This document shows, one piece after another, positions 1 through 32,676 of a stretch of 32,676 nucleotides of DNA. Every line of letters begins with the position of its first letter. Position 1 is the stretch's first letter. This DNA is from a virus. Below the pieces are notes generated by a model. That model worked only from the letters and a program-made list of their open reading frames with translations. It had not been told where the DNA came from and made no database searches. The stretch spans positions 1-32,676 of IMG/VR virus record IMGVR_UViG_3300023179_000321. One strand, written 5' to 3'. The position numbers were made by a program, and so were the translations under genes.

Positions 1-301
1 CGGCATTACCAATAACGCTTGTGTTACGAATCACATCTTTTTCTCCGGTGAGTTCATCGACTTGTTCGAATTCATGAACAGGAAAGCCATACATTTCCCG
101 AAACTGTTTTCGAATCTCGTCCTCATCCCAACCAACTCTTGGAGGTTGATTCAATTCATCCCAAGCATGAACAACCGCTTTACGCAGGTCAATAAACCAT
201 TGTCTGAATTCATCGTCTGTCATCCATTGAATTTGTTCAAACGTCTTGTTTGTTTCGTGATTTAACAGCCAATCGTTTCGTTCATAAAAATGTTTTGTCA
301 T
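1..301 (-). CDS. Conserved-looking phage protein of unknown function (5' part only)
   Basis: The reading frame starts with an ATG at 301-299 and stays open to the left edge, giving the first 100 residues. The ATG overlaps the TGA of the dCMP deaminase gene as ATGA, a sign of translational coupling. The visible part is hydrophilic and rich in Trp and acidic residues, with no signal peptide or membrane segment. It contains the stretches PPRVGWDEDEI and FPVHEFEQVDELTGEKDVIR near its end. I do not recognise a domain. The tight coupling suggests it is co-expressed with the deaminase and the small Cys/His gene upstream. The C-terminal part lies outside the window, so nothing can be said about total length or a catalytic site. 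Confidence 0.75.
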   Translation of the reverse strand, partial: MTKHFYERNDWLLNHETNKTFEQIQWMTDDEFRQWFIDLRKAVVHAWDELNQPPRVGWDEDEIRKQFREMYGFPVHEFEQVDELTGEKDVIRNTSVIGNA

Positions 302-759
302 AATTTCTTTATAGTTATTCCACACTTATATAGGAAATCCAATCCTTTAGTATCTCGGTAATCTTCACCATAAAAAACTTCTTTTATTCCAGATTGATAT
401 ATCATCTTAGCACACTCTAAACATGGACTGCAAGTGATAAATATACTTGCACCATCACCGCTTTCGGTAGACCTTGCTAACTTTGCGATTGCGTTTGATT
501 CTGCATGAAGAACTTCTGGTTTAGTTCTAAATTCAGTAACTTTATCCATATCAAATATGCCAGGCGATATCTCTTTTTGACTAATAAACATATCTTCGCA
601 TTCATTTGTCCAACCACTTGGCATACCATTATATCCAATAGAAATGATGCGGTTATCTTTTACAACAACCGCACCTACCTTCTTTCGCTTTGCGGTACTG
701 AGTTCTGCAAATACTCTTGCAGTCTTCATGTATGCACCGAGATATTTTTCTTTTATCAT
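298..759 (-). CDS. dCMP deaminase (deoxycytidylate deaminase family)
   Basis: This 153-residue protein belongs to the zinc-dependent cytidine/deoxycytidylate deaminase family. The zinc and proton-transfer motif HAE is at residues 85-87 and the second zinc motif PCLEC at 112-116, so H85, C113 and C116 would bind zinc and E87 would be the catalytic acid/base. The N-terminal stretch VGAVVVKDNRIISIGYNGMP is typical of dCMP deaminases. The enzyme converts dCMP to dUMP, feeding thymidylate synthesis during phage replication. T4 has the same activity in gene cd. The start overlaps the stop of the 82-residue gene as ATGA. The length is a little below that of T4 Cd. Allosteric control by dCTP/dTTP is known for the family but cannot be judged here. 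Confidence 0.93.
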   Translation of the reverse strand: MIKEKYLGAYMKTARVFAELSTAKRKKVGAVVVKDNRIISIGYNGMPSGWTNECEDMFISQKEISPGIFDMDKVTEFRTKPEVLHAESNAIAKLARSTESGDGASIFITCSPCLECAKMIYQSGIKEVFYGEDYRDTKGLDFLYKCGITIKKL

Positions 760-1004
760 TCTATAATTCGTTCTCTTTGTTCAAATCGCTTTTCTTGAAT
801 TGTTTTTTCTTTAAATGTTTTTCTTGGGTTTGAACACATGATACATCTAGGATCACCACAGTTCATTGCATGATGTTTTATATATCGATGTGCCTCTAAT
901 ACATCTAATCCGTGAGCTTTTGCAATTTTAACTTGTTTACGAATTGCATTTCCATCTCTCATAATTCTTTTGCTACGTTTTTCTTTATGGTCTTCGCTGC
1001 TCAT
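756..1004 (-). CDS. Small basic protein with a His/Cys cluster, unknown function
   Basis: This is an 82-residue, strongly charged protein. Its N-terminal half is Lys/Arg-rich. The middle holds HHAMNCGDPRCIMCSNPRK, with H44, H45, C49, C54 and C57 spaced so that they could bind one zinc ion. The C-terminal third is a charged helix-like tail. I have the impression that similar CGDPxCxMCxNPRK proteins recur in unrelated phages as uncharacterised proteins, but I cannot verify this here. The stop overlaps the start of the dCMP deaminase gene (ATGA) and a 25-base gap separates it from the PLP-like gene. A nucleic-acid-binding or adaptor role is possible by composition only. Confidence 0.8.
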   Translation of the reverse strand: MSSEDHKEKRSKRIMRDGNAIRKQVKIAKAHGLDVLEAHRYIKHHAMNCGDPRCIMCSNPRKTFKEKTIQEKRFEQRERIIE

Positions 1005-1029
1005 AAATGATTTCCCTTAAACAATTAAA

Positions 1030-1791
1030 CTAAGCTACATTCCAAACTAATGCTCCTTTCTTTCCGTTTGATTTGACAAATTCCCATAACTTAGCATCAT
1101 AATATTTTTCGCTAGGAAATGGGGGTGCGTATTGTTCTTCGATTGGTTGATCATACTTATATGGTGATCGCATTACATTCGCTCTGCCTCTTTCATAGTC
1201 ATTCATCTTATGTCCCACTTCAACTGCAAACGCAGGTACATCAGGAAATGCTAATTGCAATCCACGATTGAGTGTGCCGCTTGATGCGACTGTCCAGATT
1301 TCTGTTGGTTTGATTTTTAGATTTCTTGCAACTTTGATGATAGATGCAAGTACAGTAGAATGTTCAAGACCAAGTGGCAATACTCTACGATTGATTGTAT
1401 CTTCTTCGTAGTATCTTCTAGCTTTTGCTTTCGTTACATTTAACATACCATTCGCTACCCAATGAATTGTACCGCCCATGTCTAAGACTTGCTGCTGATG
1501 CCAAGTAGGTACTGCTCTCTTAGCCATGAAAAATGTTGCTTTCTTTCCATATTTATTACAAACATATGTCAAAGAGATAGGTCCCCATCCAACTTTGTTT
1601 GCACCACCAAAACACCATTCGTTACCTTCGCTTCGTACTAAAAAATCAATGAATCTTATTTTACTTCCATAACCTAACTTATCATCACGCACTACATAAA
1701 ACTCATTGTGTTCTTCAATTACCGGCGGCGGGTTTGGGTCTTCCCACTCTTTTATTGTATCAAGTAATTCTTCAGTTGACAAGTTTAGCAT
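1030..1791 (-). CDS. PLP-dependent enzyme-like protein, tryptophan synthase beta / ACC deaminase fold
   Basis: This 253-residue protein resembles fold-type II PLP enzymes (tryptophan synthase beta, ACC deaminase, D-cysteine desulfhydrase). Near the N terminus GGANKVGWGP places K66 where these enzymes carry the PLP-binding lysine. It is followed by an alternating helix/strand segment (residues 72-112). ASSGTLNRG at 169-177 corresponds to the Ser/Gly-rich phosphate-binding loop. The C terminus ends with PPFPSEKYYDAKLWEF. At about 250 residues it is shorter than bacterial relatives (about 330-400), so it is a compact form. I prefer the ATG at 1791 to the upstream ATG at 1848: it gives a 20-base instead of a 77-base overlap with the preceding gene. 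The substrate is unknown. Neighbouring oxygenase and deaminase genes suggest metabolite or nucleotide chemistry, which is inference. Confidence 0.72.
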   Translation of the reverse strand: MLNLSTEELLDTIKEWEDPNPPPVIEEHNEFYVVRDDKLGYGSKIRFIDFLVRSEGNEWCFGGANKVGWGPISLTYVCNKYGKKATFFMAKRAVPTWHQQQVLDMGGTIHWVANGMLNVTKAKARRYYEEDTINRRVLPLGLEHSTVLASIIKVARNLKIKPTEIWTVASSGTLNRGLQLAFPDVPAFAVEVGHKMNDYERGRANVMRSPYKYDQPIEEQYAPPFPSEKYYDAKLWEFVKSNGKKGALVWNVA

Positions 1792-2866
1792 GTAATTTAT
1801 CTTCTGTTTCAATGTCCACAACAAGATGAATTCTTTCATCGGTGCCATTGTTGACTGCCATATGTGCTTTTCTTGTGTCTAGAAACCAGCACTCACCAGG
1901 TTTCATATGTACCCTTTGTGGTGATCCTTTTGTGTTCCATACAGTAAACGTCATGTTAGGATTTGTTTTGATTGGAAAATGTAATCGTGCTAACTTGCCT
2001 AACGATCCACCAGAATCGGGATCAACTTGATCGGTGTGTCGTTCAAGTTCTCCGCCACCCGGTTTCAACCTCATGAATCTTACACGATGCAGTTTGTCGC
2101 CATAAGGTTTCATCAGCTCACGCACTTCAGGAAAAATTTCAAATAAAGATGTGTCTTGCATGAAGTAGTGATTGTTTTTATGTTCTTCTTTCCATGCATC
2201 GCTCATTTCAATTGGCTTAGTAATGAATGCAGGATCAGAAGAATAGCCACGCAATGATAGCGCACCCCATGACTTGTCTTTGTTATAGTTACTATAGTGA
2301 TTTGTGAAAGCAGGTAACTGATTCAATTTTTCTTCAATTTTTGTAATCAGGTTTTGGTCAACATCATCAACTTTTTTGATTGAGAGATAATCAGCCTTGT
2401 CAGGTTGAGGAAACGCTCTTGGCGTTCCCTTGTAGTATACAGCATAAATTTCGCCGTATGTAGTGATCTTGGGACCAACGTAACAAAAGCCTAATTCTTC
2501 CGCTAACTTACAATGATCATCATTCTCCGCCCACACATAGAGCCAAAATGAAGTTCCATTCAGCATCTCAATTTGAGATTTTAATGTAGAAACATTTCCA
2601 ACCAGTTTGCCTATTGTAATATCACCTTTCAATTTCTTTGCAATGACTGTAGAACCATGCATTGTGATATTTGATGAAGATTTGCTAATGAAAACTTCCA
2701 TCATTGCATCACCAAGATTTACAAAAGTTCCTTTATGCAATGATTCAGCAATGTTATTCTTTTTGAATTTCGCAAAAGGAGAAAGCGTATAAGCATTGTA
2801 GTCCTCATACTTTGCTTCTAGACTTTTCAGATAGTCTAGTTCAAATCCATGTTGCCAATCTTTCAT
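1772..2866 (-). CDS. Two-domain protein: GNAT-like N-terminal half, 2OG-Fe(II) oxygenase C-terminal half
   Basis: The protein has 364 residues. The C-terminal half (about 230-355) has a complete 2-oxoglutarate/Fe(II) oxygenase set: H277-x-D279 in ERHTDQ, distal H335 in RKAHMAVNNG, and R345 for 2OG binding. The stretch HFPIKTNP followed by GECWFLDT resembles aspartyl/asparaginyl beta-hydroxylase-type enzymes. The N-terminal half (about 35-150) ends with YVWAENDDHCKLAEELGF and a TYGEIYAVYYKG strand, the layout of the last strands of GNAT acyltransferases, but no clear acetyl-CoA loop (Q/R-x-x-G-x-G/A) is visible. The ATG has a good ribosome site (AGGAGA). The gene follows an 83-base gap and overlaps the PLP-like gene, so the two are probably translated together. 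The hydroxylated substrate is unknown. Confidence 0.82.
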   Translation of the reverse strand: MKDWQHGFELDYLKSLEAKYEDYNAYTLSPFAKFKKNNIAESLHKGTFVNLGDAMMEVFISKSSSNITMHGSTVIAKKLKGDITIGKLVGNVSTLKSQIEMLNGTSFWLYVWAENDDHCKLAEELGFCYVGPKITTYGEIYAVYYKGTPRAFPQPDKADYLSIKKVDDVDQNLITKIEEKLNQLPAFTNHYSNYNKDKSWGALSLRGYSSDPAFITKPIEMSDAWKEEHKNNHYFMQDTSLFEIFPEVRELMKPYGDKLHRVRFMRLKPGGGELERHTDQVDPDSGGSLGKLARLHFPIKTNPNMTFTVWNTKGSPQRVHMKPGECWFLDTRKAHMAVNNGTDERIHLVVDIETEDKLHAKLVN

Positions 2867-2949
2867 TCTCTCCTAGCCTTCTTTACAATATTTTTTACTC
2901 ATCTTAAATACATAATGTCCTCCACAATGGTCGCTCACCCAACAAAGCA
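2867..2949 (-). other. 83-base leader with mini reading frames
   Basis: This is the largest gap in the left part of the window. On the minus strand it contains a strong ribosome site (GGAGG, 5 bases before an ATG) opening a frame of only four codons ending in TGA. The same frame then continues open and ends in a TGA overlapping the ATG of the next gene. An overlapping nine-codon frame starts at the ATGA of the first stop. It may be a translated leader or the remnant of a very small gene. I see no convincing promoter or terminator in it. Confidence 0.3.
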
Positions 2950-3519
2950 CTAAGAGGATCGACCCAAACTTTCATTTTTAACCTTTCGTTTTAGAATCAT
3001 TCTTTTTCTCAATGCACGATTTTTTTCAAAAGAGGAAGCCTTTTTCAGAAAGGTAATTCCTTCTAAATGATCATACTCATGCAAAAAAATTCTCGCTGTC
3101 ATGCCAATAAATGTATTGGTAAAAACTTCACCTTTACAATTTTGATATCTAACTCTAACCTTATCAGGACGTTTAACATTCATGAATAGAAGAGGATAAC
3201 TTAAACATCCTTCTTTCATTATAACATTATTCTCACAAATGTCAACTATTTTTGGATTGAACAAAACTGGAGGAACATCACCAGTTCCATCTATTCTAAT
3301 TGACATGATTCTATAAGGAATTCCAACTTGGCAGGCAGATATTCCCAGCCCATCATATTTTTTCATAAAAGAATAGATATCATTTGCAAAATCAACAGGA
3401 TCAAAAACAGGATTATCAAAATCAAAAAAACTAGATGGCATACTTAACCTTGAATCGTTTTCAGATATTAATTCTAAATTCGATAATAATTCAATATTTT
3501 CTCTATCATTTTTTATCAT
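2950..3519 (-). CDS. def: Peptide deformylase
   Basis: This 189-residue protein carries all three deformylase motifs. Motif I is GLGISACQ at 57-64, with Ser in place of the usual first Ala. Motif II is EGCLS at 103-107, with metal ligand C105. Motif III is HEYDH at 147-151, with ligands H147 and H151 and catalytic E148. The enzyme removes the N-formyl group from new proteins in the host cytoplasm. T4-like cyanophages are known to carry deformylases, possibly to sustain host processes during infection. It has a clear ribosome site (AAAAGGA) and is 22 bases from the upstream oxygenase. A perfect sigma-70-like promoter lies inside the gene (3218-3245). The N-terminal 30 residues are polar and not typical of the core domain. 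Confidence 0.93.
   Translation of the reverse strand: MIKNDRENIELLSNLELISENDSRLSMPSSFFDFDNPVFDPVDFANDIYSFMKKYDGLGISACQVGIPYRIMSIRIDGTGDVPPVLFNPKIVDICENNVIMKEGCLSYPLLFMNVKRPDKVRVRYQNCKGEVFTNTFIGMTARIFLHEYDHLEGITFLKKASSFEKNRALRKRMILKRKVKNESLGRSS
3218..3245 (-). promoter_or_regulatory. Intragenic sigma-70-type promoter, sense direction
   Basis: Read on the minus strand: TTGACA at 3245-3240, a 16-base spacer, then TATAAT at 3223-3218. Both hexamers match the bacterial sigma-70 consensus exactly. It lies within the deformylase coding sequence and points toward the GNAT/2OG, PLP-like and deaminase genes. Transcription would begin near 3211. It could supply an early transcript of the left-end genes. 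Chance occurrence in AT-rich DNA is the alternative. Confidence 0.5.
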
Positions 3520-3540
3520 AAGTGTTTTTCCTTTTAAATA

Positions 3541-4182
3541 CTAATTACTAATATTAAACGCAATAGAAATTCTATCTTCGTCAGTTAAATTTGGTGTAAC
3601 ATAATGCTTTAAATTCGAAGTAAACATTAAAACTTCATTTTCTTTAGGAATTATTTCATAAGAAGGGCGTGTATAGTTATTCGTTACAACATCCGAATTA
3701 GAGTTATCATGAGTTCGAGGCAAATAAAAATACAATTTTTCTTCAATCGGACTTTCAATTACTAATGATCCTGCATTTTCAGCAGATTTTGGGACCTTAA
3801 CATAAAAAACTGAAGAAATATAACTAAAAGGATGAATATGAGAAACATTGTATTGCCCTTTTCTGTTGATATTTACCCAAATTCCCGATAGCCTTAAAGG
3901 AACCATTTCATTAATTCCTATAGTATTAGAAAATCCAAGCACAAAAGGTTGAATTTTTTGAAGCCATTCATCAAAAATCATTTTAGTGTGTTTATCATTT
4001 TCCAAATCTAAGGGAAGTTGCCACCCTCCTCGATTACTTCTTATTCTACCTTTAGGAAATTTTTTTTCCAAATCATAACAAAAATCTGTGATATTTTTCA
4101 TTGAATTTTCACTCAAATTCAATGAACTTTTTGCAAAAAAACCAGCAATGATAGGGTTAATTACATCATTTTTAATTTTCAT
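3541..4182 (-). CDS. Putative 2OG-Fe(II) oxygenase (TIGR02466-like family)
   Basis: This 213-residue protein resembles the phage and marine-bacterial putative 2OG-Fe(II) oxygenase family TIGR02466. RGGWQLP occurs near residue 51. The iron-site region SHIHPFS at 114-120 supplies H115 and H117. The strand SSVFYVKVP follows. The C-terminal LMFTSNLKHYVTPN (185-198) gives the distal H193, and DRISIAFN gives R204 for 2OG. The full set is therefore present. Substrates for this family are unknown. The gene has a CGGAG ribosome site and begins three bases after the stop of the related gene at 4186-4791, suggesting an old tandem duplication or paired acquisition. Confidence 0.82.
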   Translation of the reverse strand: MKIKNDVINPIIAGFFAKSSLNLSENSMKNITDFCYDLEKKFPKGRIRSNRGGWQLPLDLENDKHTKMIFDEWLQKIQPFVLGFSNTIGINEMVPLRLSGIWVNINRKGQYNVSHIHPFSYISSVFYVKVPKSAENAGSLVIESPIEEKLYFYLPRTHDNSNSDVVTNNYTRPSYEIIPKENEVLMFTSNLKHYVTPNLTDEDRISIAFNISN

Positions 4183-4185
4183 GTT

Positions 4186-4791
4186 TTATCTCCGTGGATT
4201 AAACGTCATTGTTACAGTAAACATAGGAGAATTAGTTAAATTTGTTAAAATTTTGTGCCTTAGAAATGATCTAAAAACAATTGCTTTATTATTTTCAGTT
4301 GAATGATTAAAATATTTGTAAGAATAATCATTAAAATTTGATTGTTCAATTGGTAACATGTCAAAAGTTTCATTTGGGTTCTGAAAAATAATTGGAGGAC
4401 TAGCATCATTATCTGATAAGAAGTACATAAAACAATATGTGCTTCCTGGATGAAAAGATGTATCCAATCCTTGATTCACATTATATGAACTCAGCCAAAT
4501 ATTTGATGGTAAATATGGAGAATCTGAGCCTAAGATATTATTGTAATCATTAACAAAACTAACCGCTGAGTTGAGAAATGGCACGAATCTTTCATCATTA
4601 TGTAATTCATAAGTATGAATTGTATTATGTATATTGGAAAACCATTCATTTTGTCCAGAACTAAATTTTTCTTCTTTAATTTCTCTTGCCGCAGCATACA
4701 ATTTTTTGGATTCTTCTACAGGCAGAAAATCCTTCTTGTGAAGAATAGTTGTCGGAAAAATTGAATCTAATATCATTCCAGTGTTTTTCAT
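4186..4791 (-). CDS. Divergent 2OG-Fe(II) oxygenase-like protein with a degenerate active site
   Basis: This 201-residue protein has the overall layout of its downstream neighbour: IFPTTILHKKDFLP at the N terminus, TSFHPGSTYCFMYFLS at about 111-126 and FRSFLRHKI at 173-181, ending in MTFNPRR. H114 and H179 can be aligned with iron ligands. However, the first His of the neighbour's HxH motif (H115) corresponds to S112 here, and the 2OG-binding Arg before the last strand is not present. It may use a different ligand set or be an inactive partner subunit. The start codon overlaps the stop of gene 46 (ATGA) and has an AAGGACG ribosome site within gene 46. Confidence 0.65.
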   Translation of the reverse strand: MKNTGMILDSIFPTTILHKKDFLPVEESKKLYAAAREIKEEKFSSGQNEWFSNIHNTIHTYELHNDERFVPFLNSAVSFVNDYNNILGSDSPYLPSNIWLSSYNVNQGLDTSFHPGSTYCFMYFLSDNDASPPIIFQNPNETFDMLPIEQSNFNDYSYKYFNHSTENNKAIVFRSFLRHKILTNLTNSPMFTVTMTFNPRR

Positions 4792-6503
4792 TTTAATATC
4801 GTCCTTGAAAAGTTATTAATTTTTTCAAATTTAACTACATTTGAAAATTTGTCTTGCAAAATATCACCTTTGTGACTTATCACAAACAAATTGGAATCTT
4901 TCAAAAGGTCTAAAATTTTCATTAAGTCTTCTGTTCCATTTGTGTCTAGTGATGAATCGAATATTTCATCTAAAATTAGCAAATTTGTATTTGTGGAATT
5001 TTTTATCTTTGCTACGGCGCGCCATGTTAGCATCAATGCCATATCAATTCTTTGTTTCTCGCCTTCACTAAACGAAGCATAACTAAAATCATCACGATGT
5101 CTAGATTTGATTGTTTCTTTAAACGATTCATCTAAATGAAAATTAACAAAAAAATTCATCGCAGAAAGATATTTGTTAACCAATTTGTTAATAACTGGTA
5201 TATACTGTTTAATAATTTTAGTTTTAATTCCTGTATCTTTTAAAAGATTTGTTGCTGTTTCATAATATAATCTTTCTTCAGAAAGAGTTTTCATATTCAT
5301 TTCTAATTCAACCAATTCTAAATTAAGTGTAACTAATTTTCTATTTTCTTCATTCAAATCATCTTTTGAATTGCGAATACGTTCGATGTCTTTTTTTAGA
5401 GTTTCAATGTATCTCTTTTCAGCAGAAATTTCAGATTGAATTTCAGTTAACTCGGATTTTTTTGTTTCAATTTTTAAAACAAGCTCTTCTATTTCCTCTT
5501 GCCTGATGACTAGTTGATCAACATCATCATTTAATTTTTGAAGTGCATCTTCAACTTCTTTTAGTTTTGTTTTTCTTTCCTGAACAATCACACTTTTGTG
5601 TTCGTGAGGAATACCTTGCTTACATGTTGGACATTCATCATTGATATCATAAAATTCAATATCAGAATTAACTTTAGTTATTGTCTTATCAAGATTATTT
5701 TTTATAGTAGCGAACTTTGTGAGCTTACCATCAATCTTAGATTTGTCTGAAATTTGTGTATAAAGATCAGACAAATTTGTTTGCAAATTTGCTTCTACTG
5801 CTGAACATTGTTCAATTTTAATTTGAGTATTAGCGATTTCGTGTTCTTGCTGTAAAATCTTTGATTCGGTATTTTTCTTTAAGTTTTCAATAAATTGAAT
5901 CTGCATTTGAATTTTTTCAGTCTTCAGGTCAAACGCATATTTTGCTTCAGAGTATTTTTCTTTAAGCAATTGAAACTTTTCTTTTAGAACATTATTCATT
6001 CTAGAAAATATTTGAATATCTAATAAATCTTCAATAATGGCTCTGCGATCTGTTGAAGACAATTGCATAAATGGTGTGAATGATGTGCTACCCAACATCA
6101 CAATTTGAGTAAAAGATTTGTAATTTATTTTTAAAATAAATTTTTCAAGATGTTCTTGATAATCCTTTACTGCTGCCGATTGTTGGACCAATTGTGAATC
6201 ACAATAAATTTCAAAAACATTTGGTTTGATTCCTCTTACAACTTTATATTTTTTACTAAGTGTTTCAAATTCAATTTCAACTAAACAATCTTTTTGATTA
6301 ATTGCATTAACCAATTGAGGTTTATTAATATTTCTAAAAGGCTTTCCAAATAAAACAAAACACAATGCATCAAGCAAGGTTGACTTGCCTGATCCATTCG
6401 ATCCTACAATTAGTGTTGATATTTTAGTTTGAAGATCAATTTGTGTGAAATAATTTCCTGTAGAAAGAAAATTTTTCCACCTTATACTTTGAAAATGAAT
6501 CAT
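4788..6503 (-). CDS. 46: gp46, Rad50/SbcC-like recombination nuclease ATPase subunit
   Basis: The 571-residue protein has the complete SMC-type architecture. Walker A is GSNGSGKST at 34-42. A long coiled coil covers about 180-420 and is interrupted by a zinc-hook CPTC at 291-294. The ABC signature SFSEGEKQR is at 477-485 and Walker B LLILDEIFD at 508-516. The length is close to T4 gp46 (560). With gp47 it forms the nuclease that processes DNA ends for recombination-dependent replication and host DNA degradation. In T4 the 46 and 47 genes are near neighbours. Here an oxygenase gene sits between them. Its start overlaps that oxygenase's stop as ATGA. Confidence 0.96.
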   Translation of the reverse strand: MIHFQSIRWKNFLSTGNYFTQIDLQTKISTLIVGSNGSGKSTLLDALCFVLFGKPFRNINKPQLVNAINQKDCLVEIEFETLSKKYKVVRGIKPNVFEIYCDSQLVQQSAAVKDYQEHLEKFILKINYKSFTQIVMLGSTSFTPFMQLSSTDRRAIIEDLLDIQIFSRMNNVLKEKFQLLKEKYSEAKYAFDLKTEKIQMQIQFIENLKKNTESKILQQEHEIANTQIKIEQCSAVEANLQTNLSDLYTQISDKSKIDGKLTKFATIKNNLDKTITKVNSDIEFYDINDECPTCKQGIPHEHKSVIVQERKTKLKEVEDALQKLNDDVDQLVIRQEEIEELVLKIETKKSELTEIQSEISAEKRYIETLKKDIERIRNSKDDLNEENRKLVTLNLELVELEMNMKTLSEERLYYETATNLLKDTGIKTKIIKQYIPVINKLVNKYLSAMNFFVNFHLDESFKETIKSRHRDDFSYASFSEGEKQRIDMALMLTWRAVAKIKNSTNTNLLILDEIFDSSLDTNGTEDLMKILDLLKDSNLFVISHKGDILQDKFSNVVKFEKINNFSRTILK

Positions 6504-7177
6504 CTAAATTTTGGTCCTTCTACCCAAATCACGATAGATTTTCTAATTCCTTTTGTTACAGGAGATACAGTATGTAAAAGAAAAGAAGGAAAGAGAATTA
6601 CTGTTCCTTTTTTCATAGGAACTTCAACAGGGTTTGATTCTAAAGAAGTATTGATATAAAAACTTCCTCCCTCAAAATCAATACCAGGATGATTAAGAAG
6701 CATAACGAGTGAGAGTTTTCTCATATCATCATTCTGCTTATCTTTGGAAATATTATCTAAACCCATATCCATGTGCCAATTATATGTTCCATTTTCATCA
6801 GCCCTATATTCTGAATATTGAAAAGATGAGTATCCATTCAAATCAAAGGAGTAAAAGTTTTCGTTTAAGTTTTCTATCAGGCCATTAAATCGGTCAAAAA
6901 TCCATATGTTTTCTTCGGTGGGTTCTACAAATGCAACATTGGATCTTCTAACATTCTTTCGCATATTTTCCATGCTTTTAGATAATTCTTCAGAATTTTT
7001 TTCTTCGGATGATCGTACACCAAAAGTCAATCCTGGTTCTAACTTACGATTTTTTTTCGTTAAAAATTCAATATTGGTAATTTCTTCATCGTTGAATACA
7101 TTATCCATCCAACACCAAGATCGCAGAAAATGTTTTCTTTCAAATGGGCTATTAGAAATTCTTTTATATCTACTCAT
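6500..7177 (-). CDS. 2OG-Fe(II) oxygenase, prolyl-4-hydroxylase/PiuC type
   Basis: With the ATG at 7177 the protein has 225 residues. The catalytic set is complete: H135-x-D137 in YNWHMDMG, distal H202 in FPSFLLHTVSP, and R212 for 2OG binding. The GGSFYI strand after the first motif and GTVILFPS before the distal His are typical of the prolyl-4-hydroxylase/PKHD group. The alternative ATG at 7201, which overlaps the gene 47 stop, has no ribosome site. The ATG at 7177 has AAAGG about nine bases upstream, so I prefer it. The gene is inserted between 47 and 46, and its stop overlaps the start of 46. The substrate (protein, DNA base or small molecule) cannot be inferred from sequence. Confidence 0.88.
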   Translation of the reverse strand: MSRYKRISNSPFERKHFLRSWCWMDNVFNDEEITNIEFLTKKNRKLEPGLTFGVRSSEEKNSEELSKSMENMRKNVRRSNVAFVEPTEENIWIFDRFNGLIENLNENFYSFDLNGYSSFQYSEYRADENGTYNWHMDMGLDNISKDKQNDDMRKLSLVMLLNHPGIDFEGGSFYINTSLESNPVEVPMKKGTVILFPSFLLHTVSPVTKGIRKSIVIWVEGPKFR

Positions 7178-7197
7178 AATTTTTAACCTTTCTACAT

Positions 7198-8271
7198 TCA
7201 ATCAAAAGACAAAGATTCTACATAAATTTCTTTCAGCAAATTCTTCAACTTATTTGCTTCTATATTATATAGGCCTGTGGACTCTTGCGAATCTACAAAA
7301 TTAAATAAAATTGTCATTGTGTCTTGAGCCTGATCAACTGCATCGCCTGTTGTTTCGGTAAAAGTTTCAGTAAAGTCCTCAACAATAGAAATGTCAATGG
7401 GCTCAACTTTATAAATTTCGTCTAATAACTTATCAAAAATATAAGGATTTTGTTTATTCAAAACAACAATTTTGATATAACATTCCCTATAAATTTCATA
7501 ATTTTTTTTCTTAATTTCTTCCAACGTTATTTTCGAATCATCATACACAATTTTATGAAAAATTTTATAAGGATTTTTAATGCTTTCAACTTTTAAAGTA
7601 TTTGTATCAAAAATATCAAAATATTTTTGATCACCATAGTCATTCCAAAATAATTCATAAGGAGTACCAACATATAAAATGTTTTCTTTCGTTGATCTTG
7701 TATGAAAATGACCACTGAAAACTTTCTCATAATTTTTTAAAATTTTATGATCACGGCCTTCATGAAACACCATACCTTTGATAACTTCACATCCTTGTAA
7801 TTCAAAATGTCCAGCACAAATTGAAGAGTTTGAGTTGTTTATAAACTCTAAAATTTCTTTCTCATTTTCTTTGCATATCCAAGGAATCATATCAATTTTT
7901 ACGCCATCAATTTCCAACGTTCCGTGTTTTTTCCAGAGAGTTACATTTTTATAGTCTTTCAGAAGAAGTTCTGGCGAATTAATCTCTACACTTTCTCTCC
8001 AAAAGATATCATGATTACCTATCAATGCATGTAATTTAATATTACGTTTTGCACACTCATCAAAAAAGTATCTGCGACTTTCTGTCAACGAAAGAAAATT
8101 GATATATTTTCTACGATCAAATAAATCGCCAAGTTGAATGATTGTTTCTATACCTTCCTTTTCTAGCGTAGGAAAAAATATTTTTGAATAAAACTTTTCG
8201 TAAAAAGAATGGAAAACTTTAGAATCATTTCTAACCCCAAAGTGCGTATCACCTAAAAAACAAATCTTCAT
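7198..8271 (-). CDS. 47: gp47, Mre11/SbcD-like recombination nuclease subunit
   Basis: The 357-residue protein is a calcineurin-type metallophosphoesterase. Its motifs, in order, are GDTHFG (D8, H10), GDLFDRR, GNHD, GHFELQG and SGHFHTRS, which together ligate two Mn ions. The C-terminal 130 residues form the capping and gp46-binding part. The length is near T4 gp47 (339). It is the nuclease partner of gp46 in end resection. The start overlaps the end of the 61-residue gene by 23 bases, and the ribosome site is weak. The gene order 55, small gene, 47 is that of marine T4-like phages. Confidence 0.95.
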   Translation of the reverse strand: MKICFLGDTHFGVRNDSKVFHSFYEKFYSKIFFPTLEKEGIETIIQLGDLFDRRKYINFLSLTESRRYFFDECAKRNIKLHALIGNHDIFWRESVEINSPELLLKDYKNVTLWKKHGTLEIDGVKIDMIPWICKENEKEILEFINNSNSSICAGHFELQGCEVIKGMVFHEGRDHKILKNYEKVFSGHFHTRSTKENILYVGTPYELFWNDYGDQKYFDIFDTNTLKVESIKNPYKIFHKIVYDDSKITLEEIKKKNYEIYRECYIKIVVLNKQNPYIFDKLLDEIYKVEPIDISIVEDFTETFTETTGDAVDQAQDTMTILFNFVDSQESTGLYNIEANKLKNLLKEIYVESLSFD

Positions 8272-8434
8272 GGGTTTTCTTTCTATGCCCTCTCGGCTCT
8301 CTTAAAGACCGATCAATTATATCACGAATATTTGACAAATGCAATCTTGCAGATTGTTTTAGATCGTATGGTGTTTTTTTGTCGTTTAGTATGTTTAACC
8401 AATGCTCAATTTGAGCCGGAATGGGCGTTTGCAT
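8249..8434 (-). CDS. Small protein between genes 55 and 47, unknown function
   Basis: This 61-residue protein has a helix-rich N terminus (QIEHWLNILNDKKTP, then LKQSARLHLSNIRDIIDRSL) and a basic C-terminal tail. It has no membrane segment. It is credible as a gene despite its size because it has a near-ideal ribosome site (GGAGGA, about six bases before ATG) placed inside the end of gene 55. It also bridges genes 55 and 47 by overlaps of 29 and 23 bases. The position suggests co-expression with the late sigma factor. I do not recognise the family. Confidence 0.75.
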   Translation of the reverse strand: MQTPIPAQIEHWLNILNDKKTPYDLKQSARLHLSNIRDIIDRSLREPRGHRKKTHEDLFFR

Positions 8435-9008
8435 GTGCTTCCTCCAAAAATGATTCTAGTGTTTCGCCTTTTTTCTTTTTCTTTACCTTTGCCTTTGCCT
8501 TTGGAACTTTATTCTTTTTATTGCTTTCAAATGTTTCGATAAAGTCACGAATAAATTCCTCACTGTACGAATCATGAAAAGCACCATTCAAATGTGTTAC
8601 CACAAACTCTTCACCATTGTTTTCAATCAACTGATTGATAACTTCATTTTCCATGTTTTTGTATTTGATGTACAGATGTTTCTTTTCTTTTTGAATTCTT
8701 CGCAAGAATGCATAGTAAATAATTTGTGTGAAGTAAGCAAATGGATTTTTAGATTTTTCTGGATCAAAGTTATCAATATATAAAAGGCAGTTTTCCACAC
8801 CATCGGAAACCATATCTTCTTTGAATGTGTAGTTTGCAAAGTTTGGCTTTCTTGCTAGATGAGTTGCAATTTTAAACAAACAATCTCCAATATAATTTGG
8901 AACTCTAGGGCGTTCTAAATTATTTTCCTTTGCATGTAGTACACCATTGCGAAACAGTGTCATCTCTTCTAAAAATTTTTCATTGTTTACATAGTGTTTT
9001 GTTGTCAT
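8406..9008 (-). CDS. 55: gp55, T4-type late-promoter sigma factor
   Basis: With the ATG at 9008 the protein has 200 residues (T4 gp55 has 185). The N-terminal YVNNEKFLEEM aligns with the T4 YVNNKELLQAI region. KEDMVSDGVENCLLYIDNFD followed by NPFAYFTQIIYYAFLRRIQKE corresponds to the sigma region 2-like part that recognises the TATAAATA late promoter and binds the polymerase core. The C terminus holds a Lys-rich linker, then TLESFLEE, resembling the T4 motif that binds the gp45 sliding clamp. It is followed by an extra tail of about ten residues. The ATG at 9032 lacks a ribosome site, while 9008 has GAGGT. It explains the late promoters seen in this window. Confidence 0.93.
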   Translation of the reverse strand: MTTKHYVNNEKFLEEMTLFRNGVLHAKENNLERPRVPNYIGDCLFKIATHLARKPNFANYTFKEDMVSDGVENCLLYIDNFDPEKSKNPFAYFTQIIYYAFLRRIQKEKKHLYIKYKNMENEVINQLIENNGEEFVVTHLNGAFHDSYSEEFIRDFIETFESNKKNKVPKAKAKVKKKKKGETLESFLEEAHANAHSGSN

Positions 9009-9024
9009 TTTAACCTCATTTTGT

Positions 9025-9058
9025 CTTGACATTCGCTTGACATATCCGTATAATACGG
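9025..9058. repeat. Direct repeat plus inverted repeat (operator-like) upstream of gene 55
   Basis: CTTGACAT occurs twice, at 9025-9032 and 9036-9043, one helical turn (11 bases) apart. It is followed by the inverted repeat CCGTAT-A-ATACGG at 9046-9058, which covers the -10 hexamer of the plus-strand promoter. This arrangement looks like a regulator-binding site, but no regulator can be named. Confidence 0.45.
9026..9054 (+). promoter_or_regulatory. Perfect sigma-70 consensus promoter on the plus strand
   Basis: TTGACA at 9026-9031, a 17-base spacer, and TATAAT at 9049-9054. Both hexamers and the spacer match the ideal. It points rightward, opposite to every gene in the window, so a transcript starting near 9061 would be antisense to the 126-residue gene and uvsW. 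It sits in the 60-base gap upstream of gene 55. Confidence 0.55.
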
Positions 9059-9068
9059 GTGTCCTGTT

Positions 9069-9449
9069 TTAATGAAGAGTATAGGATGTATTAGGTGTAA
9101 TACCTAGCTTAGTCATCAATTCTTCAATTTTTTCTAAATTAGGTTCAAAATCATCCGTTTGTTGTTTCATATCACCTTGTTCATGTTTTTCATAAAAATC
9201 GATGTAACTTTTTTTGAAATCATCATCGGGCTCAGAAACTGCAATAATACCATGCTTCATGATTCTAGATGGAATTTCGAAATCTGATATAGGATCCCAC
9301 TTCACCATCATAACACCCATTGATGAAGGTCCTTTTGGTGCTAGGATAATTCTGATTGGTCGATGTATATCAATATATGATCTAGATTCTTCAGTTATAT
9401 TTCCTATGATAATATCACCCGTTGAAAGTTTTATAATTTTACAAATCAT
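9069..9449 (-). CDS. Small beta-barrel-like protein (Sm-like?) between uvsW and 55
   Basis: This is a 126-residue protein. The first 85 residues are a run of predicted strands: MICKIIKLSTGDIIIGNI, then YIDIHRPIRIIL, MGVMMVKWDP and HGIIAVSEP. This pattern recalls an Sm/LSm-type small barrel, in which a residue-binding loop follows a TGD/E turn. It is a fold guess from pattern only. The C-terminal 40 residues are acidic and helical, around KSYIDFYEKHEQ. The start overlaps the uvsW stop as ATGA and has an AAAGGA ribosome site. Placement between uvsW and 55 suggests a role in replication, recombination or RNA handling. No catalytic residues are evident. Confidence 0.8.
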   Translation of the reverse strand: MICKIIKLSTGDIIIGNITEESRSYIDIHRPIRIILAPKGPSSMGVMMVKWDPISDFEIPSRIMKHGIIAVSEPDDDFKKSYIDFYEKHEQGDMKQQTDDFEPNLEKIEELMTKLGITPNTSYTLH

Positions 9450-10906
9450 AAATTTTCCTTTAATTTGATTGTATAAATTTTATATTCAAATTTTTCATCA
9501 TTGTATATTTTCATTCTTTCTATAAAATGGTTTAAAGTAAAATTTTTTCTACTCTTGTGTGTTATATCATCAGCAATATCATATAACGTTGCCACTTCTT
9601 TGTTTTCACCTAATCTTAATCCTCTACCAATTGATTGAAGTGTTCTAATCTTACTTTTACTTGGTGATGCAAAAACAATGTTATGCAGATTTCGAATATT
9701 GATACCTGTGGAAAATGTTCCGTATGACGCAACAATTATAGCATTATTTTGTTTTTCGGTCAATTGTCTGATGTATTCTCTTTCATCAACATCAACGCCA
9801 CCATGAACAAAAGAAACTTCTCTGTCTTTTGCAAGGGGCTGAATCATGTCATACAAAACTCTACCGTGCTTTTCTACAAGTTGAAACAGTATAAGGGTAT
9901 TACCTTTAAGACTTATTGCAAGATTTCTTATGAAACGATTTCTTTCATAGTTTGATACTAGATATTGTATTTCTTCTTGGTACTTATTATTTTTACATTG
10001 TTCACATGATTTTTCATCATGTTTCAGAATCAATGCTTTAATTTTAAATTTTGATAATTTTCCAGTATCAATTAATTCTTTTGTTGTCGTTACATTTAAT
10101 ACTTTACCGAAAAGCCCTTCTAGAACAAGCCTATGTGTTTGTGTACCGTCTAGTGTTCCTGTCAAACTAAATCTATACTTGCAATTTGTCATCTTTATTA
10201 AGATAGTTGTTAGTGATTTTGCTTTGAACAAATGTGCTTCATCACCAATGATGACATCATATTGATCAAACCATTCTTTAGGCATCTTATAAATGCTTTG
10301 CCATGTTGAAATGACAATTGGACATGAAGTATTTTTATCACTGCCTGCCATTATTTGATGAACATATTTATTGCTATTAAATCCATAATCTTCAAAATCT
10401 TTATACAACTGAGCAACTAAAGAAATGGTTGGTACAATGATTAAAGTTTTTGAATTGAACCATCGAGCAAGTAGATAGATGATTAATGATTTGCCTGATG
10501 CCGTTGGAGATACTAATAATGCTCTATTTCTTCGAACACATTTTACGAATGAATTAAGTTGATAATCCCTAACCTCAAAAGGAATGTTTAATGTATCAAT
10601 GAAATCTTTAGCTTCTTTTATGGAAAACTCATTTTCAGTAATTAGATTATCTTCAATTTCAAGTTCATAACCTCTTTCTTCTGCAAATTTTTGAATGTAC
10701 GGTAAAAGACCACAATAGATTTGTCTTGTCTGAAAATTGAAAAGACGAATTTTTCCATCCCAAATTTTATTGCGAAAAGCGGGCATGAATTTATAACCAG
10801 GAACATAGAACGTAAAATATTCATTCAATTCCATAACGTCAGAGGATTCACATCCGATATGCAGATAAACCTCATCTATCTTAGATACAAATAATTTATT
10901 GTACAC
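9446..10906 (-). CDS. uvsW: UvsW, DNA/RNA helicase of superfamily 2
   Basis: The 486-residue protein begins with the UvsW N-terminal domain (about 1-95). GYKFMPAFRNKIWDGKIRLF matches T4 GYRFNPRFRYGNWDGRIRL closely. Helicase motifs follow: the Q-motif-like RDYQLNSF, Walker A SPTASGKS at 133-140, DEAH at 222-225, SLTGTL, and motif VI QSIGRGLRLG. UvsW remodels branched recombination intermediates and unwinds R-loops, ending origin-dependent replication in T4. The start is GTG at 10906, supported by alignment of the N terminus with T4 UvsW, and overlaps uvsY by 11 bases. A CEQC pair at about residue 300 is not a known UvsW feature. Confidence 0.95.
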   Translation of the reverse strand: MYNKLFVSKIDEVYLHIGCESSDVMELNEYFTFYVPGYKFMPAFRNKIWDGKIRLFNFQTRQIYCGLLPYIQKFAEERGYELEIEDNLITENEFSIKEAKDFIDTLNIPFEVRDYQLNSFVKCVRRNRALLVSPTASGKSLIIYLLARWFNSKTLIIVPTISLVAQLYKDFEDYGFNSNKYVHQIMAGSDKNTSCPIVISTWQSIYKMPKEWFDQYDVIIGDEAHLFKAKSLTTILIKMTNCKYRFSLTGTLDGTQTHRLVLEGLFGKVLNVTTTKELIDTGKLSKFKIKALILKHDEKSCEQCKNNKYQEEIQYLVSNYERNRFIRNLAISLKGNTLILFQLVEKHGRVLYDMIQPLAKDREVSFVHGGVDVDEREYIRQLTEKQNNAIIVASYGTFSTGINIRNLHNIVFASPSKSKIRTLQSIGRGLRLGENKEVATLYDIADDITHKSRKNFTLNHFIERMKIYNDEKFEYKIYTIKLKENL

Positions 10907-11333
10907 CGTTAGTAAACTTTTTCCAATCTATTGCATTTTTAATTTGAAAGTTTCTTTGATTGATATTTTTGATCACTTCTTCTAAAAATGCGAGTTTTTC
11001 TTTTTGATTGACAATTTTAATGTTTAATTGTATAATGTCTTTGTCCGATTCAAGATACATATCAACTTCATTTTTCATCAATCGCTTCATAAAAGGTTCC
11101 CAATTTAACTCATCGAGTTCTTCTTGAGATAACTTTCCATTATAATATTCATACTTCTTTATGTTCAATTCTTTGCTAGAAAATTCAAGCGCCTTTAATT
11201 TTCTTCTTTCTTCAAAATACAATTTCAAATATTTAGAATGAAGTTCTGGAACTTGAATTGAAGCAATTCCTAGTTCTGTTGTATCAATTGGTGAATCTTT
11301 ACGCCATTCTTCAATTAGCTGATCTAATGTCAT
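10896..11333 (-). CDS. uvsY: UvsY, recombination mediator
   Basis: This 145-residue protein is close to T4 UvsY (137). It starts with MTLDQLIEEWRKDSPID, like T4 MRLEDLQEELKKDVFID. YYNGKL in the centre and ESDKDIIQLN (T4 SADKDVLKVD) in the second half are also shared. It is largely helical, with no cysteine or membrane segment. UvsY loads the RecA-like UvsX onto single-stranded DNA coated with gp32. A host-type promoter lies 33-61 bases upstream, so it is probably the first gene of an early/middle transcript that continues through uvsW and 55. A plus-strand promoter-like sequence lies inside the gene. Confidence 0.92.
   Translation of the reverse strand: MTLDQLIEEWRKDSPIDTTELGIASIQVPELHSKYLKLYFEERRKLKALEFSSKELNIKKYEYYNGKLSQEELDELNWEPFMKRLMKNEVDMYLESDKDIIQLNIKIVNQKEKLAFLEEVIKNINQRNFQIKNAIDWKKFTNGVQ
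11008..11036 (+). promoter_or_regulatory. Sigma-70 consensus promoter inside uvsY, antisense
   Basis: TTGACA at 11008-11013, a 17-base spacer, and TATAAT at 11031-11036 on the plus strand, all ideal. Transcription would start near 11043, run antisense through the beginning of uvsY and meet the uvsY promoter head-on. It falls in coding sequence, so it may be a by-product of codon choice. Confidence 0.4.
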
Positions 11334-11365
11334 GATATATCCACAAGTTATAATATATGATTGAA

Positions 11366-11394
11366 ATCATAACATAATTTCGGCAAGTTGTCAA
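11366..11394 (-). promoter_or_regulatory. Sigma-70-type promoter for uvsY
   Basis: On the minus strand: TTGACA at 11394-11389, a 17-base spacer, then TATGAT at 11371-11366 (one mismatch to TATAAT). It overlaps the stop codon of gene 3 and gives a leader of about 25 bases before uvsY. It marks the change from late to early/middle transcription. A short inverted repeat (TATGAT/ATCATA) overlaps the -10. Confidence 0.65.
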
Positions 11395-11906
11395 ACCGCT
11401 GAGAATTTATAGTATGTGTAATTAAACGTGACGGTAGATGTTAAAAAGTCTTGTCCTGAAGTTGTGGAAAAGTCAATCCCTCCTAAATCTACAGGAAATA
11501 ATTCTACAAAAGTAGCTTTGTAAATTGGATTATTTGAATTTGATTTTATGAATAGTGTTGCGTCTGATGTGATGTAGGTATCAGAACCTTCTGTTCCAGT
11601 TAAGTTGCCTACTTTATTGTTACCCTCTGGATTACCTAATTGTGTAATCCAATCATACATTTCATACCAAGAACGCATTTCTTCATCAACTATAAATGTA
11701 ACAATCAAATCAGGAAATGTTATAATCGTTCCTGGAATTTTTAATGCTACAGCAGGAGAATTAATAAATGACGATGTTAAAGTAATTCCTGGCAAATTGA
11801 CTGATTGTACAAAAAATGTCAGATTAGGTATTCTATCTAAAACAAAATCAAATTTATTATTTGAAAGAAAACTTTTATTAATAGGGTAAGTTGTAATTTC
11901 TGTCAT
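11391..11906 (-). CDS. 3: gp3-like tail completion / sheath terminator protein
   Basis: The 171-residue protein is close in length to T4 gp3 (176) and sits directly after gene 23, where marine T4-like phages have gene 3. The pattern FDFVLDRIPNLTFFVQSVNLPGI at about 19-41, then IPG and EEMRSWYEMYDWITQLGNP, is shared by tail-tube-type and tail-terminator proteins that form hexameric rings at the end of the tube. It is expected to cap the tail tube before gp15 joins. The late promoter TATAAATA lies 17 bases upstream, and the ribosome site is AAAGGAG. It could instead be a third tube-like paralogue, but position and size favour gp3. Confidence 0.75.
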   Translation of the reverse strand: MTEITTYPINKSFLSNNKFDFVLDRIPNLTFFVQSVNLPGITLTSSFINSPAVALKIPGTIITFPDLIVTFIVDEEMRSWYEMYDWITQLGNPEGNNKVGNLTGTEGSDTYITSDATLFIKSNSNNPIYKATFVELFPVDLGGIDFSTTSGQDFLTSTVTFNYTYYKFSAV

Positions 11907-11922
11907 ATAAACTCCTTTGCAT

Positions 11923-11930
11923 TATTTATA
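11923..11930 (-). promoter_or_regulatory. T4-type late promoter for gene 3
   Basis: Exact TATAAATA on the minus strand, 17 bases before the gene 3 ATG. It directly follows the terminator of gene 23, with only one base between them. Confidence 0.85.
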
Positions 11931-11931
11931 T

Positions 11932-11959
11932 AAAAAAAGAGGAGCCGTAGCTCCTCTTT
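11932..11959 (-). terminator. Rho-independent terminator after gene 23
   Basis: A perfect ten-base-pair stem (11936-11945 with 11950-11959) is closed by the four-base loop TACG. C(UACG)G belongs to the very stable UNCG class. A run of seven T residues follows on the minus strand. It ends the major capsid transcript 24 bases after the gene 23 stop. Confidence 0.88.
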
Positions 11960-11983
11960 AAAAACCGATCTGTGCCGGTTTAA

Positions 11984-13345
11984 TTACATCAAGTTTGTAA
12001 TGTTAATTCTACGATAGTAAATATTTTTATTAGCAAACGCCAATGTACCATCGGCAGCACTGGTTGCAAATGGATTCGCAACCATTCCATAACGTGTTTT
12101 GAAACCAATCTTTGGTTGGAATGTATCTTGACCAACTGCACGAACCATTTGAAGAGGAACATACGGACAGTAGAACAGGCCTGCATCAAATGCTGAGGTG
12201 CCTTTATAACCAACTGTTGCATAGTGAATGCCCGAAGATGCTGCAAAGTATGGATCAATATAAACACGAATACGACCATTCAAAACACCTGCAAATGTAT
12301 TGCCTGTGTCATCAACCTGTAGATTGTTTGCAAGTGCTGGAGTATAGTCAAGGACACCTGCCATCTGAAGTGCTGAAGCAACGTCTGATGAACAAATTAA
12401 AATGTTACCTTTTCCTCTACGAGTTGCTTTTGCAATCGCATTAGATTCGCGTTCAAGTTGGAACATCAAACCTTTAAATTTCTCAACTGACCAACGACCG
12501 TTAGCATCAACGTCGAGGTTGAAAGTGCCGGCAGATGCAACATTTTCTTGTGCGCCAATTGTAGCGGTGATGTTAATTTGGCGAACAACTTCGCGATTGA
12601 TTTCGGCAAGAATTTCTGTTGAAAGAATGTTAGCAAGTTCTTGTTCTGCATCAAGACCATGAACTGCCTTAAGATCCTGTGCAAGTTCCATTGTATATTC
12701 TGCTTTAAGCGCACGGCTCTTAGCAACAACAGAAATTTTTTCAATTGAGAAAGCCATTTCATTGAAGTTGTTTCCGGCAACGCCGTCACCCAGTGCTTCA
12801 GCTTGTGCTGTTGTCATGCCTGTGCCAACTGTATACTCTGTGCCTGCTGAGAGTGATGCTGGTGTTGCACCTGTTTGTAGAGTACCAATTGTATTCCCAC
12901 TATTTGTGGCGGCAAATGTAGTATTTGCTTCGTTAAACAATGCTTCAGTACCTGTTTGGCCTTGTCCTGCAACTGCATAGCGCGAACGCATTGCAAAGAT
13001 CAAGCCTGTTGGGCCCGTCATTGGTTGAACGCCGCAGATATCATAAGCAATTAAATTAGGTGCTGAACGACGAACCAGGCTGATCAGAACAGGGTCATAA
13101 ATGTCTATGCCGCCTGTGGTTGCATCTGAAGAAGAACCGCCCATAAAGTTTGTTGGTGCTGCTTCTGTAAGTAATGATGTTGGCGAACGATACCCGCCCG
13201 AGCCGTAAGCATCTTCGCGACAAGCAATTTCTTGATTTTCAAGAAGTTGTGCCGTGACCGCTCTTCTGTGTACGTCTTTAATTGCACCCAATTCAGAATG
13301 ATCCAGAACCGGTGCCCATTTTTTAATAAGATTTTCTACGCTCAT
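11984..13345 (-). CDS. 23: gp23, major capsid protein
   Basis: The 453-residue protein is shorter than T4 gp23 (521), as is usual in marine relatives. DPVLISLVRRSAPNLIAYDI followed by GVQPMTGPTGLIFAMRSRY is the hallmark region of T4-type capsid proteins. A likely prohead-protease site is LTE/A after E61, in SLLTEAAP, close to the T4 cleavage after E65. The removed part would be the amphipathic N terminus. The central part has low-complexity Gly/Thr/Ala segments, and the C-terminal half contains the A-domain-like YYCPYVPLQMVRAVG-type segment. The ribosome site AAAGGAG is strong and a late promoter lies 32 bases upstream. It is expected to be the most abundant product of the window. Confidence 0.97.
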   Translation of the reverse strand: MSVENLIKKWAPVLDHSELGAIKDVHRRAVTAQLLENQEIACREDAYGSGGYRSPTSLLTEAAPTNFMGGSSSDATTGGIDIYDPVLISLVRRSAPNLIAYDICGVQPMTGPTGLIFAMRSRYAVAGQGQTGTEALFNEANTTFAATNSGNTIGTLQTGATPASLSAGTEYTVGTGMTTAQAEALGDGVAGNNFNEMAFSIEKISVVAKSRALKAEYTMELAQDLKAVHGLDAEQELANILSTEILAEINREVVRQINITATIGAQENVASAGTFNLDVDANGRWSVEKFKGLMFQLERESNAIAKATRRGKGNILICSSDVASALQMAGVLDYTPALANNLQVDDTGNTFAGVLNGRIRVYIDPYFAASSGIHYATVGYKGTSAFDAGLFYCPYVPLQMVRAVGQDTFQPKIGFKTRYGMVANPFATSAADGTLAFANKNIYYRRINITNLM

Positions 13346-13376
13346 AGTTTTCTCCTTTGAGTATTTTGTTTTAATT

Positions 13377-13384
13377 TATTTATA
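13377..13384 (-). promoter_or_regulatory. T4-type late promoter for gene 23
   Basis: Exact TATAAATA on the minus strand in the gap between genes 22 and 23, 32 bases before the gene 23 ATG and followed by an AAAGGAG ribosome site. Confidence 0.88.
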
Positions 13385-13389
13385 AAAAT

Positions 13390-14181
13390 TTATTTCCTGA
13401 GAGTGCGTGAAATGTTTTTAACATATGTTTCCATAACAGGAGACAATTGTGCATCAGTCATCAAGTCATCTGCATCAAATTGATTTTTTACAATAGGAGC
13501 TTCGCTATGCTCATTTGAAAAATATTTCTTTTTTGTAAGAAAAAGTTTTTCTTTATAATCTTCTTCAGAAACAAATTCAATATTTTCTGATAGAGATTTT
13601 AGTTTTTCAATTTGAACTTCAGAAAGGCCTTCTGATACTTCAGATACCAATGCATCTTTTTTATATGTGTTAATTTCAACGCTTAAATTTAAATTTTCAG
13701 TAACAATCTTATCCAACTCACTCTCCAATTCATTCACTTTAGAAGCAAGTTCTTCGATCATGTCAACTTTTTCTTCAGGAATTTCAATATAATGTTCAAC
13801 GAATAGATTCTTCAATCCAGTCATAAAATCTTCAACAATTTCCGACTTGATGCCAGATTCGATTGCAAGTTTGTTTTCTTCCATCCATTCGCCAACAACA
13901 TACTCAAGGTATTCATCTACTTTTGCTACTAAATTTTCATTAATTGCTGCAATACTCTCTTCAAGTTTTTCTTGATAATTTTCTTCTAAAATTTTAATTT
14001 GCTCATCGACTTTACTTAAAACCGCTGCTTCAAAAATTGCTTTTGCATTTTTCTTGAAGTCTTCTGAAAGATTTTCATCAGAAAAAATAGCTGCAATGTC
14101 TTCTTCAACACTGATTTCTACTTTTTTGTCTTCAAGTTTGTCAATATTTTCATTGACGTTTTCTTTTTTAGAATCTGTCAT
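13390..14181 (-). CDS. 22: gp22, prohead core scaffold protein
   Basis: This 263-residue protein is acidic, almost free of Trp and Cys, and predicted to be nearly all helical or coiled coil. It matches the size of T4 gp22 (269). The end, DAQLSPVMETYVKNISRTLRK, resembles the conserved C terminus of T4-type scaffolds. It builds the inner core around which gp23 assembles and is then cut up by gp21. Several I/L-x-E sites suited to that protease are present. It has its own late promoter 36 bases upstream and an AAAGGAG ribosome site, and lies between 21 and 23 as in T4. Confidence 0.92.
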   Translation of the reverse strand: MTDSKKENVNENIDKLEDKKVEISVEEDIAAIFSDENLSEDFKKNAKAIFEAAVLSKVDEQIKILEENYQEKLEESIAAINENLVAKVDEYLEYVVGEWMEENKLAIESGIKSEIVEDFMTGLKNLFVEHYIEIPEEKVDMIEELASKVNELESELDKIVTENLNLSVEINTYKKDALVSEVSEGLSEVQIEKLKSLSENIEFVSEEDYKEKLFLTKKKYFSNEHSEAPIVKNQFDADDLMTDAQLSPVMETYVKNISRTLRK

Positions 14182-14216
14182 GATACTCTCCTTTTGCGAT
14201 ATTTAAAATACTTATA

Positions 14217-14224
14217 TATTTATA
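14217..14224 (-). promoter_or_regulatory. T4-type late promoter for gene 22
   Basis: Exact TATAAATA on the minus strand in the 49-base gap between genes 21 and 22, 36 bases before the gene 22 ATG. Confidence 0.87.
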
Positions 14225-14230
14225 AAAAAA

Positions 14231-14878
14231 TTATAGTTTAGAAAGGAAATCGCTAAAAGTACGCAACATATTTTCTTCTAAATCTCTTCTTGAAGATTTT
14301 TTAATTTCGTGTTTATATTTTGCAATTTGTACTTCTTTGATGATTCCATTTTCCCAAATCCATTCTTTTCCTTCCATGATGCCACGAACAAATGCATCTG
14401 GTGCTGATGGATCTGCTACGATATCCGCTGCTGTTGCAAGATAAAAATCATCTTGCACTTCCATGACCCCATTCTTTTCTTTTAATGACCCCATACCTCT
14501 TGATGATACACCGAGAGTAGCGCCTTCCATCATTAAATTTTTGACAATATTTCCATAAGGAGTATCAATAATTTTTGCCTTTCCAATATAATCTGAACCT
14601 TCTTTGCGAAGGCTTTTTGTCATATGCGATACCCTCTCTAAATTGAGTGTTGGTCCTGATGGATGTCCTAATTCGCCATATGCTCTATTTTTATCTACAT
14701 ACTCAGTAATATAACGATTGACTTCACGCTCCATTATGGCCATTGGATAAATTCTTCCATTGCGATTTTGTTTTTCTGCCTGAAGAAAAGGACCTTCAAT
14801 AAAAAATTCTTTTTTACCTGATTCGGTAGATTCGTTAACAATATTAATTTGTTCTATAACTTCTGTAATGAGTTTCAT
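14231..14878 (-). CDS. 21: gp21, prohead protease
   Basis: This 215-residue protein is nearly identical in length to T4 gp21 (212). It belongs to the herpesvirus-assemblin-like serine protease family (peptidase U9/S78 type). H72 lies in GELGHPSGP, the Ser nucleophile in LGVSSRGMG (S125 or S126), and an Asp-rich segment ATAADIVADPSAPDA follows. NRNGRIYP near residue 38 is characteristic. It cleaves scaffold, core and capsid proteins after I/L-x-E during head maturation and degrades itself. The start overlaps the stop of the 91-residue gene (ATGA). Confidence 0.95.
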   Translation of the reverse strand: MKLITEVIEQINIVNESTESGKKEFFIEGPFLQAEKQNRNGRIYPMAIMEREVNRYITEYVDKNRAYGELGHPSGPTLNLERVSHMTKSLRKEGSDYIGKAKIIDTPYGNIVKNLMMEGATLGVSSRGMGSLKEKNGVMEVQDDFYLATAADIVADPSAPDAFVRGIMEGKEWIWENGIIKEVQIAKYKHEIKKSSRRDLEENMLRTFSDFLSKL

Positions 14879-15150
14879 TTGATCCCCGCCGATTTTCTTC
14901 TTTTAAGAGATAATGCTCTTCTTTTTAAAATTCTTGACAATAATGGTTTTCTTTTTCTTGCACCAATAACTTGTCCTAGATGACGTTTTCTTTTTTCTGT
15001 TGAAGACATTCTTACGAGTTTTCCATCTTCGATTTTATATCCAGGGCGTAACGAAATAATTTTTCTTCTTTGAATAATTCCTGCGCGAACTCGATTTATT
15101 TTTTTTATTGATGCTTCATCAAATTCAATAAAATTTTTAAAACTAATCAT
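14875..15150 (-). CDS. Small very basic head-region protein (gene 68 position)
   Basis: This is a 91-residue protein with roughly one-third Arg plus Lys. Its first 15 residues are acidic and hydrophobic (ISFKNFIEFDE). The rest is basic, including RPGYKIEDGKLVRMSSTEKRK-type sequence (about residues 35-55) and Arg/Lys pairs to the end. Basic proteins of this style next to the prohead protease are common in T4-like phages. In T4 this place is held by the core protein gp68, but I see no clear sequence link. It might neutralise packaged DNA or act in the scaffold core. It overlaps both neighbours as ATGA. Confidence 0.72.
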   Translation of the reverse strand: MISFKNFIEFDEASIKKINRVRAGIIQRRKIISLRPGYKIEDGKLVRMSSTEKRKRHLGQVIGARKRKPLLSRILKRRALSLKRRKSAGIK

Positions 15151-15605
15151 GGAGAAATGCCGTCATCCGTTGTTTCTCTGCTTGAATATCCAGCAGTTTT
15201 TTTGCCCTCTAAAATTAACGTATATCCCGCACCCGCAACAAAACCAGCTGTACTTAAATAAATATCACCATTCGTATTCGCCACAGCATTTGTAAGAGGT
15301 GCTGTAAGATTTGTTGTAAGGTCCATAGTCCCAGAACCAGAAAGAAACGCAAATGTATTTGTTGTTGGTGAGTTATCACCAGACCACATAAGTTTTACTT
15401 TTGAGTTTGCTCCAGCAATTGACCATGTCATTTTATTGATATTGATACGTTGATCAGTTAAAGCACTATTCGCTGCTGCTGTCAATCCGGACACATCAAC
15501 TTTCAGAGTGTTTGTTTCGCCTGTGCCATCAGAGATATTAGTAAATACATACGCCCACGCAGTAGCGTGATCTTTAAGTTTTTGTGATGTTATAATATCC
15601 GGCAT
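15147..15605 (-). CDS. Virion structural-type protein, possibly capsid-associated
   Basis: This 152-residue protein is rich in Thr, Ser, Ala and Gly, and beta-strand-like. INKMTWSIAGANSKVKLMWSG at about 54-74 and NGDIYLSTAGFVAGAGYTLILE (about 112-133) are the kind of segments seen in phage decoration or surface proteins. I do not recognise a named family. It is set among prohead core genes (gap of two bases upstream, ATGA overlap downstream), which suggests incorporation into the head. The ribosome site is AAGGTGA. Confidence 0.7.
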   Translation of the reverse strand: MPDIITSQKLKDHATAWAYVFTNISDGTGETNTLKVDVSGLTAAANSALTDQRININKMTWSIAGANSKVKLMWSGDNSPTTNTFAFLSGSGTMDLTTNLTAPLTNAVANTNGDIYLSTAGFVAGAGYTLILEGKKTAGYSSRETTDDGISP

Positions 15606-15607
15606 TT

Positions 15608-16321
15608 TTATTCACCTTGTAGCATTTTTGCAAATTGCAAAAGAGATTCGGAATCTTCTTCTAATTGAATCAAAAACAATTCTTGATTCTCTTCATTTAG
15701 ATCATTATAAAGAGTGTGAAGAATATTTGCGTCAATATCTTCTTTCATCTTTGATTTAATTGTTTTATATGCTTTTTTTGCTGCTTCAGGTTTATCTCTT
15801 ACCATTGCTGATGCAACTGCATAAGGACCACCTTTGTTTTCATCTCCAACACCCTTCTTTTCAAATTCTTTGCCAATAGTGTGCGCCATTTTGGTTTGTT
15901 GTTTGGTGAAGTCTGCTTCATCAAGTTCGGACTCTTCTTTTTTCAAAGCGCCTCGGGATTGTGCTGATCTAAGCATTGCTATTCTGTCGCGATAGCCAGC
16001 AACACCAGGTTTGATATCTTTTGCCGCTTTCTTTTCTCCAGAAGTTGGCTTGTTGATATGTTTCATAGTAGTCTTAGATTGATGACTTTCTGCTTCTCCA
16101 AATGCTTGCTTGTTGTCTAAACGATCTGCAGGCCTTTTTCCTGAACCAGACTTGACACCTTTTGGACCAACTTCTTCAGGGCCAACTTTTTCTAGATCAC
16201 CAGGATCTTTAATTTGTGCAAGATAAGTTGACTTAACAAATTCTTGTTCACCTTTTGCTTTAGGTTTTATGATTTCAAGTTCATCAATTTGAGTTGCAAA
16301 ATATTTTTTAAAAGTCTTCAT
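15608..16321 (-). CDS. Prohead core-region protein, unknown family
   Basis: This 237-residue, highly charged, hydrophilic protein has a disordered-looking Lys/Gly/Pro-rich first half (GDLEKVGPEEVGPKGVKSGS). A small domain around KMAHTIGKEFEKKGVGD and YAVASAMVRDKPEAAKKAY (about 145-190) follows, and the C-terminal helix LYNDLNEENQELFLIQLEED is acidic. The composition fits a scaffold or core protein packed inside the prohead. The start lies inside the end of the 67-like gene (14-base overlap) with a GAGGAAA ribosome site. It may be functionally equivalent to one of the T4 internal core proteins, but there is no direct match. Confidence 0.75.
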   Translation of the reverse strand: MKTFKKYFATQIDELEIIKPKAKGEQEFVKSTYLAQIKDPGDLEKVGPEEVGPKGVKSGSGKRPADRLDNKQAFGEAESHQSKTTMKHINKPTSGEKKAAKDIKPGVAGYRDRIAMLRSAQSRGALKKEESELDEADFTKQQTKMAHTIGKEFEKKGVGDENKGGPYAVASAMVRDKPEAAKKAYKTIKSKMKEDIDANILHTLYNDLNEENQELFLIQLEEDSESLLQFAKMLQGE

Positions 16322-16532
16322 CTACATTTTCCTCTGAACTGAATTCGAATTCTGTTTGTTCCTCTTCATCAGAAATTTCTTCCTCTTGATTAAAAAATTT
16401 TCCTGCCATTTCAATTTTTTTGTTCAATAATGCATCATAAACTTTAGATTGTAGTTCTGAATTAATTAAATTTTTAAAATCTAATGGCTTTGCTTCTGCG
16501 GCACTTATAATAGCTTGTTGAATATTTTCCAT
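16308..16532 (-). CDS. 67: gp67-like prohead core protein
   Basis: This 74-residue protein has a helical N terminus (IQQAIISAAEAK), a middle helix (KVYDALLNKKIEMAGKFF) and a very acidic Glu/Asp/Ser tail. T4 gp67 (80 residues) has the same layout: a short helical region with KIAIARNFL, then an acidic tail. It also lies between gene 20 and gene 21. In T4 this protein is part of the core and is needed for correct head shape. A late promoter and an AAAGGAGA ribosome site are directly upstream. Sequence identity is limited, so the call rests on layout, size and position. Confidence 0.72.
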   Translation of the reverse strand: MENIQQAIISAAEAKPLDFKNLINSELQSKVYDALLNKKIEMAGKFFNQEEEISDEEEQTEFEFSSEENVDEDF

Positions 16533-16550
16533 AATAATCTCCTTTTTCTT

Positions 16551-16558
16551 TATTTATA
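16551..16558 (-). promoter_or_regulatory. T4-type late promoter for the prohead core operon
   Basis: Exact TATAAATA on the minus strand, 19 bases before the 67-like gene. It probably serves that gene through gene 21, which are chained by overlaps or a two-base gap. Confidence 0.86.
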
Positions 16559-16570
16559 CATTACCATTTT

Positions 16571-17614
16571 TTAAACATTGTAATATGGTATTTTGTAATC
16601 TTTTCCTGCAATATGTACAGATAGATACCCCTCTGGATTTTCAGGCAAACTTGCTGTTCCTGAAGATGCTGTATTTGACCGAGTGCTTGCCGGATTAACT
16701 CTAATTTGTCCTGCAATTACACCGGCATCGTTGTCGCCCATCTTTGAAATATTGCCATTTTTAAACACCAAAACACGATGAATATTATCAATGAAATTTG
16801 CTGTTCCGAAATTAACTGTTGTATTAATTGACAATGGTCTAACAATATGAACCATTGTTGGATTTGGTATGATTATTTCAGATTCTATAGCAGGAACAGG
16901 AACATTCTGAATGCTCATGTTCAATTGATCATTACCAAATATTAATGTTGAAATTATTTCATTTGGATATACAATATAGTTGAACTGTGGCGTTCCAAAC
17001 TCAGTTGTTATCTCTGTAGGATTTGCAGCAATTTGTTGATTAATTGAATATGTTCCAAACGTTGCTGCACTTTCAATTGAATTACTGATCGAATCAATTC
17101 CTTCTTGAATTGTATTCGATGAAAACTGTTGAATTGTAGAATTTTCTACCTTCCACAAAGCATCGTTTAAATAAATGATTTGTGGATAAATTAGTAAAGG
17201 TGGTGTTACTTCAGAAACAAGATTTGCTGTTGATGCTATAGATTCAACATATATTGTTGAATTTAATTGATGTGTACCAAATGTTTCTGTTGAAATTACA
17301 GAATTGGCGTATAGAGTATAATTTAAGGATGTTGTTCCAAATTGTGCTGATGGATCAATTGAATAGTCAAACGGAGGCTCTTCAAAAATTAAGGAAGAAT
17401 ACGAAGAAATTGAAATGTTTTCTAAGTACAAAATTTCAGGTTCTAATGAAATTTTGTTTGGTAGAATATGAGTTAAAGATAATTCGCCAAATTGTGCTGA
17501 TGGATCAATTGAATAGTCAAACGGAGGCTCTTCAAAAATTAAGGAAGAATATAGAGAGATTAGAGTATTTTGTAAATCGGAAATTTCCGATTCTAATGAA
17601 ACCTTGTTCGACAT
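16571..17614 (-). CDS. Repetitive beta-rich structural-type protein, unknown function
   Basis: This 347-residue protein has no Cys and is rich in Ile, Ser, Asn, Thr and Pro. A unit of about 30-50 residues recurs, marked by FGT or FGN followed by two residues and LN (for example TFGTHQLNSTIY, EFGTPQFNYIVY, IFGNDQLNMSI). Near the N terminus a 21-residue segment beginning with SSLIFEEPPFD is duplicated exactly, 50 residues apart. The C-terminal 70 residues differ (VFKNGNISKMGDNDAG to the end) and look like a separate small domain found in virion proteins. It follows the 133-residue gene by 23 bases and probably shares its late promoter. A fibre or capsid-surface role is inferred from the repeats and neighbours. 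Confidence 0.72.
   Translation of the reverse strand: MSNKVSLESEISDLQNTLISLYSSLIFEEPPFDYSIDPSAQFGELSLTHILPNKISLEPEILYLENISISSYSSLIFEEPPFDYSIDPSAQFGTTSLNYTLYANSVISTETFGTHQLNSTIYVESIASTANLVSEVTPPLLIYPQIIYLNDALWKVENSTIQQFSSNTIQEGIDSISNSIESAATFGTYSINQQIAANPTEITTEFGTPQFNYIVYPNEIISTLIFGNDQLNMSIQNVPVPAIESEIIIPNPTMVHIVRPLSINTTVNFGTANFIDNIHRVLVFKNGNISKMGDNDAGVIAGQIRVNPASTRSNTASSGTASLPENPEGYLSVHIAGKDYKIPYYNV
17337..17551. repeat. Exact 65-base direct repeat
   Basis: Copies at 17337-17401 and 17487-17551 are identical over 65 bases and start exactly 150 bases (50 codons) apart, within the N-terminal part of the 347-residue gene. Silent positions are identical too, so the duplication or gene conversion is recent. 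Confidence 0.92.
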
Positions 17615-17637
17615 TTCATCACAATATTAAATTTAAA

Positions 17638-18039
17638 TTATAGTGAAAAAATTCTATTTGATCCACTAGAAAATGCCACAGTAATATCGCCGCCATTAGG
17701 AAGAATTGGCAAACCAGTTGCACTATCAATATAAGCAATTAATCGTGAAGTTGATTGAACGCCTGTATTTTGAAAAATAATTAATGCTTCGCAATTAGCT
17801 CCAGTAACAGAAGTAAAAGTTGCATCATCAGCGTCAAATACACCATTTGCTATAGTTTTATTTGAAAGAGTTGCAGTTGCAATTACTGCACTATTTGAAA
17901 CTTCGCTTCTATATTGATGAGATGAATTATAGGTATAAACACCAGTATCAATCAAAGAAATTGATATGGTATTTGATGACATGTCAATTGAAGCATTAAG
18001 AAATGCTTCTTTTGCTTTTGGGTAAAGTGCATTTGCCAT
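17638..18039 (-). CDS. Phage structural-type protein, widespread family
   Basis: This 133-residue protein starts MANALYPKAKEAFLNASIDM and has SISLIDTGVYTYNSSHQ, FDADDATFTSVTGANCEALI and TSRLIAYIDSATGLPILPNG. I recognise this as a widespread small phage protein with a beta-sandwich-like pattern, usually found among structural genes of many phage types. Its exact function is not known to me. The late promoter at 18062-18069 is 23 bases upstream, with a CAGGAG ribosome site. It lies directly downstream of the collagen-like gene and upstream of the repetitive gene, so these three may form one accessory virion module. Confidence 0.78.
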   Translation of the reverse strand: MANALYPKAKEAFLNASIDMSSNTISISLIDTGVYTYNSSHQYRSEVSNSAVIATATLSNKTIANGVFDADDATFTSVTGANCEALIIFQNTGVQSTSRLIAYIDSATGLPILPNGGDITVAFSSGSNRIFSL

Positions 18040-18061
18040 TTAAAAGACTCCTGTTTTTATT

Positions 18062-18069
18062 TATTTATA
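18062..18069 (-). promoter_or_regulatory. T4-type late promoter for the 133-residue gene
   Basis: Exact TATAAATA on the minus strand. It overlaps the stop codon of the collagen-like gene and lies 23 bases before the next ATG. Confidence 0.85.
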
Positions 18070-19915
18070 AAACGACCGGTATTCCTAATTTTACAAAGAT
18101 TTTAGTTGAAGATATTGCATATCCAATTCTTAGAGAAAATATCGCACCATCTACTGTTGATGTTGTTACAACTTCTCCATTACTTCCTAAATAAAGCGAT
18201 TCCTCTGGCGTCCAAGTCCAAGATAAATTTGTAACTGTACCGAAAGTAACTGTTGAATTATTTGCATCTAGAATTCCAACGACACGATCAACATGACTTG
18301 AGTTTAATGCTGATGCAAGAACTGTTTCTGCATTTTCATTTAATGCAACCATTTTATAATTTGTCGCACTATCATTCGTAAAAGATAGTCTAAGGGAATC
18401 TGCTAACGCTGTTGTAAATGCTGAATTCGCTTTATCAAACGCAGCTTGTGCTGAACTATTTGCAGTATTCGCCTGATTAAATGCATTATTTGCTTGTGCA
18501 TAAGCCAAAAAAGAATTGTCTGTGGCATTAAATGTGATTGATTTTGGAATTGAATTTGCATCAGTTGTAATTGTTATATTATTTCCGGCAACAAATTCAA
18601 CAGTATCTAACCCAGTTGCTATTAGATTTGCTTGTCCATCAACTTGCCACGTTTTAAACGTGGAATTCATTTGAATTTTAACTGCACCCGAACCTAAATT
18701 TGTTACATCAAATCCAGAATCAGAATCAAATCGTATTGCATTTATATTACTTACGGAATTAGATACATTATTTGATGAATTAATTAAACTAACACTAATT
18801 GATTCTCCTGCACTGTTTGCAGCATCGTATGCTGCCTGAGCCAAAGCAGCAGAAGTGTTTGCTTGATTATAGGATGAGTTTGCAGTTGACCAGGCATTAT
18901 TTGCAGTTGACCAGGCATTATTTGCAGTTGACCAGGCATTATTTGCAGTTGACCAGGCATTATTTGCTCTTGTTCTTGCAGTGTTATCTAAAGTGCCGCC
19001 ACCGCCCCCAAGTTGTTCTACGAAGACAAATTTATTTGATGCTTCATCATAGGATAGAACATATCCATCTATAATAGAATCTCTATCTATATCATCAAGA
19101 TATCTTAGATTGACCTCACCGCCACCAGTAGCTTTAAATGCATCTCCGCTTGCTTTGATAACAGTTGCATTAACTTGTGTTTTGAATGATGATATATCTT
19201 TTTGAACATTATCAATAAATTTTTGAAATTTATCTTCAATTGGCTTTGTGTCTGCTGGTGTTCCTGGGTCTCCTCTATCACCTTTTTCGCCTTGAGGTCC
19301 TTGTGGACCTGCATCACCTTTTTCCCCCCTTTCTCCTTTAACACCTTGAGGTCCTTGTGGACCTGCATCACCTTTTTCTCCTCTCTCGCCTTTGTCGCCT
19401 TTTGGTCCTTGTTGACCGTCTATGCCATCATCACCTTTAGCGCCTTGAATTCCTTGAAGACCTTGAGGACCAATATCTCCTCTATTTCCTTTTTCGCCTT
19501 TAGGTCCACGCTCACCGAAAAGACCAATTTCCCCTTGAGGCCCTCTTTCTCCTTTTTCTCCTCTTGGTCCTTGTAAACCCTGTGGACCAGTTGCGCCAAC
19601 ATCACCTTTATCTCCTTTTTCGCCCTTTTCACCTTGAGGACCTTGTGGACCAATTCGTCCTTCTGGTCCGACTTCACCGCGAGGACCAACATCACCTTTA
19701 TCGCCTTTATCTCCTTTTTGTCCAATAAAACCACGAGGTCCAGTTTGACCTTGCGGTCCTTCTGGACCTTCTACATATTCAATTAACTTTCTTTCTTCTT
19801 TTAAAGATTCAATTAACTTTCTGAGTTTATCAATCTCTTTTTTAGTATACGCTACTGTTGTAGCAATCGAAAGTGCTTCATTGAATACAATATTTGAATC
19901 ACTCTTGTTTGTCAC
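18065..19915 (-). CDS. Collagen-like fibrous virion protein
   Basis: This is a 616-residue protein. Residues 24-48 look like a short coiled coil that could set a trimer. From G50 to about residue 220 there are 57 uninterrupted Gly-X-Y triplets, many GPQ, GEK, GDK and GER, as in bacterial and phage collagen-like fibres. A linker follows, then a four-fold ANNAWST heptad-like repeat (about 318-345) within a longer Ala/Asn-rich coiled-coil-like section. A beta-rich C-terminal part contains FKTWQVDGQANLIAT and a possible trimerising tip. The start is GTG at 19915, overlapping gene 20 by 17 bases, with GAGG six bases upstream. It probably forms a trimeric fibre on the virion. Its place between portal and head genes hints at a head or neck location. 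Confidence 0.88.
   Translation of the reverse strand: MTNKSDSNIVFNEALSIATTVAYTKKEIDKLRKLIESLKEERKLIEYVEGPEGPQGQTGPRGFIGQKGDKGDKGDVGPRGEVGPEGRIGPQGPQGEKGEKGDKGDVGATGPQGLQGPRGEKGERGPQGEIGLFGERGPKGEKGNRGDIGPQGLQGIQGAKGDDGIDGQQGPKGDKGERGEKGDAGPQGPQGVKGERGEKGDAGPQGPQGEKGDRGDPGTPADTKPIEDKFQKFIDNVQKDISSFKTQVNATVIKASGDAFKATGGGEVNLRYLDDIDRDSIIDGYVLSYDEASNKFVFVEQLGGGGGTLDNTARTRANNAWSTANNAWSTANNAWSTANNAWSTANSSYNQANTSAALAQAAYDAANSAGESISVSLINSSNNVSNSVSNINAIRFDSDSGFDVTNLGSGAVKIQMNSTFKTWQVDGQANLIATGLDTVEFVAGNNITITTDANSIPKSITFNATDNSFLAYAQANNAFNQANTANSSAQAAFDKANSAFTTALADSLRLSFTNDSATNYKMVALNENAETVLASALNSSHVDRVVGILDANNSTVTFGTVTNLSWTWTPEESLYLGSNGEVVTTSTVDGAIFSLRIGYAISSTKIFVKLGIPVVL
18879..18962. repeat. Four perfect 21-base tandem repeats
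   Basis: The 21-base unit TTTGCAGTTGACCAGGCATTA (plus strand) is repeated four times without change. Each unit encodes seven residues (a circular form of ANNAWST), and a decayed fifth copy follows. It is suited to slippage. Confidence 0.93.
19290..19377. repeat. 54-base-period repeat in the collagen coding region
   Basis: Identical 34-base segments lie at 19290-19323 and 19344-19377, 54 bases apart (18 residues, six Gly-X-Y triplets). They suggest growth of the collagen stalk by duplication. Confidence 0.85.
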
Positions 19916-21566
19916 CCTTTGCCTCTTCAGTCAGTGTTTCAAAAAACCTTGTCATTGATTTGGCAAGTTCTTTTTGATCCGTATCATCAATAATATTCAC
20001 TTCTTCTTTAGCAATTACAACAGGGATTGGTGTTGTTGAAACATTAGATGAATTTAATGATTCTTTTTGAGTTGATTTAATTTCAGCCGGCAAATCTTCT
20101 TCAGGTTTGCCTTCTTCTTCAATTTCTTGATTAATTTGCTTAATATCATCTTCGGTTTGTTGAAGAATATTTTTTTGAATCCATGCTTTTGAAAAATATT
20201 TTCCTAAATAATTGTCAATATCTCCCAAAATACCTAAACGTTCTTTCATAATTTCTGCGTTTTTTAATTCAACAAAATGCATATCTTTAATAAAATCATA
20301 ATGAATTTCTTCTTTCATTTGATTCCATTCCACTCTAGTGCAAATTCCTTTAAGTAATAATTGTGTTTCTAAAAGTCTGTCAAACAAATGAGAAAATCTT
20401 AAGCGAAGTCTTGAAATAAATTTAGAAAATTTTAATTCATCTCTAGTAATTTCACTAGCACGACCCAATGAAAACCCATTATCAGATTCTAATCTAGAAA
20501 TCGGTACGTTCAATGATTTATAAACTTTTTTCTGAAAGTATAATACGTCTTCAATCTCACCAAGATTCTGACCACCGGCAAGTGTAGTAATCTCGGTTCC
20601 TTTGCCGCCTTCTCTTCTTGGTAACCAAAAATCTTCAAGCATTGTTTGAAATCTGCGATCATCACGAATTTCGCCTGTTTGTGCATCATATACAAGTTTA
20701 TTTTTATATTTTTGCATAATCTCACGAAGATATTGTTCTGCTTTCATCTTTGGTAAATTACCAACATCAATATAAAATATTCTACGTTCAGGTGCTCTAG
20801 AAATTCTATAGATAACTGTTGCATCCTCAAGCATACGCAATTGATTGAGTGGTCGAATTGCTTTGTGTAGATGAGAAATAATTACTTTACCGTCTTTATC
20901 TGTCATGCCTGAATGAACATAACAAATAGAATCTGTTGAAATTTTTAATCCTTGATTGCCATCGTTATTAAATCCTTTTTCCGAATAAATGAAATATTCA
21001 TTAGGCTTTGGGCTTACTACTATCGGATTTGATCCTAAAACTTGTTTATTTTTCTTTTGTTCACGAATTTTGCGAATTTTGCGCGGATCAATGTAGCGAA
21101 CTTCTTTTAACCCTTGCCTTGGAGACTTATCATCAATGACCATATGATAGTACAATCTTCCGTCTACATACCATCTTCGGAAAATATCATATCCTTGATT
21201 ATTAAAATCAAGAAGTTTCATAACATAGTAAAATTCATCACGAATTTTTTTCTTAATTGATTCTGGCTGTTTTAAATCGTCTAGAATGATTTGAACAGGA
21301 TAATCACCCCCTTCAAATACAATTGATTCATTAATAATATCTTCGATTGCTGCATCACATTCTGGTTGTAATGACATTTCTCTATATCGTTTGATTAGAT
21401 CAGCGTCATTACGAATTGTGCCTTCTAAATCAGTATAGATACCATATACACCACCGCCTGCTACAGCAACTGCACCATCATCATTAGATGGAGGAACAAA
21501 AGATTTTACCTCTTGCGATTCCGGTTCATCCTTACCTATTTTAAATCCAAAAAGTTTAATTGCCAT
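19899..21566 (-). CDS. 20: gp20, portal protein
   Basis: With the ATG at 21566 the protein has 555 residues (T4 gp20 has 524). The conserved start is MAIKLFGFKIGK. YGIYTDLEGTIRNDADLIKRY, then EMSLQPECDAAIEDIINESIV, is the T4-type portal signature. GRASEITRDELKFSKFISRLR lies in the second half. The C-terminal 80 residues are acidic and low in complexity. It forms the dodecameric DNA channel at the head vertex and starts prohead assembly. An upstream in-frame ATG at 21632 adds 22 residues but lies within three to ten bases of the late promoter and has no ribosome site, while 21566 has AGGAAG. A terminator hairpin sits in the leader. Confidence 0.95.
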   Translation of the reverse strand: MAIKLFGFKIGKDEPESQEVKSFVPPSNDDGAVAVAGGGVYGIYTDLEGTIRNDADLIKRYREMSLQPECDAAIEDIINESIVFEGGDYPVQIILDDLKQPESIKKKIRDEFYYVMKLLDFNNQGYDIFRRWYVDGRLYYHMVIDDKSPRQGLKEVRYIDPRKIRKIREQKKNKQVLGSNPIVVSPKPNEYFIYSEKGFNNDGNQGLKISTDSICYVHSGMTDKDGKVIISHLHKAIRPLNQLRMLEDATVIYRISRAPERRIFYIDVGNLPKMKAEQYLREIMQKYKNKLVYDAQTGEIRDDRRFQTMLEDFWLPRREGGKGTEITTLAGGQNLGEIEDVLYFQKKVYKSLNVPISRLESDNGFSLGRASEITRDELKFSKFISRLRLRFSHLFDRLLETQLLLKGICTRVEWNQMKEEIHYDFIKDMHFVELKNAEIMKERLGILGDIDNYLGKYFSKAWIQKNILQQTEDDIKQINQEIEEEGKPEEDLPAEIKSTQKESLNSSNVSTTPIPVVIAKEEVNIIDDTDQKELAKSMTRFFETLTEEAKGDKQE

Positions 21567-21581
21567 GTTATTAATCTTCCT

Positions 21582-21611
21582 AAAAAAAATGGGGGCGTAA
21601 TAGCCCCCATT
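21582..21611 (-). terminator. Rho-independent terminator in the leader of gene 20
   Basis: On the minus strand a nine-base-pair stem (AATGGGGGC with GCCCCCATT, 21588-21611) with a six-base loop is followed by a run of T. It lies after the tail-tube gene and also after the late promoter at 21635-21642, so the gene 20 transcript must cross it. Confidence 0.82.
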
Positions 21612-21634
21612 AGCTGAATAACTATTACGCAATT

Positions 21635-21642
21635 TATTTATA
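21635..21642 (-). promoter_or_regulatory. T4-type late promoter for gene 20
   Basis: Exact TATAAATA on the minus strand, 69 bases before the chosen gene 20 ATG, the longest leader among the late promoters here. The leader holds the terminator hairpin. Confidence 0.83.
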
Positions 21643-21684
21643 TTGCGTACAAATAGTCAATTATCCTGTAGTTGTTCTGTCTTT

Positions 21685-22320
21685 TTATTTGTTAGTATTT
21701 TCAATATTTACCGATAAATCTTGTGGCGCTGGTGCATCTCCCGTTTCGGTTGTCGCCCCCACACTTAAGTGATGATATTGGAAAGTTACAGTAAATTCCT
21801 GAATCGCATCAGTTGTATCATAAGAAAGATCAATTGCTGAAACATCTGTAGGAAATGCTTCTTGTAAAGCATATTGTCTACTAATTGTTCCATCTGTTCT
21901 TAAGTGGCCAATAACAATAGTTGCACGATAATCATCTTCCCTGTCACTATCTCTATCGCCTCTAATTGATTGCTCACCATTTGGATTGTTAATATACTTT
22001 ACCCAATTGTCAAAATATTTACGCATAGTTTGGCCGGCATCATTAATAACAGTTACAGTCCATTCTGCGTATGTTCTATCACCAGGAAGTTTAATTCTTC
22101 TTCCTCTGTATGGAACTTCAATTACACCAACCGAATATGCTGGAATCGCTGCTGATCTACAAAGCAAAGAAAATTGTGATTGCTCGCCAGTTACAACATC
22201 GTTGCCATCAATTGTTGCTATAGTTTCAGGAAAAATCATTACCTTAAAAAGATTAGGCTTAGCACCACCCTTTAATCGTGATCTAAAACTATTAATATTA
22301 AAAAAAGAATCATTTGCCAT
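21685..22320 (-). CDS. 19: gp19-type tail tube protein
   Basis: This 211-residue protein matches T4 gp19 (163 residues) in KPNLFKVMIFP near the N terminus, RRIKLPGDRTYAEWTVTVIND at about 76-96 (T4 MNRKINVAGDRTFDDWTVTVMND), QEAFPTDVSAIDLSYD and IQEFTVTFQYHHL. It carries insertions and a 20-residue C-terminal extension compared with T4. Hexameric rings of gp19 stack to form the inner tail tube. Of the two tube-like genes in the window this one is closer to T4 gp19 in the central motif. The ribosome site is GAGGAAAA. No exact late promoter is seen in the 45-base gap upstream, so it is probably expressed with the gene before it. Confidence 0.9.
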   Translation of the reverse strand: MANDSFFNINSFRSRLKGGAKPNLFKVMIFPETIATIDGNDVVTGEQSQFSLLCRSAAIPAYSVGVIEVPYRGRRIKLPGDRTYAEWTVTVINDAGQTMRKYFDNWVKYINNPNGEQSIRGDRDSDREDDYRATIVIGHLRTDGTISRQYALQEAFPTDVSAIDLSYDTTDAIQEFTVTFQYHHLSVGATTETGDAPAPQDLSVNIENTNK

Positions 22321-22365
22321 TTTTTCCTCTATTTTTTATTTAGCTGTTTACCCGAGTGGCTACTG

Positions 22366-22992
22366 TTAACTGCTTTTTTTATCATCGCCTGAAACATTTA
22401 CACCTTGTTGCTCAATTGTGAAATAATCATAAGCCCAAGTTACAGTAAATTCTTCGAGTGAATCGGTGTTGTCGTATGACAAATCAATTGTGCTAATGTC
22501 TGTTGGCCAGCAATTGTGTAATTTATAATGATAAGTTACTATACCACCAAGATCATATTGTTTAATATCCAAAAGCAAGAAATCAGTTGGCTGCGAACCA
22601 ACTAATTTTCTTGCTACATCACTATTGAAATTTGTTGACGAATATAGTTCTTGTAACTCTTCAAGTGCTTCACGAATTTTTTGATTTACATCACTTATAA
22701 TAGTAGAAGTCCACTCTGCAAAGGTTCTATCGCCTGCAATCTTGTATCTTCTACCGGCCATAAACGGCACTTCAATTAAACCCAAAGTTGATCCTGGCAA
22801 CTGACCACCTTTACACATGTATTTAAATAGTAATTGTAATTCGGTGGATGCTCCTTGTGCAGTTTGAGATGGATCGAAGGTACTGATCTCAACCTCAAAG
22901 AGATTCGATCTGGCTCCTGATCTAACTGCATTTGTAATGTCAGATAACTTAAATAGTCCCGACGGAATTGATCCAGTATTTGTTGTTGACAT
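22366..22992 (-). CDS. Second gp19-type tail tube protein (paralogue)
   Basis: This 208-residue protein has the same domain plan as its neighbour: RSNLFEVEISTF, GRRYKIAGDRTFAEWTSTIISD, HNCWPTDISTIDLSYDNTD and LEEFTVTWAYDYFTIEQ. The two proteins share the core motifs but differ widely elsewhere, so the duplication is old. The middle region (EALEELQELYSS) is helical, unlike the T4 tube. It lies between sheath and tube genes. It may form part of the tube, a special ring at one end, or a minor variant. The ribosome site is AAAGGAG. A near-consensus late promoter (CATAAATA) is just upstream. Confidence 0.88.
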   Translation of the reverse strand: MSTTNTGSIPSGLFKLSDITNAVRSGARSNLFEVEISTFDPSQTAQGASTELQLLFKYMCKGGQLPGSTLGLIEVPFMAGRRYKIAGDRTFAEWTSTIISDVNQKIREALEELQELYSSTNFNSDVARKLVGSQPTDFLLLDIKQYDLGGIVTYHYKLHNCWPTDISTIDLSYDNTDSLEEFTVTWAYDYFTIEQQGVNVSGDDKKSS

Positions 22993-23013
22993 ATTTGTTC
23001 TCCTTTACCTTAA

Positions 23014-23021
23014 TATTTATG
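23014..23021 (-). promoter_or_regulatory. Possible late promoter variant before the first tube gene
   Basis: CATAAATA on the minus strand differs from the late consensus only at the first base. It overlaps the end of gene 18 and lies 22 bases before the tube-type gene ATG, the usual spacing here. Confidence 0.45.
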
Positions 23022-24924
23022 CTGCAACTTCGGTAAATGTAGCAGAACCTCTTACTGAAATAAAGTTAAGTTGAATGAAGTTAACTGTTCTTGCTGGCTG
23101 CACAAAAATATCGCATACAAATTCGTTATTATTCACAACGCTCGGCGGATTGTTCGATGTATCACAAACAACTCTAAATGCTGTGATGCCACGACGAGCT
23201 TGAACACTTCTTAAATATGGAACGATTAAATTTACAAAAGAATTTCTTGTTGCAGCATCATTTTGCTCAAAGAGAACATTTTCTGCGGCCGCGCCAATTG
23301 TGTTTTGCAGTTCAATAAACAATCTACGAACATTAATACGATTGAGTGAAGAGTTCTTTAATGTGAATGTTTTATCGCCATATAAAATTGTTCCACGACC
23401 AATTTGCGTGATTACAGGATTTATTGACGCCTTATACAATGCATCTCTATCTGCTTGATTTGGATTGTATGCAAGTCTTATCAGATTTTGAATACGTCCG
23501 TTTATAGCACCTGCTGGTGACAGCCATGGCTCACGATTTGTGTCGTTTCTGGACATACAGCCCGCTATATCAGCATTCAACGGAATATAAACGTATGTAT
23601 CGTTATACTTGTCATATTGATATTTCCATCCACTATCAGCAACTACAAATGTTGAACGAGTAATTGTGTCTGACCATGTAAGAATATCATCTGCTTCATC
23701 GCCAGCGTTGTTTACAACATCGCTTCTTCCTGGTGAAATTGTAACGATAGTATCTCTACGAGCTTCACATACATCTGCAATAATTCGATTAATCGTAGTT
23801 GCGTTTGATTGTCCGCCAATTATAATTGATGGTGGAACTTCAGCTTCATTATTTAATAAAAGATATGCGGAAGACCTTTCTCCTGCCGTGATTGCGCTTC
23901 CATCTGAACCTCCAGCAAGACTTTTATTTTCTGGAAGTCCTTTAGCCCCTGTTAACAATGGAGAAAATGTTTTGTTTACAACTGTTGTTCCCCAATTATA
24001 ACCTGTACTTGGATGTTCGCCCCAATAAATCCACTGTGAACGATCATTGACAACATCTTTATAGTAATTTGAACCACCATTTTCGCCTTTAGCATCATTA
24101 GCTTTAGAAACTGCTTCCCATTTTTCTAAAATTGTATCTGCAACACCAGTGATTGCACCGTCCTCATCGACAACAATAATATGCATTTCATCATTCGCAC
24201 CACCTCTGGAAGATGCATAAGATGATGTTCCTGGCGCTGCACTAAATTCGCCATAAAATTCCCAACGACGAGTTCCCGTTACTCCCGACGCACCAGTTAA
24301 ATGTGCGGTTTCAAGTGTAAAATGAGTTGTGTTTGTAATTGATGCGACCTTAATTGTTCTATCTCCTAGAATAATATAGTCGCCAGCAACCAATTCAGTA
24401 TTGGCTGCCGAGCCTGCTCCAACAACTAATGTTGCACCAGCCGCAACAGTAAATGTGCCAGTTAATGTGTTTGACCATGCATTTGAAGATGCACAAACAG
24501 ATGTTTTAATTGAGTTTCCTAATTCACCTGCATAACGAGCAACAAATGTTCCAAGATTTGATGGAGGATTTAGAATGTACTGATCCTGATTTTCAATTAA
24601 TTGTCCTGTACCATTTGCGGTAGCATTTGTAGCTTTTCCTGCTGCACCACTTGCCGCTGTCGTATTTGCAGCACGAACAACATATAGAGGTTGTGAATAA
24701 CCTAAAAAGTTTGCTGCTGAAAGAAAGTCTACAATATTTGTAGCATTTGGTTTACCAAATTGTGCGACCAAATCAGCCTCAGAAACAACAACGGTTGGTT
24801 CATTGATTGGTCCCCAATTGAATTGTCCTGCAATCGAACCTGTTGTTGAGGCTACTGTAGGTGATGAAGAAACCAAATCTTGTTCAGTGATTTTGATTCC
24901 TGGTGAGATAAGACTAATAGCCAT
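23017..24924 (-). CDS. 18: gp18, tail sheath protein
   Basis: This 635-residue protein is close to T4 gp18 (659). The N terminus ISPGIKITEQDLVSSSP and GSIAGQFNWGPINEPTVV is typical of contractile sheath proteins. Other sheath features are the central PSIIIGGQSNATTINRIIADV segment and the C-terminal AENVLFEQNDAATRNSFVNL, ending in a conserved strand-rich tail (NFIQLNFISVRG). Subunits surround the gp19 tube and contract on infection. A late promoter lies 52 bases upstream, with an AAGGAG ribosome site. Confidence 0.96.
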   Translation of the reverse strand: MAISLISPGIKITEQDLVSSSPTVASTTGSIAGQFNWGPINEPTVVVSEADLVAQFGKPNATNIVDFLSAANFLGYSQPLYVVRAANTTAASGAAGKATNATANGTGQLIENQDQYILNPPSNLGTFVARYAGELGNSIKTSVCASSNAWSNTLTGTFTVAAGATLVVGAGSAANTELVAGDYIILGDRTIKVASITNTTHFTLETAHLTGASGVTGTRRWEFYGEFSAAPGTSSYASSRGGANDEMHIIVVDEDGAITGVADTILEKWEAVSKANDAKGENGGSNYYKDVVNDRSQWIYWGEHPSTGYNWGTTVVNKTFSPLLTGAKGLPENKSLAGGSDGSAITAGERSSAYLLLNNEAEVPPSIIIGGQSNATTINRIIADVCEARRDTIVTISPGRSDVVNNAGDEADDILTWSDTITRSTFVVADSGWKYQYDKYNDTYVYIPLNADIAGCMSRNDTNREPWLSPAGAINGRIQNLIRLAYNPNQADRDALYKASINPVITQIGRGTILYGDKTFTLKNSSLNRINVRRLFIELQNTIGAAAENVLFEQNDAATRNSFVNLIVPYLRSVQARRGITAFRVVCDTSNNPPSVVNNNEFVCDIFVQPARTVNFIQLNFISVRGSATFTEVAA

Positions 24925-24974
24925 TGAATTCTCCTTGTTTATGATGTTTTTTATTTAATCAGGTGATTTTCAAT

Positions 24975-26606
24975 TTATTTATAAAAAAACGGATTTGTGG
25001 TATAATCTTCAACCCATACTTGGCCTGCTTGATCCACCTCAATGTGTTCTTCGTGTCCAGTATTTATGAATCCGAAAGGAACAATTTCCTCCTCAATCAT
25101 CTTAATTTTGGCATCATAAATTTCCTTTCTCAAATTAACATTTGTCAATTCTTTAAAGTATGGATTTGTTGCAAGCCAAGAAAAAAGAACTAATGGCATA
25201 ATTAAATCATCGTGATATCCTTCGTCCGCTGCATAACTGTTTTTCTTTTGAATGAAAGTAGAAATTTCCGATATAGTATCGGCATCACATATAAGCATTT
25301 TTTTTTCTTCTGTAAGCGATTTGAAATTAGAACACCCAATTCGTTTTACTTTTTTGTCAGTAATGACACCAGGTTGTGATTTGCCACCCCCAAAGCCTCC
25401 TGAAACGACTTGTCCATTAGTTGTTCTATTTACAAAAATAATATTTTCATATTCATATTCTCCATATAAAATATCTGCAACCTGCTCTGAAGTGTTAATT
25501 TCAATTAAAACATATGCGTCATTGAATTCTTTTGCGGTTTTGTAAATAATAGATGGATAAAGTAGCGGACTAATTTCATTGTTTCTATACTTACCAACTT
25601 GTTTATATGGAATTGATGTTACATCAATAATTTGAAATGCAGAATAATCACCACCAACACCTTTTGCAGTATCGGCTATAATCACATAAATATGTTTTTC
25701 TTCAACCTTTTCGTATATGTCCAATCCATTTTTACTATATACCGTTGGTGATGGCGATAATTGTGATATTATATCGGACGCAATCAATGTAAGACTTGAT
25801 CCTAAAAAGTTGCATAAAATTTCTTGATTAAATCTTAGATCACCAAGAAGTTTGCGTTGTTCTTCGGCCCACTTTTCGTCGCGTCCAGGTATTCTTGAAT
25901 AAGGTATGAATAAAGGAACAAATCCATTGCGATTATTTTCGGCATCATTCCAAAATTTCCAAAAATGATTATATCCAAGTGGTGTTGAAGAAAGCAAAAT
26001 TTTTGTGGTTTCGCCAGCAGAAATTGTTGGATAAACCGAAGTAAAAAATTCTTCGGCAAGATTATTTGGTATAATTGCTGTTTCGTCCACATACAATAAA
26101 TTAACTGATTTGCCGCGAATGCCTGCCCTACTTGTTGCTGAGGTGAAAACAATTGAACCATTTTCTAATTCAATATCTCCTTTGTTCCAAGTTGTAACAC
26201 CTTGCTGTAGCCACATAGGAAGATTTTCATACATTAATTGATATCGATGTAAAACTTCTCTTGCAGCCGTTGCCTTGTTTGCGAGAATTGCTACGGTTTT
26301 ACTACCCTGAAATAAAGTGTACCAAAGAATGTATGCGGCAGATGTTGTTGTTTTTCCTTGTTGTCTGGGCTCCATCAATATGACTTTACGATTATTATGA
26401 ATAATGTTTAATTTTTCTTTCTGACAATCATATAATTTAAATGGCTGTAATCCATGATCAAGTGTTACTATTTTGCAATAAGTTTCTATAAAATAGATAT
26501 AATCTTCAGAACATTTTTTATATTCTTCAATTTGTATTTGCGTAAATCCTATTAATACACCGGAAGCCTTGAGATTGACATTTCCTAGATATTGTGTTAA
26601 TTTCAT
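24975..26606 (-). CDS. 17: gp17, terminase large subunit
   Basis: This is a 543-residue protein (T4 gp17 has 610). The ATPase domain carries Walker A MEPRQQGKTT at 78-87 (K85) and Walker B LLYVDET at 170-176 (D174, E175). The RNase H-like nuclease domain starts with IADTAKGVGGDYSAF, supplying the first catalytic Asp, then VLIEINTSEQ, and ends with EGYHDDLIMPL, supplying the third acidic residue. It cuts the concatemer and drives DNA into the prohead through the portal. The start overlaps the gene 16 stop as ATGA, so the subunits are translationally coupled. Confidence 0.97.
   Translation of the reverse strand: MKLTQYLGNVNLKASGVLIGFTQIQIEEYKKCSEDYIYFIETYCKIVTLDHGLQPFKLYDCQKEKLNIIHNNRKVILMEPRQQGKTTTSAAYILWYTLFQGSKTVAILANKATAAREVLHRYQLMYENLPMWLQQGVTTWNKGDIELENGSIVFTSATSRAGIRGKSVNLLYVDETAIIPNNLAEEFFTSVYPTISAGETTKILLSSTPLGYNHFWKFWNDAENNRNGFVPLFIPYSRIPGRDEKWAEEQRKLLGDLRFNQEILCNFLGSSLTLIASDIISQLSPSPTVYSKNGLDIYEKVEEKHIYVIIADTAKGVGGDYSAFQIIDVTSIPYKQVGKYRNNEISPLLYPSIIYKTAKEFNDAYVLIEINTSEQVADILYGEYEYENIIFVNRTTNGQVVSGGFGGGKSQPGVITDKKVKRIGCSNFKSLTEEKKMLICDADTISEISTFIQKKNSYAADEGYHDDLIMPLVLFSWLATNPYFKELTNVNLRKEIYDAKIKMIEEEIVPFGFINTGHEEHIEVDQAGQVWVEDYTTNPFFYK
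24976..24983 (-). promoter_or_regulatory. T4-type late promoter for gene 18
   Basis: Exact TATAAATA on the minus strand. It overlaps the final codons of gene 17 and lies 52 bases before the gene 18 ATG. Confidence 0.85.
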
Positions 26607-27001
26607 TTTTTAGATAATAATTTTTGTAATTCTGTTGTGCTTCCGACAAATAAAGCATTTGTAACATGAGAAGTTTTTTCTTCTTTTTCTTGTTGAATAT
26701 CTTTTTTAGTTTTTGCTAAATTTAACAGGTCTTTGTTTGTTTCTGCGAGTGTTTTAATTAATTGACCAATAACCTCATATGCTCTTGGTGATTCGCCCTC
26801 TTTCGCAAGAAATGTTAAATTATCCATTGCATCTTTGCCATTATCAATAAGTATACGCAAATTTTTTCTTGCATATTCATAATCATCTTCAATTGTATAA
26901 TTTTCAGATATATCTATAGTTTCTTTAACTATGATTTCTTGATTTTCTTTAGGAACAATATCAAAAATATCATTCAATTTTTCTTCGATTGGTTTTTTCA
27001 T
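26603..27001 (-). CDS. 16: gp16, terminase small subunit
   Basis: This 132-residue helical protein (T4 gp16 has 164) contains PRAYEVIGQLIKTLAETNKDLL, the conserved central helix of T4-type small terminases. An acidic N terminus and a Lys/Glu-rich C-terminal part flank it. It forms rings that recognise DNA and stimulate the gp17 ATPase. It overlaps both gene 15 and gene 17 by four bases (ATGA). It is shorter than in T4, probably missing part of the N- or C-terminal extension. Confidence 0.92.
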   Translation of the reverse strand: MKKPIEEKLNDIFDIVPKENQEIIVKETIDISENYTIEDDYEYARKNLRILIDNGKDAMDNLTFLAKEGESPRAYEVIGQLIKTLAETNKDLLNLAKTKKDIQQEKEEKTSHVTNALFVGSTTELQKLLSKK

Positions 27002-27732
27002 TTTGGATTTGAAGAAGTTATTGTTTCAGTAATAATAAAGTTTTCATCCCCATCTAATTCTTGTACAGTTACATCAAAGCCTTCAATTTTAGTTGTAATG
27101 TCTACATTAGAAATGTATTTGTATTTTGTAACAGGTCCAAATAGATAACCTTTAACAGTAAAATCTAATTGCCAAGTAAGAACTCTTCTTGTTTCAAAAT
27201 CTCCTTCATATTGATCATCTGAAGTTACAGATATAAGTTCTATAGGAACGTCCATGTTAATGCTGAGTTCGGGCAATACTTTCATTGTAACCGTCCAATC
27301 CGGTGTAAAAAATGGCAAAATTTGTTCAATAATTCTTGTGCCATCTTCAGCATTTCGAACAAACACATACAAAGAAAAATTCATATCATAAGGAACTGGT
27401 ACGCGAACAAAATCAAAATCAAGCCCTCCAGTGTTTTGTCCTACCGTAAACTTATGTGAACTGTTTAGTTTTCTGGATGGAGCATAAGCCATAGAAACAA
27501 ATTGAAATCCAATTCTAGGAAGCGTAATTGAAATAGGACGATTCAATGTTGGGTCTGCTGTAATTCTTGTAATGAATTTTTGTTTTGGTCCATATTCAAT
27601 AGGCACATTAAGTGTCTGTGTTTTTGTGCCATTTTTGTCATATCTTTCAATTTGTATTTCATTGAATAGATTTCCAAACATTATAACATAGCGTCTTAGT
27701 GTTCCGTGATAAAAATCGTGTCCGAACATCAT
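26998..27732 (-). CDS. 15: gp15, tail completion / sheath stabiliser protein
   Basis: This is a 244-residue protein (T4 gp15 has 272). The start MMFGHDFYHGTLRRYVIMFGNLF parallels T4 MFGYFYNSSFRRYATLMGDLF (the identity is clear in the FGxLF and RRY positions), and LPRIGFQFVSMAYAPSRK matches the T4 LPRINLHLVDFSYNAP region. It forms the hexameric tail terminator that joins tail to neck. Two adjacent ATGs are possible starts. The first has slightly better spacing from AAGGA. It lies two bases after gene 14. Confidence 0.93.
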   Translation of the reverse strand: MMFGHDFYHGTLRRYVIMFGNLFNEIQIERYDKNGTKTQTLNVPIEYGPKQKFITRITADPTLNRPISITLPRIGFQFVSMAYAPSRKLNSSHKFTVGQNTGGLDFDFVRVPVPYDMNFSLYVFVRNAEDGTRIIEQILPFFTPDWTVTMKVLPELSINMDVPIELISVTSDDQYEGDFETRRVLTWQLDFTVKGYLFGPVTKYKYISNVDITTKIEGFDVTVQELDGDENFIITETITSSNPK

Positions 27733-27734
27733 AA

Positions 27735-28553
27735 TTAATAAGTCCTTGTTTCTGCGAATGGATTAAATTCTGTAAAGTCAATAATATCATCGTCAATAAT
27801 TTTCTGTTCGATTTCTTCATTGTCCGCAATAACTTCTTGAGCAACAATAATGTCGCCCTCATTGACAATGTATGTTCCATCTTCAAGAATGTGAAGATTA
27901 CTTTCTTCATCAAGTAATTTTTCAGCAATAGTTGTAGAAAGACTATATTCATCTTCAATTGCATCAACTTCTGTAACATCGGTATTGATTTCTTCAGATG
28001 AGTATTCAAATCTATCGCAACGCATTTCATAAGTATATAACTTACCTAATTGAAAAAAGTTTTCAATGTTTTCGGTAAACTTAATTTCGTACATATATTG
28101 TAGCATTGGAACATAAATTAAATCGCCTTCTCTTGGTCTAAGAATTGCAGAATAATCCCAAGCATCTGTTCTATCAAGTAGAAGTTGTTCGCCGTCTTCA
28201 TTCAATAAATTATAACTATATTCGGTAAGAATTGAAGTTTTAAGCGATTGTGTGAATCGCTTTTGTGCTACAACAAAGGTGATTGATTCGTCAATTTGAA
28301 GACCAAACTTTGATATAAAATCTTCTTGCCCTTGAAATCCATCATAGCTTTTGATGTATAATTCCATTTCAAGTGCGTCTTCAAATTTAGAAGTTACATC
28401 TTCGCCATATATTCTATCAATATTGTTTAATTCTCTAGGAAGATAATATGCTGTTACGCCATAAATTTTTATGGATTCTATAATTAATTCTTCAACAAGA
28501 CTTTGCTCTGATGCAATCAGACTGTACTGATTGAAATATCGATTGCGAGCCAT
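27735..28553 (-). CDS. 14: gp14, neck protein
   Basis: With the ATG at 28553 the protein has 272 residues (T4 gp14 has 256). It begins MARNRYFNQYSLIASEQSLV and includes YGVTAYYLPRE, DRIYGED and ALEMELYIKSYDGFQGQEDF, typical of T4-type gp14. The acidic C-terminal third is rich in Asp and Glu. With gp13 it forms the neck and head-closing complex where tail and whiskers attach. A TTG three codons upstream overlaps gene 13, but the ATG follows the gene 13 stop by one base and fits the family start better. Confidence 0.93.
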   Translation of the reverse strand: MARNRYFNQYSLIASEQSLVEELIIESIKIYGVTAYYLPRELNNIDRIYGEDVTSKFEDALEMELYIKSYDGFQGQEDFISKFGLQIDESITFVVAQKRFTQSLKTSILTEYSYNLLNEDGEQLLLDRTDAWDYSAILRPREGDLIYVPMLQYMYEIKFTENIENFFQLGKLYTYEMRCDRFEYSSEEINTDVTEVDAIEDEYSLSTTIAEKLLDEESNLHILEDGTYIVNEGDIIVAQEVIADNEEIEQKIIDDDIIDFTEFNPFAETRTY

Positions 28554-28554
28554 A

Positions 28555-29298
28555 TTATCCAACCATATCTGTAACAGGCAAACTAAATGAATTAATCATT
28601 TCAGTTTCTAATTTTTGAATTTCTTCGGACGCTTCGTCCCAAATTCTCTGTCCGTTAAATGTTATGCCTCCTGGCATTGAAAGTCCCTCAAATTTCTTGA
28701 GGTTTTCTCCCCACTGTTTTTTGATAAGTGCTGTCGCATAATCTTGTAGCCACCAATCGGACCAAGCGTCAGTATACGTTTCTGGATCGGTTGCTTCATA
28801 TGCTTCAACAACAATGTATTCACCAACAAGAACTTTTTCGCCCCAAGCCATATCAATATAAAGTTTGTTCTGATGACGATTAAATCTTAAAGATTGTCTT
28901 CCAACAAATAATTCTTCTGCAAGTGCTACATTCTGAAGAGCCATATAATACGGAGAAAATGGTGTAACATTGAATGCGTATAGATCATTCAATGCAATTT
29001 GATATCTCAAATTGAAAAGATTGTTTGTTGAGTAGCTATTGCCTATTTGAAAAATATTTGTAACACCAGTATAGGTTGATGGTATTGTCAAATACTTATT
29101 TGATATATCTTCTGCTGTGACTTGATGTGAAAGATATATTTTGCTTGATCCATCAAAATGATAATCTTGCCAATAAGAAATTGCTTCGTCGATGCGATCT
29201 TCAACTTGATCATCATCAACGTTAATTTCAAGTAATGGTTTTCCGAGTTTTCTTAGGCAATACTGTTTGAATTGTTCTCTTGTTGCTGGTTTTGCCAT
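28555..29298 (-). CDS. 13: gp13, neck protein
   Basis: This 247-residue protein is shorter than T4 gp13 (309) but of the usual form in marine relatives. REQFKQYCLRKLGKPLLEIN and DDDQVEDRIDEAISYWQDYH near the N terminus are the family signature. EAYEATDPETYTDAWSDWW and PGGITFNGQRIWDEASEEI mark the C-terminal half. It closes the filled head together with gp14. A late promoter lies 20 bases upstream, with a strong AAGGGGAG ribosome site. It begins the transcription unit 13-14-15-16-17, which is joined by overlaps. Confidence 0.94.
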   Translation of the reverse strand: MAKPATREQFKQYCLRKLGKPLLEINVDDDQVEDRIDEAISYWQDYHFDGSSKIYLSHQVTAEDISNKYLTIPSTYTGVTNIFQIGNSYSTNNLFNLRYQIALNDLYAFNVTPFSPYYMALQNVALAEELFVGRQSLRFNRHQNKLYIDMAWGEKVLVGEYIVVEAYEATDPETYTDAWSDWWLQDYATALIKKQWGENLKKFEGLSMPGGITFNGQRIWDEASEEIQKLETEMINSFSLPVTDMVG

Positions 29299-29317
29299 GT
29301 TCTCCCCTTTTTTATTC

Positions 29318-29325
29318 TATTTATA
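29318..29325 (-). promoter_or_regulatory. T4-type late promoter for the 13-17 operon
   Basis: Exact TATAAATA on the minus strand, 20 bases before the gene 13 ATG and just after the terminator hairpin. Confidence 0.88.
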
Positions 29326-29336
29326 ATTAAGAGAAG

Positions 29337-29367
29337 AAATAAAAGCCTTTCATTTAGAAAGGCTTTT
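29337..29367 (-). terminator. Terminator after the small tail genes
   Basis: An 11-base-pair stem, AAAAGCCTTTC pairing with GAAAGGCTTTT (29341-29367), has a five-base loop and T-rich sequence on the minus-strand 3' side. It lies three bases after the stop at 29371 and before the late promoter of gene 13. The sequence is nearly symmetrical, so it may work in both directions. Confidence 0.82.
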
Positions 29368-29370
29368 GAT

Positions 29371-29766
29371 TTAGAAATATATGTCTTCTGATGGTTCTGA
29401 TTTTGGATATTTTTCTTTAATAGATTTAATCATTTTGAACCAATCACCATCTTTTAAATTTTTATTTTCATTTAAGTCGTGCCAAATTAAATCCAATTGA
29501 CTTTCAATATTTGGATACTCATGATGTCTGTCATAATGATATTGAAAATGATTTGCAATCTTTTCGTGTCTAGAAATTACTTCTTCTAATTCTTCTTTTG
29601 TTGGGGGTTCCAATCCATTTGGATCGTCCCAATATATAAATCCTTTGTTTGGATCTAAAACATATTTTGCTCCAGGTCGAATTGATGCCATTGCTGATGT
29701 CATGCCAACCACCATGCAAGAATAATATTCAGAAGCAAACTCATCAATCATTTCATTTAAATTCAT
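29371..29766 (-). CDS. Small tail/virion-type protein with a YP-x-I-x-x-QLD segment
   Basis: This is a 131-residue protein. Residues 29-60 (RPGAKYVLDPNKGFIYWDDPNG, then LEPPTKEELEE) resemble a domain seen in tail proteins of several phages (XkdW-like). The C-terminal half has EYPNIESQLDLIWHDLNENK and IKSIKEKYPKSEPS. Related YP..QLD.LWH..KYPK segments are frequent in fibre-region proteins of marine T4-like phages. It may be a tail-fibre-associated or chaperone-like protein. It has an AAAGGA ribosome site and lies 16 bases after the preceding gene. Confidence 0.72.
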   Translation of the reverse strand: MNLNEMIDEFASEYYSCMVVGMTSAMASIRPGAKYVLDPNKGFIYWDDPNGLEPPTKEELEEVISRHEKIANHFQYHYDRHHEYPNIESQLDLIWHDLNENKNLKDGDWFKMIKSIKEKYPKSEPSEDIYF

Positions 29767-29782
29767 GAAAAAATCCTTTCAA

Positions 29783-30244
29783 TCAATAATTAATGTAATC
29801 ATCAGGTCTTTCTGGATCACCATATTCTATATGCCAATCATTTAATTTTACAGGATTAATCCATGATGTAGTTGATTCATCCCACTGATATGAATATCCA
29901 TTGTTTGGATGCTTTTTTGGTGGTTTGTAGTAACACCCGTCTTCATCAAGGATCCAACTTACTAATGATGAATGCGGTTTTGGTTCAATAAAAGCATCTC
30001 TTATTGGATCGTATGTATATCCAATTTGACCAAAGTTTTTTCTAAAAGGAAGTCCATTTGGATGACCACCTCGATATGTGTTATATGAAGTTTTTTTCCA
30101 ATTTTCGTGCCCAGTTACATTTTTACAGTATTCGACACCTACGGCTTCATTAAGAATTCCATTTTCATCTAATTCATTTTCATTATTAATGACAATAACT
30201 TCAATAACAATGTTATTCTCATCTAATTTAGAATAATGCGCCAT
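29783..30244 (-). CDS. Virion-type protein with TYD-x-x-RDAF motif, fibre region
   Basis: This 153-residue protein starts MAHYSKLDENNIVIEVIVIN. The conserved core is NWKKTSYNTYRGGHPNG, then PFRKNFGQIGYTYDPIRDAF, then SWILDEDGCYYKPPKKHPN and YSYQWDESTTSW. This set (TSYNT, FRKN, YTYD..RDAF, W.LDE, WDE) is common in proteins near tail fibres of cyanophages and other marine phages. Their function is not established. It has a GAGGAT ribosome site and lies 17 bases after the glycine-rich adhesin gene, so it could act in fibre assembly or decoration. Confidence 0.8.
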   Translation of the reverse strand: MAHYSKLDENNIVIEVIVINNENELDENGILNEAVGVEYCKNVTGHENWKKTSYNTYRGGHPNGLPFRKNFGQIGYTYDPIRDAFIEPKPHSSLVSWILDEDGCYYKPPKKHPNNGYSYQWDESTTSWINPVKLNDWHIEYGDPERPDDYINY

Positions 30245-30261
30245 TTTTATCCTCTATTAAT

Positions 30262-31476
30262 TTAAGCACAGAATGTACCAGACCCGGTAAATGTGTGAAC
30301 TGTATAAGTAAATGGTGAAGTAGATGTGGTAATTGTATTACCTCCAGTTCCTCTTTGTCCTCCTGGATAACGAAGAATCACAACACCAGAACCTCCAGGA
30401 CAACCACCTGGATTTCTTGGACCGCCTCCTGAAGAAACGCCTCCAGCACCACCTCGGTTTGCGACACCTGGTTGACCCATCCAGTGCGTTTGGCCGCCTT
30501 CACCGACCTGGATTTGCTGACCGCAAAACATGGTAATTCCTGCACCGAAATCTACCGCACTCTGACCACCATTTCTTAAGGCGTTTCGATACCATCCAGG
30601 ACCTGCTGCTCCTGGCGGATTTTCGCAGTTTGCACACCCAAAGGGAAAGAATACGTCTGGGCCGCCTCCTGGGCCGCCTGGATGCGCTGGCTGGCCAGTC
30701 CATCCTCCAGGAGTTGTACTTCCACCACTACCTCCTCCATAACCAACCATTGATCCGGAAATATTAAAATATAATCCTTCACCGCCATCACCACCATAAC
30801 CACTAGGTGCTTGATAGCCAGCAGTTGTGGCTCCTGGCTGACCAGCAGCACCTGCTCCACCTCCTCCACCAGTTGATCCTCCTCCGGAGGTAAATCCTCC
30901 GCCACATCCATCGCCGGCGCCATTAGAATGTCCTCCTGGATTTCCATATCCTCTTACGTTTGGAAATCCTAAAGAAGCAATATATGTGGCTTGAGTGCTT
31001 CTTCCTCCATCTGCAATTCGTCTATATGCCCTGCTTTGTGATTTTTCACTTGGTGAATAAGGATTGATACCGGCACCGCTGTAAGTACCTCCGCCGCCGC
31101 TTCCTCCTGGGACAGCAGCACCAGTTACATATCCATTATGAAATGGTTGTGCGCCAGCACCTCCACCAAATGCACAAAAGATTACGCCACAATGTGATAG
31201 ACAAAAACTACTTGTAGATCCGGCAGCACCAACAACAACTGGATATTGACATCCAGCAACAAGTTCTAGAGAATCAGAGTATACAATACCTCCGCCGCCT
31301 CCTCCACCTCCGTTTTGTCCAAATATAGTTTGCCCACCTGTGCCGCCACCGCCGACAATCAGAAGTTCAACGTTGTATCTTTTTTGATCGTCTAATCCAC
31401 CATTTGTTAATGCTCGATGAGAATCTCTTAAAGTCCATCTTCCAGATTCATTTCTTCTTTTTTGTACTTGATCCAT
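30262..31476 (-). CDS. Glycine-rich, cysteine-containing adhesin-like protein
   Basis: This is a 404-residue protein. Residues 1-35 are polar. VELLIVGGGGTGGQ opens a glycine-rich domain with long Gly runs (for example TSGGGSTGGGGGAGAAGQPG) up to about residue 380. It ends with a short strand segment, FTYTVHTFTGSGTF. This pattern (V.LLIVGGGG at the start, HTFTGSGTF at the end) is known from phage and bacterial glycine-rich surface domains. Polyglycine sandwiches of this kind form the receptor-binding tip in T-even gp38-type adhesins. Ten Cys are present, including FCLSHC and GCANC, unusual for such a protein. The start has a GAGGAG ribosome site and is one base from the preceding stop. A receptor-binding role is inferred. 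Confidence 0.82.
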   Translation of the reverse strand: MDQVQKRRNESGRWTLRDSHRALTNGGLDDQKRYNVELLIVGGGGTGGQTIFGQNGGGGGGGGIVYSDSLELVAGCQYPVVVGAAGSTSSFCLSHCGVIFCAFGGGAGAQPFHNGYVTGAAVPGGSGGGGTYSGAGINPYSPSEKSQSRAYRRIADGGRSTQATYIASLGFPNVRGYGNPGGHSNGAGDGCGGGFTSGGGSTGGGGGAGAAGQPGATTAGYQAPSGYGGDGGEGLYFNISGSMVGYGGGSGGSTTPGGWTGQPAHPGGPGGGPDVFFPFGCANCENPPGAAGPGWYRNALRNGGQSAVDFGAGITMFCGQQIQVGEGGQTHWMGQPGVANRGGAGGVSSGGGPRNPGGCPGGSGVVILRYPGGQRGTGGNTITTSTSPFTYTVHTFTGSGTFCA

Positions 31477-31477
31477 C

Positions 31478-31846
31478 TTAAGCTAACTCCTCATAACTTA
31501 CAATAATTGTAACAGTATTATTTGATGATGTATTAGCCGTTAGTCTATCCCCCTCTTCCAGATAAAGAGGTTTTGATAAAATATCAATAGCACCATTTGA
31601 CGCAATATCAAGTCTAGAAACAATTGGAAATTGTGCATTCGACTGAGAATAATCATAAAACATGACATTTGCGGTTGCAGGTGTTAAACTAATTGAATTT
31701 GAAGATAGTATAACATTGTTTATTTTAAATGTTTTACTATTTCCATATGTATTAGTAACTACAGCCGATAATCCACCATTATTTAAACAAGTTGCTGTTG
31801 TTCTTCCATTAATTGTTGTTACGCCTACAATATTTAAGTCTGCCAT
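31478..31846 (-). CDS. Small virion-type protein of the tail-fibre region
   Basis: This 122-residue protein begins MADLNIVGVTTINGRTTA and continues SAVVTNTYGNSKTFKINNVIL, a central YDYSQSNAQFPI, and a C terminus KPLYLEEGDRLTANTSSNN, then VTIIVSYEEL. The pattern is all beta, and similar small proteins next to tail fibres occur in marine T4-like phages. The exact role is unknown, perhaps a fibre- or baseplate-attached domain. An exact late promoter lies 28 bases upstream, with an AGAAGGA ribosome site. It is probably co-transcribed with the adhesin-like gene. Confidence 0.75.
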   Translation of the reverse strand: MADLNIVGVTTINGRTTATCLNNGGLSAVVTNTYGNSKTFKINNVILSSNSISLTPATANVMFYDYSQSNAQFPIVSRLDIASNGAIDILSKPLYLEEGDRLTANTSSNNTVTIIVSYEELA

Positions 31847-31873
31847 TTGAGTTTCCTTCTATAGATTTTTGTC

Positions 31874-31881
31874 TATTTATA
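31874..31881 (-). promoter_or_regulatory. T4-type late promoter after the tail-fibre gene
   Basis: Exact TATAAATA on the minus strand, six bases after the tail-fibre stop codon and 28 bases before the next ATG. Confidence 0.86.
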
Positions 31882-31886
31882 TTGTG

Positions 31887-32676
31887 TTAACTACCAAATA
31901 CGATAGCCATTGCAATTGCTTTACCAGTTGTTGCAGTATTTGCTGATGCAGAAAGTGACACGACACCTGTTGATGAATTAGCACTAATTAATCCACCTGA
32001 TGTTACAATCGATACAACTTTTGCATCAGTATACGTTGTAGAAATTGAATTTCCTTGCCAAGTACCAGATGCAATTGTGCCAACACTAGTTAAACTGGAA
32101 TTAGTTACGCCTGTTCCTAATTGTGTTGCACTTAAAACATTTGTTCCATTTATCTTAAAAGACTTTCCAGTAGCAATGTCAAGGTGTTCACTTGATGTCC
32201 AAGAATCTGTACTGTCAACCCAATTAAATGTTTTGTCTGTTGTGCCTTTTAATGTAAGGCCACCGCCATCTGCAAGAACGTCACTTGGGGAAGATGTGTT
32301 CGCTAATACAATATTTTTATCTTCTATTGTCAGATGATCTGTATTAATGATTGTTTGTGTGCCACTTACAACAAGATTTGCTACAGTTAAAGTATTATTT
32401 GAGGTATTAAATGTAATATCGGCATCTGTTGTAATTAATCCATTTGATCCTACAAGAACAATACTACCTGAAGGTAGTGTACTAACTGTAAGAGAACTAA
32501 CATTTGCAGTTGTGATATTTCCGGTTGTTATGTTTGCAGTTACGGCCGTAAGAGAACTAACATTTGCAGTTGTGATATTTCCGGTTGTTATGTTTGCAGT
32601 TACGGCCGTAAGAGAACTAACATTTGCAGTTGTGATATTTCCGGTTGTTATGTTTGCAGTTACGGCCGTAATAGAA
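31887..32676 (-). CDS. Tail fibre protein, C-terminal part (runs off the right edge)
   Basis: The frame is open from the right edge to a TAA at 31889-31887, giving the last 262 full codons. It begins with three full copies of a 20-residue repeat (unit SLTAVTANITTGNITTANVS), preceded by part of another. There follow VVSGTQTIINTDHLTIEDKN, IVLANTSSPSDVLADGGGL, then TLKGTTDKTFNW. This last segment is a widespread motif of phage tail fibres and structural proteins from T4-like marine phages. The C terminus ends in GKAIAMAIVFGS. The protein is all beta and Thr/Asn/Ser-rich, as in trimeric fibres. The N-terminal baseplate-attachment part lies outside the window. Confidence 0.88.
   Translation of the reverse strand, partial: SITAVTANITTGNITTANVSSLTAVTANITTGNITTANVSSLTAVTANITTGNITTANVSSLTVSTLPSGSIVLVGSNGLITTDADITFNTSNNTLTVANLVVSGTQTIINTDHLTIEDKNIVLANTSSPSDVLADGGGLTLKGTTDKTFNWVDSTDSWTSSEHLDIATGKSFKINGTNVLSATQLGTGVTNSSLTSVGTIASGTWQGNSISTTYTDAKVVSIVTSGGLISANSSTGVVSLSASANTATTGKAIAMAIVFGS
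32488..32676. repeat. 60-base perfect tandem repeats at the window edge
   Basis: Three identical 60-base units (32488-32547, 32548-32607, 32608-32667) plus the start of a fourth that already differs by one base. In frame, each gives 20 residues of the fibre shaft. Identity at silent positions shows recent expansion. Confidence 0.93.

Follow-up and report, generated by a model that had tools for sequence, protein, structure and literature searches.

A predicted PLP enzyme (PALP) and a DNA methyltransferase-like protein (MTase) form the conserved core of a gene block at the left end of the window, i.e. the whole stretch of viral DNA analysed here (32,676 nt). The PALP-MTase pair recurs in distantly related phages and in several gene arrangements, which goes beyond chance. 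We tentatively suggest, with confidence close to even but short of it, that the block is an arm of a phage DNA-hypermodification module, where the MTase-fold enzyme would link an amino-bearing C3 unit of S-adenosylmethionine (SAM) to a DNA base, to be tailored by the PALP (or by a GNAT or 2OG oxygenase).

Gene content of the left-end locus

The window is a 32.7 kb fragment of a T4-like myovirus, with a gp55-type sigma factor, SbcC/SbcD (gp46/47), a helicase and UvsY, and with structural and packaging genes (major head protein, portal, sheath, terminase). Apparent tail-tube paralogues are found at 11391-11906, 21685-22320 and 22366-22992, all matching phrog_45. Every gene of interest lies on the minus strand at the left end of the window.

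The original prediction described four adjacent genes at positions 1-1791, three of them chained by ATGA overlaps, and this gene set is real. The PALP gene (1030..1791) encodes 253 aa and is followed by the gene for an 82-aa Cys/His protein (756..1004), putatively Zn-binding, with the motif NCGDPxCxMCxNPRK and a match to phrog_4499 (1.6e-8), a family of unknown function. The predicted nucleotide deaminase is a dCMP deaminase (298..759; PF00383, E 2.6e-22; phrog_174, 7.7e-49) with HAE and PCxxC motifs. Both ATGA stop/start overlaps are exact in the sequence, at 756..759 between the Cys/His and deaminase genes and at 298..301 between the deaminase gene and the last ORF. The latter (2..301), previously taken for an unknown protein, corresponds to the N-terminal 100 residues of an [S/C]PPY MTase-like protein of ~520 aa, and it went unrecognised because the window end cuts the ORF. 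The fragment is 89% identical to residues 2-104 of a full-length relative (P0003).

The PALP is coupled upstream too. Its start (1791) lies inside the 3' end of a gene for a 364-aa protein (1772..2866), with an overlap of 20 nt, and this gene is part of the unit, beyond the limits first drawn. The protein carries a GNAT-like N-terminal domain (profile-profile match, probability 91.7, E 7.8e-7) and an Asp/Arg-hydroxylase-type 2OG-Fe(II) oxygenase domain, whose PF05118 score is above the cut-off (1.7e-14), with HTD at residue 277 and H near 335 making up the HxD...H motif. Three more 2OG-Fe(II) oxygenase genes are found near the module, at 3541-4182 and 4186-4791 (phrog_81) and at 6500-7201 (phrog_61).

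At the C-terminus, the full-length T4-like relatives of the MTase (P0003-P0005, 516-530 aa) carry an N6_N4_Mtase domain that contains a TSPPY motif. PF01555 matches P0005 with E 8.4e-7 (29.6 bits against a cut-off of 26.7), P0003 and P0004 being just below it. Motif I in this group reads DPSSGWGGR(I/L)LG and motif IV TSPPYF. Judged by motif I, the xPPY motif IV and the PF01555 score, features of a DNA N4/N6 amino-methyltransferase are thus recognizable in the full-length relatives only, and the MTases match amino-MTase models, not C5 ones. When the alignment of T4-like MTases was searched against PDB sequences, it gave a chance-level match only, and the AlphaFold model of this protein (pLDDT 49.8) was too poor to use.

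The definition of the unit as four genes did not hold. In three relatives (L011-L013) the MTase gene comes directly after the PALP gene, with neither the dCMP deaminase nor the Cys/His gene; no dCMP deaminase is found between PALP and MTase in L011-L013 and L015-L017, and the Cys/His gene is kept in part of the T4-like relatives. Since both genes are missing in several directly coupled relatives, they are optional, and we rejected them as core parts. The deaminase is an optional neighbour, probably with a role in nucleotide supply. In other relatives extra genes are inserted between PALP and MTase: a cupin, a cytidylyltransferase-like protein and a PfkB-type sugar kinase lie between the Cys/His gene and the dCMP deaminase gene in L014 (9022-10484) and also in L005, L006 and L018. 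This set, present in many relatives, resembles a split HldE (ADP-heptose) pathway in phage.

The four genes might be an ordinary T4-like auxiliary or nucleotide-metabolism block, neighbours by synteny among close relatives. T4-like phages often carry genes for dCMP deaminase, peptide deformylase and 2OG oxygenases, and the optional presence of the deaminase and Cys/His genes agrees with such a block; the PALP-MTase pair, on the other hand, recurs in unrelated phages in different orders and fusions. This explanation stands for the dCMP deaminase and is largely refuted for the pair, and as an account of the whole locus we consider it hardly credible.

The PLP enzyme and its relatives

The Pfam PALP model matches the window protein weakly (E 0.0029, below the cut-off), NCBIfam gives no match to it, and PHROG_7093 matches with 2.2e-26. 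The AlphaFold model, built from 40 sequences, has a pLDDT of 93 and a PALP fold, bearing out the proposed tryptophan-synthase-beta-type protein and indicating a fold-type II PLP enzyme of the tryptophan synthase beta / PALP superfamily. Its best structural matches are the ACC-deaminase homologue 1j0a (VIA Z 23.3; 3.2 Å over 249) and D-cysteine desulfhydrase 4d8t (VIA Z 22.8; 2.8 Å over 245). The likeness to these enzymes is in the fold, whereas identity is only 14-17% and curated family models (NCBIfam, gathering-level Pfam) do not place the window protein among them.

A catalytic lysine (K66) and a phosphate loop had been proposed as retained. The loop (S171-G172) is invariant in the 40 homologues. 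K66 is not conserved among them and was discarded; the invariant residue is K44 (GYGSK-R; codon at 1660..1662), found in 40/40 homologues and also in the alignment including Bordetella phage CN2, and we predict it to be the Schiff-base lysine for PLP.

The nearest characterised sequence relative is gp52 of phage M6, with 42.4 bits (E 5.5e-10) to the family profile, where the best PALP of the PDB reaches 16.8 bits, and M6 gp52 itself matches PHROG_7093 with 2e-159. By these scores the window PALP appears to belong to the PHROG_7093 / M6 gp52 family, with higher similarity to it than to cellular PALPs, although an identity of 23% with the CN2 orthologue of M6 gp52 indicates only a distant relationship. 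The family is found almost only in viruses. In a scan of genome contigs only 4 of 84,980 cellular genomes had matches, so there is no bacterial pathway context for the PALP. Relatives occur on Parcubacteria MAG contigs L121 (5956-6651; 131 bits to the family profile) and L122, and no MTase of the PALP-partner kind was found near them.

M6 gp52 is reported, in work by Lee et al. in 2021, to be a PLP-dependent decarboxylase of a DNA-tethered amino acid on a modified thymidine. It lies in a thymidine-hypermodification gene cluster (5-(2-aminoethyl)deoxyuridine pathway) and shares with the window PALP the fold-type II PALP architecture, PHROG_7093 and a DNA-modification setting. Through the CN2 orthologue alignment, it also shares the lysine (GSK-R), the phosphate loop and the C-terminal PFP..YD.K.W....WN. 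The Y-x-x-K motif of this C-terminus is likewise seen in PALPs of the ACC-deaminase type, and the kinship with M6 gp52 is distant, so that decarboxylation by the window PALP is a proposal. The pathways differ in their partners: M6 starts from 5-hydroxymethyl-dU with a kinase, aGPT-Pplases and a radical SAM enzyme, whereas the T4-like PALP is paired with an SPPY MTase. The M6 step order used here is based in part on the SN1 and M6 gene lists (SN1 cassette, PMC9476957).

Genes for hmdUMP synthase, hmdU DNA kinase, aGPT-Pplase and radical SAM accompany the PLP enzyme in a pathway of this type, and in the 143-kb T4-like relative G001, M6 gp51, 53, 54, 55 and 58 have no significant match. The thymidylate-synthase family (PF00303, which includes pyrimidine hydroxymethylases) was not found in seven relatives of 103-163 kb. 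A search for HMUDK_hel, run without a positive control, gave no match. The window itself is a fragment. A thymidine pathway of the M6 type was rejected, its partner genes not having been found in the 143-kb relative.

Coupling of the PLP enzyme to the methyltransferase across phages

A profile search of viral contigs (A3) gave at least 401 PALP relatives, and 80 loci were retained. In all of them (80/80) the fetched region includes a DNA-MTase gene, and in nearly all also a ParB gene. Independent occurrence of the families in other phages, which would have spoken against a unit, is thus not seen for the PALP among the retained loci; it is seen for the MTase, which also occurs without the PALP. 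The median gap between MTase end and PALP start is 6 nt, with 73 of 75 distances within 200 nt. Arrangements include ParB-MTase-PALP, PALP before MTase, and the two genes on opposite strands (L067, L068). In the T4-like group of the window, the PALP gene lies before that of a divergent MTase, and in L012 and L013 the two share an ATGA overlap.

In the Erythrobacter phages R6L and ZS04 (P0001) the MTase houses an inserted PALP between its motifs I and IV, and a different PALP subfamily is inserted at the same place in Pseudanabaena phage Pam4 (P0013). A further kind of PALP adjoins the ParB-MTase of Mycobacterium phage AlanGrant. The insertions in the three cultured phages R6L, ZS04 and Pam4 are the only genuine ones; apparent MTase-PALP fusions in five other loci are out-of-frame artefacts of stop-to-stop reading and were discarded. 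R6L also has a PAPS-reductase/PP-loop-like gene (gp7; L001, 2485-3528) that lies a few genes away from the one for its ParB-MTase-PALP protein and might feed another modification or a sulfur step.

The PALP and the MTase very probably act in one pathway, and this pathway probably modifies DNA. Modification of another nucleic acid than the phage genome (tRNA, rRNA or mRNA), for example by an RNA mark carrying 3-amino-3-carboxypropyl (acp), seems to us very improbable: acp groups do occur in RNA and class I MTase folds such as TYW2 can transfer them, but the MTases found here match DNA methylase families (PF01555, phrog_498, phrog_12517) and are fused to or adjoin ParB-type domains. The earlier idea of an undescribed DNA-modification unit with an amino-acid-type PLP enzyme and oxygenases gains support from comparative genomics, with PALP and MTase as its core.

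Homologous ParB and MTase regions, with the motifs DPFAGGSVRG and CPPYxDLEVYSDD, are found in the phage ParB-DNA methylases Enterococcus phiFL3A gp36 and Listeria B054 gp77. These differ in being without a PALP, AdoMet decarboxylase (AdoMetDC) or GNAT partner and are possibly plain methyltransferases.

Alternative partners and proposed chemistry

T4-like relatives without the PALP have either a GNAT acetyltransferase of ~143 aa at its position or the GNAT-like/oxygenase fusion alone. Upstream sequence was long enough in 77 T4-like MTase loci: the PALP is present in 42, the stand-alone GNAT in 26 and the fusion only in 9. PALP and stand-alone GNAT are never found together (0/77), and no locus lacks all three (0/77).

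A second kind of partner appears at the PALP position in a sister MTase clade, where 38 MTases have an AdoMetDC gene directly downstream. A search for phage AdoMetDC from P0009 alone yielded one relative and was too narrow, so the survey used a profile search from the ZRG1-type ParB-MTase, together with Pseudomonas phage ZRG1 itself. The ZRG1 AdoMetDC matches PF02675 with 1.6e-23 and is over the cut-off of an NCBIfam equivalog. In all AdoMetDC-linked MTases (38/38) position 6 of motif I is Asp and position 9 is F/I/L (AGD[ST]VFG), versus Gly and Arg at those positions in all PALP-linked MTases of the survey (86/86; GG[SP]VRG). L200, at one point an exception to this rule, had been judged by the wrong one of its two MTases; the MTase adjacent to AdoMetDC fits. 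Because the AdoMetDC-linked enzymes form a single clade (support 100), the switch counts as one event followed by conservation, despite the 38 concordant cases. Judged from the residues, an Asp able to bind an amine and the loss of an Arg able to bind a carboxylate are what would be predicted for use of decarboxylated SAM and hence for aminopropyl transfer. In one T4-like relative with the GNAT-like/oxygenase fusion and without the PALP, an AdoMetDC gene (G009:C1:20129-20458) lies ~6 kb from the MTase, a loose link.

Of 43 partnerless MTases, 34 likewise carry the motif-I Arg, and it occurs in the partnerless relative of Vibrio phage 2.058.O, so Arg alone is no marker of acp transfer. No recurrent tailoring enzyme was found downstream of the partnerless ParB-MTases, where mostly terminase and other phage genes occur, and these enzymes may be plain methyltransferases. 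That most of them share the motif of the PALP-linked enzymes would suit a module that is throughout a plain protective DNA methyltransferase, with PALP, AdoMetDC and GNAT as separate metabolic or anti-host genes accumulating nearby (lowering host SAM, altering amino-acid pools). Viral speD has indeed been interpreted as a metabolic gene taken from the host (PMC2186209). Such an accumulation leaves unexplained the PALP inside the MTase domain of three cultured phages, the 80/80 linkage in varied arrangements, and the exact coincidence of the altered SAM motif with the AdoMetDC clade, and we regard it as improbable.

For the hypermodification module, we propose the following chemistry, in which our confidence lies somewhat under even. 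The MTase-fold enzyme would bind SAM and move acp, not methyl, onto an exocyclic base amine in DNA, with N4 of cytosine as a first guess from the TSPPY motif. The product would be an alpha-amino acid tethered to DNA. The PALP could form an external aldimine with this amino acid via K44 and then decarboxylate it, in the way reported for M6 gp52, leaving a positively charged N-(3-aminopropyl) base. In relatives with the other route, the phage AdoMetDC would act on SAM first and the aminopropyl group would be transferred afterwards. GNAT and 2OG-oxygenase partners may acylate or hydroxylate the side chain, and the benefit would be an escape from restriction and other DNA-targeting defences.

The coupling may also be real and the acp/aminopropyl detail wrong. 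DNA hypermodification would then involve another group: the MTase-fold enzyme would leave a plain methyl mark or draw on another SAM derivative, and an amino acid would be added or reshaped by the PALP through some other PLP reaction (beta-replacement with serine or phosphoserine, racemisation, deamination). The PALP-MTase coupling and the domain insertion agree with this too, the PALP fold is nearest to deaminases and desulfhydrases, and motif I is the same in partnerless MTases. An AdoMetDC or a GNAT at the PALP position suits an amine-bearing C3 unit better, and we consider a different group rather unlikely.

For the logic of altered-SAM transfer, CmoX is a direct precedent. This phage DNA MTase transfers carboxymethyl from the Cx-SAM made by phage CmoA, and ParB is often nearby (PMC12783734). 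The CmoA-CmoX-CmoY system of Synechococcus phage S-B43, which makes carboxymethylcytosine (PMC12783734), likewise combines an MTase-fold enzyme, an altered SAM from a neighbouring enzyme, tailoring enzymes and ParB neighbours. It differs in its enzymes: CmoX belongs to the C5-MTases and takes Cx-SAM as donor, and CmoY is a ligase that depends on ATP, whereas the enzymes described here are of the amino-MTase type, with PALP, AdoMetDC or GNAT. In the literature searched we found no description of a PALP-MTase or AdoMetDC-MTase pair in phage DNA modification. More tentatively still, phages may widely write C3 amino units (acp or 3-aminopropyl) on DNA bases by two decarboxylation routes with optional acylation or hydroxylation, which would be the first DNA aminopropylation or aminocarboxypropylation.

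Hypermodification of phage DNA protects the genome from restriction and from further defences, and it also yields new nucleic-acid enzymes. Such hypermodification is already known, and the PALP-MTase module would be a new variant of it. The pair, of which we found no description, is encoded by a large group of phages (a single scan gave at least 401 viral stretches with a PALP), and related MTase-fold enzymes may use decarboxylated SAM. The existence of cultured carrier phages makes the proposal directly testable; besides R6L, ZS04, Pam4 and AlanGrant, the PALP type is carried by Microcystis phage Mae-JY30 and Mycobacterium phage Vincenzo, and the AdoMetDC type by ZRG1. If a C3 amino unit is indeed attached instead of methyl, the result would be a new class of DNA bases and a set of enzymes for coupling amines to DNA, and some of the viral speD genes now assigned to host metabolism would serve DNA modification.
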